From positions 455,001-519,000 of the forward strand of contig CP159373.1 in NCBI GenBank assembly GCA_032595685.2: 64,000 bases of DNA. The letters run 5' to 3'. Each line of letters starts with the position of its first letter. The first letter of the stretch is position 1. The stretch comes from Candidatus Electrothrix aestuarii. Its GTDB lineage: Bacteria; Desulfobacterota; Desulfobulbia; Desulfobulbales; Desulfobulbaceae. The notes beneath the pieces were generated by a model. That model saw nothing but the letters and a program-made list of their open reading frames with translations. It ran no database searches and was not told the DNA's origin. Below are positions 1-64,000 of this stretch, piece after piece. Made by a program: the position numbers and the translations under genes.

Positions 1-15
1 CTTGAAGAGAATGAA

Positions 16-875
16 ATGCTCAAAAGAGACTACAAAAAAGAGCTGAAGCATCTCTATAAACCCTCAGCAAAAAAGGTCGTTCTGGTTGATGTCCCGGCAA
101 TGAACTTTCTTATGATTGATGGCCAGGGTGATCCCAACAGCTCGCAGGCCTTTCAGGAGGCCGTCGCTGCCTTATATCCCCTCGCCTATACTTTGAAGTT
201 CATGGTCAAGAAAGGAGAGACAGGCGTTGATTACGGTGTCATGCCCCTGGAAGGCCTGTGGTGGTCAGATGATATGGCTACATTCAGCGTGGACAAGAAA
301 GAAGATTGGCAATGGACGCTCATGATCATGCAGCCGGAGTATATTAGCGAGGACATGGTGGCAACAGCCAGAGAAGAGGTTGCCCGGAAAAAGAACCCTT
401 CTGCCTTATCCCAGGTGCGCTTTGCCTCATTCCAGGAAGGCAGGGCTGCCCAGACCCTGCACGTCGGCCCCTTTACAGAAGGGTGCGGCTCTTCTGTTTT
501 GATGTTAACATATTTATAATATATCAATTGTAGATTTCAAATTGAGTGTTACTCGCTCGAACTGCTCTACTTTTAATCCGGTAAAAATAGACCCCATAAT
601 TACCACCACATTAACAGGAGCAGTTTAGACAAATAGCACTTAAAGTGAAATGAAGTATTGGCACTTTTTCAATACCCTAGCTTTGATTTAGAAGAGCCGC
701 ACCCTTTACAGAAGAAGGCCCAACTGTGGCAAAGGTTCATAGCTTCATCGAAGAAACGGGTGAGCAACGAACAGGTAAGCATCATGAAATTTATCTCAGC
801 GATATCCGCAAAGCCGCCCCTGCAAACTGGAAAACCGTGATCCGGCAGCCTTGCTGCAAGGCCTCCTCATTGTAA
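16..875 (+). pseudogene. GyrI-like small-molecule-binding protein gene, split by a MITE
   Basis: The intact part (16-480) starts MLKRDYKKELKHLYKPSAKK and matches the GyrI-like small-molecule-binding family, which is usually about 205-210 residues. The frame runs through GPFTE and then enters foreign sequence that stops at 519. The missing C-terminus resumes in the same frame at 714 (EEGPTVAKVHSFIEETG, then HHEIYLSDIRKAAPANWKT) and ends with TAA at 873-875. Removing 481-713 (the element plus one 9-bp target copy) restores a 208-codon gene. As it stands the first part encodes 167 aa lacking the conserved C-terminal segment, so it is probably non-functional. The repair of frame and length was worked out by hand; the family name is from recognition. 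Confidence 0.85.
481..704. mobile_element. 224-bp MITE-like element with 15-bp inverted ends and 9-bp target duplication
   Basis: The ends are perfect 15-bp inverted repeats: GGGTGCGGCTCTTCT at 481-495 and its complement at 690-704. The flanks carry an identical 9-bp direct repeat, TTTACAGAA, at 472-480 and 705-713, the signature of a target-site duplication. The interior is AT-rich and has no transposase, so the element must have been moved by an enzyme acting in trans. It interrupts the GyrI-like gene. I cannot name the parent IS family from the ends alone. Confidence 0.85.
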
Positions 876-2074
876 CGCGACCCATCGTGCAGAAACCAAG
901 CAAAACCCCCAGAGAAAGCTTCAAGCGATTGCGGAAAGGAGCGCAGCAGCTTTTGACCGCCCCGCAAAAAAAGCTGAGCAAGAGAAAGCGCCGCTCCAAA
1001 GACTCCCTGACCAATCCCTCGGAAAAAACCGGCCTGCCTCCTGGCTCCCTGATCCATGTGGGTGATTTCTGCCAACTAGAGACTGCTATTCATACCGTCA
1101 CCTATAATAGAGAAACTGTTGAGCAGCAACGCATTGGCTCATCAAAAGAACTTACTGGCTTTGATGATAACGAAAGCGTGGCCTGGATAACAGTGGAAGG
1201 GCTTTCTGATGTTGATCTTATCGAGGAAATAGGGATTATGGCAGGCATTCACCCGCTTGTTATCGAAGACATCCTCACCACCCACCAACGCCCCAAGTTT
1301 GAGGTCTACGACTCCTACCTCTTTATAGTCACCAGCAACCTCACCGCAATCCAAAATGAGGAAACACAAGAGATGGTGGTTGAGCATGAGCAGATCAGCC
1401 TGCTTATTCTTGCCAATGCGGTGTTTGTTTTTCGGGAAAGGACGGATGATCTCTTTCAGCCGCTAATACGGCGGATCAAAACCCGGAGAGGAAAGATACG
1501 GAGTATGGGCTCAGATTATCTGGCCTATGCCTTGATCGACATCCTGGTTGACCAGCTCTTTCATCTGACCGACACGATGGATGATACCATCACCCTGCTG
1601 GAAGACCGGCTCCTTTTTTCTGAGCCCACCAAGGACATGCCCGTCACCATTCAGCAGCTCAAGCGAGAGGCAATCTTTATTAACAAGCATGTTGTGCCGA
1701 TTAAAGAACTGACCGGAGCAATCATGCGCAGTGATTCCAAGCTGATTCACGAACGGACCAAGATCTATTTCCGGGATGTCTCTGACCATGCCCTACGCCT
1801 CAGCGAGGCTGTGGAGTCCTACCGGGAGCTGCTGGCAGGCCTGTCCTCGCTCTATATCTCTGGCCTGAGCAACAGAATGAACGAGGTCATGAAGGTACTC
1901 ACCCTGTTTGCCTCGGTGTTTATTCCCCTGACCTTTTTAGCAGGAATCTACGGCATGAATTTCGAGCACATGCCTGAGCTGCACTGGAAATGGGCCTATC
2001 CGACCCTGTGGATTTTCTTTCTCATTATTCCGGCAGGCTTATTCTGGTATTTTAGGAAGAAGAAATGGTTATGA
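851..2074 (+). CDS. corA: CorA-type magnesium/cobalt transport protein
   Basis: A 407-residue CorA-family divalent cation channel of the inner membrane. The C-terminus has the two family transmembrane helices (about 343-366 and 382-400) with the diagnostic YGMNFEHMPEL loop after the first, and a basic tail (FRKKKWL). The cytoplasmic funnel domain begins near TGLPPGSLIHVGD. Before it lies a basic extension of roughly 50 residues that is unusual. The start is uncertain: TTG at 851 overlaps the last codons of the broken GyrI-like gene, while GTG at 887 would avoid the overlap. Neither has a convincing ribosome binding site. The family call is firm; magnesium is the usual substrate but is not proven here. 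Confidence 0.93.
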   Translation: MLQGLLIVTRPIVQKPSKTPRESFKRLRKGAQQLLTAPQKKLSKRKRRSKDSLTNPSEKTGLPPGSLIHVGDFCQLETAIHTVTYNRETVEQQRIGSSKELTGFDDNESVAWITVEGLSDVDLIEEIGIMAGIHPLVIEDILTTHQRPKFEVYDSYLFIVTSNLTAIQNEETQEMVVEHEQISLLILANAVFVFRERTDDLFQPLIRRIKTRRGKIRSMGSDYLAYALIDILVDQLFHLTDTMDDTITLLEDRLLFSEPTKDMPVTIQQLKREAIFINKHVVPIKELTGAIMRSDSKLIHERTKIYFRDVSDHALRLSEAVESYRELLAGLSSLYISGLSNRMNEVMKVLTLFASVFIPLTFLAGIYGMNFEHMPELHWKWAYPTLWIFFLIIPAGLFWYFRKKKWL

Positions 2075-2084
2075 GGAAGGCTCC

Positions 2085-2618
2085 TTATCCCTGCCAGATC
2101 TTGTCGAATGCAAGCTTGATGGTGCAATGCTGCACCTGGAAATCAAAAACCTGCTCTTTCTTTCCTCTGACCTGCTGATACTCGCCATTGACGAGCTGAT
2201 AAATCACCTCCTTTTGCTCCTGCGGATAGACCAGGATATAGTTTTTCACCCCTTTTTCCTGGTACAAAACCCGTTTTATCTGCTCATCCCGTTTTACTGA
2301 GGACGGCGAAACAACCTCAATGATCAGCTCCGGCGTCTCAACCAGGTGCTCGCCTTTTACATCACAAACAAGCACAATATCGGGCCGGACAATAATATCC
2401 TCAGCACAATGCCAGTCTACCTCACTGAGTACCTCGCATGATGAACATTCCTCCAGCTGTGCATCCAGCAAGACAAGAAAGCGCTTTGCTATCCGCTGAT
2501 GGGTAATGGAAGGGGACGGTGACATGGCATAGGGGGCACCGTATATTAATTCCCAGTTGCCTTCCCAGTGAACATAGTCGTCCACTGTATAATGCTCTAA
2601 ATAGGCTGTGTTTGGCAT
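2085..2618 (-). CDS. Uma2 family (DUF820) putative endonuclease
   Basis: A 177-residue protein of the Uma2/DUF820 family, which has a PD-(D/E)XK nuclease fold. Visible family elements are YTVDDYVHWEGNWELIYG near the N-terminus, the aspartate of RPDIVLV (about residue 80) and the glutamate of ELIIEVVSPSS (about 101). The ATG at 2616-2618 is chosen over an upstream in-frame ATG because AGGAGG lies 5 nt before it. The gene is convergent with corA with an 11-bp gap. These genes are often abundant singletons of unknown role; nuclease activity is inferred from the fold. Confidence 0.85.
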   Translation of the reverse strand: MPNTAYLEHYTVDDYVHWEGNWELIYGAPYAMSPSPSITHQRIAKRFLVLLDAQLEECSSCEVLSEVDWHCAEDIIVRPDIVLVCDVKGEHLVETPELIIEVVSPSSVKRDEQIKRVLYQEKGVKNYILVYPQEQKEVIYQLVNGEYQQVRGKKEQVFDFQVQHCTIKLAFDKIWQG

Positions 2619-2682
2619 AACATCCTCCTGGTTGAAATAGCACACCGCTTATATTATCTTTTTTTCGCCCCCTTTTCGCTCC

Positions 2683-3906
2683 TCACACCTTATTAATTGC
2701 CTCAATAGGGTTGGATTTCTTCAAAACCCGGAGAGGGATAAGAACACTGAGAAAGGTCGCTAACAGCACGGCGATAAAGGCAGTGAGGAAATAGCTCGGT
2801 CGAATAACGGCATAGGTTATCGCATCCATCCCAAACTCATCAAAGGCCTCACTGAAGGCGCTGAGATCCAGACCATAGGTCTTGAAGTAATAGAGGGTAA
2901 GTCCACCGATCAAGCTGCCGAAGAGAAAGCCGATCAGGCCGAGAAAGAAGGACTCTGCCAGGATGATATTGCGGATCAGAGAAAAGCGGGTACCGATGGC
3001 CAGCATGATCCCAAATTCCCGGATACGCTCCAGGACCGATACCAGCATCACGCCAAAAATCCCCAGGGCGGCCACACAGAAAATCATCCCGCTGATAATC
3101 AAATTAAAGCCATCCATAATGACCTTAGATTGCATCAAAGCCGGGTAGAGCTCATCCCAGCGCAGGACATCAAGCCCTTTAAATTGCTTCTGCAAATCTC
3201 CCTGAATCTCAGCGAGCTGCTCCTGATCGCGGACAATCACGGCAATCTGACTCACCCCTTCCGGCACGCTAAGCATCTTGCGCATTCGGCCCAAATCAAT
3301 AAAGACCGCCCGCTCATCCAGGGCCATATTATTGGTTTTCAGGATACCCGTTACCCGAAACGCAGCTGAGGCAACCTCGGCATGCATGTCCTGGGCCGAG
3401 AGAATAATCTTGCTACCGATACGCACCCGCAAGGTATCAGCCAGCTTAAAGCCGAGTATAATCCCTTTTTCCTGCTTCCCGAAGCTGAATTCCCCTTTAT
3501 GCAAATACTCAGCCAGCCTGCCGTGCTGCTCTTCCCGAGCCAGTTCCATACCGATAACTACAGCACCGCGTGAGGCATGGGCCGTTGCAGCCAGCCCATC
3601 CTGCTTCATGCGCATGGCAAAACTCTGTACCCGCGTATCCTGCTCTAACGCCGCTCGGATAGCCGGGACATCATGGACCAACAGCGCGAGATCCGGGTCG
3701 GAACGGTAGCCCTTGGCAAAAAAGGAAAGATGACCGCTGTCACTGCGGATGGCATTAGTTATCATCTGCTCTATCATGCCCTCATACACCCCTTCCATGA
3801 GCAGCAGGCCCCAGAGGCTGATACCGATCATCAAAATAACCAGCAGGGAACGCAGACCGCGACGGGCCAAAGAGGCACGAGCCATTTTCAGAACCAGACT
3901 AAACAT
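2683..3906 (-). CDS. FtsX/MacB-type ABC transporter permease (second of a pair)
   Basis: A 407-residue inner-membrane permease of the FtsX/MacB_PCD/LolC-E type: one N-terminal transmembrane helix (RSLLVILMIGISLWGLLL), a large periplasmic domain of about 220 residues, then three C-terminal helices (near 270-295, 315-345 and 375-395). Its start overlaps the end of the upstream permease gene (3899-5119) by 8 nt, so the two are co-translated and probably form a heterodimer. Such permeases normally pair with a LolD/MacB-like ATPase, but none is adjacent. The substrate (lipoprotein, peptide or lipid) cannot be told from the sequence. Confidence 0.88.
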   Translation of the reverse strand: MFSLVLKMARASLARRGLRSLLVILMIGISLWGLLLMEGVYEGMIEQMITNAIRSDSGHLSFFAKGYRSDPDLALLVHDVPAIRAALEQDTRVQSFAMRMKQDGLAATAHASRGAVVIGMELAREEQHGRLAEYLHKGEFSFGKQEKGIILGFKLADTLRVRIGSKIILSAQDMHAEVASAAFRVTGILKTNNMALDERAVFIDLGRMRKMLSVPEGVSQIAVIVRDQEQLAEIQGDLQKQFKGLDVLRWDELYPALMQSKVIMDGFNLIISGMIFCVAALGIFGVMLVSVLERIREFGIMLAIGTRFSLIRNIILAESFFLGLIGFLFGSLIGGLTLYYFKTYGLDLSAFSEAFDEFGMDAITYAVIRPSYFLTAFIAVLLATFLSVLIPLRVLKKSNPIEAINKV

Positions 3907-5119
3907 GGTGCATGGCCTCCACAGGTTGCATCCTGTTCGCCTTGAGGATGGGATAGAGGGTCGAGAGGACGGAGAGGACGAAAATAATCAGCATGTCCCG
4001 GAGGATAGTCAGGGGAACAAAGGCGGTGGGCATGGCAGAGGAGGCCATGCCGTACTGCTTGAACTGCTCTTCAAAGCTGGTAAAGACAATGGGATTAAGC
4101 TCGTAATACAGGGCAAAGCCCCCTCCGATCAGACCACCGAGCAACACACTGGCAAAGGCGAGCAAGCAGGATTCCAGAAGCAGCATGACGAGGATTTCAC
4201 CCGGTCGGGTACCAATGGCGCGGAGGATACCCAGCTCACGGATGCGGGAGAACACGGCCAGAAAGGTGTAGATCATAATCACGAAAAAGATGACCGTAAA
4301 GATGATCCCCAGGGTGATATAACCAAACACGGAATCCAGCTCCATCGCCTTGACCAGTGCCGCCATAATATGATTCCAGCTGGCCGTCTCATATTCTGGC
4401 CCCAGCTTCGCAGCAATGCTGGCGGCCAGTTGTTCAGCCTGTTCTGTCTGCTCAGGCAGAACAATAAAATGGGTGGCGTAATTATCCGAGGCCATGATCT
4501 GGTCAAAATAGCCCTTGGCCAGGAAGGCGGCTGCGGAATCAAATTCAAACAGACCGGTCTGAAAGATGCCCTTGATCTGGAGATTATCGGCAGCAAAGGA
4601 GTAGTCTGCCCCACTACCGACAAAGGTGACAATGTCGCCCACATCCACTTTCAGGCGACGGGCCAGTTCCTTGCCTATATAGACCTGATTCCCATCTCCT
4701 GCCTGGAGATATTCCCCTTTGACCAGCGAATCCGCCAAGCGGGAGAGATGGGCCTCTTTTTCCGGTTCAATGGCCGTGAGCATACCGCCCACAGCTTTTT
4801 CTCCTACGGAATAGAGGACAAAGGACTCGAAGCGGGCACCAAAGGTGGCGATACCCTGCTGTGCAGCAAGCTTGTCTTGCACCGCCTGGGCGTCAAAGAT
4901 CAGATTATCAAAGCTGGGAGTATCGCGAAAGTCCTTGTTGGTTATCTGGATATAGCCGGGATAGATTTCCACGGCATTGCTGAGGATGGTCTTGTGGGAG
5001 CCGTCCATCCAGGCCGTGGCAAAGACCAGCAGGGCTGTAGTTACCGTGGTCAGCAGCAAGGTGATGATGCTGCGTTTTTTATAGGCAATGATATTGCGGT
5101 AGGCGAGTTTGAGGTACAT
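3899..5119 (-). CDS. FtsX/MacB-type ABC transporter permease (first of a pair)
   Basis: A 406-residue paralogue of the next gene with the same plan: N-terminal helix (RSIITLLLTTVTTALLVFAT), a MacB-like periplasmic domain, and three C-terminal helices. The helix at the start of the membrane block is followed by SRIRELGILRAIGTRPGEIL, the cytoplasmic loop typical of this permease class. It is the promoter-proximal gene of the pair. Upstream lies the IS-disrupted small gene on the same strand, so expression may depend on a promoter near 5120-5185. No ATPase is encoded within several kilobases. Confidence 0.88.
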   Translation of the reverse strand: MYLKLAYRNIIAYKKRSIITLLLTTVTTALLVFATAWMDGSHKTILSNAVEIYPGYIQITNKDFRDTPSFDNLIFDAQAVQDKLAAQQGIATFGARFESFVLYSVGEKAVGGMLTAIEPEKEAHLSRLADSLVKGEYLQAGDGNQVYIGKELARRLKVDVGDIVTFVGSGADYSFAADNLQIKGIFQTGLFEFDSAAAFLAKGYFDQIMASDNYATHFIVLPEQTEQAEQLAASIAAKLGPEYETASWNHIMAALVKAMELDSVFGYITLGIIFTVIFFVIMIYTFLAVFSRIRELGILRAIGTRPGEILVMLLLESCLLAFASVLLGGLIGGGFALYYELNPIVFTSFEEQFKQYGMASSAMPTAFVPLTILRDMLIIFVLSVLSTLYPILKANRMQPVEAMHHV

Positions 5120-5138
5120 GGTGGATTAATTCATACGG

Positions 5139-5183
5139 GGTGCGGAGCAGAGAAAATTATAATCAAGTGGGTTGCATTGATTT
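5139..5183 (+). repeat. Imperfect direct repeat, copy 1 (partner at 6402-6446)
   Basis: About 45 bp sharing the core ATAATCAAGTG and a following GCATTGAT with the copy at 6402-6446, at roughly 75-80 percent identity with one indel. The two copies lie just outside the two ends of the 70-codon gene and point the same way. Origin unknown. Confidence 0.6.
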
Positions 5184-5286
5184 CACTCATAATCAGAAAT
5201 GGAACATTTTCCTAATGTCGGACAAAGTATTTCTCTTGCTTCACCTTTACGATATAAAATAGTGTGTTTTCCCTCTCCCAGTCTAA

Positions 5287-6174
5287 GAACCTGTTGAAAA
5301 ACTATTTATACCTATTTAGCATCTTCCTGATTGATGCTATGTAAACCATAGTTTCGGCTGATTGCGCCTGTCGCTCGTAGTCGATCATCAGTCTTCGATC
5401 CCATTGGAACCAGCCGAAGGTCCTTTCAATAATCCAGCGTTTCGGCACCACTTGAAACCCTTTAGTCTTCAAGGTGGGAGCGATTTCCAACCGGCACTGA
5501 AAGGCGCACCATAAATAGTCGGCCAAATCGCCTCGATAAGCGGCATCGGCCCAAACCATTTTAATGGAAGCAAACCACAAAAAAAGAGTTTGAAAGATAG
5601 AGATAGACTGCTTTCCATCTGACAGGTTGGCATCATGAACTTTGACAATTAGCGGAAAACCAAGGGTATCCGAAATTACATGGCGTTTTCGTCCTTTTAC
5701 TTTCTTATTGCCGTCAAAGCCTCGGGTCTCAGCCATCTGTGCAGTTTTGACGGATTGACTATCAATCATAACCGCAGAAGGCTCAGCGTTTTTCCCTTGT
5801 TCCTCTCGCAGGTCCGTGTGAATTGCCTGCTTGACGAGAAACCAGGTTCCATCCCGCTTCCATTTACGAAAGTAATAGTAAACGCTGGTCCACTTTGGGA
5901 AATCATGCGGAATTTCTCGCCATTGACACCCAGTGTGAACCAAGTAAAAAATTGCGTTGAGAATCTCTCTGAGAGCATAAGATCTTGGCCTGCCGGTTTT
6001 TGAAGGAGAGGGGAGAAATTTATTAATAATTTCAAATTGTATATCAGTGAGATCTGTGCTGTAGCTAGCTCGTTCCATGTTGTTTTTCCTTTCGCTGTTT
6101 GATATGGCTGAAAAGAAAATTATGCTATGAAACTGCTTCAGCAGTAAAGTCTCAAAAAGTTTTTAAACAGGCTC
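5287..6174 (-). mobile_element. IS5-family insertion sequence (888 bp), TAA target duplication
   Basis: Imperfect inverted ends begin GAACCTGTTGAAAAACT at 5287 and, read from the other side at 6174, GAGCCTGTTTAAAAACT. The element is flanked by TAA on both sides (5284-5286 and 6175-6177), a 3-bp TNA-type duplication as in the IS1031/ISL2 side of the IS5 family. It carries one transposase gene. It looks recent and complete: the ends, duplication and open frame are all present, and the target gene is still readable on both sides. Confidence 0.9.
5302..6078 (-). CDS. IS5 family transposase (DDE)
   Basis: A 258-residue DDE transposase in one uninterrupted frame. The N-terminal DUF4096-like segment (GRPRSYALREILNAIFYLV, GCQWREIP) is followed by catalytic residues at D106 (VMIDSQSVKT), D178 (VWADAAYRG) and E219 (RWIIERTFGW). 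Length and motif spacing fit one-frame IS5-family enzymes. It sits 15 bp inside the left end and about 96 bp inside the right end of the element. The enzyme should be active if expressed. Confidence 0.95.
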   Translation of the reverse strand: MERASYSTDLTDIQFEIINKFLPSPSKTGRPRSYALREILNAIFYLVHTGCQWREIPHDFPKWTSVYYYFRKWKRDGTWFLVKQAIHTDLREEQGKNAEPSAVMIDSQSVKTAQMAETRGFDGNKKVKGRKRHVISDTLGFPLIVKVHDANLSDGKQSISIFQTLFLWFASIKMVWADAAYRGDLADYLWCAFQCRLEIAPTLKTKGFQVVPKRWIIERTFGWFQWDRRLMIDYERQAQSAETMVYIASIRKMLNRYK

Positions 6175-6401
6175 TAACTTCTTTATTTTTACTCATCTTT
6201 TTCATTTCCCGAACTGTACCTTCAAAAAAATCCAGTTCCTCTCCACAATCACATCTAAAAGATGACGGGAATAATTCAGTTGCCATAAAAGTAGTTTCCT
6301 TCGTTGTGCTAACAGGGTAGAGCCCTGCCATCTATTTATATTGTTACTCGTTATAATGATTTTTCTTTTTTAAACAGATCACATATTCACTTAACTCCAT
6401 G

Positions 6402-6446
6402 AGTGCAGGGCACAGGGAATTTATAATCAAGTGAGGCGCATTGATA
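6402..6446 (+). repeat. Imperfect direct repeat, copy 2 (partner at 5139-5183)
   Basis: Second copy of the repeat: GTGCAGGGCACAGGGAAT, then the shared ATAATCAAGTG and GCATTGAT. With the IS5-family element removed, the copies would be about 375 bp apart with only the 70-codon gene between them. The rest of 6287-6740 is AT-rich; an open frame at 6461-6661 has no ribosome binding site or recognisable product. Confidence 0.6.
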
Positions 6447-6740
6447 TTGCTGTGTAAGAGGTGGAAAATTGGGTCGGCATAACATCAACTCTTATTCGAC
6501 TTGTTCCTTTTAACGCGTCCACTATTTACTTTACGTCAGGGGCAAAAAGTTACTTCGCTGGGGGAGGTAATGCTTGTATGGAAGGTAGTAAAAATAAATC
6601 TGTTTACATTTTTAATCATCAAGTCAAGCCGGAATGGCTATATTGTATCGAAAGATTTTAAAAAAATTTTTAGCTCATCCAAGCGAGGGGATGAAAAATC
6701 CCAGATATCTTTTTCTAGACTTGCTTGAAAATCGCATTTT

Positions 6741-7331
6741 CTACCGGCTTGCTTTTTTTTTTTTTGAGCATGAATCGTAACGTTGATAAATTTGAACCCA
6801 AAATTTATCAAGCTCTTTCTTTGTTATTCCCTTATTGTATCCCCGCAAGCATTCTTCCCAAGCGGCTAAACAATCCGCAAAAGTCGACTCTCGCTTTTTG
6901 ATTGACCGTAATAAAGTCTCCAGCTCCCCATAACCATCAACATTCAAAATATGGCACGAGACCTTGACGCCCAAAGTTTGTGAATCAACCCACTGGTTAA
7001 CTCGTTCTATACATAATGCACCGTCAAATGTTTTCAAAGATTCATTGACAATGGTTAGCCTCTCCTGAACGCCTTTATTGTCTGCATCTACCAAGATGCC
7101 TATTTTTTCGATTCCTCTCTTCTCTATTTCAATAGATATGTCGTTAAGTTTCTTGATGAGTTGATTTTGAGAAAGTCCATTTAAGCATTCATAGTCATCT
7201 ATACAGCAAATAGGAACACCGACGTCAATAGACGCGGAAAGATTCACTTCATGCAAAAGACGATTTATAAATAACCTATCGTTATCACTTTCAACTATTA
7301 GTAAATTACTCACCCCTGAATTTTCCACCAT
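6741..7331 (-). CDS. TOPRIM-like DUF3226-type nuclease subunit of a two-gene ATPase system
   Basis: A 196-residue protein with a TOPRIM-like core: an acidic residue in the first strand (LLIVESDND, E14) and the DxD motif of IGILVDADNKG (D82, D84), as in DUF3226/OLD-type nuclease domains. It follows and overlaps the AAA15-type ATPase gene; ATG at 7331 gives a 26-nt overlap, GTG at 7313 an 8-nt overlap. The sequence is AT-rich and lysine-rich, unlike neighbouring housekeeping genes, which suggests transfer. By analogy with split OLD and PARIS-like systems, I infer that the ATPase senses infection and this subunit cleaves nucleic acid. Confidence 0.72.
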   Translation of the reverse strand: MVENSGVSNLLIVESDNDRLFINRLLHEVNLSASIDVGVPICCIDDYECLNGLSQNQLIKKLNDISIEIEKRGIEKIGILVDADNKGVQERLTIVNESLKTFDGALCIERVNQWVDSQTLGVKVSCHILNVDGYGELETLLRSIKKRESTFADCLAAWEECLRGYNKGITKKELDKFWVQIYQRYDSCSKKKKASR

Positions 7332-8397
7332 GAGTTAAAGTATAATTTAGCTGCTCGTAATCTCTAGCAGATACAGAAATAATATCCTTCTTCACATTTC
7401 GATACATTTCATAGTACATTCCATTAGGATAGGAATCACTCACGTCAATAAGAGATTCGTTGAATGCTTCTACGCACTCCTTTGAATGTGAAGTAATAAA
7501 TAACTGACAATTAGCCTCAGCACTTGCCCTGTAAATGAGCTGCCATAATTTTTTATAATTTGAATAGTGGATTCCATTTTCTATTTCATCAATTAAAAGA
7601 ATGCCATCCTTGCTGGCCCAAATTGCACATAAAATTGCTATATACCTGTTAACTCCTTCCCCTAATGAAGAAAGAAGAGCAGGTGATGTTTTGTTTTTTA
7701 ATTGTACTTTTAGAACTACCCCTCGGTCGGTTGCTCTCTGTTTTATAGAAAGAATATTTTCATCAAAAATGGTCAGGGAATCATTAATGAACTCTTCTCG
7801 ATTTAAATCAATTAACGACCCGTACAAAATAGCCAGGTCATTGTCATCTAATTTTGTCGATTCAATAAAATTAATTGGTTGATATTGGTTACTATCATTT
7901 TTTAATGACATTGAATATGCAGGCCTTCTTCGTAAAAAATAGTTTGCAGGAATAATCTCTTCCTCTTCGTTAACAGAAAACGATAAATCTGATATTGAGA
8001 TCTCTTCATTGTCAATCTCTTTTAAGAAGTTACGAGAGCCTTCGTCAAGTAATGATTTTTGTTTATATTTAGAACCTTTCTCTAATAATGAAATTTTGCA
8101 TTCTCTTGAATTTGTAATAAACTCAGCGGGCTTGCCTACGCCATGCAAAAAATCAATTTCGATGACATTTCTCCTATCTCTGCCGACCTGACGCCGATAA
8201 AGCATTTTGCTGACTTGATATACAAGTTCTCTTATTGATACTGAAACCGCAGAAAGTTCAATTGCTTCCAGTAAAGAAGTTTTACCCACATTGTTCTTTC
8301 CACCTATTAAATTTATTCTTTGAATATCTTTCAGCTCAAAGCTATCAAAGCATTTAAAATGTTTAATATGCAGAGTGTTAATATGTAACTTGGACAT
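7306..8397 (-). CDS. AAA15/OLD-like ATPase, partner of the TOPRIM-like protein
   Basis: A 363-residue ABC/SMC-type ATPase. It opens with the usual LHINTLHIKHFKCFDSFELK strand pair, has Walker A at 32-41 (GGKNNVGKTS), an ABC-like signature region (SSLGEGVNRY) and Walker B ILLIDEIENGIHYS (about 263-276), followed by the H-loop strand LFITSHSKECVEAF. This is the AAA15/AAA21 plan found in OLD, PARIS AriA and similar defence ATPases. It has no fused nuclease; the TOPRIM partner is the next gene. The gene is AT-rich. A perfect 23-bp inverted repeat lies 20 bp before the start codon. Confidence 0.82.
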   Translation of the reverse strand: MSKLHINTLHIKHFKCFDSFELKDIQRINLIGGKNNVGKTSLLEAIELSAVSVSIRELVYQVSKMLYRRQVGRDRRNVIEIDFLHGVGKPAEFITNSRECKISLLEKGSKYKQKSLLDEGSRNFLKEIDNEEISISDLSFSVNEEEEIIPANYFLRRRPAYSMSLKNDSNQYQPINFIESTKLDDNDLAILYGSLIDLNREEFINDSLTIFDENILSIKQRATDRGVVLKVQLKNKTSPALLSSLGEGVNRYIAILCAIWASKDGILLIDEIENGIHYSNYKKLWQLIYRASAEANCQLFITSHSKECVEAFNESLIDVSDSYPNGMYYEMYRNVKKDIISVSARDYEQLNYTLTHGGKFRGE

Positions 8398-8417
8398 ATG
8401 ATTTCCTGGTTTTCTTT

Positions 8418-8440
8418 TCTGATAATCCTACATTATCAGA
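8418..8440. promoter_or_regulatory. Perfect inverted repeat before the AAA15-TOPRIM operon, probable operator or hairpin
   Basis: TCTGATAAT, a 5-nt spacer, then ATTATCAGA: a perfect 9-bp dyad 20 bp upstream of the ATPase start. Size and place fit an autoregulatory operator; a 5' leader hairpin is the alternative. The rest of 8398-8701 is AT-rich with no further gene that I can support. Confidence 0.55.
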
Positions 8441-8701
8441 CAGATGGGATAAGTAACGCTAGTTTATGCCTTATATAACTATAACCACAGTAAAATTCAG
8501 AAGTAAACAATAACTTTTTATTGTAGTTCATCACATATTAATACATAAAAAAATACGTCGACTTAGTATCTATAATTACACCCTAAAATTAAAAACCCCA
8601 TAGCCACACAAATTACAGATCAGGATTGAAGATTTGAACCATCCCCGGCAACAATCATGCAAAACATCATTGCCGGAGATGATTTCTCTGACATTTCGTT
8701 C

Positions 8702-9157
8702 CTATCCTTCACCTCCCCCATCCCCACTCTTCTCCATCTTCCTCCCCGGCCGAAAGGCCTTCATGAAATCAAGCAGGAACTTCCCTTCCTCGGCAATATC
8801 AGGATAGGCATTGGCAAACTCCCGGATACGGCGGGTGGTGCCGTAAAGCCCCACCATGCACCTGTCCGTTCCCCGCAGGCGCTGGTGATAGACCGACTGA
8901 TACAATTTTTCCAGGGCATGTTCCCCCGGTTCCAGGCGAAGGACATCGGCCAGGCCCTCTTGCAGGTCGACAAGGACAGAGGCATCCAGATGCAGGGTCT
9001 CCCCGTGCTGCTGGACGAAACGGGCGGCATCATCAACCACAGCCTGATAGCCAGGCAGGGCCTTGTGCAGGGACTGGACCTCGCTGCCGTCCATCGGTGA
9101 GATGACTTCTACGTTCAGTACTGCGGCAAGCTGTTCAATCAATGTTTGTTCAGGCAT
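8702..9157 (-). CDS. Conserved-looking hypothetical protein, 151 aa
   Basis: The start is set at ATG 9155-9157 (MPEQTLIEQLAAVLNVEV) because AAGGAG precedes it; the longer frame has no ribosome site. The product is acidic and mostly helical by appearance, with no signal peptide or membrane segment, so probably cytoplasmic. The C-terminus is polar and glycine-rich (KMEKSGDGGGEG). I do not recognise a family. It is monocistronic, with AT-rich spacers on both sides. Confidence 0.65.
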   Translation of the reverse strand: MPEQTLIEQLAAVLNVEVISPMDGSEVQSLHKALPGYQAVVDDAARFVQQHGETLHLDASVLVDLQEGLADVLRLEPGEHALEKLYQSVYHQRLRGTDRCMVGLYGTTRRIREFANAYPDIAEEGKFLLDFMKAFRPGRKMEKSGDGGGEG

Positions 9158-9495
9158 GTCAGTTCTCCTTGTAGAAATTTTAAAGAATACCTGCAAAGTA
9201 TTGCGACGCTGCTGTTCTGTCAACAACAAAACAAGGCTATCCCAGAGAGTTTACTTGCAAAAAGAAAGGACGAGAATATGTATTTTTTCTCTGAAAAGGA
9301 AGAAAAAATGCTCCAGGAGAAAGAAAAGATATATTTCCAGAAAGAAAAAATATATCTTTTTATAGTTTCAATGTATCTGGAGATATATTTTTTCTTCGTT
9401 CAAAAAGGCAGGAGCTTCCGTAGATAGTCCCTCGTCAAACTGGAATCACCAGAACACACCCTTTCCTCCATCGCATAGCCTACCAAAAAAAACAA

Positions 9496-9524
9496 TTCAC
9501 TTTTCCATACCCTCACCCTATAAT
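9496..9524 (+). promoter_or_regulatory. Sigma-70-type promoter of the small secreted protein gene
   Basis: TTCACT at 9496-9501 and a perfect TATAAT at 9519-9524 with a 17-bp spacer, 30 bp before the start codon at 9555. The upstream spacer 9158-9490 is AT-rich and purine-rich on the plus strand; I see no gene in it. Confidence 0.6.
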
Positions 9525-9554
9525 GATAAAAAATATCATAAAGGAGGGTGTACT

Positions 9555-9839
9555 ATGACAAAGAAAACAATAATTGGTCTCGTTCTTTTTCTTTGCCTTA
9601 TTTTAGCTGACCAAGCCTTTGCCCGCTGGGGTCAGGCAGAAACTTCCTATTGGGGAGCATCAGGAACAGCCCATTGCCATAATAATAACAACGTTTCCGT
9701 GTGGGTGGGCATGAGCTACACACAGCAGAATGATGCACTGACAGAATTATGGAATAAAGCCGTTGCAGCCTGCCAACACCGTGGAGGCTTATTTGATGTC
9801 TCTGGAAGTGTCTATTCCCAATGGGGTCCTTACTGGTAA
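9555..9839 (+). CDS. Small secreted protein, 94 aa, unknown function
   Basis: A clear signal peptide (MTKKTIIGLVLFLCLILA, cleavage likely after AFA) leads into a mature part of about 70 residues rich in tryptophan, asparagine and tyrosine, with two cysteines (AHCHNNNN and AACQHRGG) that could form a disulfide. AAGGAGG stands about 8 nt before the ATG and a good promoter precedes it. I do not know the family. Export to periplasm or outside is well supported; function is not. Confidence 0.75.
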   Translation: MTKKTIIGLVLFLCLILADQAFARWGQAETSYWGASGTAHCHNNNNVSVWVGMSYTQQNDALTELWNKAVAACQHRGGLFDVSGSVYSQWGPYW

Positions 9840-9881
9840 CCCATCAACACTATCAAGCCAACTAAAGGATCTTGCCGATAA

Positions 9882-9989
9882 TCATATAAGGTCATCAAGC
9901 AGCTGGAGCGTTCGTTTGATGGCCGTTTCATGTTCACATGGCTCTTTTTTCCTGCTCCCAAAGTATCTTCCAATTAAGTTCTCACACAT
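9882..9989 (-). other. Short degraded coding-like fragment in a 300-bp spacer
   Basis: The spacer 9840-10139 holds no intact gene. On the minus strand, 35 codons from ATG 9989 read MCENLIGRYFGSRKKEPCEH and end LQLLDDLI, and the frame stays open a little further upstream without a start. It reads like the tail of a once longer protein, possibly a transposase or regulator. Weak evidence. Confidence 0.25.
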
Positions 9990-10139
9990 GGACCCTACTT
10001 TGTTGCTGAGAAGAATGCATGCTCGTCTATTTCAGTTGTTTTCTTGAGCTGGTATGATATTCTGCTAAGTGTAAAGAAGTGATGATGGAGCATTGCGCCC
10101 ATCAACAAACAAAACACTTAACGAAGAAAGGAGAGCAAT

Positions 10140-10679
10140 ATGAAACGAACAATGATATACGCAGGAGCACTGGCCCTGCTTATCGGCGTGACAGGTCAAG
10201 CACAGGCTACTCGCCTTGGGCTCCACGGCGTATTTTCAAATGGTGGAGATATTGGTGATTCTGAACTGGGCATCGGTGGACAGCTGGAACTCCCTGTTAA
10301 CCCCTTCATGTCTGTTGAGCTTGCAGTCACTCAATTTGGCGATGAAGTAGAAAGCAGCGGCACAACGATGGATCAGGACCTCACCTCAATCGGTCTTTCT
10401 GCCGTCCTCAGAGGACCTCTCGGACCGCAGCTGGAAGGCTACACCCTTTTGGGACTGAACTACAACACCTTTGACATGGATAATATGGAGGTGGATGACG
10501 CTGTAGGTTTTCACATTGGTGCAGGCCTGAACCTTCCTATCGCCTACAACATGGAGCTCTTCAGCGAGTACCGCTATACCTTCCTGGAAACAGAATTTGA
10601 AACAGAAGTCTCAGGTATGGACGAAGATTATGAGTATAACTTCGGTGTAGCAAAACTCGGTCTGAATTTCCTGTTCTAA
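10140..10679 (+). CDS. Outer-membrane beta-barrel protein, 179 aa
   Basis: A signal peptide (MKRTMIYAGALALLIGVTGQ, cleavage after AQA) precedes a mature chain of alternating hydrophobic and polar residues that reads as about eight short beta strands. It ends in LGLNFLF with the C-terminal phenylalanine typical of barrels folded by BamA. The size suits an OmpX/OmpA-like eight-stranded barrel. Acidic loops (MDNMEVDD, GMDEDYEYN) would face outside. The site AAAGGAGAGCAATATG is strong. It is a single gene followed by a terminator. Specific function unknown. Confidence 0.82.
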   Translation: MKRTMIYAGALALLIGVTGQAQATRLGLHGVFSNGGDIGDSELGIGGQLELPVNPFMSVELAVTQFGDEVESSGTTMDQDLTSIGLSAVLRGPLGPQLEGYTLLGLNYNTFDMDNMEVDDAVGFHIGAGLNLPIAYNMELFSEYRYTFLETEFETEVSGMDEDYEYNFGVAKLGLNFLF

Positions 10680-10707
10680 TCAGGGGATATCCTTTCAAGA
10701 CCAAGAG

Positions 10708-10740
10708 AAAGGGGACAGCAAAACCTGCCCCCTTTTTATT
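10708..10740 (+). terminator. Rho-independent terminator after the beta-barrel gene
   Basis: The stem AAAGGGG-A-CAG pairs with CTG-C-CCCCTTT (11 bp with one A-C mismatch), with a 6-nt loop and a run of five T. It ends the plus-strand gene 29 bp after its stop and faces the convergent YedE operon. Confidence 0.75.
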
Positions 10741-10761
10741 TTTCAATCGTTACAGCCCGCC

Positions 10762-11826
10762 TTATCGTTTTACCCGTGCCTTACGGTAGCTGAGTATAAC
10801 TGTCAGGCAGAAAATCAAGCCCAGCAGGGTAGCGATCTGACCGTTAAACACCGGACCGGCTGAAGTACTACGCAGCTGCCAGGTAATAACCATCGCAGCC
10901 CCGGTTACCATACCAAAACAGGTAATCCCCGCATCAACGTCCCCTTCTCCAGCCTTAATAACCTGCCGGAACGGGCATCCATCAACAATCACCGCAGCAA
11001 GTCCGACCAAAACCATAGCCAGGAAACTCCAGAGGTGACTATGATGGGCACCGGGTTGGGCCTCCATACCGAGGTTGAACTGACCACTGACCAGAGACAC
11101 CATCAGGGCAGAGACAAAGATGGCAATCACGCCGCTGAACAGGGTCTTTTCCCGGAACAGGAAAAAATTGCGGATTCCACCGGTAATACAGAGCCCGGAA
11201 CGTTGAGCTAGGCCACCGATCAGCAAGCCCACAGCCAAGGATATCCACAAGGGTGCATGTTGCGCTGCTGGCCCTGAAAACCCCTGCTGTACAAAAGCTG
11301 GTTTAAGAAAAAGGAAAAGCAGCAAAAGAAAACCTATACCTGGCAGGATATACCCGTTGATGGTGGGCAAATTCTGAGCACGGTCCAGGACTGAGCCAGC
11401 TCTGAGATATTTCCCTCCCAACCAGATACCGAAAAGCATACCAAGTAAGGCAGCAACAGCGGTCAGGTCCCCGGCTCCAAGACGCAGAAGCATTTTAATC
11501 GGACAACCGATAAAAACCCCGCAACCCACAATCATGAAAAATCCGAGAAAGAAACGAATCAGCGGCGAGGAACCTCCTGTCACCCGAAAACGTCGATTCT
11601 GCTTGGCCATAAAAAAGGCCCCTAACAGAAAACCAACCAGTTCTGGGCGAATATAGCTCATGCGGACACTATCCTGTAACTGAAGCGCACCAGCCAAGTT
11701 CTCCAAAAAACATGAAATACAGATACCTGAGTTAACAGGGTTGCCGAACAGGGTGAGCATAACAGCGCCACCGCCAAGTACTATCCCTGTTATAATTGAA
11801 AGATCTGGTAATTTAAAGCGACTCAC
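10762..11826 (-). CDS. yedE: YedE/YeeE family sulfur or selenium compound transporter
   Basis: A 354-residue inner-membrane protein with about nine or ten hydrophobic helices and the duplicated YeeE/YedE cysteine motifs. Each half has an early Cys loop (NSGICISCF, C36/C39; RSGLCITGGIRN, C213) and a GCP loop (GCGVFIGCPIKMLLRLGAGD, C102/C108; VDGCPFRQVIKAGEGD, C284). This pattern fits the YedE branch linked to selenium metabolism; related YeeE proteins take up thiosulfate. No TusA/YedF-like partner lies beside it. It is the last gene of the minus-strand cluster and starts immediately after the TPR gene stop. Substrate is inferred only to the level of sulfur or selenium species. Confidence 0.85.
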   Translation of the reverse strand: MSRFKLPDLSIITGIVLGGGAVMLTLFGNPVNSGICISCFLENLAGALQLQDSVRMSYIRPELVGFLLGAFFMAKQNRRFRVTGGSSPLIRFFLGFFMIVGCGVFIGCPIKMLLRLGAGDLTAVAALLGMLFGIWLGGKYLRAGSVLDRAQNLPTINGYILPGIGFLLLLFLFLKPAFVQQGFSGPAAQHAPLWISLAVGLLIGGLAQRSGLCITGGIRNFFLFREKTLFSGVIAIFVSALMVSLVSGQFNLGMEAQPGAHHSHLWSFLAMVLVGLAAVIVDGCPFRQVIKAGEGDVDAGITCFGMVTGAAMVITWQLRSTSAGPVFNGQIATLLGLIFCLTVILSYRKARVKR

Positions 11827-12387
11827 TTATTCACACCCACCTGCTACTCTTCGTTGTAAATAGAGAAGCTCATCAAGAGCCTTTCTCACCTCTTCATCCT
11901 TTGGCCGCGATTTCAGTTCCTGAGCCAGTGTTGTTTTGGCTGCCACCAGGTGATCCATTATTTCTTTTCCAAGAAAAAGAGGGGTGTTATTATCAACAAA
12001 ATCAGGTTCACTATCCACAGCCTGACGGTAGCTGGAAATAGCTTCCACCATTTTGCCGGTATTATACTGCAAGCGCGCCTGATAAATGAAAGAACGCGGA
12101 TTATCAGGATGATCCCTCTGCACCTTTTGCAGAACCTCTTCTGCGGCCGTATACATTCGCATCCCAAAAAGGCGCTGAACCTCTTTGTAGATTTTCTTAT
12201 CCTGCTCTAACCGCTTCTGGTACATTTCGTCAGCCAGTTCCTTTCCACTGACACTTGCACCTTTCTCCTGCAAGGCCATTGCGCCATGCTGGGCCAACAT
12301 CACCGCAGTGATAACAAGCAACACAGCCAGCGAAACCGTGGTGAAGCTATCCAGGGCGTTGCCGAAAAATTTATCTTTTATAGCCAT
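11827..12387 (-). CDS. Membrane-anchored TPR protein, 186 aa
   Basis: An N-terminal transmembrane anchor (SFTTVSLAVLLVITAVMLAQ, about 13-32) is followed by a periplasmic part with at least two TPR-like helix pairs (LFGMRMYTAAEEVLQKVQRD, YNTGKMVEAISSYRQAVDSE) and a C-terminal helix. Such proteins act as assembly or docking scaffolds. It is directly followed, with no gap, by yedE, so the two are translated together. A 167-bp spacer with a nested stem around 12490-12535 separates it from the beta-helix gene. Its partner is not known. Confidence 0.75.
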   Translation of the reverse strand: MAIKDKFFGNALDSFTTVSLAVLLVITAVMLAQHGAMALQEKGASVSGKELADEMYQKRLEQDKKIYKEVQRLFGMRMYTAAEEVLQKVQRDHPDNPRSFIYQARLQYNTGKMVEAISSYRQAVDSEPDFVDNNTPLFLGKEIMDHLVAAKTTLAQELKSRPKDEEVRKALDELLYLQRRVAGGCE

Positions 12388-12554
12388 AACTGTCCATGAG
12401 ATGAACTTCCCACCTCAGAGGAGAAGGGAATGGAAAAAATAGTTTATTGAATCGTACCACAAACAACAAGTGCCTGATAAAAAAAATATCCGGCTGAAAG
12501 CACGCCGTACTTCAGCGACCTCCAACCGGACAATACAAGGTACTGGAATCCTTG

Positions 12555-13526
12555 TTAGTGAAGACCAGCTCCGCTCACAGGTGCAGCATAAAAATCGGTC
12601 AGATCAACCTTACCAAGGGTTTCTTCCCGCCCTTTATCCATGACCTTTTCCATGATTTTTTTCTCATCGGTTGTGCCCCACCAGTTATTGCGGGCCACGA
12701 TATCATCAGCCTGACCTTCTAACATGGAAATATTGTAGTTTTCATTATCTGCAATATTATTATCCTGGAGCATGGCTTCTTTGGTAGCGTAAAAGATCAC
12801 ACCTTTACCGTTCTTGTTGATGTTATTAAAACGGATAGCAGCACGACCACCCTTTTTCACATACACGCCAAAGAACTCATTGCCACTGATTTCGTTATGA
12901 GCAACCGGTGAAGCAGTCCCGCCGCCAACAATAATGCCGCCGCCGTTCTCTGTCACCAGATTATAGAGAACCGGCATAGAACATCTCACTGGGACGTCTG
13001 GCAAGTTTTTACTGCCAATGGCGGTTCCGTTATGCTTGAAGGTATTGTTTACAACAACAATCTGGGAGGAATGGCAATGCACAGCGGTCTGCGCATACAT
13101 CAGCTCGCAGTACTCAATTAAGTTATCGATAGAACCGTTGAAATTAATTGCTCCCCAATCCCCAGGAGCTGGTTTTTCCTCAGCACTGGTAAAAACTATT
13201 TTTTTCTCTTTTGTTCCTTGGGCATATAATTTTCCCAAGACAAAAATCTCAGCGCGGGAGAAGTGGTTATCCTTGTCCGTATACCTCTTGTCCGGCCCAA
13301 AGGCCTCAATCTTGGCAAAACGCACTGTGGTTCCAGGCATGATGATCAAAGTTGCCTCTTTGGCAACCTCCACATCACCTTTCACCAGAATATCCCCGGA
13401 CCAGGTTGTATCCTTGTCAATAACCCCTTTTTCTACAACCAGCTCTTTGGCAAAACCCGACTGGAGGGTCAGCAGGGTCGCTGCAAGCCCGGCAAGCAGC
13501 GACAGCATTATTTTTTTACTCATCAT
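12555..13526 (-). CDS. Secreted right-handed parallel beta-helix protein (NosD-like)
   Basis: A 323-residue protein with a signal peptide (KKIMLSLLAGLAATLLTLQS, cleavage after GFA). The mature chain has repeated short beta coils with NxF/NNx ladders (IVVNNTFKHNGTAI, VAHNEISGNEFFGVYV, IRFNNINKNGKGVIFY, MLQDNNIADNENYNIS), typical of NosD/CASH-type beta-helices. An N-terminal stretch (LVKGDVEVAKEATLIIMPGT) resembles cell-surface sugar-binding helices, and WWGTTDEKKI is a common motif near the end. It lies 31 bp after the PhnD-like gene. In nitrous oxide systems NosD helps metal-site assembly; here the role is open. Confidence 0.82.
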   Translation of the reverse strand: MMSKKIMLSLLAGLAATLLTLQSGFAKELVVEKGVIDKDTTWSGDILVKGDVEVAKEATLIIMPGTTVRFAKIEAFGPDKRYTDKDNHFSRAEIFVLGKLYAQGTKEKKIVFTSAEEKPAPGDWGAINFNGSIDNLIEYCELMYAQTAVHCHSSQIVVVNNTFKHNGTAIGSKNLPDVPVRCSMPVLYNLVTENGGGIIVGGGTASPVAHNEISGNEFFGVYVKKGGRAAIRFNNINKNGKGVIFYATKEAMLQDNNIADNENYNISMLEGQADDIVARNNWWGTTDEKKIMEKVMDKGREETLGKVDLTDFYAAPVSGAGLH

Positions 13527-13557
13527 TGGTGTATCTCACTCAAGTGTAAAAGAAGGA

Positions 13558-14520
13558 TTAATACTTATTGTACGGAGGCATGTTGCAGAGTTTGAGATCT
13601 TCCCGGATAGCATCGTATTCGCTATCAACAACCGGCTGAAAACCGTCAATGAGCATCCGTTTCAGCACCTTGAGGGTCTCTCCATCCACAGTTGCAACCT
13701 CATCATCCTTCAGGTTAAGGAGAAGATCTTTCATTTTCTCCTTCAAAGCAGCATCGATTTCAGCCCGGGCACCAACGGTACAATAGGGCATCGGTTCACT
13801 TTCAGCGATAATATTATAATCATTCAGATCAATGATATTCTCTTCAACCAGACGGTCCAGATCGATGCGAGGCGCTGCACCAACATCATATTTTCCGTAT
13901 TCCACCCCGTAAATTACCTTATCATGCTTGGCTGCACCGGCAGGAATAGTATAGGAAGAGAAATCGGTTTCCGGATCAAAGTTATTTTCCAGCAGCAGAG
14001 CATACTGGGCCATATAACCAAAAGGAGCCAAGGCCGGACCAAAGACCATAGATTTGCCACGCATGTCTTCGATGGTCTCAATACCGCTGTCTTTCCGGGC
14101 AATAATCGTTCCTGTGGCCTTATAACCGTTTCTTCCGCGAATATCAGTAAGCAGTAAATCAGCCTTATATTTTTCTTTCAGTACAATCGCAACAACAGGG
14201 TTAACATGGAAGAAGTCAACTTCCTTATTTTTGATCAGGCTCTCAAACTCAAAGGTGTTTTTGAGGATCATCTCAACCCGGCGGCCAAGCTTTTTCTCAA
14301 GATAGGCGGTAAAAGGAGAAAAACGTTCCTCGGACAGCTTACGACTGTCGCAGATCATATAACCAAAACGAAGCGGCTTTTCATTGCTTACCGGAGTTAC
14401 TGCGGGCTGGTCCTGTTTTTCCGCAACAGCAGCGGGCTTCTCAGTCGCCTCATCAGTCTTGCATGCCTGAAGAGAGAAAACGGCAGAGAACAGAAGAATA
14501 CACAGAGCTATTTTTTTCAT
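13558..14520 (-). CDS. PhnD-like phosphate/phosphonate-type substrate-binding lipoprotein
   Basis: A 320-residue lipoprotein: signal peptide with lipobox SLQAC, a TDEATEKPA-type linker, then a type 2 periplasmic-binding fold of the PhnD/phosphite family. Family features include the early strand LRFGYMICDSRK, ERFSPFTAYLEKKLGRRVE, DFFHVNPVVAIVL and VVFGPALAP-like MRGKSMVFGPALAPFGYMAQ. No ABC permease or ATPase is encoded in the cluster, so it is an orphan binding protein. It may sense or deliver a ligand to the neighbouring envelope proteins. Two spaced cysteines late in the chain (PYCTVG, LCNMPPYNKY) are additional features. Confidence 0.8.
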   Translation of the reverse strand: MKKIALCILLFSAVFSLQACKTDEATEKPAAVAEKQDQPAVTPVSNEKPLRFGYMICDSRKLSEERFSPFTAYLEKKLGRRVEMILKNTFEFESLIKNKEVDFFHVNPVVAIVLKEKYKADLLLTDIRGRNGYKATGTIIARKDSGIETIEDMRGKSMVFGPALAPFGYMAQYALLLENNFDPETDFSSYTIPAGAAKHDKVIYGVEYGKYDVGAAPRIDLDRLVEENIIDLNDYNIIAESEPMPYCTVGARAEIDAALKEKMKDLLLNLKDDEVATVDGETLKVLKRMLIDGFQPVVDSEYDAIREDLKLCNMPPYNKY

Positions 14521-14674
14521 GTCGTTTATGTCTTAGATAGAAATAGAGAGTTTCGCAGGATACAGTCCTCCCTGCCGGTATTACCGAGCAGAGAGAACGT
14601 CCTTTTATTTATTTACGTCTGCTGAAATGTATGGACCGATAGGTCTTGAAAAAAGCAGAGGATACCGAGAGGGT

Positions 14675-14698
14675 CTCAGTAACTCAGGAGTTACTGAG
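14675..14698 (-). promoter_or_regulatory. Perfect hairpin across a stop codon inside the envelope cluster
   Basis: CTCAGTAACT, 4-nt loop, AGTTACTGAG: a 10-bp perfect stem that includes the stop codon of the TPR gene (14684-14686). No T-run follows on the minus strand, so it is more likely an mRNA processing or stability element than a full terminator. The 163-bp gap to the PhnD-like gene follows. Confidence 0.5.
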
Positions 14699-15178
14699 CA
14701 GTTGAATCTCTTGCTGAATTTCGTCAGCTGCTTCCGGGGTCGCCGCAAGAGCTTCTGCGGTTTCCAGAGACTTTTGAGCCAGCTCAGGCTGATTCAGCTG
14801 CTGATGGGCCAAAGAAAGATGAACATGGAGCATCATATCCTTCTCATTCAATGCCAGCGCCCGATCCAGATATTTCACTGCCTCGGCGCTTTTCTTTTGC
14901 CGTAGCAAAACGATTCCCATACCATCCAGGGCATCAAAATTATTTGCATCCAGTTTCAGAACTTCCTCAAGCTGCTGCGTCGCTTCGTTCAGCTCGTTGG
15001 TCCGAAAGTAGGCCATAGCCAAGCTGTTTTTGGTAGAGATATCATTCTCATCCATATAGAGCAGCATTTTATACTGCATAATCTGAACCGAATCCGGGAG
15101 CTTGGAAATCCCTCCATGTGCGGCGGCAGAGCTCACTGAAAGCAACAGAATCAGTAAGGTTAAAAACAGGTTTCGCAT
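14684..15178 (-). CDS. Periplasmic TPR protein, 164 aa
   Basis: A signal peptide (MRNLFLTLLILLLSVSSAAA) is followed by about three TPR units: YKMLLYMDENDISTKNSLAM, FRTNELNEATQQLEEVLKLD, LRQKKSAEAVKYLDRALALN and a fourth partial pair. GAGGAAG precedes the ATG. It is likely a periplasmic scaffold or chaperone similar in size to NrfG/PilF-like proteins. It sits between the OpuAC-like and PhnD-like genes of the cluster, which suggests it binds one of them. Confidence 0.78.
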   Translation of the reverse strand: MRNLFLTLLILLLSVSSAAAHGGISKLPDSVQIMQYKMLLYMDENDISTKNSLAMAYFRTNELNEATQQLEEVLKLDANNFDALDGMGIVLLRQKKSAEAVKYLDRALALNEKDMMLHVHLSLAHQQLNQPELAQKSLETAEALAATPEAADEIQQEIQLLSNS

Positions 15179-15225
15179 TTCTTCCTCTTTATTGTTCCTC
15201 TTTATAAATAGCGAATTATCTGCGA

Positions 15226-15804
15226 TCAGATCAAATTTTTGGTCTTGAGAAAATCCTTGGCAACACTCTCCGCATCACTGCCCTCTGACTGCTGCAACAG
15301 CTGCTCCAGAGAAGAATTATCAATCAGATTACCGAGTTTATTAATAACACGGTGAAGGATCGGAAATTTAACCAGTGACTCACGGTTTGCTACAGGTACG
15401 GCCATAGAGGCATTATCCTGGGCAACCGGTCCCTTATAACCAAAGGGTTTCAACCAAACCAGATTCTCATTTTCAATATAGTATTCTTTGACCAGGCTAT
15501 AGCTTTCGTCATCATCGCTGCCCTGGTTATCACTGCTCATACCGGAGAGACCAGTATTTACGTAATTGATACAGAGATCAGTAGGACACTGGGTTCCAAC
15601 ATCCTCCGTGCTGTTCACAACATTCACAGTGGTACCGGTACGCTCTGTGATATAGGTAGCCATGATATGAGCGACTAGCTGCTGTTCAGCAGACTCGTTG
15701 ACTGTCAGATTCAGAATACGGCCAACACAGCTATAGCTTGTCGAGGTGAAGGTCAGCAGCAAAAAGCAAGATGCTGAGAACAGTAGTGCAGTTTTTCGTC
15801 GCAT
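15226..15804 (-). CDS. OpuAC-like substrate-binding domain protein, orphan
   Basis: A periplasmic protein of 192 aa from ATG 15804; AAGGAG sits 10 nt before it, so the upstream ATG at 15834 is less likely. Signal peptide MRRKTALLFSASCFLLLTF with cleavage near SYSC. The mature start CVGRILNLTVNESAEQQLVA and ITERTGTTVNVV resemble the first lobe of glycine-betaine (OpuAC) binding proteins, and the later LVWLKPFGYKGP plus AVPVANRESLVKFPILHRVI resemble the second. It is shorter than full OpuAC proteins (about 270 aa) and there is no transporter partner. Ligand unknown; with so few residues a redesigned or sensory role is possible. Confidence 0.6.
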   Translation of the reverse strand: MRRKTALLFSASCFLLLTFTSTSYSCVGRILNLTVNESAEQQLVAHIMATYITERTGTTVNVVNSTEDVGTQCPTDLCINYVNTGLSGMSSDNQGSDDDESYSLVKEYYIENENLVWLKPFGYKGPVAQDNASMAVPVANRESLVKFPILHRVINKLGNLIDNSSLEQLLQQSEGSDAESVAKDFLKTKNLI

Positions 15805-15933
15805 TTTCAGGTAACTCCTTTTTTTATTTATCATGATGAATATCTCCCTTTTTCAAAAGGAAGATCTCGTCCTGTTTACATTATTTTTCGCATAATCCAC
15901 AACAGATATCCTACGGAAAAAATATCATATTCC

Positions 15934-17325
15934 CTAGAGCCAGTCCAGCAGTTTCCACCAGAAAAAATTCAGCGGCAGTAGGATAAAAACGCTTATCAGG
16001 GCCAGAAGTAAACATATTTTCGCAGCATGAAAAAGTTTTTCTCCAGAGAGCTGCATCCCCACCACAATCGGTGGTGCCTGATAGGGCAGCATGATGGTGG
16101 AAAAGCCCAGGACCTGCATCATAAGCAGGGTCTGAACCGGCAAACCAGTGGCCTGCGCCAAGCTATCTGATAATGGGGTAAGGACAGCTGGGACCGCAGG
16201 AAGGGTGGTCAACATGCCGGTGAATGCCGAAGCAAGACTGACCGACATATAATTGACAAAATCCTGCTGTTCTCCCAGGGGGAGCAAGGCTGTTATTCCA
16301 TCGGCGATATTGCGGCCTAACCCGGTATGATTAATCACTCCGCCAAGTCCAAGAATACCAGCAACAAAAACGATCGCTCCCCAATTAATTTTCTGATTAA
16401 AATCCTTTTTAGCAACGATATCAACGCCCGGCATCAGGAGGATAAGAGCACCTCCCAGGGCCACCCAAGCCGGAGATACATGATGAAGAAAATCGGTAAT
16501 CCATAGGCCGAGCATACCGACCAACACCAAGGAAAGAATCAGCTCATTACGGGAGAATGTATTTTTTTCCTGTTCCTCCTGTGCCGGTGTTACCAAGGGC
16601 TGATCAGGAAAGAAGAAACGAATAAGTGCGATGATCAATGCAGCCTTCACAAGGCTCAGCAAGGGAAAATGAAGCAAAAGGTACGTTCCATAGAAGATCG
16701 AAATATGATACTGAGTCTCCGCCATACCCACCAGGACCATATTGGGCACATTGGCAGGCAAGATGCCGAAGGCCGGGATATAGGTTCCCAGGATAATAGC
16801 CAGCAGCACCCCGATTCTCCCCCGGGATCCCTCCTTGAAGCCAAAATGATCAGCAACAGACAGGGCAATGGGGGTCAGCAGGACAACCCGGCCCATGGCT
16901 GAAGGCATAAGAAAACTGAATAAAACCCCAGCAAGCACCAAGCCACTGATGATTTTCAGGTAGCTCCCGTGTAAGAGGATTGCTGCATAGCGGGCAAGGC
17001 GGGCCCCAAGCCCGGTGGAGGAAATAGCGACCCCGATGACCAGCCCCCCAAAAATCAGCCAAATAGCGGCGGAACCAAAACCAGCAAAGACAACAGCTGG
17101 CCCGGCAAGCGAGAACAGCATTGCTAACAGGAAAAACAGCAGGGCGGTAAGGTGCTCCGGGATCAAGGCCGTTGCCCAAAACACCAAGGTGAGCAGGGTA
17201 AGGACACCGGCTTTGGCCGGTACCGAGGAACAAAAGGAAGAAAATTTCAGCAGCGAGACAGCTCCGACAAGGGCAAGAACAACAAAGAAGGGCCGGAGGG
17301 AAAGCTTATGTGTGGCAGATGACAT
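15934..17325 (-). CDS. SLC13/DASS family sodium:anion symporter
   Basis: A 463-residue inner-membrane protein with about eleven or twelve helices. It has the CitT/SLC13 pattern of two inverted halves, with helical hairpins near GSAAIWLIFGGLVIGVAISS and NWGAIVFVAGILGLGGVINH. Members import dicarboxylates, sulfate or related anions with sodium. It is the first gene of the minus-strand cluster, 129 bp ahead of the OpuAC-like start. Given YedE at the far end, a sulfur oxyanion is an attractive but unproven substrate. The divergent wzz-like gene starts 194 bp upstream. Confidence 0.82.
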   Translation of the reverse strand: MSSATHKLSLRPFFVVLALVGAVSLLKFSSFCSSVPAKAGVLTLLTLVFWATALIPEHLTALLFFLLAMLFSLAGPAVVFAGFGSAAIWLIFGGLVIGVAISSTGLGARLARYAAILLHGSYLKIISGLVLAGVLFSFLMPSAMGRVVLLTPIALSVADHFGFKEGSRGRIGVLLAIILGTYIPAFGILPANVPNMVLVGMAETQYHISIFYGTYLLLHFPLLSLVKAALIIALIRFFFPDQPLVTPAQEEQEKNTFSRNELILSLVLVGMLGLWITDFLHHVSPAWVALGGALILLMPGVDIVAKKDFNQKINWGAIVFVAGILGLGGVINHTGLGRNIADGITALLPLGEQQDFVNYMSVSLASAFTGMLTTLPAVPAVLTPLSDSLAQATGLPVQTLLMMQVLGFSTIMLPYQAPPIVVGMQLSGEKLFHAAKICLLLALISVFILLPLNFFWWKLLDWL

Positions 17326-17519
17326 TCGGTTTAAAAAATATTATTTCCCAGGGAAAGTATAAAAATTATTACTACATCTTTACAGGGAGAAGGTCAAGAA
17401 AATAACGCGCTCAAAAAGGATGCGCCCAGAAACTGCTTGCAGAAAATAAAGCTTAGGCCTATTAGTTAAGCTTTTACTGGAACCCCTGCTTATCTTCGCC
17501 AGCGGAGTAAGCTCTTCTT

Positions 17520-18887
17520 TTGCAAAAAATAGAACTCGATATTTCCATGCCTGCCCTCTCTGTCTCGTTTAAAAAACATGCCCTGGGCATGTTTGTCGTC
17601 TTTTGTCTTGTCGCCTCAGCAGTCGCAGCAATCATCCTGCTTCGCCCCCCTGTGTTTGAAGCAAGGGCCCGCATCAATATACCAGAAAAGAAGATAAGCG
17701 AAACCAGCAAGCAGCAAAGCGAAGAAAATACCCCTCAGCAGCAAGGCGTGACGCTGCAAACAGCCACAGAAATACTCCAAGGCAATGTCTTGGCAGAGCA
17801 AGTTCTGAATAGCATAGGGTTCAAAGTCCTTTTTCCTGATCTTGCTCAACAGGCAGTAAATCAGGAGGAATTCCGAACCCAGGCCCTTGCCACCTTTCAG
17901 CAGAATCTGAGCATCACACCAATTCAGGGCAGCCGAATCATACATATCAGCTTCCAGCATAGTCAGGCAGACCTGTCTGCGCGAGTTATTGAGACCATCC
18001 TCCAGCTCTTTCAAAAGAAATTCGAGGAACTTCAGCCTGTGCAATTGCTCATGCCGAGCAAGGAACTTCCTATATATCGCCAGGAAATGTTCCAGGCCGA
18101 AAACATCTTATCCATATTCCAACAGCGGAATCAGATGCTTGTTTCAGGGGAAGAGCAGGAAAAGATCAGGACTCTCCATGCACAAACACAGGAATCCTTC
18201 TCCGCAGAACAGGAGCAGCTCCAGGCACTTTCGCAGCAACTCAAGGCCTCAGAAAAGCATTTTGCCAGCCTGCTCAAACCTGCTGAGCAGAAGAGAGAGG
18301 ATGACTTCACCCAGGAACGGCAGGATATTATCCGACTCAGAATCTACGAACAGGATCTCAAAGAAAAATACGGCAAGGAAAGCACTGGGAACCGGCTTAT
18401 CAAGAATGTTCGTCTTCAGGTCACCTCTCTGAAAAAGGAGCTGTATACCGAGGCGGGTCTCTCAGCAAGCGAACAGGAGGCGGCGGTAAAGGCGGAAGAC
18501 CAGTTAGTTCTCACCAAGCTTGCTTATCGTAAACAGCAGAAAAAAACAGACGCTCTGCAACGCCAGCTCCATCAAACGGAAAGCAAAATACAAGATATAA
18601 CTGAACAGGAGAAACAGCTTACTGCCATGCGCCAGCAGGCAGAAAGCGCGCGAAAAAGATACACCGAGCTGGTACAGGAGTTCGATGCGGAGCAGGAGGC
18701 CAGACGGCTTGCCAGTCAGATACAGGTTCTTGAAAAACCTGTGATTCCGCTTGCACCGATCAAACCGAAAAAAACATCTGCGCTCATTCTGGGCCTGATC
18801 TTTGGTCTGGTCGGCAGCCTCTTATACGGTGGGATACAGCTGCTTCGGGCAGGAAAGACAGAGAAGGAAGACAGGGCTACTTCCTGA
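17520..18887 (+). CDS. Wzz/GumC-type chain-length determinant protein
   Basis: A 455-residue polysaccharide co-polymerase-like protein: transmembrane helix 1 (GMFVVFCLVASAVAAIILL, about 24-43), the Wzz signature domain (PVFEARARINIPEKK), a long periplasmic coiled coil (about 190-400, rich in Q, E, K), the GNVR-type C-terminal segment (QVLEKPVIPLAPIKPKKTSA) and helix 2 (LILGLIFGLVGSLLYGG). There is no C-terminal kinase. Starts at 17520 (TTG) or 17547 (ATG, MPALSVSF) are both possible, without a strong ribosome site. No glycosyltransferases adjoin it, so it may act with a remote polysaccharide locus. Confidence 0.8.
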   Translation: MQKIELDISMPALSVSFKKHALGMFVVFCLVASAVAAIILLRPPVFEARARINIPEKKISETSKQQSEENTPQQQGVTLQTATEILQGNVLAEQVLNSIGFKVLFPDLAQQAVNQEEFRTQALATFQQNLSITPIQGSRIIHISFQHSQADLSARVIETILQLFQKKFEELQPVQLLMPSKELPIYRQEMFQAENILSIFQQRNQMLVSGEEQEKIRTLHAQTQESFSAEQEQLQALSQQLKASEKHFASLLKPAEQKREDDFTQERQDIIRLRIYEQDLKEKYGKESTGNRLIKNVRLQVTSLKKELYTEAGLSASEQEAAVKAEDQLVLTKLAYRKQQKKTDALQRQLHQTESKIQDITEQEKQLTAMRQQAESARKRYTELVQEFDAEQEARRLASQIQVLEKPVIPLAPIKPKKTSALILGLIFGLVGSLLYGGIQLLRAGKTEKEDRATS

Positions 18888-18910
18888 TAATTTCACCCAC
18901 CGGGTACGTG

Positions 18911-18968
18911 GCAGGGGCGAATCTCTGTGTTCGCCCTTGCCTCGTGGGCAGGCACAGGGACCTGCCCC
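18911..18968. repeat. REP-like double palindrome (GGGCGAA..TTCGCCC and GGGCAGG..CCTGCCC)
   Basis: Two adjacent hairpins: GGGGCGAATCTCTGTGTTCG with its closing CCC, and GGGCAGGCACAGGGACCTGCCC. A related hairpin occurs at 63304-63333 (GCAGGGCGAACCACTGTG, then TTCTCCC). Short GC-rich intergenic palindromes of this kind are dispersed REP-like repeats. It lies between the convergent wzz-like gene and the low-complexity secreted gene and may also end transcription. Confidence 0.7.
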
Positions 18969-18983
18969 TCCTAAAAAAAAAAT

Positions 18984-19547
18984 TTACTGTGCTGATGTCC
19001 CTGCGGCAGGAACTGTTACCGGAGCAGCAACAGGAGCCTGCTGCATAGATCCCATCATGCCTTTCATGATGGATTCCTGCATGCTCTTCTGAATGACCTT
19101 CATGTTTTCAGCCATAATCTTCTGCTGCATCTCTGCCATAACGTCTGAGCTCATGATAGAGTTCTGCATGGCCGGATCCATCACCTGTTGTGCAGGTACA
19201 GGCTGAAAGCTACCTCCTGCACTTCCTGTACTTCCTGTACTTCCCGTGCTGGCGGAATTCATATTACTGGAACTCCCCTGCATACTCCGGGTTCCGCTGG
19301 TCATGGCCGAACTGGTGGTAGCTGAACTGGCAGTAGACATGGGCTTAACCACGTTTGCACTGGAAGAGTATGTCACGCTGGAAGCTGGCTGCGTTACTGT
19401 CGGACGAGCCTGGCTATAGGTAACCTGCCCGGGCTGCGCCATCCCGACATGAGCTGCCACCAACAGGAAACACCCTGTGAGCAATACTACTATGCTGCAT
19501 TTTCCTATATTTTGCTTCCCCATACCTTTCTTCTGCTTCATTTGCAT
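18984..19547 (-). CDS. Secreted low-complexity Met/Ser/Thr-rich protein, 187 aa
   Basis: GGAGGGAG precedes ATG 19547. A basic N-terminus and hydrophobic stretch (CSIVVLLTGCFLLVAAHVGM, cleavage near AQP) indicate export; a lipobox-like LLTGC is present but not optimal. The mature part starts with a Ser/Thr/Ala-rich, disordered-looking region with repeated STGSTGS, then a helical methionine-rich block (about 110-170: MQNSIMSSDVMAEMQQK and so on) and an Ala/Pro-rich tail. Methionine clusters can bind copper or silver, but that is only a suggestion. It shares the upstream region with the EF-hand gene. Confidence 0.6.
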   Translation of the reverse strand: MQMKQKKGMGKQNIGKCSIVVLLTGCFLLVAAHVGMAQPGQVTYSQARPTVTQPASSVTYSSSANVVKPMSTASSATTSSAMTSGTRSMQGSSSNMNSASTGSTGSTGSAGGSFQPVPAQQVMDPAMQNSIMSSDVMAEMQQKIMAENMKVIQKSMQESIMKGMMGSMQQAPVAAPVTVPAAGTSAQ

Positions 19548-19749
19548 TTTCTCCCTCCTTTACGGCGAAAAACTTATCTTTTTTCTTCTGCTTCTCCGAT
19601 ATTAAACCGAATATACTCTTATGAGAGAGTACTCACCGATAATCTTACCTGTCAATGCCTTTTTCTCCAGCGCAAAGGACACCCCTGCTTCGGGTTCCGT
19701 TTTACCTGTAAAATCATTTTTTTCATCTTATCTACCGCACTGCTCTGAA

Positions 19750-19797
19750 TTTACAAAAACTTTACAATTCATTTCCTAAAAAACAAATTTCCTTTAC
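19750..19797 (+). promoter_or_regulatory. CpxR-like box cluster before the EF-hand and Spy-like genes
   Basis: TTTAC at 19750-19754 and 19761-19765 (6-nt gap), and a third at 19793-19797, 32 bp after the second. The third begins TTTACATTCATTGACTATTG, which is matched at 19 of 20 bases on the minus strand at 47433-47414. The layout is nearly that of the other two box regions, 22931-22979 and 47429-47476. It resembles the CpxR box (GTAAA repeats one turn apart). TATTGT nearby could be a -10 element. Confidence 0.65.
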
Positions 19798-19836
19798 ATT
19801 CATTGACTATTGTGTAGGCACAGATCAAGGGAAGGT

Positions 19837-19869
19837 CTTATACACGTACTCCAGGAGCTCCTGTATAAG
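19837..19869 (+). promoter_or_regulatory. Leader hairpin before the EF-hand gene
   Basis: CTTATACA and TGTATAAG enclose an inner palindrome AGGAGCTCCT, giving a stem-loop about 35 bp before the EF-hand start. It probably lies in the 5' leader and could affect translation or mRNA life; no T-run follows. Confidence 0.4.
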
Positions 19870-19902
19870 CCATCAAGTATTAAAAAAATAAAGGAGAAAA
19901 AA

Positions 19903-20169
19903 ATGAAAGCATTGAAAACCGCAATAGCTCTGGCTTTGACATTGACCTTATTTGCTGGCTACAGTTTCGCCCAGGGTCAAGGACGAGGCCCTCGTTGCCA
20001 GCAACGTTTTGCGGAACTCGACACCAATAAGGATGGCAAAGTGACGTACAGCGAATTCATGGCTGTTTCTCACCCACGGGGAGAGGAGCAGGCCAAGGCT
20101 ATGTTTGAAGCCAAAGACAGCAATAAAGATGGCGAATTAACGCGAGCAGAATTCTGCCCTGGAGCATAA
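19903..20169 (+). CDS. Small periplasmic EF-hand calcium-binding protein, 88 aa
   Basis: AAGGAG precedes ATG 19903, which begins a signal peptide (MKALKTAIALALTLTLFAGY, cleavage after SFA). Two EF-hand loops follow: DTNKDGKVTYSE (about 44-55) and DSNKDGELTRAE (about 73-84), each with the D-x-N/D-x-D-G-x-x-x-x-x-E ligand pattern, separated by a helix containing HPRGEEQAKAMFEAK. So it binds calcium, probably as a pair of hands. It is followed by the Spy-like gene, with a hairpin in the gap, and lies downstream of the CpxR-like boxes, which suggests an envelope-stress role. Confidence 0.85.
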   Translation: MKALKTAIALALTLTLFAGYSFAQGQGRGPRCQQRFAELDTNKDGKVTYSEFMAVSHPRGEEQAKAMFEAKDSNKDGELTRAEFCPGA

Positions 20170-20216
20170 GAGTATATCATCTGTCTTAGCAACAGATTCC
20201 GTAGCACCAAACCTTC

Positions 20217-20244
20217 AGTCTCGGCCTGACAAAGGGCCGAGACT
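20217..20244 (+). terminator. Hairpin between the EF-hand and Spy-like genes
   Basis: AGTCTCGGCC and GGCCGAGACT form a perfect 10-bp stem with an 8-nt loop, followed by A-run rather than T-run on the plus strand. It may act as a partial terminator or a processing site that sets the EF-hand to Spy ratio. Confidence 0.5.
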
Positions 20245-20284
20245 CAAAAAAACAGCCACCAACTCAAGAAACCGGAGAAATACC

Positions 20285-20881
20285 ATGAAAACACGTTTGA
20301 ATAAAAAAATTGCTACCGCAGTCTTGGCTGGCCTGCTCACTGTTTCCCTTCTTCCTATGTCAAGCTATGCCTGTCGGAAAGGCGGGGGAGGCCAAGGGGC
20401 TGGTAGCGGTTGTGCCATGAAAGGCGGACAAAAATGGAAAAAAGGTGGTTCCCTGGGCATCTGGAGAAACGCACAGCTTGTGCAGACCTTGGGCCTGAGC
20501 GACGAGCAGGTACATAAGTTGAAAGAGGCTGATTTCACAGCCCGGGAAAAAAAGCAGACCCTACGGGCAGAAATAAACAGCCTGCACCTGAAAATGGATC
20601 ATGCCTTTTCTGCTGACAAGGTAGATGAAGATGCAGTCCGTAAATTATCGAAAAAAATTGCCGCAACTAAAGGCCAGATGATTGAACAACGCGTTGAAAA
20701 CCGCCTGACCCTCCAAAAAATACTCACCCCGGAGCAGCTGACCAAGCTGAACAGCCAGCGTGACCAAGGCCGAGGATTCGGCATGGGCAATGGTATGGGA
20801 AACGGCGGCAATCCTCCCTGCAAGATGAACGGCCAGGGCGGCGGAGGCAAGGGTATGCAAAAAGGCCAGGGAAGAATGTAG
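20285..20881 (+). CDS. Spy/CpxP-like periplasmic protein (LTXXQ / heavy-metal-sensor type), 198 aa
   Basis: Signal peptide MKTRLNKKIATAVLAGLLTV, cleavage near SYA. The mature helical core has the Spy/CpxP pattern: LGLSDEQVHKLKEADFTARE, a middle helix pair, and the repeated motif LTPEQLTKLNSQRD (LTPEQ). It is framed by Gly/Lys/Met-rich tails (KGGGGQGAGSG; GMGNGMGNGG) with several cysteines and methionines. Spy acts as a periplasmic chaperone and related proteins sense metals. It follows the EF-hand gene and probably shares its promoter. A second Spy-like gene lies at 46907-47353 next to the regulator pair. Confidence 0.8.
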   Translation: MKTRLNKKIATAVLAGLLTVSLLPMSSYACRKGGGGQGAGSGCAMKGGQKWKKGGSLGIWRNAQLVQTLGLSDEQVHKLKEADFTAREKKQTLRAEINSLHLKMDHAFSADKVDEDAVRKLSKKIAATKGQMIEQRVENRLTLQKILTPEQLTKLNSQRDQGRGFGMGNGMGNGGNPPCKMNGQGGGGKGMQKGQGRM

Positions 20882-20896
20882 GCCCGCAGATCCTTT

Positions 20897-20929
20897 GGGC
20901 AAGGGCACGGTGCGCCGCGCCCCTGCCCA
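20897..20929. repeat. GC-rich palindrome downstream of the Spy-like gene
   Basis: GGGCAAGGGC and GCCCCTGCCC arms around a GC-rich centre. This is a terminator or dispersed repeat. The remaining gap to 21323 has a 40-bp stretch (20937-20976) partly repeated at 21900-21938, an 18-codon frame at 21194-21250 of doubtful meaning, and a palindrome GTTTTGTCAACAAAAC at 21278-21293 before the next gene. Confidence 0.5.
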
Positions 20930-21323
20930 GGTTCACCTCCTTCTTTCCGGCTGTGCGGGGCTGGATTGGAATTTTTCGTGTTTCGGTTATCGTACCTGTT
21001 TCTTCGGCTTGAGACGCATCAGCTTAATATTCCGCAATAAAAAGCTACTTGAAATACCATAACACGATCCCCCTGAGAAAAAATATTTTTCCCTGTTCAT
21101 CTTCCGTTAATCTTTTCTTTGTTATCCTGGAGTGATAAACAAGAGTAACTTGCCGCAACCACTGCAGCCATTATAACTGACGGAGTTTTTTCCATGAAAA
21201 AGAAAACAGCACCTGATCATGATCGGCTCCTTGACAATAAAAAGCTATGAATACAGCGCCCTGCCAGGCAGGACACTGTTTTGTCAACAAAACAAACATT
21301 AACCTTTTTTATACATTTTCCCC

Positions 21324-21821
21324 ATGAAGATGACACGAGACTGGATCACCCCTATCACCACAGGAGCCTTTTTGTTGACCGCCGTGACCGGCGTTCTCCT
21401 TTTTTTTCATGCAGCAACAGGCCTAAACAAGGAAGTTCATGAATGGATCAGCTGGATCTTTCTGATCGGAGCTCTACTCCACCTTGCCCTGAACTTCGGC
21501 CCCTTTAAAAAATACCTTACACAACGCAAAGGCCAAGTGCTCATGGGGACCTTTGTCCTTCTTCTGGCCCTGAGTTTTATTCCGTTTGAAGAAGAACATC
21601 ACCACGCCCCTCCTTTTGTCCCGCCGATCAAGGCTCTGGCCCGGACACCCTTGTCCACTCTGGCGCAGGTTGCCGGAACCAGTCCGGACCAACTCCGTGA
21701 CCGCCTGAGCCGGAAGGGCATTGCTGTTGCTTCCTATGACCAGAGTCTCAGTGAGCTGATTGGCAATGATTTCCGGGACCAGGTTCATATACTAGAGGAG
21801 CTTCTCGAAGAAGAGCATTAA
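21324..21821 (+). CDS. DUF4405-type membrane protein, 165 aa
   Basis: Two N-terminal transmembrane helices (TTGAFLLTAVTGVLLFFHAA, WISWIFLIGALLHLALNFGP) carry histidines spaced as in cytochrome b561-like DUF4405 domains (FFH, EVHEW, LLHLALNFGPFKKY), and a third helix (VLMGTFVLLLALSFIPF) follows. The C-terminal half is soluble: a His-rich hinge EEEHHHAPPF, then a helical region (IKALARTPLSTLAQVAGTSP) that resembles the small domain seen after DUF4405 in deltaproteobacterial proteins. Haem binding is plausible but inferred. It stands alone. Confidence 0.68.
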   Translation: MKMTRDWITPITTGAFLLTAVTGVLLFFHAATGLNKEVHEWISWIFLIGALLHLALNFGPFKKYLTQRKGQVLMGTFVLLLALSFIPFEEEHHHAPPFVPPIKALARTPLSTLAQVAGTSPDQLRDRLSRKGIAVASYDQSLSELIGNDFRDQVHILEELLEEEH

Positions 21822-22158
21822 TCCGCTTTTTCTACGAAAAAACACCCTGCCCAGATTTTGTTTTCCGTCCCTTCCGTCGCTGTGTATCCTGCCGGTCGTC
21901 CTCCTTCTCTCCGGCCCTGCGACGGTTGGGTTGGATTTTTCCTGGGCTATCTCATCCAGAGAGACCATATGTCTGCGTGGAATATCTTCTTTTTCGGAGG
22001 GGGGGACTGAATATTCTAGGCGGGAAAACGCTGATATTTGACCGACGGCTTTTTACTCATGTCTTGTGTGGGGGGATAATATATTTTTATCACCGCCGGT
22101 CAAATTCCATCAGGCCTCTGGGAAAGCCCCAGCCTGTGGGCATGTAAAGCAGGCTCAG

Positions 22159-22521
22159 CTAGTTTTGAGCAAATGCCTCATGCCCATCATCTCTTCTGAT
22201 TTCAATCTCAGACACGACAAAGACACCGTCTTTCTTGCTCCCTTTTGCAATAACTCTTGTACCGAATGTGGCCTTGGACTGATCACCTTTGAAAACGGTC
22301 TCCTCGGTGACTTGCACTCTTTTATCTTCCAGATACCATATACCATAGGGCCCCCCGATGCCGGGCATCTCTTTGATGACTCCGCTAATCTTTTCATTCC
22401 CTTCGCCAGCTTTAGCCTGCTCTACTGCCAGAGCCAGAAAAAGCATCAGTAAAGGTGCAGCAAGAAAAGATACACTGTATTGCCCTCTCAACATTTCGTT
22501 GTTAAATTTTATATTGTACAT
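22159..22521 (-). CDS. Small secreted OB-fold-like protein, 120 aa
   Basis: GGAGGAGG lies before ATG 22521. A signal peptide (about 1-38, LAAPLLMLFLALAVEQAKA) precedes a mature domain of beta strands: ISGVIKEMPGIGGPYGIWYL, KRVQVTEETVFKGD, TFGTRVIAKGSKKDGVFVVS, EIEIRRDD. This looks like an OB-type DUF5666 domain found in exported proteins. The spacer 21822-22158 holds part of the repeat pair at 21900-21938 and no gene. The gene diverges from the efflux operon. Confidence 0.65.
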   Translation of the reverse strand: MYNIKFNNEMLRGQYSVSFLAAPLLMLFLALAVEQAKAGEGNEKISGVIKEMPGIGGPYGIWYLEDKRVQVTEETVFKGDQSKATFGTRVIAKGSKKDGVFVVSEIEIRRDDGHEAFAQN

Positions 22522-22930
22522 AAGGTCCTCCTCCTTTTATACAAATTTTACCATCTAAAATTCATTCCTATATAATATTTTTTACCCTCCCGGAGCATAA
22601 AAAGCAAATATTTTTTACTTCCGCAGTGTTTTTCCCCACCCATATCTCACCCAGACTTATTTTTTATTTTATCAACAGCGTATTACGTAAAAAATCAACA
22701 ACTCCATACTTCCGAACAAATATTTACACCCAAAGTCAATTTTTCATCCCCGATGCACTATAATCAGCGAGTTGGAGAATCAGGACATCCAGTATGAGGG
22801 AGACGATACCAGTCTTGAAGGGCTCTAACTTCACATCCGGCTGACCCCCAGCAGTAAGCAAAGAAATGCACCTCTCCCCTCCGATCAAAAAAACAACGCC
22901 TTTGCCCACAGGTCCAGGCCTCCAGTCGGT

Positions 22931-22979
22931 TTTACAATCCCTTTACAATTTTTCTCTCCGACCGACACGTTTCCTTTAC
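22931..22979 (+). promoter_or_regulatory. CpxR-like box cluster before the TolC-MacAB operon
   Basis: TTTAC at 22931-22935 and 22942-22946 (6-nt gap), then a third at 22975-22979, 33 bp after the second. The sequence TTTACATCCTTCAGCTAGAA resembles the other two sites, and TAGAAT at 22990-22995 fits a -10 element at the same distance. The operon start is about 200 bp downstream. The rest of 22522-22930 shows nothing coding. Confidence 0.62.
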
Positions 22980-23180
22980 ATCCTTCAGCTAGAATGAAAA
23001 GCATAGGGAGCAGCCATGATTATGCAGCATACAGCCCTCCCTGGAAAACATTACTTCCGAACATCGCTTTCCACCCCTTCTGCTGCCGTCTTCTCCTGTA
23101 AAAACCACCCTCCTTATAGTAGGCAGGTGGCAGTTGGGGTGGAATTTTTAATAAACACGAACAACCTTGGCTCGGCAGCT

Positions 23181-24665
23181 ATGATAATCCATACCATTCA
23201 GAGAAAAAACCGCCGCCTCGCCCCTCTGCTCTGTTGCGGCCTGATGCTCCAGCTCCTCACAGCCTGTGCAGTGGTGGGACCGGAGTATCAAAAGCCCGAC
23301 TTGCACCCGGCAGCGCAATGGAATTCCCCGCTCCTCAAAGGATTACAGGCTGAGCAGGCTGATCCTCAACAGATGGCGGCATGGTGGGAGTTGCTGGAAG
23401 ATGAGCAGCTGTCCTCCCTTATTGAGCGGGCTGTCCAAGGCAATCTTGACCTGAGGACCGCCGCAGAACGAGTGGAGCAGGCTCGCCTCCAGCGGGATAT
23501 TCAAACAACAGGCAGGCTGCCCTCTGTTGATGCTGGAGGGGCCGCATCCTGGCGCCGCAATGGCAATGATGGTTCCAGCGAGAGCTACAGCAGCAGCCTG
23601 GATGCAGGCTGGGAGGCAGACCTCTTTGGTAGTGTGCAACGCTCCATCGAGGCGGCTGATGCTGATTGGCAGGCAAGCCAGGAAGAGCGGCGGGACGTAC
23701 TGGTTTCCCTGGTAGCAGAGGTTGCCCTCAATTATATTGAAGTCCGTAGCACCCAGGTGCAGCTGGCCAATGTACGCAAAAGTCTTGCCATGCAGCGGGA
23801 GACCCGCCAGCTGGTCCAATGGCAGTATGAAGCAGGCCTGGATGATGATCTGGCCATTCACCAGGCCCAGTATAACCTGGAAAGCTCAGAGGCCCAGATC
23901 CCGGCCCTGGAGACCTCCCTTGCAGAAGCTATGAATCGGCTGGCAGTGCTGCTCGGCCAATCCCCGGGGAGCCTCCATACAGAGCTCAAGGAAGCACGGG
24001 CCATTCCTGCCATCCCGGCCACAGTGGCTATTGGCGTACCCGCAGAGGTAATCCGCCGCCGCCCGGACATCCGCAAGGCAGAGAATCAACTCATTGCCCA
24101 GACTGCCCGGATCGGTGTGGCCACAGCAGAACTCTACCCGAAACTCCGCCTCAGCGGTGTTATCGGTATCAACGGCAGCTCTGTTGCCCGCTTTGCCGAG
24201 AACATCTTCAGTCCTGCTTTCTGGGTGCAACAGGCAGGGCTCAGCGCCTCCTGGAATATCTTTGATGCCGGGGCGATCCGTAAGAATATCCAGGTCAGAA
24301 GCTCACAACAGAAAGAGGCACTGATCGCTTACGAGGCTGCTGTCCTGAGGGCAATGGAAGAGGTTGAAAATACCCTGATAGCCTATGTCAATGAACAGGG
24401 CAGACGGGATTCCCTTGAAAGAGCGGTTAAAGAGGCGGAGCAGGCAACTGAACTGGCGGAGAAGAAATACAAGGCAGGCCTGATTGACTTCAGCACAGTC
24501 CTGGAAACCCAGCGGACCCTGCTTTCCTTTGACAAGCAATTAACAGGCAGTGAAGCGACAATGGCGGCAAATCTTATCCGTCTGTACAAGGCCTTGGGCG
24601 GAGGCTGGCCCTGCTGCCCGGAAGACACAGCAAATGCAACATCCTCTGAGGAAATTGATCAATGA
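23181..24665 (+). CDS. Outer-membrane efflux lipoprotein (NodT/OprM family)
   Basis: A 494-residue TolC-like channel of the NodT family. Starting at ATG 23181 gives a basic signal peptide and lipobox QLLTAC (Cys29), so lipid-anchored in the outer membrane; an upstream in-frame ATG at 23016 adds 55 residues unlike any signal and is rejected. Family features: VVGPEYQKPDL after the Cys, WWELLEDEQLSSLIERAVQG, VSLVAEVALNYIEVRSTQ, EVIRRRPDIRKAENQLIAQT, and a repeated second half (KKYKAGLIDFSTVLETQRTL). It overlaps macA by 4 nt (ATGA), so the pump is made as one unit. Confidence 0.92.
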   Translation: MIIHTIQRKNRRLAPLLCCGLMLQLLTACAVVGPEYQKPDLHPAAQWNSPLLKGLQAEQADPQQMAAWWELLEDEQLSSLIERAVQGNLDLRTAAERVEQARLQRDIQTTGRLPSVDAGGAASWRRNGNDGSSESYSSSLDAGWEADLFGSVQRSIEAADADWQASQEERRDVLVSLVAEVALNYIEVRSTQVQLANVRKSLAMQRETRQLVQWQYEAGLDDDLAIHQAQYNLESSEAQIPALETSLAEAMNRLAVLLGQSPGSLHTELKEARAIPAIPATVAIGVPAEVIRRRPDIRKAENQLIAQTARIGVATAELYPKLRLSGVIGINGSSVARFAENIFSPAFWVQQAGLSASWNIFDAGAIRKNIQVRSSQQKEALIAYEAAVLRAMEEVENTLIAYVNEQGRRDSLERAVKEAEQATELAEKKYKAGLIDFSTVLETQRTLLSFDKQLTGSEATMAANLIRLYKALGGGWPCCPEDTANATSSEEIDQ

Positions 24666-25951
24666 AAACAAAAGATATTCAACAGCCGGATCTTGCTGCA
24701 ACCCTGCACGCATCACGTAAAAAGGGAGGCACCTGCCGCTTATGCCTGCTCGCCTTCCTGATTTGCTGCGTTGCCGGGGCAGTGTTCTCTTTCCGCCAGC
24801 AAGGTCCTGAAGGACCACCGCAACAGATGGCCTTTAAAACCGAACCGGTTACCATTGAGGATCTGATAGTCACAGTCACCGCCACCGGCACCCTGGAGCC
24901 CACTAACCAGGTGGATGTGGGCAGTGAGCTGTCCGGCAAGGTTGAGGCGATCATGGTGGACTTTAACGATCAAGTCACAGAGGGGCAGCTCCTGGCCCGC
25001 CTGGATGTATCCAAACTCAAGGCCCAGGTCAAGCAGACCGAGGCCTCGCTACAGGCGGCCAAGGCAAAGGTCCTCCAGACCAAGGCCACTATTGACGAAA
25101 CCCGAAGCAAGCTGCGCCAGCTGCAAAAGGTGCGGAAACTCAGCGGCGGTAAGATGCCCTCAAAAACAGATATGGATGCAGCCCAGGCCGCCTATGCCCG
25201 TGCCCAGGCCGATCTGGCCAGCGCCGAGGCCGGGGTTGCCCAGGTGCAGGCCAGCCTGCATATCACCCAGACAGACCTGGCCAAGGCTGAGATTATCTCG
25301 CCGGTCAACGGGGTTGTGCTGTCCAGAAACATCGAAAAAGGCCAGACCGTAGCTGCCTCCTTTGAGGCCCCGGTCCTCTTTGAGTTGGCTGAGGACCTGA
25401 GCAAGATGGAACTGCATGTGGGGGTGGATGAGGCCGATATCGGGCAGGTCCGGGAAGGACAGGAGGCCATGTTTACTGTTGATGCTTATCCTGAGCAGAA
25501 GTTCTCCGCCGAGATCAGTCAGGTCCGTCTTGCCCCAACCACCACGGACGGCGTGGTGACCTATGAAACCGTGCTGGTTGTTGATAATACAGAGCTGGTC
25601 CTGCGCCCCGGCATGACCGCCACCGCAGAGATCGTAGTTCAGAAGGTGGAAAAGGCCCTGACCGTCGCCAATGCAGCCCTGCGATTCAAGCCTCCCTCAA
25701 TGGAACAACAACGGAGTAAACCCTCTCTCCTTTCCGCCATTCTCCCGCGACGACCAAGAAGAGGACGAAAGCAGCAGCCCCCCCTGCCCAAGGGTGATCG
25801 TCAGCATGTCTGGGTAGAGAGCAAGCAGGGACCGCCCCGGCAGGTCGCCATCAAGACCGGCTTTACTGACGGCATTCGCACAGCTGTCCTTGAAGGGGAG
25901 ATCCGGGAAGGGGAACAGGTGATCACCGCAGCCATGAGTAACCGTGAGTAA
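24662..25951 (+). CDS. macA: MacA-type periplasmic adaptor (membrane fusion protein)
   Basis: A 429-residue HlyD/RND-type adaptor: N-terminal anchor (CLLAFLICCVAGAVFSF), barrel-sandwich halves (VTIEDLIVTVTATGTLEPTN, then DLAKAEIISPVNGVVLSR), a long alpha-helical hairpin between them (about 120-210) and a beta-barrel domain with LRPGMTATAEIVVQ. A basic insert (PRRPRRGRKQQPPLPKG, about 365-381) precedes the last domain; it is unusual and may be flexible. It joins the inner-membrane MacB subunits encoded next to the outer-membrane channel. Substrate cannot be told from sequence. Confidence 0.92.
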   Translation: MKTKDIQQPDLAATLHASRKKGGTCRLCLLAFLICCVAGAVFSFRQQGPEGPPQQMAFKTEPVTIEDLIVTVTATGTLEPTNQVDVGSELSGKVEAIMVDFNDQVTEGQLLARLDVSKLKAQVKQTEASLQAAKAKVLQTKATIDETRSKLRQLQKVRKLSGGKMPSKTDMDAAQAAYARAQADLASAEAGVAQVQASLHITQTDLAKAEIISPVNGVVLSRNIEKGQTVAASFEAPVLFELAEDLSKMELHVGVDEADIGQVREGQEAMFTVDAYPEQKFSAEISQVRLAPTTTDGVVTYETVLVVDNTELVLRPGMTATAEIVVQKVEKALTVANAALRFKPPSMEQQRSKPSLLSAILPRRPRRGRKQQPPLPKGDRQHVWVESKQGPPRQVAIKTGFTDGIRTAVLEGEIREGEQVITAAMSNRE

Positions 25952-25963
25952 GGGGAAAGAAGA

Positions 25964-26680
25964 ATGAGCAAGGACACCCAAGAGCGCAGCGCACTTATCA
26001 GCCTGCGAGACATCACCAAGGCCTATGGCATCGGGCAGGCCCGAACCTATGCCCTGCACGGCGTGGACCTGGATATCGAGCGCGGTGACTTTGTCTCCAT
26101 CATGGGACCCAGTGGCTCTGGTAAGTCCACCTGCATGAATATCCTGGGCTGCCTGGACACCCCGACCTCGGGTCACTACCGTTTTGATGGGGTAGAGGTC
26201 AGCGACCTGACCCGTAAACAACGAGCCATGCTCCGTCGTTTCTATCTGGGCTTTGTCTTTCAGGGCTTTAACCTCCTGAACCGGACCTCTGCCCTGGAAA
26301 ATGTAGAACTACCCCTGATGTACCGGGGTACTCCGGGCCGGAAAAGGCGAGAGATGGCCCGCGAAGCCCTGCGGGTTGTGGGCCTGGAAGGCAGGGAGGC
26401 CCATACTCCGGGCGAGCTCTCCGGTGGCCAGCAGCAGCGAGTCGCCATTGCCCGGGCCATTGTCACCAATCCCTCGGTCCTTTTTGCCGACGAACCCACA
26501 GGTAACCTGGACACCTCACGCAGCCACGAAATCATGGAGCTGCTGGTCGGCCTGAACCAGGAAAACGGCATCACCATTGTTATGGTTACCCATGAACCGG
26601 AAATGGCGGAATATACCAAGCGCATTGTCCGCTTTGTTGATGGACAGGTGGCCACAGAGCCTTCTGAGGAGGAAGTATGA
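25964..26680 (+). CDS. MacB/LolD-type ABC transporter ATP-binding protein
   Basis: A 238-residue ATPase with Walker A (GPSGSGKSTCMN), Q-loop (FVFQGFNLLNRTSALENVEL), signature LSGGQQQRVAIARAI, Walker B (VLFADEPTGNLD) and H-loop (VMVTHEPEMAEYT). It serves the permease encoded next. The separate ATPase and permease genes are a split version of E. coli MacB, in which both parts are fused. It follows macA by 12 bp and overlaps the permease start by 4 nt. Confidence 0.95.
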   Translation: MSKDTQERSALISLRDITKAYGIGQARTYALHGVDLDIERGDFVSIMGPSGSGKSTCMNILGCLDTPTSGHYRFDGVEVSDLTRKQRAMLRRFYLGFVFQGFNLLNRTSALENVELPLMYRGTPGRKRREMAREALRVVGLEGREAHTPGELSGGQQQRVAIARAIVTNPSVLFADEPTGNLDTSRSHEIMELLVGLNQENGITIVMVTHEPEMAEYTKRIVRFVDGQVATEPSEEEV

Positions 26681-27885
26681 TGTTCCTGAAAATGATCCTG
26701 CTGGCCCTGCGCGATATCCGGCGCAATGTCATGCGCTCCGTCCTGACCGTGCTCGGTATTATCATCGGTGTGGCCGCCGTCATCACCCTGGTAACCCTCG
26801 GAAATGGCAGTACCGCCCAGGTCACGAACCAGATTGCGGCAATGGGAACCAATGTCCTGATGATTGTTCCGGGCCAGCATCGGGGCCCTAGCAGTTCCGC
26901 AGCCCCCAGCTTCACCCTCCGCGATGTGGAGGCCATCCGCCGGGAGATCCCCAGCCTGAACGGAGTCGCTCCGGTGACCTCAGCCAGTGCAACGGCTGTG
27001 GTGGGCAATAAAAACTGGTCCACCAGCATAACCGGCAGTTCCAATGATTTCTTTACCGTGCGCAACTGGACCATCTCCAATGGCAGGATCTTTGAAGATA
27101 CAGAGCAGCATGCTGGCCGGGCCGTCTGTGTGATTGGCCAGACCGTATATAGTAACCTCTTTACGGCCGGTGATGACCCCATTGGTCGTAGTATCCGGGT
27201 GGGCAAGGTCTCCTGCCGGGTGGTTGGTCAACTCCAGAGTAAGGGACAGTCTACGATGGGACGGGATCAGGACGACCTGATCATCATGCCCCTGCCCGCA
27301 GTGCAGCGCAGGTTCACCGGCAACCGGGATGTCTCCTCAATCCAGCTTTCGGTGATGGACGGGGTATCAACAGAAAAGATTGCCGACGACCTGCGTTCCT
27401 TGCTGCGCAAACGCCGCCACCTGTCGGAAAATGAAGAGGATAATTTCAGCATCAGGGACACCAAGGAGCTGGCTGCCATGCTTACCGGCACCACCAAGAC
27501 CATGACCACCCTGCTCAGTGCTGTGGCTGCGGTCAGCCTGTTGGTGGGTGGAATCGGCATCATGAATATCATGCTGGTCTCGGTCACCGAGCGCACCAGA
27601 GAGATCGGTATCCGCCTAGCCATTGGTGCCTTTGAACACGAAGTCCTGCTCCAGTTCCTGATTGAATCAGTGGTTCTCTCTTCCTTTGGCGGGATCTTCG
27701 GCATTATCCTGGCCCTGAGCATGTCTTTCGGCCTCACCCATATGATGAACATCCCCTTTATCCCGGATTTGAAGATTATCGGCATCGCCTTTCTCTTCTC
27801 GGTGGCGGTTGGTGTGGTGTTCGGGTATTTTCCAGCGCTGAAGGCAGCACGGCTTGATCCTATTGATGCCCTGCGGCATGAGTAA
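26677..27885 (+). CDS. MacB-type ABC transporter permease
   Basis: A 402-residue MacB_PCD/FtsX permease: helix 1 (SVLTVLGIIIGVAAVITLVT), periplasmic domain (MacB core, about 45-270), then three helices with TERTREIGIRLAIGAFEHEV between them and the C-terminal GYFPALKAARLDPIDALRHE typical of this family. With the upstream ATPase, adaptor and outer-membrane channel it completes a tripartite pump that moves lipid-like or peptide substrates from the periplasm using ATP. Confidence 0.93.
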   Translation: MMFLKMILLALRDIRRNVMRSVLTVLGIIIGVAAVITLVTLGNGSTAQVTNQIAAMGTNVLMIVPGQHRGPSSSAAPSFTLRDVEAIRREIPSLNGVAPVTSASATAVVGNKNWSTSITGSSNDFFTVRNWTISNGRIFEDTEQHAGRAVCVIGQTVYSNLFTAGDDPIGRSIRVGKVSCRVVGQLQSKGQSTMGRDQDDLIIMPLPAVQRRFTGNRDVSSIQLSVMDGVSTEKIADDLRSLLRKRRHLSENEEDNFSIRDTKELAAMLTGTTKTMTTLLSAVAAVSLLVGGIGIMNIMLVSVTERTREIGIRLAIGAFEHEVLLQFLIESVVLSSFGGIFGIILALSMSFGLTHMMNIPFIPDLKIIGIAFLFSVAVGVVFGYFPALKAARLDPIDALRHE

Positions 27886-27983
27886 AACCTGCTTTATTTA
27901 CGTTATTTCCCCTTGACATCCTCCCTCCGTAATGTTTGTGTCATTCTATAATGAACAAACCATGACGGCAGCAATATCTCTAT

Positions 27984-28039
27984 AAAAGGGGGCAGTGCAT
28001 GGAAGTCATTGCCTGCTCATTTCTGCCCCCCTTTTCCAG
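27984..28039 (+). terminator. Rho-independent terminator after the efflux operon
   Basis: AAAAGGGGGCAG at 27984-27995 pairs with CTGCCCCCCTTTT at 28023-28035 (one bulged C), with a loop of about 27 nt that has its own short stem. It begins about 100 bp after the macB-type gene and makes a kinase start at 27995 unlikely. Confidence 0.7.
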
Positions 28040-28078
28040 ATAATTTCTGTCATAATTCAAGGGAAGCGAGCAAGGTAT

Positions 28079-29398
28079 ATGAAACCCCATCATCGAATAA
28101 TCTTGTTGAGCTTGATCATGACCGCTGTCGTTCTGACCGTCGAGGCAATCACGATCATCATCCTTTATCAGACTGCAATCAACCAACAGAAATTACGTCT
28201 CATTGACACAATCGATAGTCAAGCCCGTCTTATTGAAGCAGCAGCCCGCTTCAATAAGAAGTATAACACCTCCTTTCCTTTCGGAATAAAAGAAGCTACG
28301 CTTCAACAACTAACTAATGCCCATTCGACGTACCGAGGCCTTGGTCAAACCGGCGAGTTTACTCTTTCAAAAAAAGAGAATGACCAAATTATCTTCCTCT
28401 TAAGTCACCGCCATTATGACCTTGACCATCCCAAGCCAGTTCCCTGGGATTCCCACTTGGCAGAGCCAATGCGGCAGGCCTTATCAGGGAAGTCTGGAAC
28501 GATTATCGGCCTTGATTATAGAGGGGAAAAAGTACTGGCTGCCTATGAGCCAGTAGCTGAACTTGACCTGGGTATTGTCGCTAAAATCGATCTTGCTGAA
28601 GTGCGGGAGCCTTTTCTTCACGCCGGATTATTAAGCGCTGCTATTGCTGTGATAATCATCTCCATCGGAGTTAATCTCTTTTTCAAAATAACCAACCCTA
28701 TCTTAAAAAATCTGGAGGAAACTTCTGAGCAGGTCAAACGATTCGCCTATACCATGGCCCATGATCTGAAGAATCCAACTATTGCACTCTGCGGCTTGAC
28801 AAGCCGACTCCGTGCCAACTACAATCATATCCTGGATGAAAAAGGAAAAAACTCCTGTGACCAGATCCTCAAGTCTTCCAGACAATTGGCAACCCTTATT
28901 GATAATATCAACACATACATATTAACTCAAAACCAACAGCTAAAACTCGAGAAAGTACAACTAACAGACCTTGCTCAGGATATAAAAGAGGAATTCAGCG
29001 CTCCCTTAACGCAGCAGCAAGTAGAATTAACAGCCTCGGCCATCTTACCTGCAATAAAGGCTGATAGACTGGCCTTATTAAGGGTTTTGCGAAACCTTAT
29101 CCAAAACGCCTTAAAATATGGTGGAGAACATCTTGATACGATAGAGGTAAGGTATGCAAAGTCCGATAAATTCCACATTCTCTCTGTCAAAGATAACGGC
29201 ATTGGTATTCCGGCAGGAGAACAGGAAAAGATTTTCGCATTTCTGGAACAGGGAACAAATTCTCCAAAATTAGAAGGATTCGGTTTTGGGCTTGCAATCG
29301 TTCAAGAGATAGCTGAACAGCATGGAGGCAGGGCATGGTGCGAACCCGGTAAACGGGCCGGTGTGGAATTCTTCATTTCCATTAGCAAGGAATTATAA
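28079..29398 (+). CDS. Sensor histidine kinase with a Cache-like periplasmic domain, 439 aa
   Basis: ATG 28079 is chosen because the longer start falls inside the terminator. Helix 1 (IILLSLIMTAVVLTVEAITI) and helix 2 (GLLSAAIAVIIISIGVNLFF) flank a periplasmic sensor that resembles a single Cache domain (GQTGEFTLSKKENDQIIFLL; LAAYEPVAELDLGIVAKIDL). Then come HisKA with H228 (MAHDLKNPTIALCGL) and a HATPase domain with N box RNLIQNALKYGG, G1 KDNGIGIPAGEQEKIF and G2 GFGFGLAIVQEIAEQHGG. There is no HAMP domain and no adjacent response regulator, so its partner is elsewhere. Confidence 0.88.
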   Translation: MKPHHRIILLSLIMTAVVLTVEAITIIILYQTAINQQKLRLIDTIDSQARLIEAAARFNKKYNTSFPFGIKEATLQQLTNAHSTYRGLGQTGEFTLSKKENDQIIFLLSHRHYDLDHPKPVPWDSHLAEPMRQALSGKSGTIIGLDYRGEKVLAAYEPVAELDLGIVAKIDLAEVREPFLHAGLLSAAIAVIIISIGVNLFFKITNPILKNLEETSEQVKRFAYTMAHDLKNPTIALCGLTSRLRANYNHILDEKGKNSCDQILKSSRQLATLIDNINTYILTQNQQLKLEKVQLTDLAQDIKEEFSAPLTQQQVELTASAILPAIKADRLALLRVLRNLIQNALKYGGEHLDTIEVRYAKSDKFHILSVKDNGIGIPAGEQEKIFAFLEQGTNSPKLEGFGFGLAIVQEIAEQHGGRAWCEPGKRAGVEFFISISKEL

Positions 29399-29473
29399 AA
29401 GAACTCTCAAGCAAGCTTCCTTCAATATATAGGAAGCCCTAATATCTACAATCTCAAACAGGAGGAAAGCACA

Positions 29474-29974
29474 ATGGCGCAAGTTACATTTCAAGGCAGC
29501 CCAGTCAATACCGTAGGAGATCTGCCAGCTGTGGGACAAGCAGCACCTGATTTTACCTTAACCAAGACCGACCTGAGCGATGTTTCATTAGGTGATTATA
29601 AAGGGAAAAAGCTGGTGCTCAATATCTTTCCCAGCGTGGACACACCCGTTTGCGCGGCCAGTGTTCGCCGTTTTAATGATGAAGCAGGAAAACTGGAGAA
29701 CACCGAAGTACTCTGCATTTCCCGGGATCTGCCCTTTGCCCTTGGCCGTTTCTGTGGCGCAGAAGGCCTGGAGAGAGTGACCTCTGCCTCAGAGTTGCGC
29801 TCAGATGCTTTTGGTAAGGATTACGGGGTCCGTATTGCCGACAGTGCCTTGGCCGGGCTCTTTGCCAGGGCGATTGTGGTTATTGATGAGGAAGGGAAGG
29901 TTATCTATACCCAGCTGGCTCCTGAAATAGCAGAAGAGCCGGATTACGAAGCAGCACTTGCTGCATTGGCATAA
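29474..29974 (+). CDS. tpx: Thiol peroxidase (Tpx)
   Basis: A 166-residue atypical 2-Cys peroxiredoxin. The peroxidatic cysteine is C60 in [16 protein letters not shown] and the resolving cysteine C94 in [20 protein letters not shown], matching Tpx. It reduces hydrogen peroxide and organic peroxides with thioredoxin. It has a good ribosome site (GGAGGAAAG), is monocistronic and is closed by a strong hairpin. An oxygen-sensitive host would use it for oxidative stress. Function confidence is high because both active-site motifs are complete. Confidence 0.96.
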
Positions 29975-29988
29975 AAAGCGGTTTTTTT

Positions 29989-30032
29989 TTGCCCGGTAAA
30001 GCCCACACCTATCCCTTGGCGATACCGGGCAA
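29989..30032. terminator. Bidirectional hairpin between tpx and the convergent 59-aa gene
   Basis: TTGCCCGGTA at 29989-29998 and TACCGGGCAA at 30023-30032: a perfect 10-bp stem, 24-nt loop, with T-rich sequence on both flanks (a run of T before it, TTCTATTTTT after). It can stop transcription from either side. Confidence 0.7.
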
Positions 30033-30052
30033 TTCTATTTTTCCTGTGTTGT

Positions 30053-30232
30053 CTATTTTCTCTCTTTTTTCCCCTGCGGAACAACGTGTGCATGGGTACT
30101 ACCTTGAGCTCCGGCACCGGAAACAGCAGCCTGGAAATTACCGGCCTCCTGTGAGCCGAACCGGGCAAAGATTGAAGACATCAGTTTTTTGCTTTTCTCA
30201 TTGAGCTTGGTGAAATTCAGTCCGATACACAT
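30053..30232 (-). CDS. Unannotated small protein, 59 aa, unknown function
   Basis: ATG at 30230-30232 is 5 nt after a strong AGGAGGGT site, and the frame runs 59 codons to TAG at 30053-30055, close to a bidirectional terminator. The product starts MCIGLNFTKLNEKSKKLMSS, is basic, and ends with a hydrophilic stretch (GSTHAHVVPQGKKERK). It has no signal peptide or membrane helix. It is just below the usual 60-aa cut-off for gene finders and could be missed. The site, the length and the terminator make it credible; expression is unproven. Confidence 0.6.
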   Translation of the reverse strand: MCIGLNFTKLNEKSKKLMSSIFARFGSQEAGNFQAAVSGAGAQGSTHAHVVPQGKKERK

Positions 30233-30316
30233 AATACCCTCCTGTTCATTGAATGTTTAAGCTTTCTATCTTGCTTTACCTACTACACAGTAGCAAAATA
30301 TCACACATTAGTATAA

Positions 30317-31600
30317 GAACAAAACGCCCTACGGGCGGATTAAAACGGAAGCAATTGCGGTATCCACTTAACCTGCCGACCCGAAGAGTTTCTCTTGTTG
30401 CATTCTTGTTTACTCTTGCTTTCCACAAAAGGTCCGTCTCTGCTCAGATCAAAGATATCTCCATAGTCAGGATGCCAAATCCGCCATAAAAACATTTTTT
30501 CTTTACAGTTTGGACATGTTAACGGATCTTTCCCGAAACTCTGTACTAGACGCTCTCTCCAGCTCAATGACCTTGAATCACTTTTCATGAATTCAAAAGT
30601 CTTCTGGATAAAACGTTTACAGTCCATCAAAATCTCTATCGCGATTGTTTTTGTACGTCGAGAATATAACCCATAATGGCGGACCATCTTGAATCCCTTT
30701 AGCGGGATATGGTCAATTAATCGTTGTATGAACTCTTTGGCTGGAATCGCTTCGGTAACTTTAACTTCTGTTTTATGATCAATATACCAAAATGTTACTT
30801 CCTCACCATCGTAATTCGTTATCTTGTGCTCTGCCAATGCTGGACGAGCCATATAGCGACCAATATATCGAGCTGCATGTCTTGCTGATGTCATCTTGCT
30901 TTTACCATTTACATAAAAACCATTACGTTGGCTTTTAAACAGGTAATCTATGAATCTTACATTTTCTTTTGTTTGCGGCAAGCTAGCCTTTATTTCAGTC
31001 AGCAAATAATATTGCCATTTTTTTCTAAGCAGACCATATGGCAAAAATGGAATATCAACCCACTGATTGGAAGATGTTAATCCTCCTTCTGTCATTAACA
31101 TATGGACATGCGGATTAAACTTAAGATCTCTTCCAAACGTATGGACAACTAATAGAATTCCCGGAACAGCATCAACTCCTTTACTTTGAAGTACTTCCAC
31201 AGCCGCTTTTGAAGCACAATCCATCATAATCTTGATCAGCATACGATCACTAAAAATTATCTTTCGGAGTTCTTGTGGAATGGTAAACACTAAATGTCGA
31301 TGAACTACGTCGAATATACTTTTCACTGTCTTTTCAACCCATTCATCGACGTATCGCTTACCGCAAGACGTACAGAATCGACACTTACAGGTGAACCCTA
31401 CTCTCTTTTTTCAAAACAATTCGGACAAATATACTCGACATAGCCATTGGTAGACTCTCCACAGTTGATCATTTTTTCTACATTTTCAACGATTGACTCC
31501 CAGTGAAGGCTTGAGTACCTGCTTGCCAATTCAACGCAGACTACATACCAAAAATCACGAAAGATTAATTTTATCAGCTTATTTTTCATTAAGCTAATAC
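30317..31600 (-). mobile_element. IS91-like element (rolling-circle type)
   Basis: The block carries a frameshifted IS91-type transposase gene on the minus strand. Near its downstream edge, GAAC at 30317-30320 is directly followed by AAAACGCCCTACGGGCG, whose CGCCC/GGGCG arms form a small hairpin, as expected at an IS91 end beside its GAAC target. The other end is not visible; I place it near 31600 because the transposase starts at about 31589. The true length is uncertain. Confidence 0.6.
30340..31589 (-). pseudogene. IS91-type transposase, interrupted by a -1 frameshift
   Basis: Part one (31589 down to 31398) gives the N-terminal zinc-binding segment ending YICPNCFEKRE. Shifting by -1 at the AAAAAA run near 31405-31410 continues as RVGFTCKCRFCTSCGKRYVD and then into the 328-residue frame (31326-30340). 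That part has the HUH-type motif FNPHVHMLM and the conserved GFYVNGKSKMTSARHAARYI block, and ends with a zinc ribbon (CPNCKEKM). The two parts together make about 415 residues, near the family size. Whether the shift is programmed or a mutation is open, because the zero-frame heptamer is not a classic slippery site. Confidence 0.75.
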
Positions 31601-31873
31601 TCTATTCGCAATTACAACATGTTGAAAGGAAAATTTTATAATTTCCTATACAATGAAAAAAATGTCATTTTCTCTACATATATTAACATTTCGCATTTGC
31701 ACAGAAGCTACGTCAAGCAGGGCGCCAATTTAATACATCCTGATCGGTTAAAAAATCTTTCGTTCTCAACTGGCCTTCCTCTGTCAATATCCGGCAACTT
31801 ATTGTATAGTTGCCCACAGTAAGAACTCATCATCTTTGCTTCACCCACGAACAGGTACGCAGGAGAACCCCAC

Positions 31874-32767
31874 ATGGCCAGACGAAAAAAGAAATCCAGC
31901 CCAATAAAAAGCATACTCACCACCCTGCTCTTCCTCCTTATTGCCGGAGGATTTATGATCTTCAAGGGGAGCACGCCGGAATTCCTCCGGCAGTACATCC
32001 CATCCGAACTCCACGCCATTTTCTATCCTGCACGCACCGGTACTGGCGGCAGCATCGCTATCAACAATCTACCTGCAACAGCAGGCAATACCACCATCAC
32101 CTCTTTTTCCACCGCCAAGACCCAGCTGAAAAAACTCTATGTCCAGGCCGGTTCCTTCACCACCTTTTACTGCGGTAGCAGCTTTGATGAAGAGTTCAAT
32201 CTGGATCACAGCACAAGCGGCTTTCACTACCGCATGAATGAGACCAGGGCCAACCGGGTAGAGTGGGAGCATATAGTCCCAGCAGAGGCCTTTGGCCAGA
32301 GCTTTCCAGAATGGCGTGACGGCCATCCAGACTGCCTGGACAGCAAGGGCGAGCCCTATGCGGGCCGCAGATGCGCATCCAAGACCAGCCAGCAGTTTAA
32401 GCTGATGCAGGCGGACATGTATAACCTTGTCCCGGCCATCGGTGAGGTCAACGGCGATCGCAGCAACTACAGCTATGCCATGCTGCAGGGCGAGTTACGT
32501 GAGTACGGAGCATGCAATATGGAAATTGAAGACCAAAAGGCCGAGCCGCCGGATGATAAATTCGGCGACATCGCCCGCACCTATATGTACATGGAAGCAG
32601 CCTACCAGCGCGGTGTGATCTCCGGGAAGAACGTCAAGCTCTTTGAGGCCTGGAACAGGATGGACCCAGTAGACAAGTGGGAGTGCGAGCGAGCCCGCTT
32701 GATTGAAAAGATCCAGGGCAACAGGAATATGATTGTGGCGAATGCCTGTCAAAAGGCGGGACTGTAA
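31874..32767 (+). CDS. endA: Endonuclease I (EndA-like) secreted or membrane-anchored nuclease
   Basis: A 297-residue protein with an N-terminal anchor (ILTTLLFLLIAGGFMIF) and an Endonuclease I domain: RVEWEHIVPAEAFGQSFPEW with the catalytic His near 133, and MYNLVPAIGEVNGDRSNYSY with the metal-binding Asn/His region. EndA-family enzymes cut DNA nonspecifically outside the cytoplasm. The linker between anchor and domain is Ser/Thr/Ala-rich. It is followed at a stop-start TAATG overlap by a 144-codon gene. The upstream gap 31590-31873 has no gene that I can support. Confidence 0.88.
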   Translation: MARRKKKSSPIKSILTTLLFLLIAGGFMIFKGSTPEFLRQYIPSELHAIFYPARTGTGGSIAINNLPATAGNTTITSFSTAKTQLKKLYVQAGSFTTFYCGSSFDEEFNLDHSTSGFHYRMNETRANRVEWEHIVPAEAFGQSFPEWRDGHPDCLDSKGEPYAGRRCASKTSQQFKLMQADMYNLVPAIGEVNGDRSNYSYAMLQGELREYGACNMEIEDQKAEPPDDKFGDIARTYMYMEAAYQRGVISGKNVKLFEAWNRMDPVDKWECERARLIEKIQGNRNMIVANACQKAGL

Positions 32768-33201
32768 TGCTTGCCCGAGTTATTGCTTGTCAGGAAATGA
32801 AGTACACAGTTGAACACGGAAAACCAGCTCAACCGCTTGCAGGGTGTGCGAGAGAGGTCTATTCAGATGAACATATCGACATCCTGAAGAAACCAGAGAA
32901 TCACGTATCAGGCACCGGTACTGAGCCGTCAGAATCACAAACCTGTCTGGAAATCCGAACCTCCCTTGCTTCCTTTGATATGGTGCCCCGCCATAAAAAG
33001 GGCCTGCTCCATATGGTCCGGGACGATCTTTTGCGGATGGAGAATGTCGCGGAGCAGCAACATATGTTAGCACAGTGTAACGTCTACTGTGCCCGACGTT
33101 CGGAGACGCAGATTAAAATTGAGTTCCTTGACATGAATAAGCCAGAAGGAAGCCGTATTTGTTTTCGTATGGTCTATGAGTTTGCATCACCGCTTACCTG
33201 A
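32767..33201 (+). CDS. Hypothetical protein, 144 aa, coupled to endA
   Basis: Starts in the TAATG overlap with endA, so translation is coupled. Soluble, no signal peptide. It contains several cysteines (CQEMK, GCARE, TCLEIR, CNVYCARRS) and a C-terminal part (IKIEFLDMNKPEGSRICFRM) that reads like beta strands. I do not recognise the family. The coupling suggests a function linked with the nuclease, but an immunity role is guesswork. Confidence 0.55.
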   Translation: MLARVIACQEMKYTVEHGKPAQPLAGCAREVYSDEHIDILKKPENHVSGTGTEPSESQTCLEIRTSLASFDMVPRHKKGLLHMVRDDLLRMENVAEQQHMLAQCNVYCARRSETQIKIEFLDMNKPEGSRICFRMVYEFASPLT

Positions 33202-33283
33202 AACACTCCCCTGCATTCAAAAAGAGACACCGGACCGGTCTGTCTGAGTGCAACAAAAGCGAACAAGACATTGCGCGCATAGC

Positions 33284-35137
33284 CTAATACTCCCTGTCAT
33301 TCTCCGCAAACAGAGGAATAGAGTAATTCCCGCCAAAGGCCTTAAAGATATTATTGATGCCGTCATCATCTGAGGCGTACATATCCTTCCGGCTGTGGAC
33401 AAGCTCCCTGACCTCCTCGGTAAACCCGCCAGTGGAGATCAACCAGAAACGGATTCCCGGAACGGGTAGGCCCTCTTCATCCTGTTGCTGCCTGAAAACC
33501 TCTGCTGCTGCCTCCAGCTTTTCAACTTGGGCTATCCCCATAGCTTGGCGGGTATACTTATATTCGCAGAGCCACACCCGATCCTCTGCTGCTTCTCTGC
33601 CCAGCACGTCAATCTGATAGGCCGGACGTGCCGAGGCCTTGACAATCTGGGTTCTGACGTACTGAAACAGCGGCACTTCTACCGTTTCTTCATGTTCACC
33701 CTTATCTGTTCCGGCGGCGAACCAGGCAGCCGGTAGTTTCTCATAATTGAACTTGAGCATGGAAACCTCAGCCACTATTTCCAAAAACTTCCCCTTCATG
33801 GTGTTGATCAATCCCTGCTGGCTCAGATCTACCTCATCAACCCCTTCCAGATCCTGCTCATAGACAAACTTGATAAAACGCATCAGACAGATGTCGTTAA
33901 AGGAGTAGAATTTTTCCGCGCTCCGATAGACCAGGTCTGCTGCATAGAGCTTTTCGATCTTCTTTGCCACCGCCTTTTTCGGTACCCCGAGTTTATCGGC
34001 AATGGCCTTGGTATCCACAGGTTGATTATTATAGAGGGTAAAATAGTAGATGATCTTTTTGCCCAGTTCTGTGTCATCATCCTGATTGATCAGATCCCGG
34101 TTATTATCAAAATGGGTCCGCCAGAAACCGTAGATCTTGCCGTTTTCGATCTCGTAGCGAATAACCCGGTTAATAGCCTGCTCGTTCTTGAAATTTTTCC
34201 CTTCACACTCAGACACTGCCAGACAATAGAGATAATACGGATGCCCTCCCACCTGAGCACTGGCATACATTGCCATTGCCGGACTGATTGTCAGCTCCGG
34301 AATGGTATAGTATTTGAGAGAGGTGTGCAGAAGCGTAGCCCCATCGGGCACAGAAAATGGTTTTAAATATTTAAATCCAAATCGTCCGCCCAAGGGACCC
34401 CCCATGACCGTCTTGAACACCATCGTCACCGCAGAACCAGACACCAACATGGGGGCCTTGCGGCTCTGGGCCTGCCGGTCATAGGTATTAGCAAGCCGGA
34501 TAGCTCCTTGACCAAAGGATCTATCCTTGCTATCCATAAGTTCCTCGGGCATGTCGTAGATACAGAGCTGCATATCCTGAAACTCATCAATGATCACCGC
34601 TACCCGTGTATCGGTGAATGAGGCCAGCTCTTCTGGCTCCCGGATAAAGGAATCCCAATGATGGAGCGCAGTTTCATCATTGCCCCGATTATAGCGTTCA
34701 AGAAAGATCGCAACACGCTCCAGAGCCAGGCGACCGGCTGCCGAATCCGCCTTCTGGTTGAGCAATTGCTCCAGATCAATATTTGTATTGCGGAACAGCA
34801 CCGAATCCTGCTCACAGTAGGCCAGGTACTGACGATAAAAGGTAGTCGCATATTCCAAAAGGAATTTCCTGAGCGTCCGTTTCTCCCTGGTCATCTTAAA
34901 GTAAAACGGAGCCACCTTATACTCGGGCTTAAAAAAGACCGTGTTGACCAACCGATCCAGAAACACAGTCTTGCCGATTCTTCGGGGCGCGATCAGGGCC
35001 GTGCTTGGTGCAGCCATGCGTTGAATTGCCACAATCCATTGCTCCATCTCACGCAGGAGTTCCACCCGGTCGGTGAATTCGTCCTCACGAACCATTTCCT
35101 CAACCGGCCATATTTTTATACTCGACATAGTATCCAT
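33284..35137 (-). CDS. AAA ATPase with a C-terminal PD-(D/E)XK nuclease-like domain, 617 aa
   Basis: An Archaeal-ATPase-like protein: Walker A LIAPRRIGKTVFLDRL (about 48-63), Walker B VAVIIDEFQDMQL (about 178-190), a sensor segment MLVSGSAVTMVF, a winged-helix region (GVPKKAVAKKIEKLYAADLV), and a C-terminal domain with YQIDVLG (D510) and WLCEYKYTRQ (E525, K527), the D-ExK pattern of PD-(D/E)XK nucleases. Such proteins have been linked to mobile elements and defence, but their targets are unknown. It is convergent with endA and its neighbour and lies in an accessory zone with toxin-antitoxin genes. Confidence 0.78.
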   Translation of the reverse strand: MDTMSSIKIWPVEEMVREDEFTDRVELLREMEQWIVAIQRMAAPSTALIAPRRIGKTVFLDRLVNTVFFKPEYKVAPFYFKMTREKRTLRKFLLEYATTFYRQYLAYCEQDSVLFRNTNIDLEQLLNQKADSAAGRLALERVAIFLERYNRGNDETALHHWDSFIREPEELASFTDTRVAVIIDEFQDMQLCIYDMPEELMDSKDRSFGQGAIRLANTYDRQAQSRKAPMLVSGSAVTMVFKTVMGGPLGGRFGFKYLKPFSVPDGATLLHTSLKYYTIPELTISPAMAMYASAQVGGHPYYLYCLAVSECEGKNFKNEQAINRVIRYEIENGKIYGFWRTHFDNNRDLINQDDDTELGKKIIYYFTLYNNQPVDTKAIADKLGVPKKAVAKKIEKLYAADLVYRSAEKFYSFNDICLMRFIKFVYEQDLEGVDEVDLSQQGLINTMKGKFLEIVAEVSMLKFNYEKLPAAWFAAGTDKGEHEETVEVPLFQYVRTQIVKASARPAYQIDVLGREAAEDRVWLCEYKYTRQAMGIAQVEKLEAAAEVFRQQQDEEGLPVPGIRFWLISTGGFTEEVRELVHSRKDMYASDDDGINNIFKAFGGNYSIPLFAENDREY

Positions 35138-35252
35138 TTTGAAAGCTTAGGCAGCAGGCCAAGATTGCCGGTGAGACGAGAGGGCAATAAATGGTGTGGT
35201 GTTAGAAAAGACAATCAGAGTAGCTTTATTTCCCGGAGAAAATCATCCGCCT

Positions 35253-35594
35253 TCAGGAAGCCTTGAGCATAAAGTCCACATGCACGGCATCAAAGGGGAA
35301 CTCTATCTCATCGTTGTTCTTTTTTCGGAGAATGCCCGCCATCAACAGCGCGTCCACATCATCCTGTACAGCCCGGATACCCTTCTCCACCTTTTCCGCC
35401 GCTTCCCGTACCGTTATTGCTCCGGCACCGGTCATCATTTTCAGCAAATCCCATCGCTCGGCAGTCAGCAAAGTAAAAAGAAGGGAGGGTGATTCAAAGG
35501 TGAGCAGGTTTCCCTGTGGCTTTCCCTCACATGCCTGAAGGAAACGTCGGTTCGTCTCTTCGCGGGAAGAGACTGCCAAGGTAAGAGCACGCAT
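35253..35594 (-). CDS. Winged-helix DNA-binding protein (HVO_A0114-like), antitoxin-type, 113 aa
   Basis: A short regulator with a wHTH core: FESPSLLFTLLTAERWDLLK, then MTGAGAITVREAAEKVEKG (recognition-type helices) and RAVQDDVDALLMAGILRKKN. This fits the HVO_A0114 family, often the antitoxin beside a TumE-like toxin. The expected toxin gene is not intact: just upstream, from GTG near 35659, a short frame encodes NGAVRLYDFWNYEDNLEE and is closed by a stop upstream. The gene may be an orphan or use a partner not yet recognised. Confidence 0.65.
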   Translation of the reverse strand: MRALTLAVSSREETNRRFLQACEGKPQGNLLTFESPSLLFTLLTAERWDLLKMMTGAGAITVREAAEKVEKGIRAVQDDVDALLMAGILRKKNNDEIEFPFDAVHVDFMLKAS

Positions 35595-35721
35595 GATTAT
35601 TCCTCCAGGTTGTCCTCATAATTCCAAAAATCATAAAGCCGTACCGCTCCGTTCACTCACTGCCTCATCACGAAATTATCCGAACACTTGGCGCAGTACA
35701 TCAGGACGCTTGCCCGCCTGA

Positions 35722-35928
35722 TTATCGACAAGCAAAGCGGGTCCGCTGCAATGCCAAATCAGGCTCCTGCGGCGGAACGGGCGGCGGAGGTACAACCGCC
35801 CATCCTTCCGCCGCATGCTTTCTCTCTCCGGCTTTCAGGTCGTCATAAATCCGATCTAAATCATAACTCATGCCAGCTGCATGTTGTTCTCGAACTCTGC
35901 GTACTTCTTTGATAATACTGTCACTCAT
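35722..35928 (-). CDS. Small antitoxin-like protein paired with a PIN toxin, 68 aa
   Basis: MSDSIIKEVRRVREQHAAGM then SYDLDRIYDDLKAGERKH resembles the small SDxIIxEVRxxRDEHA family often placed directly beside PIN-domain genes. Its start overlaps the 3' end of the PIN gene by 8 nt, so the two are co-translated. A proline-rich tail (VVPPPPVPPQEPD) is longer than usual. It probably binds and silences the PIN RNase, but there is no recognised DNA-binding domain. Confidence 0.6.
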   Translation of the reverse strand: MSDSIIKEVRRVREQHAAGMSYDLDRIYDDLKAGERKHAAEGWAVVPPPPVPPQEPDLALQRTRFACR

Positions 35929-36400
35929 CTTCGCCTCCTAATAGCTCCTCGGGTGTGCAGATAAACGGCAGGAACAAGCCCTTGAGTCGGAAATGCTCCG
36001 CAATGCGAGCCTGAATTTCCGGATTGGCTATGTGCTTGCAATTCCACGTCAGCAAATAATCGACAAAGTGAACTGTTGCTATCGCAATATGCAATGCGTC
36101 CTCACTTGCCTTCACGGGAACTATGCCTGCTGCAACCAAATCCTTCGCCAGCTCAATGCCGTCAACAGTGATTTCAAGCAGCTTGATACCTTGCAGTGCG
36201 GCAAGACGTTTGGCCGCCGCTTCTGAATTTCCCGCAGCGCACTCGGTAAGAACAAGTTCCGACACTGACAAATCGAACTCATCCCGCCTGTCCCAAAACA
36301 TATACGTGCTCTGTTGATGACCTGCCTCAATCACATTCCTGCTTGGGCGGGCCGTCAGGTAACTGACAACAGAGGTTTCAATATAGACCTTGCGTTTCAT
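35921..36400 (-). CDS. PIN-domain ribonuclease, VapC-type toxin
   Basis: A 159-residue PIN domain: KVYIETSVVSYLTARPSR (first acidic residue E8), SELVLTECAAGNS, VPVKASEDALHIAIATVHFV (D in the second acidic cluster) and LLTWNCKHIANPEI (third). Start ATG 36400; an in-frame ATG 9 nt earlier is also possible and neither has a clear ribosome site. PIN toxins cut RNA. With the small overlapping gene it forms a likely toxin-antitoxin pair. The toxin-first order is the reverse of most VapBC operons. Confidence 0.75.
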   Translation of the reverse strand: MKRKVYIETSVVSYLTARPSRNVIEAGHQQSTYMFWDRRDEFDLSVSELVLTECAAGNSEAAAKRLAALQGIKLLEITVDGIELAKDLVAAGIVPVKASEDALHIAIATVHFVDYLLTWNCKHIANPEIQARIAEHFRLKGLFLPFICTPEELLGGEDE

Positions 36401-36500
36401 AATAATCATACTATACCAAGATCCGCCTGATTTCTCAATCAAGTCGATACACGGACTTGTGTCAGGGGGAGATAGCTGCCTGCCGGAAAGCCGAACGCAA

Positions 36501-36974
36501 TCAGCAGGCAGGTTCTGGAAAGGTGTGCGGGAGGGGCGGAAGCTGCTCCCTTTGGGGATCACCATGCGTCACAAGGGGATTGCCTTCCTCCTCTTGAGGA
36601 TCATCGTGCGTCACAGGGGGATTGCCTTCCTCCCCTTGGGGATCATCATCCGTCACAGGGGGATAGTCCTTCGCACCTTGGGGATTATCGTTCGTCACAA
36701 GGGGATTGCCATTCGCCCCTTGGGGATCATCGTGCGTCACAAGGGGATAGCCTTTCGCCCCTTGGGGATCATCATGCGTCACAAGGGGATTGCCTTTCGC
36801 CCCTTGGGGATCATCATGCGTCACAAGGGGATTGCCTTTCGCCCCTTGGGGATAACCCTGCGCCCCTAGGGGATCATCATGTGTCACGAGGGGATAGCCC
36901 TTCGCTCCTTGGGGAGAACTGAGCAGGGGAATGAGAAGGACTACTTGTTTTCCGAGGTTCCGTATCTTTCTCAT
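36501..36974 (-). CDS. Putative 14-residue-repeat protein over a 42-bp minisatellite
   Basis: An open frame from ATG 36974 (MRKIRNLGKQVVLLIPLLSS) runs across the 42-bp repeats as 14-residue units of the form QGAKGNPLVTHDDP. A plus-strand frame over the same DNA is also open, because a 42-bp unit keeps frame on both strands. Codon changes between units do not decide which strand, if either, is coding. The basic-plus-hydrophobic N-terminus might be a weak export signal. Treat as hypothetical. Confidence 0.3.
   Translation of the reverse strand: MRKIRNLGKQVVLLIPLLSSPQGAKGYPLVTHDDPLGAQGYPQGAKGNPLVTHDDPQGAKGNPLVTHDDPQGAKGYPLVTHDDPQGANGNPLVTNDNPQGAKDYPPVTDDDPQGEEGNPPVTHDDPQEEEGNPLVTHGDPQREQLPPLPHTFPEPAC
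36548..36915. repeat. 42-bp tandem repeat (minisatellite), about nine units
   Basis: Units starting TCAC at 36569, 36611, 36653, 36695, 36737, 36779 and 36821 are exactly 42 bp apart; the next, at 36884, is 63 bp on (one unit plus a half). The consensus starts TCACAAGGGGATTGCCTTTC and carries CGCCCCTTGGGGATCATCAT. Units differ by several base changes, most similar toward 36737-36863. A run of ten G follows at 37011-37020. Confidence 0.95.
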
Positions 36975-37082
36975 CAGCTCGCTGGGAATAGCCAGCAAAC
37001 CCGCCAGCGTGGGGGGGGGGATGCGGGAATGTTAATGAAATAATTGTTCATCAATGCAAGGTTAGCGGTGCTGTATACCATA

Positions 37083-37733
37083 TTATTTTTTCTTGATTAT
37101 ATCTAGCAGACGAATTATTAATGCATTAATATCGATTCCAATCCCCATGATATTTGGTTTAATCCAGACAAGTTGACTCAGTTGATCGGCTTGGCTTAAC
37201 GAGCTCTCTTTTACCCCGCGTTCCTTTACTATTTGAGATATTTCATAAAGTAACTCTTTATTTTCTTCTTCGCCTATCTCTTCATCAAGTGCAATCAGCT
37301 GTTCCTTTGTCCTTTTAACATCTTTAAATGTTTCTGATAGCAATCTAATGTCTTGCTCATATTTATTTTGTAAATGGAGACTTAAGCTGGCTTTACGCAC
37401 AAGAAGTTCAATATGCTTCTTCTCAACGTTTAAGCTGTTAATTCTTTCTGACTTCTGTTTTATTTCTTTATCAGCGGCCTGCATCTCTTCTGCAAGATCA
37501 GCTACTTTTCTTAATGAATCTATCTCGATTGTCATCAAATCATTAGATGATATTACAGGAAGTGCTAGTGCCAGAAGGCCAAAAACTGAGGCAACACCAC
37601 CAATAACTGCTGTATATTTCAAGTAAATATCAAACGTAAAAGCAGAGATAATATTGAACTCTGCAACAATAAAACCTGCAACAAAGTAGAACAGCGAAAT
37701 TGTAAAAATCAACCTAATGAATCGCCTAAGCAT
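37083..37733 (-). CDS. Hypothetical two-helix membrane protein with a coiled coil, 216 aa
   Basis: Two N-terminal transmembrane helices (LIFTISLFYFVAGFIVAEFN, YTAVIGGVASVFGLLALALP) are followed by a long heptad-rich coiled coil (about 72-165, EEMQAADKEIKQKSERINSL onward) and a hydrophobic C-terminal end (GIGIDINALIIRLLDIIKKK). It is AT-rich compared with uvrA, as for acquired genes. The family is not recognised. The coil probably faces the cytoplasm; a role in membrane stress or phage sensing is only a guess. Confidence 0.6.
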   Translation of the reverse strand: MLRRFIRLIFTISLFYFVAGFIVAEFNIISAFTFDIYLKYTAVIGGVASVFGLLALALPVISSNDLMTIEIDSLRKVADLAEEMQAADKEIKQKSERINSLNVEKKHIELLVRKASLSLHLQNKYEQDIRLLSETFKDVKRTKEQLIALDEEIGEEENKELLYEISQIVKERGVKESSLSQADQLSQLVWIKPNIMGIGIDINALIIRLLDIIKKK

Positions 37734-37783
37734 TTATTTATCCTATTTTAAATAAAAAGTCGTGTAGGTGCGGCAACTGTACC

Positions 37784-40627
37784 TCACCTCACCCCCAAAA
37801 CCTGCTTCAAAAACCGCCCGGTAAACGACTCCGGCACAGCAGCAATCTCCTCCGGCGTACCGCAGGCCACCACCTGCCCGCCCCCGTCTCCGCCTTCCGG
37901 GCCGATATCAATAATATGATCCGCCGTCTTGATCACATCCAGATTATGCTCAATCACCACCACGGTATTGCCGCTGTCCACCAAGCGGTTGAGGACCAGC
38001 AGCAGGTGCTGGATATCCGCCGGATGCAGGCCGGTGGTGGGTTCGTCCAGGATGTACAGGGTCTGTCCGGTGGAGCGTTTGCTCAACTCACGGGCCAGCT
38101 TGACCCGCTGGGCCTCGCCCCCGGACAGGGTCACTGAGGACTGGCCCAGGGTGATGTAGCCCAGCCCCACATCCAGCACGGTCTGGAGCCGATTCTTGAT
38201 GGGCGGGATATTCTGGAAAAAGTCCAGGGCCTCTTCCACAGTCATCTCCAGGATGTCGGCGATATTCTTGCCCCGATACTTGATCTCCAGGGTCTCCCGG
38301 TTATAGCGTCTGCCCTGACAGGTCTCGCAGGTGACGTAGATATCCGGCAGAAAGTGCATGGCGATACGTAGCACCCCGTCGCCCTCACATGCCTCGCAGC
38401 GACCGCCCTTGATGTTGAAGCTGAAGCGGCCCAGCTTATAGCCCCGCGCCCTGGACTCAGGCAGGCGGGCCAGCAACTCCCGGATAGGCGTAAGCACCCC
38501 GGTATAGGTGGCCGGATTGGAGCGCGGTGTCCTGCCGATGGGACTCTGGTCGATATCAATGACCTTGTCCAGCTGATCCAGCCCGTGCAGGAGCCTGGGC
38601 CTGTCGCCATCCTGAAGCACTGCGTGCGCCTCCTTGTACAGGGTCTCCATGACCAGGGAGCTCTTGCCCGAGCCGGAGACTCCGGTGACACAGGTCATCA
38701 CTCCTAGAGGAAAACGCACCGTCAGATCGCGGAGATTATTGATGGTCGCGCCCTTGACGGTCAGGCCGTACTTAGTCGCCTTGCGCACCTTCCGCCGTTT
38801 TTTGGGCACAGCAATGGTTAACCTGCCGGAAAGATAACCGCCAGTCAGCGATTCCTTGCAATCCAGCAGGCCGGGGACCGGGCCGGAATAAAGGATCTCG
38901 CCGCCATGCACGCCCGCACCGGGGCCGATATCCAGGATATGGTCTGCCGAGGCAATGGTGTCGGTATCGTGCTCCACCACGATGACCGTATTACCCAGGT
39001 CGCGCAGGTTCAACAGGGTCTTGATCAGCTTGTTATTATCGCGCTGGTGCAGGCCGATACTGGGTTCATCCAGGATGTACAACACCCCGGCCAGCCGGGA
39101 GCCGATCTGGGAGGCCAGCCTGATCCGCTGGGCCTCGCCGCCGGACAGGGTTCCGGCCTTGCGCTCCAGGGAGAGATAACCCAGCCCCACCCCGTGCAGG
39201 AAGCCGAGCCGCTCCTGCACCTCCTTGAGCACCGGCTCGGCAATCACCTGATAACTCCCGCTGAACTCCATAGCTGTCAGCTCCTTAATGAGATGATCAA
39301 TGGACATCCGGGTGAGCTCGACAATAGAATACCCGCCCACCAAGACAGCCAAGGCCTCGGGCTTGAGCCGATCCCCATGACAGACCGGGCAGGGTTGCTC
39401 CTTCATAAAGCGGGCTGTCTCCTCCCGTACTCTGGACGAAGTGGTCTCCAGAAAGAGACGATCCATGCGGGGGATAATGCCCTCAAAGGGGATCTGAGAA
39501 ACCAAACGCCGGTTGCCCCGGCTGTAACGAAATTCTATGCGCTGCTTGCCGGAACCGTAGAGAAAGACCTGCTTTACCTCGTCAGAGAGTTTGTGAAAGG
39601 GCGTTGCCGGATCAAAATCGTAATGGATGGCCAGGGCCTGAATCCATTGGGCATTATGGGTGGCCAACTTGCGTCGCGACCACGGGGCAATGGCTCCCTC
39701 CTCCAAAGAGAGACCGGGATCGGGTATGATGAGCTGCTCGGCAAAGACCTGCTTCACCCCGAGACCGCTGCATTCCGGGCAGGCCCCTTGGGGATTATTA
39801 AAAGAGAACAACTGGGTGGATAGCTCCTGCACCGAGATCCCGCAGGCATGGCAGGCTGCGGACTCGGAAAAAAGCACCTCCTCGCCGCTGTCCGGGAACT
39901 GGACCAGCATGGTGCCCTCACTCAGGCCCACTGCTGTGGACACGGACTCATCCAGCCGCCTGCGAATACCCGGCTTGAGCACCACTCGATCCACCACCAC
40001 CTCGATGGAGTGAAAGATATTTTTCTTGAGCTTGATCTCTTCACTGAGAGCACGAACCTCACCATCCACCCGCACCCGGACATAACCGTCCTTGCGCAGC
40101 TCCTGGAGGATCTGCTCGTGACTGCCCTTTTTGCGAACCACCAGCGGAGAGAGCAGAATGACCTTCTCCGGTCGCTCCGCTCCTTCAGAACGATTCAGCA
40201 GGGTATTGACCATATCCTCAATGGACTGAGAGCTGATGGCCTCGCCGCATTTCGGGCAATGGGGCTGTCCGGCCCGAGCAAAGAGCAGGCGCAGGTGGTC
40301 GTAGATTTCGGTCACCGTGCCCACCGTGGATCGAGGATTTCTGGAGGTGGTCTTCTGCTCAATGGAAACCGCTGGCGACAAGCCCTCCAGCAGATCCACG
40401 TCCGGCTTGTCCATCTGCCCAAGGAACTGGCGGGCATAGGTGGACAGGGATTCCACGTAGCGACGTTGGCCCTCGGCGTACAGGGTGTCGAAAGCCAGGG
40501 TGGATTTACCGGAGCCGGACAGGCCGGTGAAGACCACCAACTGGTTGCGGGGCAGATCAACGGAGATGTTCTTCAGGTTGTGCATCCGTGCGCCGCGCAC
40601 GGAGATGTATTGGGGTTCGGAGGTCAC
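37784..40627 (-). CDS. uvrA: Excinuclease ABC subunit A
   Basis: A 947-residue UvrA with all landmarks: Walker A motifs [14 protein letters not shown] (about 34-47) and [14 protein letters not shown] (about 649-662), ABC signatures [14 protein letters not shown] and [14 protein letters not shown], Walker B blocks [15 protein letters not shown] and [15 protein letters not shown], and the zinc-binding Cys sets ([25 protein letters not shown]). It recognises DNA damage with UvrB in nucleotide excision repair. No uvrB or uvrC lies next to it. The N-terminal start [20 protein letters not shown] is standard. Confidence 0.98.
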
Positions 40628-40675
40628 AGGAATTTACTCAGAGAAGGTTGCAGAAGATAGGGGAGTAATGGCTTT

Positions 40676-41230
40676 TCACTCCAAGGTCTTGCCGGTAAGG
40701 ATCGACCGGACGGCCATAATAAAGACTATCAGACTGAACAGCAGGATTGCACCGGGAAGCAGCACGCCGAATTTCCAGTTGGACGTCACCCACAAGTGCT
40801 GGGACGGCTCCTTGCTTTCATTGATAAAGGAACTGATCTCTTCCTCAATATCATCAAGGTTTACCGGAGAGACAGACAGGGATACGGGTGCCCCTGACCG
40901 ACTGTTTAGCTGAAGGACACCTTCGTCCTCTGCATTGCCGACAATCCTGCCTGTTGTTCTGCTGCCTTCCCGGATAGCCTTGCCATGCATTGTTTTCGAC
41001 TTCATGTCCCGGATATCCACAGCTGTCTCCTTAAAGGCCGGAATAAGAAAGAGGAGCTGTCGGGTGACGGTCGCATCAACACGCTCCTGATTGATGCGGT
41101 CAAGCTTGATGATGAACGTCGGGGAGATAAAGGTGATAATAAGTCCGGGGATACAGAAGAGCATTGCGGCACTGTAGACTGCTCTCAGCAGTTCAACCGG
41201 CCTTGATCTCCTCTTCTTGTCTTTTTGCAT
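40676..41230 (-). CDS. Hypothetical membrane protein, 184-207 aa
   Basis: Two hydrophobic segments, one near the N-terminus ([20 protein letters not shown]) and one near the C-terminus ([20 protein letters not shown]), bracket a polar part with an acidic stretch ([19 protein letters not shown]). The start is uncertain; ATG 41230 or 41299 (207 codons) are possible and neither has a ribosome site. I do not recognise the family. It sits 48 bp upstream of uvrA and is on the same strand. Confidence 0.5.
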
Positions 41231-41373
41231 TGCGTCACTCAGGGGCAAGGGGTCAATGAGCTGGAGCAGTGCATGCCTCATCCTGTGCAACTGCACCATG
41301 TTCCGTTCAAGCCATCATACAGTTGCGGGAGGTTTTCCTCAAGGGTTTCTGTAGAGTGGTGTCTGTGGTGTGT

Positions 41374-41411
41374 GCGCTGCGTATGGAGATGTATTTTGGT
41401 TCGGAGGTCAC
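41374..41411 (-). pseudogene. Relic duplication of the uvrA 5' end
   Basis: 38 bp here match the uvrA start (40590-40627) at 33 of 38 positions. Translated on the minus strand they give TSEPKYISIRSAH, against [13 protein letters not shown] at the UvrA N-terminus. Only this tip survives. The surrounding 41300-41610 carries no other gene that I can recognise. A duplication or a second uvrA-like gene was probably lost here. Confidence 0.65.
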
Positions 41412-41610
41412 GGTTGAATATCCTGAATTCGTATAATAAGTGCATAGCCTCCTCAGGTACCTGATACAAAGAACATCTTTGAGTAAAATAAAACTCAGAT
41501 GTATTCTAAAAATAGGTACCAAGCTATTTTAGGAGGTTCCTGATTCAGGAGGAAGTCGCATAACGGAGGTTCCTCATTCCCCTGTTGGCCGCGTATTTGT
41601 ATTTCCCCAT

Positions 41611-41906
41611 TCACTCAAGCCGTATCGCATCAAACTGCCGGGAGATATTCGCACTGACCGCCCCCCTGACACCAGCGGCCTGCGCAAACTCCGACCAGCG
41701 TTCCACAGCAGCGGCAACCTCATCAAGTATCACTTCCACCTCTTTCTCCGCAACACCATACTCCCCTGCCAGTTCAACAACATGCCTGTACGCAGGAGCA
41801 CGGCCTGCACCGGTAACGATCATGCTGTGCTCGCCTCCGGGGCCGTCGGCAAAGGTGAGGAGATAAAGGTGATTATCTAGGCCGCAATCAAACCCCTTAC
41901 TTCAAC
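41611..41906 (-). pseudogene. C-terminal remnant of a HipA-like kinase gene
   Basis: The minus-strand frame, bounded upstream by a stop near 41907, reads CGLDNHLYLLTFADGPGGEH, then SMIVTGAGRAPAYRHVVELA and DEVAAAVERWSEFAQAAGV, to a stop at 41611. DNHL and GGEH..GxGRAPxxxH, then a helix with DEVAAAVxRWxEFAxxAGV, match the C-terminal region of HipA-family Ser/Thr kinases. The nucleotide-binding N-terminal and core are absent, and no HipB gene adjoins. It is a decayed toxin, not a working one. Confidence 0.7.
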
Positions 41907-41988
41907 CACCCGCTTGACCAGAAAGCCTTTTCAGACTATTATTCCAAAATACTTACACATTCATTCCACCAACCAGGAGAAAACGCTG

Positions 41989-42885
41989 ATGAAAAAGACG
42001 ATATGGGTCTGCACCTTCCTTATGGGGAGTCTTTTCTGCCTCAGTCAACAAACTGCCAACGCAGAAACAGAGTGCTATGTCTTTGGCAACTCACGACGAG
42101 GCGGAGAACAGATGTACAACAGCTGTGTTGACTGCTTCCGTCAAAGCCGCCGCTGTGAGCAACGTTGTTTTGATACAAACACGACCTGCACAGCTATGGG
42201 CAATGATCGATACGGCTCTCGCATCACCGTACAGGGTCCCCCGGCAAAACGAAAAAAGCGGGCAAGAAAAAAGGCCCTCCAACAGTGTAGACGGCAAGGT
42301 TTAATGAATTGCACAGTGCTTCGCTGCACAGACTCAAGGAATCGACAACCGATCAGTATGGAGGTATGCCGTTCCCAGCCAACCAGGGGCGACAGAAACT
42401 CACGGGATTGGGACAGAGGAAGAAATTCGCGGGTTTGGGATGGAAATTCACGAGATAGAGGCGTGGATTCGATGATTTGGGACAACAATCCACGGGACAA
42501 CAGGAATTCAGAAAATAGGAATAGGACAAGAACAGAACGACCGAGGAACCGCAATAATAATAGAAACACAGCGGCAAGAAGACCTCAACCTCAACCTCAA
42601 CCGACCCAACGATATGTAAAATCCTGGCAGCACCTCAAGGGACGTTGTGAAGGACATTCATATCCTAAAGTCGCCCAACAATGTGGTGGCAGTGGGGTCT
42701 GGCATGGAATCTATTGCAGGGTGACCTGGAGTGACGGGCGCACAGAGGACCTGCACGGAAAAGTTGACCTGAAAGATCCTTACGGACGCGCCTACTGCAC
42801 TCGACGCACCCGCCCAGCCAACTTCAACTGCGTCAGCCGCTGTGACAACACCAATGGTCCGTTGATGAACTTGCCTCGACCATAG
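41989..42885 (+). CDS. Secreted Cys/Arg/Asn-rich protein, 298 aa, unknown
   Basis: AGGAGAAA precedes ATG 41989. Signal peptide MKKTIWVCTFLMGSLFCLSQ, cleavage near ANA. The mature start has about ten cysteines in CxxC-like spacing (NSCVDCFRQSRRCEQRC, TTCTAMGND), then a basic block, a disordered Arg/Asp/Asn/Ser region (repeats such as NSRDWDRGRNSRVWDGNSRD), and a C-terminal part of about 75 residues with four more cysteines (RCEGHSYPKVAQQCGGSGVW; CVSRCDNTNG). It looks like a disulfide-bonded exported protein with two folded ends and a flexible middle. I do not recognise a family. It is monocistronic. Confidence 0.7.
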   Translation: MKKTIWVCTFLMGSLFCLSQQTANAETECYVFGNSRRGGEQMYNSCVDCFRQSRRCEQRCFDTNTTCTAMGNDRYGSRITVQGPPAKRKKRARKKALQQCRRQGLMNCTVLRCTDSRNRQPISMEVCRSQPTRGDRNSRDWDRGRNSRVWDGNSRDRGVDSMIWDNNPRDNRNSENRNRTRTERPRNRNNNRNTAARRPQPQPQPTQRYVKSWQHLKGRCEGHSYPKVAQQCGGSGVWHGIYCRVTWSDGRTEDLHGKVDLKDPYGRAYCTRRTRPANFNCVSRCDNTNGPLMNLPRP

Positions 42886-42933
42886 CCAACTAACATCACG
42901 GCTAGCACCACAACCAAAATCATAAAACCACAA

Positions 42934-42961
42934 AGCCCGGATGTCTTCTAACATCCGGGCT
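42934..42961 (+). terminator. Strong hairpin after the secreted Cys-rich gene
   Basis: AGCCCGGATGT at 42934-42944 pairs perfectly with ACATCCGGGCT at 42951-42961 around a 6-nt loop, followed by an AT-rich tail. A rho-independent-like stop about 50 bp after the gene end, though the T-run is weak. Confidence 0.65.
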
Positions 42962-43068
42962 ATTTGAAATTTATCCTCACTACATCCTCATCTAAACAAG
43001 AACAGCGGCTTATAAGTCGTCCTCCCCTTCATTCTCAGCTGGGACCTTCCACCAGTCAGTCACCCCTG

Positions 43069-44082
43069 CTACTCACCCCGTTTTTTCACGTCTCCTTTAT
43101 CTACAGGCCGGACAAGCCGGGCAGCAGCAACCAACTGCTGGCGTCCGTTACCGAACGGTGGATAAGCGGCCCGAGTCGGCGTACGTTGATGCCACCGGGT
43201 CCTAGATGCCTTTGTTCTTCCTTTGCGGCCATGTCCGTGAAAAAGCTCGTACCCTGCCACCTTCCCGGCTTTGTCTCTATACACTCGTGCAACAATACCC
43301 ACATGATAAATTCCGTGCCGTGAGGACAACAAGGTGTTGACAGAGGGATTCCTATACACAACACCGGTGCGCCCATAGAACAACACAACTCCGGGTCTGA
43401 TCAGTTCAGCCTGTGCCAAGGCGTTTTTGATAAGGATCAACTCTCCCCGCTCATGGTACCAGCGGGCAAGATCTCTGGAATCACGATAGTGTTCAGGCGT
43501 AGGATATTCATAATCGGGGCAGCGTTTCTTCACCCCCATCAAAACCCTATGTAAAATCCCTGAACAATCGCTGAGCGGACCGACACCATAGAGGATAGAA
43601 CGGGCCTCCAAAGACGCAACCGTTGTTCGCACAGCAGGAAGCAGCCCCTCTGTATAGGCGGCCTGATCGTCTCCGCTGAGATGACCAGAGAAATCCATTT
43701 GCACCGATTTTTCCGGCGGCGCAATGCGCTGTTTTTTTCGCAAAGGACGTAGCGAGACAATGGCCTGGGGCGTAGTTACCTCCTGTTCGCTGTCTGCGTG
43801 CCCCTCTTCTTTACCAGCAGCAGGCAGGGGGAAAGAGGGCATACAGTACTGCATCTCATACAGAACATCCCGACACTGTCTTGCAAAAATACTCTCACCG
43901 TCCTCCTCCGCCTCTACTCTTGCCAGCTCCGGTCGAGGGGACACGTTAATCGACTCATCAGGAAACTCCGCCCTTGTTGAGTATTTTCTACCCCAAAAGG
44001 CCCCGATCAGAAGAGAGGCAATCAGCAGGACAAGCCACACAGATTTCAGATGTAGCAGCTTAATGAGTTTCATTCGTGCCAT
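43069..44082 (-). CDS. Membrane-anchored NlpC/P60-like cysteine peptidase, 337 aa
   Basis: A signal anchor (SVWLVLLIASLLIGAFWG) precedes a low-complexity linker with cysteines (RQCRDVLYEMQYC), then an NlpC/P60-like domain with the expected nucleophile in SDCSGILHRVL (C173), His in GIYHVGIVARVY (H260) and a further His in ELFHGHGRKG. These match the Cys-His-His triad of cell-wall amidases/endopeptidases. It probably acts on peptidoglycan in the periplasm. It lies 22 bp downstream of the AmrS gene on the same strand. The triad is by inspection only. Confidence 0.72.
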   Translation of the reverse strand: MARMKLIKLLHLKSVWLVLLIASLLIGAFWGRKYSTRAEFPDESINVSPRPELARVEAEEDGESIFARQCRDVLYEMQYCMPSFPLPAAGKEEGHADSEQEVTTPQAIVSLRPLRKKQRIAPPEKSVQMDFSGHLSGDDQAAYTEGLLPAVRTTVASLEARSILYGVGPLSDCSGILHRVLMGVKKRCPDYEYPTPEHYRDSRDLARWYHERGELILIKNALAQAELIRPGVVLFYGRTGVVYRNPSVNTLLSSRHGIYHVGIVARVYRDKAGKVAGYELFHGHGRKGRTKASRTRWHQRTPTRAAYPPFGNGRQQLVAAARLVRPVDKGDVKKRGE

Positions 44083-44104
44083 CCCGAATTATCACACAGA
44101 AAAG

Positions 44105-45118
44105 CTATTTCCAACGTCCTTCTATGCGCTCCTGACACAGAGGGCATCTCCCCCCTTCAATCCTATTGTTCTGGACAAAAAAACCGGTTCGAGCGATTAA
44201 CTTCGTATGACAAGAGGGGCAAAACGTATGTTCGCCATCGTCAGAATGCACATTGCCCTGATAGACAAAACGTAGCCCTGCATCCAGGCCTATCTGCCGA
44301 GCCATCTGCAAGGAAGCTACTGTGGTCGGCGAGCGATCAAGCATGGTATACGTGGGATGAAAACCGGTAACATGCCAGGGAATGGCGGGATCAACCTGGG
44401 CAAGAAAAGAGGCTATCCCCTCAAGTTCTTCAGCAGAATCATTCAGGCCGGGAATCACCAAGGTGGTAACCTCTACCCAGATACCGAGCTCCCGCATCAG
44501 GCGGACCGTATCCAGAACCGGTTGCAACGAGGCCTTACAGACCCTGCGATAAAAATCTTCAGAAAAGGACTTGATATCAATATTGATTCCATCCAGCAGA
44601 GGTGCCAACTCCCTGCTACACTCCGGGGTCATATAGCCGTTACTGACAAAAAGATTGGCCAGCCCCCTTTCCCGTGCCAGCGCCATACAATCATAGGCAA
44701 ACTCATAAAAAATGGTCGGCTCCACATAGGTATAGCTGATACTCTGACAACCGCTCTGCTCGGCAGCGTTCACAACCTGCTCAGGAGTTCGCAGACTGCC
44801 AATAATTTCTCCCTGATGCATATGCGGATACCGGGATATCTGGTAATTCTGGCAATGCTTGCAGGAAAAATTACACCCTATCGTAGAGATAGAAGCGGAA
44901 CGAGAGGAGGGAAGGAAATGGTAAAAGGGCTTTTTCTCGATAGGATCGATATTCTCTGCCACCACCCTGCCATACACAAGGGAAACCAACAGACCATCCT
45001 GATTTTCCCGTACCTCACAAAGGCCTCTTCTACCCGGTTTGATGCGGCAACGATGATGGCAGAGCGCGCAGGACACAGTAAGATCTTCTTCTCGGTTATA
45101 CAAACGGGCCTCTTTCAT
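44105..45118 (-). CDS. amrS: AmmeMemoRadiSam system radical SAM enzyme (AmrS-like)
   Basis: The start is set at ATG 45118 with GAGGAAGG 8 nt before it; the upstream frame adds 31 residues unlike the family. The 337-residue protein begins with a Cys-rich zinc-like segment (CALCHHRCRIKPGRRGLCEV), then carries the radical SAM motif CNFSCKHC (C82, C86, C89), the glycine/SAM region (QSISYTYVEPTIFYEFAYDC), and a C-terminal zinc ribbon (CPSCHTKL, CPLCQERI). AmrS-type enzymes act with Memo-like and AMMECR1-like proteins in a pathway of unknown chemistry. These partners are not in the window. The NlpC-like gene follows closely. Confidence 0.9.
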   Translation of the reverse strand: MKEARLYNREEDLTVSCALCHHRCRIKPGRRGLCEVRENQDGLLVSLVYGRVVAENIDPIEKKPFYHFLPSSRSASISTIGCNFSCKHCQNYQISRYPHMHQGEIIGSLRTPEQVVNAAEQSGCQSISYTYVEPTIFYEFAYDCMALARERGLANLFVSNGYMTPECSRELAPLLDGINIDIKSFSEDFYRRVCKASLQPVLDTVRLMRELGIWVEVTTLVIPGLNDSAEELEGIASFLAQVDPAIPWHVTGFHPTYTMLDRSPTTVASLQMARQIGLDAGLRFVYQGNVHSDDGEHTFCPSCHTKLIARTGFFVQNNRIEGGRCPLCQERIEGRWK

Positions 45119-45239
45119 GGACAGACCTTCCTCATCAAAGGTATTAACGGTTGCAGGACAAGAGAGAACTGCGTATAACAAAAGAATAAAAGAATATTTC
45201 CATTTTGCCAAGCTGGATCAGAGAGAATCGGAAAGAAAA

Positions 45240-45704
45240 ATGATCAAGATAATTTCAGGGGGCCAGACAGGCGCGGATCAGGGGGCTCTGGATGCTGCTA
45301 TCCAACGCGACATCCCGCATGGTGGCTGGCTCCCCAAGGGAAGAGCAACCGAAGAAGGACCTTTGGGTCGAGAGTACAGGCTCCAGGAACTGAACTCCCA
45401 CCGCTACCGGGACCGTACCGAAAAAAATGTGAAAGACAGCGACGGCACCCTGATCGTCTCTTACGGCCCGCTCACAGGTGGTTCCGCCCTCACCGAGGCC
45501 TTGGCTATTCGCCATGATCGTCCCTGTCTCCACCTCAACATGGACTACTTCACCCTGGATGATGCGGTCAAAACCGTTGACAAGTGGCTCCAGAAACACG
45601 CCATCAAGATCCTCAACGTTGCTGGTCCACGTGCCAGCAGTGACGAACGGATCTACGAGACCGTCCGGGGAATCGTCCTTGCTCTCAACCTGGAAGCAGA
45701 CTAA
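45240..45704 (+). CDS. Putative molybdenum carrier (MoCo_carrier / SLOG-like) protein, 154 aa
   Basis: ATG 45240 gives the clean family start MIKIISGGQTGADQGALDAA with GGAAAG before it; the longer frame begins inside amrS and is rejected. The strand GGWLPKGRATEEGPLGREY, the NVKDSDGTLIVSYGPLTGGS segment and GPRASSDERIYETVRGIV fit the putative molybdenum-carrier family (pfam12694), a Rossmann-like SLOG relative. Molybdenum cofactor binding is known for some members; nucleotide binding would also fit. It is divergent from amrS and convergent with galE. Confidence 0.82.
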   Translation: MIKIISGGQTGADQGALDAAIQRDIPHGGWLPKGRATEEGPLGREYRLQELNSHRYRDRTEKNVKDSDGTLIVSYGPLTGGSALTEALAIRHDRPCLHLNMDYFTLDDAVKTVDKWLQKHAIKILNVAGPRASSDERIYETVRGIVLALNLEAD

Positions 45705-45754
45705 GGGCCGCTCCTGTTACTCGTTCTCCCCATCAACAGCATTCTACTTGTCCC

Positions 45755-46735
45755 CTACCTATTCTCACGAGCAGTATGCCAGGCCAGGGCCGAGCGAATA
45801 ATGGTCTCGATAGCAGAGCACTGGGGACGCCAACCCAGGAGTTTCTCAGCTTTATCTGCTGAGGCGATCAGGGTAGGTGGATCACCTGGTCGCCGTGGCC
45901 CCAGCTTAACCGGCACCTTGCGCTCGGACAACTCCTCTACAGCCTGAATAATACGCTGCACCGAGGTACCAGTGCCCGTGCCCAGATTAACAGCTAAGGA
46001 CTTCTTTTCTTTTTCCAAAAATTCCAGGGCCCGGACATGGGCATCTGCCAGGTCGGCAACATGGATATAATCACGGATGGCCGTGCCGTCTGGAGTATCG
46101 TAATCTGTACCAAAGATCTCAATGGCTGAACGACGTCCTAAAGCGGCCTGAATAACCAGGGGGACCAGATGGGTTTCTGGATCATGCTCCTCGCCCACCT
46201 GCCCCTCCAAGTCAGCACCGGCAGCATTAAAATAACGCAGAGAAATCGAAGCGAGTTCGTAGGCCGAGCTGTAATCCTCCAGGATCTGCTCAATCATCAA
46301 TTTGCTCCGGCCATAGGGATTGATAGGCTGCTGCGGATGTGCCTCGGTCAAAGGCAGGGTCTGGGGATTACCATAGGTAGCACAGGTACTGGAAAAGATA
46401 AGTTGCTGACAATCATATCGACGCATCACCTCAAGCAGAGCCAAGGTACCAGCAACATTATTTTGATAATATTTTTCCGGCTGCTGGACAGACTCCCCCA
46501 CATAGGCAAAAGCAGCAAAATGGATCACCGCCTCAGGCTGATGCTCGGCAAAGACCTTGTCCAACAGGGCTGTATCAGCGATATCCCCCTGGATAAAGGG
46601 CCCCCATTGCACGGCCCAGCTATGGCCATAGACCAAATTATCATAGGTAATGGGGAGGTAGCCCCGCTGAGCAAGGAGCTTACAGGTATGGCTACCGATA
46701 TAACCAGCACCACCAGTTACCAGAATTTTTTTCAT
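45755..46735 (-). CDS. galE: UDP-glucose 4-epimerase
   Basis: A 326-residue extended SDR: NAD-binding GGAGYIGSH (about 7-15), SSTCATYG and the YGRSKLMIE catalytic Tyr-x-x-x-Lys, RYFNAAGADLEGQVGEEHDP, and the sugar-binding region LGPRRPGDPPTLIASADKAE. This is typical GalE, which interconverts UDP-glucose and UDP-galactose for polysaccharide or LPS synthesis. No other sugar gene adjoins. It is convergent with the SLOG-like gene. Confidence 0.95.
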   Translation of the reverse strand: MKKILVTGGAGYIGSHTCKLLAQRGYLPITYDNLVYGHSWAVQWGPFIQGDIADTALLDKVFAEHQPEAVIHFAAFAYVGESVQQPEKYYQNNVAGTLALLEVMRRYDCQQLIFSSTCATYGNPQTLPLTEAHPQQPINPYGRSKLMIEQILEDYSSAYELASISLRYFNAAGADLEGQVGEEHDPETHLVPLVIQAALGRRSAIEIFGTDYDTPDGTAIRDYIHVADLADAHVRALEFLEKEKKSLAVNLGTGTGTSVQRIIQAVEELSERKVPVKLGPRRPGDPPTLIASADKAEKLLGWRPQCSAIETIIRSALAWHTARENR

Positions 46736-46906
46736 AGCAAAGAGGGAAGGAGAAACTGAACATTACCCGCAACACCCTTGAACAATCGTAAATAATAACG
46801 GTGCTCATTCTTGTCCCAGGACAGGGCGTGCATTTTCTTGAGATGCAAGATAGCAGAAATCCCGCAGCATCTCAACGCAAGAGCAAAAATACGGGCCAGA
46901 TTTCCT

Positions 46907-47353
46907 CTACCCTTCCAGGTCCTTCTGTACCTGCTCCAATTTCTCCTTTTGCTCAGGCTGCAAAATTCTGCCCACGATCAGGCGTTCCTCAGCCATCTGC
47001 AAAATCATTTTCTCTCTGACCCCGGCTTTTGTCCTGGTTAGGATCTTCACAGCCCGCTCATTGATCACATCAGCAGCCAAAATCCGGTACAGTTTCTGGT
47101 CAATTGCCTCCAGTTTAGCCCATAAGTCTGTTCTTTTTTTCCGGGCCTCCTCATCGGCTTCCTGGATCTCTTTCACCTGCTCAGGTGTCAATTCCAGGCT
47201 GGCAACTATATTCTTATCCTGCCAAATAGCCAAGACAGATAACTGCTTCTCGGATTCGGCGTAAGCTGTTCCAGCAATGCTGAAAAAGAAAAACAGCAAG
47301 AGCAATAACGCAATGACTCTTCTTCCTTTTTTGAGAGTATATACTGTTTTCAT
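46907..47353 (-). CDS. Spy/CpxP-like periplasmic protein, 148 aa
   Basis: Signal peptide (VIALLLLLFFFFSIAGTAYA) then a helical mature protein: VASLELTPEQVKEIQEADEE, ARKKRTDLWAKLEAIDQKLY, RMAEERLIVGRILQPEQKEK. It has one LTPEQ box and a variant repeat (LQPEQ), as in CpxP/Spy. It diverges from the response regulator at 47542 and carries CpxR-like boxes in its promoter, so it is probably the feedback inhibitor or chaperone of the adjacent two-component system, as CpxP is in E. coli. Confidence 0.78.
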   Translation of the reverse strand: MKTVYTLKKGRRVIALLLLLFFFFSIAGTAYAESEKQLSVLAIWQDKNIVASLELTPEQVKEIQEADEEARKKRTDLWAKLEAIDQKLYRILAADVINERAVKILTRTKAGVREKMILQMAEERLIVGRILQPEQKEKLEQVQKDLEG

Positions 47354-47428
47354 ACTATTCTCTTTACGGCCTTCTCTTGATCACAGGGAAATGATATCTT
47401 CACTTGGCCCTTACAATACTCAATGAAT

Positions 47429-47476
47429 GTAAAGATTTTTTTTTCATCAGAATGTAAATTGTAAAGGCTTTGTAAA
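47429..47476 (-). promoter_or_regulatory. CpxR-like box cluster in the spy-like / response-regulator gap
   Basis: On the plus strand GTAAA at 47461-47465 and 47472-47476 (6-nt gap) and at 47429-47433. Read on the minus strand, toward the Spy-like gene, this is TTTAC-N6-TTTAC with a third TTTAC 32 bp on, the same spacing as at 19750-19797. The third begins TTTACATTCATTGAGTATTG, differing from that site by one base. An extra GTAAA at 47454-47458 lies between. The region likely controls both divergent genes. Confidence 0.7.
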
Positions 47477-47541
47477 AGTGATTGCCGGAAGCCCCCCTGG
47501 GCAGCAAGAATAAAAAGAGGACGAGCCAAGGATACCGCAAA

Positions 47542-48261
47542 ATGAAGATACTTATGATTGATGACGACCGGAAACTTTGCCGTTTAGTTAGCGATTATCT
47601 GGAGCCTATGGGCTATGAAGTGGAAGCAGCCCATAACGGCACCCAAGGCCTGGAGATGATCAGGGCTGGGGAATATCATGCTGCCATCCTGGATGTTATG
47701 ATGCCGGAGATGGATGGTTTTGAGGTATTGAAGCAGCTACGACAGGAATCTGATATCCCGGTGCTGATGCTCAGTGCCCGGGGAGATGAAACAGACAGGA
47801 TTGTGGGCCTAGAAATGGGCGCAGATGATTATCTGCCCAAGACCTTTTCCTCCCGGGAATTGCTTGCCCGCCTGCGGGCAGTGACCCGCCGCTACCAAAA
47901 GGTTGAAGAGCTTTCCAAGGCTGCGCCCGAGGACTCCACAGATAAGGACATCCTCTGTTTTGCCGACCTGCGCATTGAACAGGGCTCACGGACCGTGCAA
48001 CTCAACGAGCAACTCCTCAACCTGACCCCGGTGGAATACGACCTCCTGGTCACGTTGGCCCATTCTGCGGGTCGGGTCCTGAATCGTGACCAGCTCCTTG
48101 ATGCTGTTGCCGGACGAAACTATGAGGTTTTTGACCGCTCTGTGGATGTCCACATTTCCTCCTTGCGGAAAAAACTCGGGGAGAACCCGCGAACTCCCCG
48201 TTTTATACGTACAATCCGAACCGCCGGATACATGTTCCAATTACCGGATAAAAAAGAATGA
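47542..48261 (+). CDS. OmpR/CpxR-family response regulator
   Basis: ATG 47542 gives the canonical MKILMIDDDRKLCRLVSDYL start; AAGGA precedes it. The 240-residue protein has a receiver domain with phosphoacceptor D51 (AAILDVMMPEMDGFEVLKQL) and a lysine in LPKTFSS, and an OmpR-type winged-helix domain (SRTVQLNEQLLNLTPVEYDL, VFDRSVDVHISSLRKKLGEN). It is co-transcribed with the kinase with a 4-nt overlap. The CpxR-like boxes nearby fit its family, so it is the best candidate to bind all three box regions in the window. Confidence 0.9.
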   Translation: MKILMIDDDRKLCRLVSDYLEPMGYEVEAAHNGTQGLEMIRAGEYHAAILDVMMPEMDGFEVLKQLRQESDIPVLMLSARGDETDRIVGLEMGADDYLPKTFSSRELLARLRAVTRRYQKVEELSKAAPEDSTDKDILCFADLRIEQGSRTVQLNEQLLNLTPVEYDLLVTLAHSAGRVLNRDQLLDAVAGRNYEVFDRSVDVHISSLRKKLGENPRTPRFIRTIRTAGYMFQLPDKKE

Positions 48262-49760
48262 TTAAGCTGAACTCCACCCTCTTTACCAAGATTCTGTCTT
48301 GGTTTTTTCTCAATATGCTGCTTGTGCTGGCAGCGCTCACGCTATTTTTTGCCTTTCAGCCCCAGTTTCATTTGCAAGAACTTTTCGGTCAGCAGGGCTC
48401 GGATCGCCTGCGCGTCGCAGGCATGTTGATATCCCATGACCTCAATCAGGCCAAAGAAGAGGAATGGCCTGACATCCTTGCCCGTCACGGTTCAATAAAC
48501 GGTGTCAACTTTGTCGTTATCCTCCGAGACGGGACCCTTATATCCTCTACCCTGAAAAGCCTGCCCAAAGAGATTGAACGCAGGACCCAAGAGGCCTTGC
48601 ACCACCGTGGATCTGGCTCCTGGCGAGAACGTCTCCTGCGCAGAAATGCCGAGCTAAGTAAAAACTGCTCCAACGACGAAATAAAAAATTGTCCTAAGAA
48701 TTTCCTGCCCCCTCAATGGCACGGCAAGAGACCGCATCTGTTCATCCACACCAAGAATCCAAGCCAGTACTGGTTCGGAACCAAAATCCCCATATTCTTT
48801 GCCCCAGACAAGCGACCCGTATTCGGTGTGCTGTTGGCATACTCTGATTCCATCACCGGCAATGGTTTCTTCTTTGACCCCTTGCCCTGGATGGTTGTTG
48901 TCGCTGCGGTGCTGCTGATCACGATTCTACTCTGGATTCCCCTGGTACGTCATATCACCAAACCGCTGGTCCGCATGACCCAGGCTACCGAGGAAATCGC
49001 CAAAGGCAACTTCAACGTCTCTATCAATGAGCCACGGGCCGATGAGATCGGTCGACTGGCAACGAGCATTAATCACATGACCACCCGCCTGGATGAGTTT
49101 GTCAAAGGCCAGAAGCGTTTTCTCGGCGACGCCGCCCATGAGCTCGGCTCTCCGGTAGCACGGATTCAGTTTGGCCTGGGTGTGCTGGAGCAGCGCCTGG
49201 AAGGTGGAAATCAGGAGCGGGTGCAGGATGTAATGGAGGATGTGGAGGAGATGTCCAAGCTAATCCGTGAGCTCCTGGCCTTTTCCCGGGCAGAGATGAA
49301 CTCTGATGCGGTTGAGCTGGAAGAGATTCTCCTGCTGCCCGTGGTGGAAGCAGCGGTACGGCGGGAAATAACCCCTGCGGTGCAGATTGATGTCCAGGTT
49401 GATCCTGAGCTTTCCGCCCTTGCCTCAGCGGATCTGATGACCCGTGCTGTGGCAAATCTGCTGCGCAATGCGGTGAAGTACGCTGGCGATGCCGGACCGA
49501 TCACAGTAACGGGCCAGCACAAGGACGATCAGGCCATCCTGATGGTCAAGGATTCCGGGCCCGGTGTGGCAGAGGAATATATTGATCGCCTCTTTGATCC
49601 CTTCTTCCGGCCCGAGCCCTCCCGTGACCGGGATTCCGGCGGGGTGGGCCTGGGCATGGCTATCGTTAAGACCTGCGTCTCTGCCTGTCAGGGGACGGTT
49701 TCAGCTCGTAACCGGGAGCCGAAGGGCTTTGCGGTGACGATTAGTTTAAACAGCGACTAA
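48258..49760 (+). CDS. CpxA-like sensor histidine kinase, 500 aa
   Basis: Two membrane helices (LNMLLVLAALTLFFAFQP; WMVVVAAVLLITILLWIPLV) enclose a periplasmic sensor of about 180 residues, then HAMP (TKPLVRMTQATEEIAKGNFN), HisKA with H294 (GDAAHELGSPVARIQFGL) and HATPase with N box LLRNAVKYAG, G1 DSGPGVAEEYIDRLFDPFFR and G2 GGVGLGMAIVKTC. The H box has the CpxA-like AHELGSP form. It overlaps the regulator gene by 4 nt. It probably reads envelope stress with the Spy-like protein as modulator. Confidence 0.9.
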   Translation: MIKLNSTLFTKILSWFFLNMLLVLAALTLFFAFQPQFHLQELFGQQGSDRLRVAGMLISHDLNQAKEEEWPDILARHGSINGVNFVVILRDGTLISSTLKSLPKEIERRTQEALHHRGSGSWRERLLRRNAELSKNCSNDEIKNCPKNFLPPQWHGKRPHLFIHTKNPSQYWFGTKIPIFFAPDKRPVFGVLLAYSDSITGNGFFFDPLPWMVVVAAVLLITILLWIPLVRHITKPLVRMTQATEEIAKGNFNVSINEPRADEIGRLATSINHMTTRLDEFVKGQKRFLGDAAHELGSPVARIQFGLGVLEQRLEGGNQERVQDVMEDVEEMSKLIRELLAFSRAEMNSDAVELEEILLLPVVEAAVRREITPAVQIDVQVDPELSALASADLMTRAVANLLRNAVKYAGDAGPITVTGQHKDDQAILMVKDSGPGVAEEYIDRLFDPFFRPEPSRDRDSGGVGLGMAIVKTCVSACQGTVSARNREPKGFAVTISLNSD

Positions 49761-49824
49761 ACCCTTCGCAGCAGAATTTCTTGCCTTTTTCCAACAACTC
49801 TGTTTCACTCCTCTGAATGAGTAA

Positions 49825-49845
49825 CGCCCGGGATAATCCCGGGCG
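49825..49845. terminator. Perfect palindrome after the two-component genes
   Basis: CGCCCGGGAT-A-ATCCCGGGCG: a 10-bp arm palindrome, 64 bp after the kinase stop. A pyrimidine-rich stretch with TTTT follows at 49851-49864. A terminator is likely, although a site-specific binding palindrome is possible. Confidence 0.55.
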
Positions 49846-49910
49846 CAAGCCCTTCCCTCTTTTGTCTTCGTGGAGAGGGGAACTTATTCAGCCAGCCAAG
49901 GAAGACAAAC

Positions 49911-51146
49911 ATGCAAAACGGCAATTTCATCGCCACGTTGGGCAGCAGCACAAACCCCGGCCTGCTCCCCCTGGAAGAACGCCTTTCCTGGATCAGCAAG
50001 GGAGAAAATCCCTTTCATGCCGATTCCGCTCTACCGGGCAACTCCCCGGTCTTTTTCGGTCGGGAAAGCCTGCTCTATCGATTCCGCTTAAAGCTCTGCA
50101 CAGATAATCCCGGACATATCAGCTTAGTCGGCGATCCACGTATCGGCAAAAGCTCCCTGATGAATCAGCTCAAAGCTATCTTGGAAGCGGAAGAAGGCTT
50201 GGTCTCCATCTGCTGTAATGCCCAAGGGTTGAATGAGGCCTCGCAGAAACGTTTTTTCACTGATCTTGGAGAGAGTATTGCCGGGGCCTTGGGCGAGAAG
50301 CTTGAGAAGCGTCTTGAGGATTTCGACCAATTTCAGCGTTTCATTCGGCGATGGGCGAAAGAATACCGCTTTGTCCTGCTCTTGGATGAGTTTGAAATTA
50401 TGGCCGACAATCCGGTCTTTGATGTGACCTTTTTCAATAATCTGCGCAGTCTTGGCGATAATCCAGAGAACTGTTTTGGCTTTTTCATTATCAGCCATGA
50501 ACACATCAGAGCGCTTTGCCATACTGAGGCCATTCATGGTTCCCGATTTTGGAATATCTTCGATGCCTGGGTGCTCGGGTTGTTAGAGGAGGATGCGGCC
50601 CGTCAGCTTGTGAAGCGGCCTTTACAGCAGGCGGAGATTTCCTTGGATACCACGCCGGAACAATTCCTGAAACGATACGGCAGGCATCCTTTTCTCCTCC
50701 AACGAGCTTTGCAGGAATATACTTTTTCGGCCCAGCATGGTTTGACACCTGATCTGCGTCATCTGGAGAGGAATCTCTATAATGTTATGCAGGATCTTTG
50801 GATGCGCTGTAAGGAGCAGGAGGTTGCCCGCTTGTTTGAGGTGATTGCGGAGAAAACAGTTCCGCATGATAAGATCAGCCAGGATTTAGAGGAGCGCGGG
50901 TTGCTGAACAGGGATAAACTCTTTTGCCCGGACTTTGCCAAGGCTTTGCCGGAAAATTTAATCCCCAGCAAAACTGGAATAGAAGAATATCTTCAGGAGA
51001 TTAAAACAAATCCTCTGAAAGCTCTGGGCAGGGCTGACCGCTGGTTGCGTTATTTGGAGAAGATTGAAAAGGCGGCTACCCATATTGGCAAAATCAAGAA
51101 GGCTTATGATCAGGTTTTTCCTGATGAAAAGGGGCCAACACCATGA
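49911..51146 (+). CDS. AAA/STAND-type ATPase, 411 aa, first gene of a two-gene module
   Basis: A cytoplasmic ATPase that opens with a short lead (NPGLLPLEERLSWISKGENP) and FGRESLLYRF, then Walker A VGDPRIGKSSLMNQL (about 72-86), Walker B FVLLLDEFEIMADNP (about 157-171), a sensor region FGFFIISHEHIRALC and a winged-helix-like tail with LKRYGRHPFLLQRALQEYTF. It resembles AAA_22/Arch-ATPase STAND NTPases. Its stop overlaps the start of the 1116-aa membrane ATPase by 4 nt (ATGA), so the two work together. No known effector domain is visible. Confidence 0.72.
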   Translation: MQNGNFIATLGSSTNPGLLPLEERLSWISKGENPFHADSALPGNSPVFFGRESLLYRFRLKLCTDNPGHISLVGDPRIGKSSLMNQLKAILEAEEGLVSICCNAQGLNEASQKRFFTDLGESIAGALGEKLEKRLEDFDQFQRFIRRWAKEYRFVLLLDEFEIMADNPVFDVTFFNNLRSLGDNPENCFGFFIISHEHIRALCHTEAIHGSRFWNIFDAWVLGLLEEDAARQLVKRPLQQAEISLDTTPEQFLKRYGRHPFLLQRALQEYTFSAQHGLTPDLRHLERNLYNVMQDLWMRCKEQEVARLFEVIAEKTVPHDKISQDLEERGLLNRDKLFCPDFAKALPENLIPSKTGIEEYLQEIKTNPLKALGRADRWLRYLEKIEKAATHIGKIKKAYDQVFPDEKGPTP

Positions 51147-54100
51147 GTACCCTCAAATACATCCTCCGGCATGGGTGGTTTTGGCCTTTTGAGTTTTGGT
51201 TGCGGCCTTTTGCCGTGCAGGAAAGAATAGAAGCAAATGAACGGAAAGAGCTTTATAGCGCATTAACAGGCACATCAATAATTTCCATAACCATCATGCT
51301 TTTACTTTCCTTTTTTGGAGCACCCGATAGAGGTACTATAGAGAAAGGAGATATCTGGATAGTATACATTACTGCCATTTCCATAACTATTCTTCTTTTT
51401 TCTAACATCAGTATGTATACAAAAAAAAATGATTACGATATAAATGTTTATATATTCATCACTGCCGTTTCTGCAAGTTTTGTTTTATCTGGAGCTTTCA
51501 TTTTCATATTTACGGGGGTAGGTTTTGGTGCCGTGATTGGAGCAGGAATAGGCACATTTTCAAGTATATTTTATGCGCAATATAAATCATTAAATAGAAC
51601 AAAAGAAACAACTTACTCTGTAGAAAGTCTGATCGCATTTACTTATATATTAACCTTTTTAACGATTAATAGTTATAAAATACAATATCATTCATTTGCA
51701 TTGTATTTTATATTATCTTTATTGATTGTAAATATAATATTATCGTTATTAACAAAGCAATATAAAAAATCTGTTGCAATATTCTATATATACATCTTTA
51801 TACTTCAACTTTCGCTCCTGTTAAGAGTAAATGAAATAACGAATAGCGAATCTCATTTAATGGCTCTGTCTATTTCTGTAATTATATTATTTAAAACACT
51901 GTTCATTCAGAATAAAAAATTCACAGAAGAAAAATTGCACATAATAACAAATAATATAGAAAGGGAACAAAAACATTCTATTATAGCATCTATAGCTCCT
52001 TTTGTAATACTTTTATTTTTTTCTTTTTTTTCTACAGAAAAAATACAAAAAAATTCATTACTCATCTTCTCGTATATTTTTTTTATTTCATTCTTTGGGC
52101 AAGGATTATTACTATATCCACTCCTGCGCCTTCTTGCACGATTACTATATCGCCCAACCAGAATTCAATTTCATTCCACTCCGTCCTCCACACCTTTAAT
52201 AGGAAAATGGCAGTCTCTAGCTTTACCATTACCCGGCCTCCAAGAATATCTAGCTGCTTTAGTTGATAGCAACATTGAGCTCGGTTACGCAACCTTAAAA
52301 TCTGTACAAACCGAAAGCTACCAAGGGGTTGTCGCACGCAATGCAGCAAAAATGGTGTTGAATAGCAATAAATCTCTCGTGTTCGCTGGTCATTTAGCTG
52401 TCACCACCAATAAATTAACACTTGCCCAATTACTAGTCGGCCCAAGCGTTGCCCGCTCTGTAGCGATTCTGTCTACACCAGCTCAACAAGAGCTAACAGA
52501 AAATAATATTTTACTTTCCATCTACTACCCTTCAAAAAAAGAAGAATTAGATAGCAATAAATCAACCGTTTCCCCTCAACTGGACAACAATACCAGTTTG
52601 GATGATTGGGTAGAAATGAACAAACTTAGCCAAGAACCACTTACAGTTCGCCTGAAAGCTGCTCGTTCTTGGCTGGAAGAAGAGACACAATATGAGGAAA
52701 AAGAGCAATACGTTAGATTGCTAATATTGCTGCAAAAAGCCACTGAAGGCAATCTTCATCACCTTGCCCAATACAACATCGTAACCTCTAATAATAATTC
52801 TTGGTTAAATGGAGGTTGGGAAGTAGTGAAACGCCTCCAAATAAATTGCAAAGGAATGTTTGATGATTATCTTTCTTTAACTTTTAAAGAAGCAAGGAAA
52901 GAATACTTACGCAAACAAGGGGAAAAAACAAGTGGAATTGATTGGCTTGATCTACCTTGGTTCTGGGCTGATATCGGCCAAGAAATTGCTGAAATATGGA
53001 GAAAAATTTACCACCAAAAAGAAAATGATATTGCCGAGTTGTTATATTTTAATATCACTTTAGAAACAAAAACTATTGGAACTGGAAATACCAATCTGTC
53101 ATTTCAACTATCTAATACAAGTGGAATAATAGCAAAATCGGTCCGAATTCACTTAAAAAAAACAATAGGTATTGTTTGGGAATCCAATGATATTAATTTG
53201 GTGGGTCTTTTTCAAGGCCATGATTCGGCCAAGATGAATATAAATCTAGTTATTGAACAGCCCGGTCGTTATATCATCAACGGTACCCTCACTGCCCTTG
53301 ACCTAGATGAACGTAGCTACGAATGGCCGGTGAACTTTGTTCTCCATGCCGATGAAAAAGGCCAACCCTATCAGCTCTCCGAAAAGCAATACTATATTGT
53401 CGGCCCTCGATTGAGCAGCGACCTCCTCTTTGTCGGCAGGAAGCAGCTCCTTGACGACATCAGTCTACTCTGGAAGGAACCAGCCAACAAAGAGGCTCTG
53501 CTGCTCATCGGCCTGCGCCGAATGGGCAAGAGCAGTCTGCTGGAAAAAATCCGGAGGGACGGCATAAATGATAAGGTCGTTCCGCTCCTGATTGATCTTC
53601 AGGGAAAGGCTACTCAGTACGCTTTTTTTCAGGCTGTTGCCGAAGCAATGGCCGTCGAACTGAATTGCGATGCACCTGTACTTGAGCAAAACAATCCCGG
53701 CCCAGCCTTCGAACAATTCCTCCGCTCCCTGACTCCGCAACTGGCAGGCCGCTACATCCTCCTCATGATCGACGAGGCCAACTTCTTCGCCCGCCGGGAT
53801 TACGGCGAACTCCCCCACCTGCTCCGCTCCCTCATGCAGGCCCCGGATGTGCCCCTGCTCCTCCTCTTCTGCGGCACCTATGAGCTGCGCCAAGGCGCAC
53901 GGGATTATGACTCCATCCTTTATAACACCACCCGCACCAAGAACGTTTCCTACTTCAACCCCACGGAATCCGCCGAGGTCCTCACCCGCCCGGTGCGGGA
54001 TTTCCTGGAATATGATCCCCAAGCCCTGCAACTGGCCTTTCAGCTCACCCACGGCCACCCGCTCCTGCTGCAAGCTCTGGGCGACCAACTGATCCAGACC

Positions 54101-54493
54101 TTTAACGATACCGTTTTAGCAGGCAAGGAACGGAGCAATTACGTCACCTACGGCGATATGGAACAGGCCGGGAAGCAGCTTAGCCAAAAGGAAAATCCCG
54201 CCTTTGGCAATTACTGGGAGGATGCTGACACTGCCCAGCAAAAGGTACTGGCCGTCATGGCAGCCAGCCTGGATGAGACCTCCCGCAAACGCGGAAGCCT
54301 GGAATACCTGCTGGCCCAGGCCGCTGAACTACGCATCCCCCTGGAACGCAGAGAGGGTTTCAAGGCCCTTGATCAACTCACCCAGGAAGAGCAGCTGACC
54401 TATGCCGATGGTGGCTACAGCTTTATGGTCGCCCTGTACCGCCGCTGGATTTTCTGGTATTATCCCCCTGAACGCTTCCGAGAAAGCCTGTAA
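51143..54493 (+). CDS. Large membrane-embedded ATPase, 1116 aa, mosaic composition
   Basis: The N-terminal 330 residues hold about nine transmembrane helices (for example SIISITIMLLLSFFGA, IVYITAISITILLFSNIS, SFALYFILSLLIVNIILSLL, SIIASIAPFVILLFFSFFS). A middle soluble region (about 340-710, LPGLQEYLAALVDSNIELGY onward) leads to a C-terminal AAA/STAND ATPase with FVGRKQLLDDISLLW, Walker A GLRRMGKSSLLEKI (from 790), Walker B YILLMIDEANFFARR and LLLFCGTYELRQG. Bases up to about 53275 are strongly AT-rich and then turn GC-rich, as if the ATPase part joined a foreign membrane part. Function unknown. Confidence 0.68.
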   Translation: MSTLKYILRHGWFWPFEFWLRPFAVQERIEANERKELYSALTGTSIISITIMLLLSFFGAPDRGTIEKGDIWIVYITAISITILLFSNISMYTKKNDYDINVYIFITAVSASFVLSGAFIFIFTGVGFGAVIGAGIGTFSSIFYAQYKSLNRTKETTYSVESLIAFTYILTFLTINSYKIQYHSFALYFILSLLIVNIILSLLTKQYKKSVAIFYIYIFILQLSLLLRVNEITNSESHLMALSISVIILFKTLFIQNKKFTEEKLHIITNNIEREQKHSIIASIAPFVILLFFSFFSTEKIQKNSLLIFSYIFFISFFGQGLLLYPLLRLLARLLYRPTRIQFHSTPSSTPLIGKWQSLALPLPGLQEYLAALVDSNIELGYATLKSVQTESYQGVVARNAAKMVLNSNKSLVFAGHLAVTTNKLTLAQLLVGPSVARSVAILSTPAQQELTENNILLSIYYPSKKEELDSNKSTVSPQLDNNTSLDDWVEMNKLSQEPLTVRLKAARSWLEEETQYEEKEQYVRLLILLQKATEGNLHHLAQYNIVTSNNNSWLNGGWEVVKRLQINCKGMFDDYLSLTFKEARKEYLRKQGEKTSGIDWLDLPWFWADIGQEIAEIWRKIYHQKENDIAELLYFNITLETKTIGTGNTNLSFQLSNTSGIIAKSVRIHLKKTIGIVWESNDINLVGLFQGHDSAKMNINLVIEQPGRYIINGTLTALDLDERSYEWPVNFVLHADEKGQPYQLSEKQYYIVGPRLSSDLLFVGRKQLLDDISLLWKEPANKEALLLIGLRRMGKSSLLEKIRRDGINDKVVPLLIDLQGKATQYAFFQAVAEAMAVELNCDAPVLEQNNPGPAFEQFLRSLTPQLAGRYILLMIDEANFFARRDYGELPHLLRSLMQAPDVPLLLLFCGTYELRQGARDYDSILYNTTRTKNVSYFNPTESAEVLTRPVRDFLEYDPQALQLAFQLTHGHPLLLQALGDQLIQTFNDTVLAGKERSNYVTYGDMEQAGKQLSQKENPAFGNYWEDADTAQQKVLAVMAASLDETSRKRGSLEYLLAQAAELRIPLERREGFKALDQLTQEEQLTYADGGYSFMVALYRRWIFWYYPPERFRESL

Positions 54494-54641
54494 AATCGGA
54501 CAGCCTGCATTGAGCTCCCCCCTGAACTATCGTGCCCCATCTCCTCTTTCCGCATTCCTCAAGAAAATCATTTGCAAACAAGGAAAATTCAGCTAAAAAG
54601 TAATAATACCATTTTATCATTCATTCACTCGCTCAAGAGAT

Positions 54642-55628
54642 ATGAACAGATACCTCGGCCTTTTTTTTCTCATCTTGTTCCTTATCCCCCTTAAGGCCTT
54701 CGCCTCTTGGCAGGACCATGAGAATGCTCCGCCCCTGCCTGCCACGGAGCATATTCGCCCCAAGCATGTCTATGCATTAGCCAGCTTACTTGCTGAGGAA
54801 ATAGAGTCTGTTCGCTACCTCATGGGGATCACAAAAATCAATGATTCCTTACTCCAGGTGGTTGATGCCGAACCACGGGAGGTCTATTTCCAGGCCGTTA
54901 ATCTGTATGGTAAAATCAACCGATTACACCATAACCTGACAGCCCGCTCCCTTGCAGATCACGACCTCCCCGCCATACAACAAAACATCCGACCTGCTGA
55001 CGTCTGGGGAGTCCTCGCAGTCACCCTTGACCAACTTGATGAAATAAAAGATGAATACGGCATCTCCACCCACTCACCCTTTCCAGACCTCAGGGAAAAA
55101 ATTCTTCCTACAGATGTCTATCAATCCCTACTGGTAACCATCCGGCAAACCAACCAAATGCTGGAGGAGCGCCCCTACACCCATAGCGATGTCTACCAGG
55201 AGATCTCCACAGCCCTGTATTGCACCCTGAACATCTATAACAGTTTTCCCGGCATGCCCATCCAAAAGCAGCCTGTGCTCCAGCCGGGCAAGACTGCCAC
55301 AGATGTTTTCATCGAACTGATTTACACCTACCAGACCATTCGCAATATTATGCGGGCTTCCGGTCTAAAAACCCTGGAACTCTCTGCGACTCCGAGCCCG
55401 AACATCAAACCAGGAGATGTGTACGATCTGGCCGTCCTGATCACCTCAGAGCTCAAATTTCTTCACTCCAAGGTAGCCTCGCAAAAGACACTCCATGATG
55501 CGGCCTACCCTGGCATCCAATTTCCCTCCCATGTTTTCCAACGCCTCACCTACCTGCATAAACATCTTCATGTCATCCAGGAGAAGATGCTCAAGCCCCC
55601 CCACAGGACCTGGGAGCAACAGCCATGA
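54642..55628 (+). CDS. Secreted DVY-repeat protein, 328 aa, coupled to a diguanylate cyclase
   Basis: Signal peptide MNRYLGLFFLILFLIPLKAF (cleavage after AFA), then four to five spaced repeats with a P-x-D-V-(Y/W/F) core: RPKHVYALASLLAEEIESVR, RPADVWGVLAVTLDQLDEIK, LPTDVYQSLLVTIRQTNQML, TATDVFIELIYTYQTIRNIM, KPGDVYDLAVLITSELKFLH. Each repeat seems to be a helical hairpin of about 65 residues, making a right-handed superhelix or TPR-like scaffold in the periplasm. Its end overlaps the cyclase start (ATGA), so the protein is likely a sensor or ligand-binding partner for that membrane enzyme. Family not recognised. Confidence 0.65.
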   Translation: MNRYLGLFFLILFLIPLKAFASWQDHENAPPLPATEHIRPKHVYALASLLAEEIESVRYLMGITKINDSLLQVVDAEPREVYFQAVNLYGKINRLHHNLTARSLADHDLPAIQQNIRPADVWGVLAVTLDQLDEIKDEYGISTHSPFPDLREKILPTDVYQSLLVTIRQTNQMLEERPYTHSDVYQEISTALYCTLNIYNSFPGMPIQKQPVLQPGKTATDVFIELIYTYQTIRNIMRASGLKTLELSATPSPNIKPGDVYDLAVLITSELKFLHSKVASQKTLHDAAYPGIQFPSHVFQRLTYLHKHLHVIQEKMLKPPHRTWEQQP

Positions 55629-57172
55629 GTCAGCAAGCGCCTATAAAGTCCTTTAGAACGCAGCTCAAAAGAACCTATATCTTCATATCCATCCAGTTCT
55701 TTGTTACTATTTTTATTGGAATTTTAACTCTGATCGGCATAAGCTATCTTGCCAAAGAACACCTCAAACAGGTAGGCCCCTTAGTAACAACAATTAATCA
55801 GCTGGTCAAAGGGGTCAGCGACACCATGCTCCTGCTTGATGAATGGATGCTGACCGGACCGAAAGAGAACAAGATCAAACGAGAGGAAATCTGGGACTCT
55901 ATTATTTACCCCATCACCCGCCAATTACATGTACAGCTTAAAGACAACAACAACGATAATATTTCCCTGCTGCAGGACCTCCAGCACCTCCAGACAGAGC
56001 AGTGGATCATCGAAGATATGGCCCATACTCAGGGCAATAATCAGGCATTGAACCTCTACTTAGTCGATATCAATGATATTGAACGAAAGATCCTGTCTGT
56101 CATCACCCAAATAATGCATGTGGTTTCCTCAGTGCATGGAGATAAACTCAAAGACCCAAAAGCCCTCTCCTTATTCAGCCATTCAGCAGACATCCGAGGT
56201 TCTTTTTCTCTTGCCAGTACCAATCTGCTCCAATTCATCCTCACCGGGGCGGAAGAGTGCGAGAAAAATTTCCAGAAGAATTTCGCCACCGCAAAAAATA
56301 GTCTGACAAACTTTAAACAATCCCACAATCTTTCCCAGGAAGAGATCAACATGGTCAACACCTTGATCACCCTCTTTTCCCGCTATACATATCAAACAGA
56401 AAAAGCTATGCAGCTACGCTATTCCCCGGAATGGAACCTGGCCATATATAATTACATCCATGTGCTTGAGCCGCTCCAGAAAAGGGTAACCAGCGAGCTC
56501 AACCTGATACTGGAGAACAAAACAGAAAAGCTCCGGGAATCATCGACCCGACTCATGGAGGTCGGGCATCTGGTCATCCTGCTTTCTACCTTACTGGGAG
56601 CCTCAACCGCCTCTCTCCTCATTTTACGTGCCCGCCGGGACATCCGTCTCGCAGGTAGACTGGAAGAAAATATTCATAACCACACCAATCAATTAAAAGA
56701 GCTCTCCAGGACAGACCAGCTCACCAAGCTGTACAACCGCCGCGCCATGATTTCCATTCTCAACCAGGAACTCAACACTGCGCTTATCAATAATACCCCC
56801 CTCTCCTTTGTCTACTTTGATGTTGATAAATTTAAACACATCAACGACACCCAGGGGCATATCGTGGGGGATCAAATCCTCCAGAAGGTAGCTCATGCCC
56901 TACGGACAAGTATCCGCAAATCAGACTTTCCCTGTCGATACGGAGGCGATGAATTTTGTATCATCCTTCCGGGCTGTATCCGTGAAAACGCCAAAAAGGT
57001 CTGTGATCAACTCATTACAGCGTTCCGCAAAGAAGCACCAGGGGTATCACTGAGCATCGGTATCACTGAGGTATCCCCTTCAGAAAAGATAGAACCAGAG
57101 GAGCTGATTAAGCGGACAGATCAGAAGATGTATCTGGGGAAAAAGAAAAACGGCTTTCAGATTAACTGCTGA
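55625..57172 (+). CDS. Membrane GGDEF diguanylate cyclase, 515 aa
   Basis: Helix 1 (ISIQFFVTIFIGILTLIGIS) and helix 2 (LVILLSTLLGASTASLLILR) bracket a periplasmic helical sensor of about 290 residues, resembling a four-helix-bundle or CHASE-like domain. The cytoplasmic GGDEF domain has SRTDQLTKLYNRRAMI, FDVDKFKHINDTQGHI and the active-site GGDEF at 440-444; the I-site-like residues before it are not evident. It makes c-di-GMP. Its start overlaps the secreted DVY-repeat gene, suggesting that protein controls the sensor. It is convergent with the M23-like gene, overlapping by 11 nt. Confidence 0.9.
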   Translation: MSQQAPIKSFRTQLKRTYIFISIQFFVTIFIGILTLIGISYLAKEHLKQVGPLVTTINQLVKGVSDTMLLLDEWMLTGPKENKIKREEIWDSIIYPITRQLHVQLKDNNNDNISLLQDLQHLQTEQWIIEDMAHTQGNNQALNLYLVDINDIERKILSVITQIMHVVSSVHGDKLKDPKALSLFSHSADIRGSFSLASTNLLQFILTGAEECEKNFQKNFATAKNSLTNFKQSHNLSQEEINMVNTLITLFSRYTYQTEKAMQLRYSPEWNLAIYNYIHVLEPLQKRVTSELNLILENKTEKLRESSTRLMEVGHLVILLSTLLGASTASLLILRARRDIRLAGRLEENIHNHTNQLKELSRTDQLTKLYNRRAMISILNQELNTALINNTPLSFVYFDVDKFKHINDTQGHIVGDQILQKVAHALRTSIRKSDFPCRYGGDEFCIILPGCIRENAKKVCDQLITAFRKEAPGVSLSIGITEVSPSEKIEPEELIKRTDQKMYLGKKKNGFQINC

Positions 57173-57737
57173 GTTCCACCTCGCACTCTGCCAAAGGATC
57201 AACCAGAGTAATGTGCTCATGTTCATTGAGCATCTGCCAGCTGAGCTCCTGAGAAGGAAGATCCTTGGGGACCCAAGCGATAGTGAAATGGAGATGAACA
57301 GGCGCAGTGCTCTGTGCATATCCCTCCAGCAGAGCCACGGATTCGCCTGTCCCGAACTCCTGGCCTCTATCAAGCCCCTCATTCGGCTGCACATGACCAT
57401 AGACCGTATGCAACACTGCATCGTCCCGACAAAATTGCTCATGCCGGATATAGACGGACCAATTAAGAAAATCCTGATGCAGCTGCACCGCCATCCCCGC
57501 AAAGAGCGTCGGGATGCGCAGGCCCGGATCAACCTGTTGTTTTCTCCCTTTCTTATCCATATAATAGGCCAAGTCCACCCCTTCATGAGGGGTATGGCGC
57601 TTCTTTTGCTTTCCCCACCACAGCTGCTTATCTCCTAAGCAGGTACCGATGGGCCAAAACCAGAGGCGAAACGTCTCCTCCAGGGCAGGATTACAGCGAG
57701 TTAATCTCTCTGTGAACAGTGAAATCCAGGAACTCAT
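57162..57737 (-). CDS. M23/LytM-like peptidase domain protein, 191 aa
   Basis: The C-terminal half shows a LytM-like metal site: HEGVDLAYY (HxxxD), HTVYGHVQPNEGLDRGQEFG and VHLHFTIAW (HxH), as in the M23 zinc peptidases. The N-terminal part (CNPALEETFRLWFWPIGTCL) has no signal peptide or membrane helix, which is odd for a cell-wall enzyme. It may use another export path or act on a cytoplasmic target. It ends inside the cyclase gene by 11 nt. Not a full-length canonical M23 protein. Confidence 0.6.
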   Translation of the reverse strand: MSSWISLFTERLTRCNPALEETFRLWFWPIGTCLGDKQLWWGKQKKRHTPHEGVDLAYYMDKKGRKQQVDPGLRIPTLFAGMAVQLHQDFLNWSVYIRHEQFCRDDAVLHTVYGHVQPNEGLDRGQEFGTGESVALLEGYAQSTAPVHLHFTIAWVPKDLPSQELSWQMLNEHEHITLVDPLAECEVELSS

Positions 57738-57906
57738 ATCTCTTTCTCCAACAAGAACGCAGGGGATCTATAAAAAAATCTTACAAGAATGTATACTATC
57801 TCGATTCCCCTTGACAGGGAAGCAAAACATGAGAAATATAGCGAACTATAAGCAAAAAAACATCGATAAATCCGATTGAATTATTACATTATAACTAGGG
57901 AGTATC

Positions 57907-59112
57907 ATGAAGAAGAAGGCTGCTAAATTTATAGTAAGTTTCTTACAGCTGGAGGCCTCCGGCGGTATCCTGCTGATGGTGGCTGCAACCTTGGCGATTA
58001 TCTGTGCGAACCTACCTGGAATCCATCACATATATGAAGAGTTTTTTCACCTTCACTTTTTTGGTTGGATTCCAGGTCTTGAAAAAATTCACCTTGACCT
58101 TTCACTCCATGAGATCATCAACGATGCCCTGATGGTCATCTTCTTTTTCCTGGTTGGCCTTGAGCTCAAACGTGAAATCCTGGAAGGAGAACTTTCTAAT
58201 CCACGGAACGTTATGCTGCCCGTAGTCGGTGCCATCGGTGGCATGATCCTGCCAGCTATCATCTATGTCATATTGAACTGGGGCGATGCCCTGTCCATGC
58301 GTGGTTGGGCTGTTCCCACCGCAACCGATATCGCTTTTGCTCTGGGAGTTCTGACCCTGCTCGGCTCACGGGTTCCCAATACCCTAAAGATCTTCCTGAC
58401 CTCGCTGGCTATTTTTGACGATCTGGGCGCGGTTCTTATCATTGCTTTTTTCTACACCAGCAAGATAGCCTTGCTGCCCCTTGCGGTGGTTGCAGGTTGC
58501 GCCGCTATTCTCTGGGCAATGAACAAGGTCAATGTTGTCGAAAAGAAACCGTACCTTCTGGTTGGCATCGTGATGTGGTATGCCACCCTGCTCTCCGGTA
58601 TTCACGCCACCATCTCAGGTGTTCTGCTGGCCATGTTCATCCCCCTGTTCAAGGAAAATCCCGAGGTTTCACCGCTCAAAAAACTTGAGCACCAGTTGCA
58701 TCCCTGGGTGGTTTACAGCATTCTGCCGATCTTTGCCTTTGCCAACTCTGGCCTGCATATCCAAAGCACCGGTATAGAGCAGCTGCTCCATCCGGTCCCG
58801 GTAGGTATCGCTCTGGGTCTCTTTCTCGGCAAACAGCTGGGCGTCTTCGGACTCAGCTTTGTTGCTATCAAGATGAAAATCGCTCAATTACCGACAGGGG
58901 TAAATTTCAAAAAGCTTTACGGAGCCTCCATCCTCTGCGGTATAGGTTTCACCATGAGCCTCTTTGTCGGCGGCTTGGCTTTTCATAAAAACGGCATGCA
59001 GGTCGACTTTGATGAACGCCTCGGCATCATCCTCGGTTCTCTGATATCCGGCCTCGCAGGCTATTTTGTTTTACGCGTATTCACCAAACCCGTCGCAAAC
59101 CCTGACGCATAA
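57907..59112 (+). CDS. nhaA: Na+/H+ antiporter NhaA
   Basis: A 401-residue NhaA with about twelve helices. Landmarks: LEASGGILLMVAATLAIICA near the start, DALMVIFFFLVGLELKREIL, the PTATDIAFALGVLTLLGSRV motif with the essential Asp pair region, LTSLAIFDDLGAVLIIAFFY, and SILCGIGFTMSLFVGGLAF near the end. It exchanges sodium for protons and controls cytoplasmic pH and salt. Monocistronic, with ATG 57907 after AACTAGGGAG. Marine or saline life would fit, but NhaA is widespread. Confidence 0.97.
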   Translation: MKKKAAKFIVSFLQLEASGGILLMVAATLAIICANLPGIHHIYEEFFHLHFFGWIPGLEKIHLDLSLHEIINDALMVIFFFLVGLELKREILEGELSNPRNVMLPVVGAIGGMILPAIIYVILNWGDALSMRGWAVPTATDIAFALGVLTLLGSRVPNTLKIFLTSLAIFDDLGAVLIIAFFYTSKIALLPLAVVAGCAAILWAMNKVNVVEKKPYLLVGIVMWYATLLSGIHATISGVLLAMFIPLFKENPEVSPLKKLEHQLHPWVVYSILPIFAFANSGLHIQSTGIEQLLHPVPVGIALGLFLGKQLGVFGLSFVAIKMKIAQLPTGVNFKKLYGASILCGIGFTMSLFVGGLAFHKNGMQVDFDERLGIILGSLISGLAGYFVLRVFTKPVANPDA

Positions 59113-59196
59113 GCACCAATAAAACAGCAATAAACATTACTCTCACTCGATCTTCGGACGACCAACGTAACTGAACACAACTTGAGCATAATCAGA

Positions 59197-59236
59197 GTGC
59201 TGGATCAGGAACATCTTATTTTTCCTGATCCAGCAC
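59197..59236. terminator. Perfect 15-bp hairpin between nhaA and the convergent kinase
   Basis: GTGCTGGATCAGGAA at 59197-59211 and TTCCTGATCCAGCAC at 59222-59236, with a 10-nt loop rich in T. The right arm lies inside the last codons of the kinase gene. It is well placed to end both convergent transcripts. Confidence 0.6.
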
Positions 59237-62185
59237 CTGCCGGACGGCCCAGGCCAACTCCTTCTTGGTCAAAGGTTTCATCAGCAAGGCACGGGCCCCA
59301 AGCTTCCGTGCCTTGTCCTCATCAATCAGTTCACTAAAACCGGTACAAATAAGCACAGGCAGCTCCGGGCGCAAGGCTAGCAGCCTTCGGGTCAGCTCAT
59401 CGCCGGTCATCTTTGGCATGGTCATATCTGTTATAACCAGGTCCACCGCATCAGGATCCTGCTGAAAATCGGCAAATGCCTCAAGGCTCTCTGTCCAGGC
59501 GCGCACCTGATAACCGAGCATCTCCAGAATCCTTTGATTCATCAGGACGATATCCCTATCATCATCAACAACAAGAATCCGCTCATCCCCTCTCGGTAAA
59601 CTCGCTTTCTCTTGCGGCAGGGCCGTCTCTTCCTCCGTCTGAATCACGGGAAAATACACATCAAATACCGTTCCCTGTCCCGTTGCACTGGAGACCGTAA
59701 TATCTCCGCCAAAATCAAGTACTATGCTTTGAACAACTGCAAGCCCCAATCCTGTCCCTTCACCCTGGGATTTGGTTGTAAAATAGGGCTCAAAAATCTT
59801 TTCAAGAAGCTCTTTAGGAATACCAATTCCATTATCCCGCACTGTCAGCTGCAAATACGCCCCCTCCTGGAGCCGTATCTTATCATACAGATCCTCCTGA
59901 CGTAACATCACCTGCTGTAAAGAAACCTCAAGGATGCCGCCGTTCTCCCGCATGGCATAATAGGCATTGGTACACAGATTCATAATGATCTGGTGAATCC
60001 GGGTGGGATCTGCCAAAACAGGCTCACAATCAGGGGCAAGCTGCTGCCTGATTTCAATATTGCTCGGGATGGAAAAACGCAGAAGTTTGAGCGCCTCTTT
60101 AATCAGGAGCTGGATCCTCAGCGGTTGCACATCCTTATCCGCCTTGCGACTGATGGTCAGGATCTGCCGAACAAGCTCCCTGGCCCGATGACTGGCCTGT
60201 AGAACCTCTTGCAGCCATGAAGTGATTCTGTTGTCCTCAGGCAAGACATCCAAAGCCAACTCTGTATATCCAAAAATCGGTCCGAGAATATTATTAAAGT
60301 CATGGGCAATCCCACCGGCAAGGGTGCCGACTGCTTCCATCTTCTGGGAATGGCGGAGCTGCACTTCCAGGTTCTTCTTTTCCCGCTCCTCTCTTTTACG
60401 ATCAGTAATATTGCGCATAATCGCCCGAACCGAAACCACCTGCCCCTGCTCCAATTGCGGGACAGCACTCACTTCTATATTGACCGACACTCCGTCCTGG
60501 GCAACCAAGGCGGTTTCATAATTTTTTACGCTCTCCCCTGTAAGAAATATATGCTCCAGGTTTTGCTTTGTCCTTTCCTGATAATCAGGATGAACGATAT
60601 CCAGCAAGGACATCCCAACAAGCTGATCTTCCCTGTACCCCAAGGTCTTGAGTTCTACCGGATTAACCCGAGTAATCTTCTTCTGCGCATCCACGATATG
60701 GATCATATCCAATGCCTCATCAAAAAGGCTTCGATATTCAAACTCACTCCTACTCAGGGCGTCTTCCATCTCCCGACGATGGACAAACAGGGCAAAGAGG
60801 GCTGCAAGTCGCTCTATGGCAAGCAGATCATGCCGGGAAAAGCCACCCGGTTTATCGGCAAGGGCAATCTGCCCGACCACCTTATTATCAAGTAAAGCCG
60901 GGGCATTGAGAAAATTCCGTTGCGGCTCAAGGCTGGCAGGAAGATCCCCTCCCTCCTGGATCTGCGAGGAAATAAAATCAACATAAAAGCCCTGCTGCGT
61001 ATTCAGGGTCTGCCCCCATAAACCGGGAAACTGTCCATCCTTTTGCGCGGACAAAACAAAAACAGGCATTTCCTTTCCCAATGCAAGGGGGGCTGTTCCA
61101 GGATAAATGCTTGCTGTCTCATTTTCATGATCAACTATGCTCACAAAGCCCTGATGACAACCGGTCAAACGCTGCGCAGCATCAAACAGAGCGCCAGCAA
61201 TTTCCTGCATGGAATACGAACGAGAAATCAAGGCATCAGAGAGACTGGCCAGGGCCTTATTCACAGACAGCTCCCAGACCAGTTCCTTTTCCGCCTTCAC
61301 TCGTTCTATAATCTCTTTTTCCAGCTGCTCAGTGCTTTGCTGAAGGGCAGCGGTCCGCTCCCGGATCTTATCCTCCAACTGTTCTTCATGGGCCCTTAAT
61401 TTACTGATAAGAATATTATAGGGTCTGATCAGGCTTGACTCAAAAATTGCCTTGGCAAGACAGTAGAGGGAAAAAAGCTTGCCGAAAATTCCGGCAGTGC
61501 TATCTAAAGGAGTGTTGCTGAATTCGGCAGAAAAGACCGTTGTTAATTCCGCCAAGACAGTCAAACTTACCGAGACCTGGAGGAAACGTAGCGTTCTTTT
61601 ATCAAACTGATGTTGTTTTTTATAAAAAAAGAAGAGGGTCAGCAGGTATAAGAAACAAACCGCACACTCACTCCCCTTCTTAAAACCGGTCAGCCCCTGT
61701 CCGTCCACAAAGCATACCGGAAAGCTCCCTCCCAGAATACTCTGAAACAACAGCACCGTGAGCAGTAAGTACAGCAGGACCAACAGATATTCATTGATCT
61801 TTTTATGAAGAAAGAGAAAGGCGAGGAGTAAAGAGGTCCCTTCCATATAACGGGCCGCAACCCAGAACTGAATGGAAGAATTCATCGTGATTTCAGAAAG
61901 CATATCCCCACCGTCCTTATAGGTCAGGATATGGACAAAATCGATAGAACCAATGAAGAGATAGGCTATACCGAGGAAGAGAAAATAATGATTCTCCTGA
62001 AAACGACGGGTATTCCAGGTAAAAAGAAAGATACTGCTGATGAAAATGATACTGAACAGCTCCGCCAGGGCATGGAATAGAAGGTGATTATAGACGTTCG
62101 CCAGATAAAGGCCAAAAATGATAGCAAAGGGAACAAGACAGGCCGGTGAAAATCGCCTTCTCACAGGTGCAGGATCGGCTTTCAT
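59216..62185 (-). CDS. Hybrid sensor histidine kinase with membrane, GAF and PAS domains, 989 aa
   Basis: An N-terminal MASE3-like block of about eight helices (FAIIFGLYLANVYNHLLFHA and on to about 245) is followed by a coiled coil (about 262-305), a GAF-like domain (ISRSYSMQEIAGALFDAAQR; QGFYVDFISSQIQEG), a PAS domain (YRSLFDEALDMIHIVDAQKK), HisKA with H628 (GGIAHDFNNILGPIFGYTEL), HATPase (MNLCTNAYYAMRENGG; DNGIGIPKELLEKIFEPYFT) and a C-terminal receiver with D920 (LVITDMTMPKMTG). This is a signal-processing phosphorelay kinase; the output partner is not in the window. It lies 32 bp after the GlmU-like gene on the same strand. Confidence 0.92.
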   Translation of the reverse strand: MKADPAPVRRRFSPACLVPFAIIFGLYLANVYNHLLFHALAELFSIIFISSIFLFTWNTRRFQENHYFLFLGIAYLFIGSIDFVHILTYKDGGDMLSEITMNSSIQFWVAARYMEGTSLLLAFLFLHKKINEYLLVLLYLLLTVLLFQSILGGSFPVCFVDGQGLTGFKKGSECAVCFLYLLTLFFFYKKQHQFDKRTLRFLQVSVSLTVLAELTTVFSAEFSNTPLDSTAGIFGKLFSLYCLAKAIFESSLIRPYNILISKLRAHEEQLEDKIRERTAALQQSTEQLEKEIIERVKAEKELVWELSVNKALASLSDALISRSYSMQEIAGALFDAAQRLTGCHQGFVSIVDHENETASIYPGTAPLALGKEMPVFVLSAQKDGQFPGLWGQTLNTQQGFYVDFISSQIQEGGDLPASLEPQRNFLNAPALLDNKVVGQIALADKPGGFSRHDLLAIERLAALFALFVHRREMEDALSRSEFEYRSLFDEALDMIHIVDAQKKITRVNPVELKTLGYREDQLVGMSLLDIVHPDYQERTKQNLEHIFLTGESVKNYETALVAQDGVSVNIEVSAVPQLEQGQVVSVRAIMRNITDRKREEREKKNLEVQLRHSQKMEAVGTLAGGIAHDFNNILGPIFGYTELALDVLPEDNRITSWLQEVLQASHRARELVRQILTISRKADKDVQPLRIQLLIKEALKLLRFSIPSNIEIRQQLAPDCEPVLADPTRIHQIIMNLCTNAYYAMRENGGILEVSLQQVMLRQEDLYDKIRLQEGAYLQLTVRDNGIGIPKELLEKIFEPYFTTKSQGEGTGLGLAVVQSIVLDFGGDITVSSATGQGTVFDVYFPVIQTEEETALPQEKASLPRGDERILVVDDDRDIVLMNQRILEMLGYQVRAWTESLEAFADFQQDPDAVDLVITDMTMPKMTGDELTRRLLALRPELPVLICTGFSELIDEDKARKLGARALLMKPLTKKELAWAVRQVLDQEK

Positions 62186-62217
62186 TCGCTGGTCAGCAGG
62201 TAGGAAAAATTTTATTT

Positions 62218-63237
62218 TCAGGAATAACGAAAAGTCAAAGCTGGCACCTTCTCACCTTGACTAACTACACAATTCTCAAGCACAGAATTCGCGCCAATAA
62301 TAGCGCCATCGCCGATCTGGCAATTATGGATTACTACCCCAGACGCGATCTGCACCTTGCTACCGATCTTGCTCTTTCCGGTGATCGTCACACCTGCATG
62401 AAGCACTGCATCCTGCCCGATCTGACAATTCGGAGCAAGCAGGATGGTTTCGGGTCCGTACAGAGTCACCCCGGCGAGCATGACCTCCCGGTTATGGCGC
62501 AGCTGCAACTCCCGATGGGCCTGGGCCAGCTCCACCCGTGAATTCACCCCCAACACATCAATGGCCGGGGTGTGAACAAACTTCTCCACCCGATGCCCCT
62601 GTCGGGTCGCGATAGAGACAATATCTGTGAGATAGACCTCTCCCTGGCTATTATCCGTACCCACCTGTCGCAAGGCGGAAAAAAGAAATTCCCGATCAAC
62701 AAGATAGATACCAGCGTTAATTTCCTGAATAGCTCGCTGCTCTTCTGTTGCATCTTTCTGCTCCACGATAGCAAAGACGCCGCCCTCTGCATCGGTGAGG
62801 ATCCGACCATAGCCAAAGGGCTCATCCAGCACTGTGGTCATCAGAGTAACCACGGCTCCGTTTTCCTGATGCCGATCAATCATAGTTTGCAGGGTCTCAG
62901 GACGAATCAGCGGGGTATCGCCGCAGAGGATCATCACCAGATCCGCAGCAGAGCAGGCCGACTCTGCACAGAGCACTGCATGCCCGGTCCCTAACTGTTC
63001 TTCCTGCACCACTGGCGAGAATTGATAACCGGCCTCTTCCAGGGAAGTAAGCACCTTTTCCCGCTGATGCCCGACAATCACTGCCAACTCTCCGACATCC
63101 GTTGCCGCCACTGCATCCAGCACATGATGAAGCATGGGCTTGAAAAAAAGCTCGTGCAGCACCTTGGCCTGGTCAGATTTCATACGGGTGCCTTTACCGG
63201 CAGCAAGGATAACAGCTGAAATATTCGGGGTGTTCAT
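62218..63237 (-). CDS. GlmU-like nucleotidyltransferase with a short left-handed beta-helix, 339 aa
   Basis: Begins ISAVILAAGKGTRMKSDQAK, the sugar-nucleotidyltransferase signature, with VIVGHQREKV, LGTGHAVLCAESAC, ILCGDTPLIRPETL, YLTDIVSIATRQGHRVE typical of the uridylyltransferase half of GlmU. The C-terminal left-handed beta-helix is short (about 80 residues: GPETILLAPNCQIGQDAVL), lacking the acetyltransferase part of full GlmU (about 450 residues). It therefore probably makes UDP-GlcNAc from pre-acetylated GlcNAc-1-phosphate, or another UDP-sugar. It sits just ahead of the hybrid kinase and downstream of recC. Confidence 0.85.
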   Translation of the reverse strand: MNTPNISAVILAAGKGTRMKSDQAKVLHELFFKPMLHHVLDAVAATDVGELAVIVGHQREKVLTSLEEAGYQFSPVVQEEQLGTGHAVLCAESACSAADLVMILCGDTPLIRPETLQTMIDRHQENGAVVTLMTTVLDEPFGYGRILTDAEGGVFAIVEQKDATEEQRAIQEINAGIYLVDREFLFSALRQVGTDNSQGEVYLTDIVSIATRQGHRVEKFVHTPAIDVLGVNSRVELAQAHRELQLRHNREVMLAGVTLYGPETILLAPNCQIGQDAVLHAGVTITGKSKIGSKVQIASGVVIHNCQIGDGAIIGANSVLENCVVSQGEKVPALTFRYS

Positions 63238-63303
63238 TACAACGGGACTCCTGGAAAAATGGTCGTAGGGGGTGCAAATATCTTTCCCTGAAGGCAGGGT
63301 ACC

Positions 63304-63333
63304 GCAGGGCGAACCACTGTGTTCTCCCTTTGC
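63304..63333. repeat. REP-like palindrome, related to 18911-18939
   Basis: GCAGGGCGAACCACTGTGTT and CTCCCTTTGC form an imperfect hairpin (GGGCGAA..TTCTCCC). It matches the first stem at 18911-18939 in sequence and layout, including the CTCTGTGTT/CACTGTGTT loop. It lies in the 202-bp gap between the GlmU-like gene and recC, which holds nothing else that I can support. Confidence 0.6.
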
Positions 63334-63439
63334 TGCCGGACAAAGAACTCTTTCAGGTCAATTTGAGACAAATAGACGGATTGCAATAGGGCGTAGTATA
63401 ACAGAATTCGCAGGCAAGAGGCAATTCATGGATGCCTTT

Positions 63440-64000
63440 TTATTCATATTTCACCAGCGAAGAGAGGACTGGATAAAAGAGTTCTGCCAGTTCGGCAAAA
63501 CCTTGATCCAGAGGATTTTGCGCACGCAAGGCAAGCTCGTAGGAAGGGTCGTCTTCTTCGCCGCGATAATAATCTGAATACCAGATTCTGCGGGCGGCAT
63601 TCCACTTGGCTGCCTCTGATTTCGCCTTGGCCCAGGCATGACTGGTTTTGGGATAAAAATGGAGTGGTTCCATAGCCCCCTGCTGAAAAAAACGGAGCAA
63701 GACCGCAAGCTCTTCTTCTGGCCGATCCACCTCCTGAAAGGAGATCTTCGTATCCAGGCCAGCATGCACGGAGAGCGGCTGCACGCTTGACGGCGACTGA
63801 AGGAGAAGCACCAGATGATGAATCCATAATTGGAGAATATCTCCTGCCTTCAGGTTAGCCGGACGAAAGGTAACCCTACCGCTACGGTATAGGGAAGAAA
63901 GCTGACCGGTGAGAAGGATATCCTCAACCACTAGCTGCACCTCTTCCGGCTCTGCTCGTTCCTGGGTCAGGGCTTCTAAGTCCTCAACCAGCATGGCCGT
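63440..64000 (-). CDS. recC: Exodeoxyribonuclease V gamma subunit (RecC), 3' part only
   Basis: The frame is open to the window edge; the last 187 codons are seen. Features of the RecC C-terminus: LTGQLSSLYRSGRVTFRPAN, LKAGDILQLWIHHLVLLLQS, a mid-part AKAKSEAAKWNAARRIWYSD, and the terminal YELALRAQNPLDQGFAELAE. The gene would extend well beyond 64000, since RecC is over 1000 residues. RecBCD resects broken DNA ends. An ATG at 63992-63994 is internal, not the start. Confidence 0.8.
   Translation of the reverse strand, partial: TAMLVEDLEALTQERAEPEEVQLVVEDILLTGQLSSLYRSGRVTFRPANLKAGDILQLWIHHLVLLLQSPSSVQPLSVHAGLDTKISFQEVDRPEEELAVLLRFFQQGAMEPLHFYPKTSHAWAKAKSEAAKWNAARRIWYSDYYRGEEDDPSYELALRAQNPLDQGFAELAELFYPVLSSLVKYE

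What the first reader, a model, noticed from the sequence alone, without database searches (positions are those of the whole stretch)
10762..17325. Seven-gene envelope cluster: anion symporter, two orphan binding proteins, two TPR proteins, beta-helix protein, YedE
The minus-strand genes encode a SLC13 symporter, an OpuAC-like and a PhnD-like binding protein without any ABC permease or ATPase, two TPR scaffolds, a NosD-like beta-helix and a YedE transporter. Six of the seven are membrane or periplasmic with no enzyme in sight. Binding proteins that feed scaffolds and a cofactor-type transporter suggest uptake or assembly of a sulfur or selenium species, or of a periplasmic structure. I know of no described system with this set.
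Basis: inference. Interest (0 to 1): 0.8.

Follow-up and report, generated by a model that had tools for sequence, protein, structure and literature searches.

The report
Cable-bacterium nickel–sulfur cofactor assembly gene cluster
Seven neighbouring cell-envelope genes of a cable bacterium travel, across related uncultured sulfur bacteria, with a nickel exporter and a set of sulfur-handling enzymes, which makes them a good but untested candidate for building the unusual nickel–sulfur cofactor of these bacteria's living electrical wires.

Summary
Seven minus-strand genes at 10762-17325 form one block, kept in the same order in 13 of 57 searched genomes, including the Electrothrix and Electronema genera. 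The reading changes in four ways. (1) There are enzymes: in relatives the block runs on into a Se/S carrier, a YjeF-type kinase, a ThiS/MoaD sulfur carrier, a JAMM protease, a GDH-like dehydrogenase, two adenylosuccinate-lyase-type enzymes and ThiF. The window's genome keeps JAMM, GDH, both lyases and the kinase at other loci. (2) The OpuAC-like protein is only lobe 1 of a binding protein. (3) Selenium is unlikely: all three Electronema-genus genomes keep the block without selD above cut-off. (4) Nickel is tied in: a NicO/RcnA exporter occurs in 22 of 28 genomes with the system and 0 of 29 without. Best reading: the envelope half of an undescribed system that makes an organosulfur ligand and assembles it, probably with nickel, in the periplasm; in cable bacteria the nickel bis(dithiolene) cofactor is the obvious product. 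That step is inference: non-cable relatives carry the system too, and its dedicated ThiS/ThiF were not found in cable genomes.

The parts
15934..17325 (-). SLC13/DASS-type anion transporter, first gene of the block; the place of the usual SNT motif reads MPS(A/S)MGR in all 17 aligned members
   Evidence: Pfam PF03600 5e-30, PF00939 8e-30; TIGR00785 132 bits, below cut-off 198.6; motif (the SNT rule is recalled)
15226..15834 (-). half binding protein: lobe 1 only of a ProX/OpuAC-type protein, exported, Cys36 near the presumed mature N-terminus invariant in 24 aligned sequences
   Evidence: PF04069 C-terminal match only; AF2 pLDDT 85.7; PDB profile hits to chain residues about 8-109 and 229-289 only; Foldseek best E 8e-11; conservation
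14684..15178 (-). exported TPR protein (TPR1)
   Evidence: Pfam TPR families; kept in order
13558..14520 (-). PhnD-family lipoprotein without an ABC permease or ATPase in the block; Cys57 and Cys247 conserved
   Evidence: PF12974 1.6e-48; TIGR03431 108 bits, below 261; PDB relatives PtxB, ArrX, HtxB, PhnD; conservation at 93% or more of 28 sequences
12555..13526 (-). exported right-handed beta-helix (NosD-like) protein; Cys140, His88, His150, His152, His210 conserved
   Evidence: PF13229, PF05048 about 4e-12; TIGR04247 25.8 bits, below 300; (29 sequences)
11827..12387 (-). membrane-anchored TPR protein (TPR2), conserved Cys185 one residue before the C-terminus
   Evidence: TPR_16 1e-6 but below its cut-off; (29 sequences)
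10762..11826 (-). YedE/YeeE-family transporter with six conserved Cys (36, 39, 102, 108, 213, 284); starts directly after TPR2
   Evidence: PF04143 2.8e-13; TIGR04112 396.5 bits, cut-off 200; (28 sequences)

Best explanation
The seven genes are the envelope half of a two-compartment system. YedE brings in a reduced sulfur species. DUF3343, ThiS/ThiF and JAMM hand on the sulfur. A GDH-like dehydrogenase and two fumarase/adenylosuccinate-lyase-type enzymes build a small organosulfur ligand in the cytoplasm. The SLC13-type carrier moves the ligand or a precursor, NicO/RcnA puts nickel into the periplasm, and the exported PhnD-like, half-ProX, beta-helix and TPR proteins, several with a conserved Cys, hold, assemble and deliver the product. 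In cable bacteria the likely product is the nickel bis(dithiolene) cofactor of the conductive fibres. Shown: gene order, families, co-occurrence, the half binding protein, the JAMM fold (model), ThiS family, intact lyase signatures. Inferred: the ligand's identity, the direction of each transporter, nickel as the metal, delivery to fibres.
For: Order of the seven genes in 13 of 57 genomes, with unlike flanks outside the genus in the stretches compared. The string continues from YedE to ThiF in 11 of 73 named loci, all 11 with an 84- to 94-residue ThiS ending PIAGG between kinase and JAMM. OpuAC-like, GDH-like (E<1e-70) and JAMM occur together in 26 of 57 genomes and are all absent in 29; Fisher 2e-15 for OpuAC/GDH, 1.5e-8 by genus, although in Electrothrix they lie at separate loci. 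NicO (E<1e-30) in 22 of 28 genomes with and 0 of 29 without OpuAC, p 1e-10, and within the cluster in genus g5 and several distant loci. JAMM fold. Lyase signatures kept. The window's genome keeps the YjeF-type kinase (82%), both lyases and a NicO with a long His-rich loop. Published: the cofactor resembles Ni bis(1,2-dithiolene) and little is known of its synthesis genes (PMC10959288, passages); expanded-loop rcnA noted in cable bacteria (PMC11247825, passages).
Against: The cofactor is reported only from cable bacteria (PMC12093952, passages), yet many non-cable Desulfobacterota MAGs carry the system. The dedicated ThiS was found in 6 of 57 genomes (one weakly) and in no cable genome; in the 7 cable genomes searched ThiF is only a 33-35% homologue, though a general ThiS-ThiF-JAMM locus exists. 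NicO at E<1e-30 is missing in G003, G009, G017, G030, G040 and G051, and rcnA is reported absent from cable strain YB6, which has the cofactor. The GDH-lyase core also occurs in actinobacteria and others without any envelope gene or NicO nearby. No expression, metal or ligand data.
Confidence: 0.45

Rival explanations
1. The system makes an organosulfur redox cofactor or carrier for envelope electron transfer in general (working beside multihaem cytochromes), with nickel incidental or only for homeostasis.
For: Multihaem proteins (3 to 59 CXXCH, some cut by contig ends) lie within the distant-type loci in 9 of 30 loci; one carrier, L168, is MAG C00003106, recalled as SEEP-SRB1, partner of methane-oxidising archaea; NicO missing in 6 of 28.
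Against: NicO never occurs (E<1e-30) in the 29 genomes without the system; no frame with two or more CXXCH in window 1-30000 or in the Electrothrix, Electronema-genus, G033, G017 and g5 loci L034-L047.
Confidence: 0.3
2. A sulfur-containing metallophore (nickelophore) or thiol made for uptake or export, read out by the PhnD-like and half-ProX proteins.
For: Binding-protein folds; GDH-lyase pairs, some with JAMM, in Streptomyces and other actinobacteria.
Against: No TonB receptor or ABC permease among the seven genes; one binding protein lacks lobe 2.
Confidence: 0.12
3. Selenium trafficking, as the YedE family name and DUF3343 suggest.
For: TIGR04112 396 bits over a cut-off of 200; DUF3343 Se/S carrier in relatives' clusters.
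Against: All three Electronema-genus genomes plus G013 and G045 keep the system without selD above cut-off; 27 genomes with selD above cut-off lack the OpuAC-like protein.
Confidence: 0.04
4. Ordinary uptake and assimilation of a sulfur or phosphorus nutrient.
For: Transporter and binding-protein families; cable bacteria also have a ThiS-ThiF-JAMM string beside a sulfite-reductase-like gene (partly by eye).
Against: No ABC partner in the block; close co-occurrence with GDH and JAMM; by title, the 47 Desulfobacterota-like records of the seeded scan are MAGs or Candidatus, with no cultured non-cable species.
Confidence: 0.09

Closest known systems
NosD/NosFY/NosL maturation of nitrous oxide reductase (recalled)
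   Same: exported beta-helix protein handling a metal-sulfur cofactor in the periplasm
   Different: no ABC partner in the block; NosD model 25.8 bits against a cut-off of 300
Bacterial coenzyme M route, XcbD/XcbC (NCBIfam NF052536, NF052535)
   Same: adenylosuccinate-lyase-type enzymes; XcbD is the second-best NCBIfam match of both Desulfobulbales lyases
   Different: 430-466 bits against 600; other Xcb enzymes not looked for
ThiS/ThiF/JAMM thiocarboxylate sulfur transfer (MoaD-type; thioplatensimycin-type routes, PMC6006322 seen in a listing only)
   Same: ThiS ending GG, E1-like ThiF, JAMM fold in one string
   Different: coupled to GDH plus two lyases and to an envelope block; dedicated pair not found in cable genomes
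YTD / yeeE-tusA-dsrEFH type II cluster of cable bacteria (PMC13047784, PMC13293266, passages)
   Same: YeeE/YedE transporter beside sulfur-handling genes
   Different: no tusA or dsrE among these seven genes; other partners
ArrX, PtxB, HtxB and PhnD binding proteins
   Same: sequence relatives of the PhnD-like lipoprotein in the PDB; ArrX acts without a transporter (recalled)
   Different: no ABC or kinase partner in the block; below the PhnD equivalog cut-off

Membership tests
NosD (TIGR04247) | score over curated cut-off | tested here: not met
   25.8 vs 300 bits
NosD system | NosF/NosY ABC partner beside it | tested here: not met
   none of the seven genes
PhnD phosphonate-binding protein (TIGR03431) | score over curated cut-off | tested here: not met
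   108.3 vs 261.1 bits; the wider Pfam PF12974 is met, 165.7 vs 27
OpuAC/ProX binding protein | two lobes closing on a ligand | tested here: not met
   only lobe 1 segments match, in line with the 202-residue model
YedE selenium transporter (TIGR04112) | score over curated cut-off | tested here: met
   396.5 vs 200 bits
YedE selenium transporter (TIGR04112) | goes with selenophosphate synthetase (basis of the family, recalled) | tested here: not met
   5 of 28 carriers lack selD over cut-off, incl. 3 of 3 of the Electronema genus; 23 of 28 have it
SLC13/DASS | Pfam cut-off | tested here: met
   PF03600, PF00939
SLC13/DASS | TIGR00785 cut-off and SNT motif (motif recalled) | tested here: not met
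   132 vs 198.6; MPS(A/S)MGR in 17 of 17
JAMM protease (gene found beside GDH in relatives) | JAMM/MPN fold and HxH...D metal motif | tested here: met
   26-row alignment and Foldseek of the model; Pfam hits marginal or none
ThiS/MoaD carrier (relatives' clusters) | Pfam ThiS cut-off and C-terminal GG | tested here: met
   31-37 vs 22.5 bits in 3 of 3 tested; the set was picked by its GG end; not found in cable genomes
XcbD 3-sulfopropionylcysteine synthase | score over curated cut-off | tested here: not met
   430-466 vs 600 bits in Desulfobulbales lyases
Ni bis(dithiolene) cofactor biosynthesis | product identity | not testable with these tools
   no biochemical data

The most novel reading that the evidence does not exclude
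[quoted passage not shown] Related uncultured sulfur bacteria would then make the same or a sister cofactor, so molecular wires of this chemistry would not be unique to cable bacteria.
Probability: 0.33. Interest if true: 0.97.

Novelty: categorically new. Interest (0 to 1): 0.83.

Why it matters
The genes that make the conducting cofactor of cable bacteria are stated to be little known (PMC10959288, passages). A defined set of 16 genes (seven here, nine in relatives' clusters), tied to a nickel exporter by co-occurrence, turns that open question into a short list for expression, reconstitution and Raman tests, and points to uncultured relatives in which to look for the same cofactor.

Tried and rejected
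Selenium role: tested with selD and set aside. Normal solute uptake through two binding proteins: set aside, one has only lobe 1 and no ABC partner is in the block. NosD proper: below cut-off. A ThiS of the A2 type in cable genomes: none at E<=0.001; the Pfam family finds only other ThiS/MoaD genes there. Looking for the natural product of the actinobacterial GDH-lyase module: two paper searches gave nothing usable (0 papers; 6 papers, seen as a listing, none recognisable as this set). A coenzyme M search gave nothing recognisable on these genes. Promoter and terminator scans were not informative: 14 promoter-like sites against a mean of 8.5 (sd 3.2), 7 terminator-like against 7.8. No gene trees were built. 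SLC13 direction and PhnD ligand could not be resolved.

Thresholds and dropped rows: for the co-occurrence test GDH was counted at E<1e-70; four genomes with only weaker hits (G008, G021, G032, G051; 29-33% identity) were left out, and with them in, the table is 28/0/3/26, p 3e-13. NicO was counted at E<1e-30, leaving out weak hits in G008, G040, G056. Both thresholds were set after seeing the hits. Grouping of the 73 named loci into 47 Desulfobacterota-like and 26 other was done by hand from titles and content, and counts per gene there are lower bounds because contigs end. Some named loci and G-handle genomes are the same genome.
Full report
What is there. The window lies at C1:455001-519000 of a 5.11 Mb one-contig genome. 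Genus g10 matches Candidatus Electronema (G026:C1, 231,366 bases = E. aureum NQJD01000001; G034:C10, 56,968 bases = Electronema KV; the third, G016, is titled only Desulfobulbaceae bacterium).

Is it a unit? The OpuAC-like protein was found in 28 of 57 searched genomes, 23 of 44 good-quality ones. All seven genes stand in the same order in 13 of the 57: seven of the eight in the genus, three of the Electronema genus, G033, and G023 and G031, where a NicO gene is inserted. Identity to the window ranges from 100% in the sister genome to 37% while the order stays. In ten ~20 kb stretches compared, window ORFs outside the block and the Wzz-like gene at 17520-18887 matched nothing in the six loci from other genera. 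G017 and G011 show six of the seven, G013 five and G051 four (OpuAC, PhnD, TPR2, YedE), several at contig ends.

The enzymes that the window hides. Past YedE, relatives carry a DUF3343 Se/S-carrier protein, a YjeF-type kinase, sometimes a diacylglycerol kinase, then JAMM, a GDH-like dehydrogenase and two lyases. A ThiS/MoaD protein of about 87 residues ending PIAGG lies between kinase and JAMM (Pfam ThiS 31-37 bits in three members, cut-off 22.5), and ThiF follows the second lyase. The string from YedE to ThiF is complete in 11 of 73 named loci; several of these are the same genomes as G handles. The JAMM identity rests on fold: AF2 pLDDT 93 and Foldseek matches to JAMM proteases, among them Pyrococcus JAMM1 with its carrier SAMP2, with the HxH...D residues invariant in 26 sequences. 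The lyases keep the SxxMPxKxNP-type signature. The Desulfobulbales ones fall between adenylosuccinate lyase, muconate cycloisomerase, nitrosuccinate lyase and XcbD models without reaching a cut-off; of the outsiders, L203's passes NF006500 (659 vs 626) and L178's just passes purB (327.5 vs 326.2). In the PDB the closest to the first lyase are trans-aconitate decarboxylase, a fumarate lyase and muconate cycloisomerases. In Anaerosacchariphilus (L178) the module is ThiF-rhodanese, JAMM, lyase, GDH, lyase, ThiS; in Marinobacter (L188) it includes a ThiS-ThiF-rhodanese fusion and a second JAMM; in a Streptomyces (L203) GDH-lyase stands beside a cystathionine-beta-synthase-type enzyme and genes that by eye look like CysD and CysN. 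None of the 26 loci outside the Desulfobacterota-like group shows an envelope gene of the block or NicO.

In the window's genome JAMM, GDH and the first lyase are at C1:1835190-1838484, the second lyase at 1260037-1261476, the kinase at 397239-398099 with a DUF3343-like gene beside it by eye and NicO at 1391497-1392486 with a long His-rich loop. Although split, they persist together: OpuAC-like, GDH-like and JAMM co-occur in 26 of 57 genomes, G045 lacks JAMM, G051 has only OpuAC at the strict threshold, and 29 have none.

Nickel. The NicO/RcnA gene sits between the second lyase and OpuAC in several distant loci (for example L057, L175, L177, L186) and between OpuAC and TPR1 in genus g5. Over 57 genomes it is found at E<1e-30 in 22 of the 28 OpuAC carriers and in 0 of the other 29 (p 1e-10; 12 of 16 against 0 of 17 genera, p 5e-6). 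PMC11247825 (passages) reports rcnA as absent from other Desulfobulbales; in this larger set it is present, but at this threshold only where this system is. Species relatedness inflates these p-values; the genus-level ones are the safer guide.

Selenium. The YedE label TIGR04112 is well over cut-off, and 23 of 28 carriers do have selD. But selD over cut-off is missing in G013, G016, G026, G034 and G045, all carriers, including the three Electronema-genus genomes. Sulfur is the simpler cargo.

The binding proteins. Profile comparison shows that the OpuAC-like protein has the two segments that make lobe 1 of ProX-type proteins and nothing of lobe 2, which fits the 202-residue model and its gapped Foldseek matches, so it cannot close on a ligand in the usual way. 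Its Cys36 is invariant in 24 sequences. Conserved Cys or His (93% or more of 28-29 sequences) also mark PhnD (C57, C247), the beta-helix protein (C140, H88, H150, H152, H210), TPR2 (C185) and YedE (six Cys). This suits handing over a thiol or a metal, but is not proof of it.

How it may work. See the best explanation. The chemistry that I favour, as inference only: fumarase-type lyases add sulfur across an unsaturated dicarboxylate, the GDH-like enzyme oxidises at the alpha carbon, and the result is an ene-dithiol that could chelate nickel; an SLC13-family carrier would suit a dicarboxylate-like ligand. The published Raman work calls the fibre cofactor similar to nickel bis(1,2-dithiolene) and says that little is known of the genes for its synthesis (PMC10959288, passages). 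The main weaknesses are the presence in non-cable MAGs, the ThiS/ThiF pair not found in cable genomes, and NicO gaps, which however match the reported lack of rcnA in the cofactor-bearing strain YB6 (PMC12093952, passages). In the distant type, multihaem proteins lie within the locus in 9 of 30 loci, while none with two or more CXXCH was seen in window 1-30000 or in loci L034-L047.

What is in print. Paper searches showed no description of this cluster in the listings. PMC11976967 was seen as abstract, outline, section 14 and a term search: its nickel-protein search gives 16 proteins in four categories (transport, regulator, insertion/maturation, CO dehydrogenase) and section 14 names none of these seven genes; its dataset was not readable here. 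PMC13047784, PMC13293266 and PMC12998232 (passages) treat another YedE cluster, with tusA and dsrE-type genes. A term search of PMC10553843 found none of NosD, nickel, TPR, cable bacteria, phosphonate or dithiolene, and one of PMC5539420 none of NosD, nickel, tetratricopeptide, adenylosuccinate or C00003106. The library holds open-licence PMC papers only, no preprints and here no supplements, so a description elsewhere is possible.

Verdict. As a conserved system I found no description of it in the searches above; as the pathway for the wire cofactor it is a strong candidate, not a demonstrated one.

Noticed in passing
window 17520-18887 (+): A Wzz/GNVR chain-length-determinant-like gene stands divergent to the SLC13 gene and keeps that place in 11 of the 12 loci with the whole block (97% in the sister genome, 22-49% elsewhere; not found in L043). 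It may belong to the system.
   Followed up: partly
window about 5302-9427: ORFs here, incl. an ATP-binding-type protein (by eye) at 7306-8397, partly in a low-GC stretch (0.355 at 6001-8000), have no match in the stretch from the near-identical sister genome G007 or the other loci compared, so this looks like a recent insertion.
   Followed up: no
window 9555-9839 and 10140-10679 (+): A small exported protein and an outer-membrane beta-barrel convergent with YedE are kept beside the block in most but not all Electrothrix loci (not in L039) and not in other genera.
   Followed up: no
L057:13544-18745 (-): Open-ended protein of at least 1733 residues with 59 CXXCH motifs within a distant-type locus; 9 of 30 loci hold such multihaem genes.
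   Followed up: partly
L263:6557-10985: The window's genome has a ThiS-ThiF-JAMM string followed by a sulfite-reductase-like gene (JAMM and reductase by eye); it might supply the sulfur in place of the missing dedicated ThiS.
   Followed up: partly
L203 (and L197 by eye): Actinobacterial clusters with a cystathionine-beta-synthase-type enzyme, GDH-like, lyase and SDR-like genes, in L203 also CysD/CysN-like genes by eye; perhaps an unknown sulfur natural product.
   Followed up: no
L218:9489-10601 (-): NicO/RcnA of the window's genome has a very long His-rich loop.
   Followed up: partly
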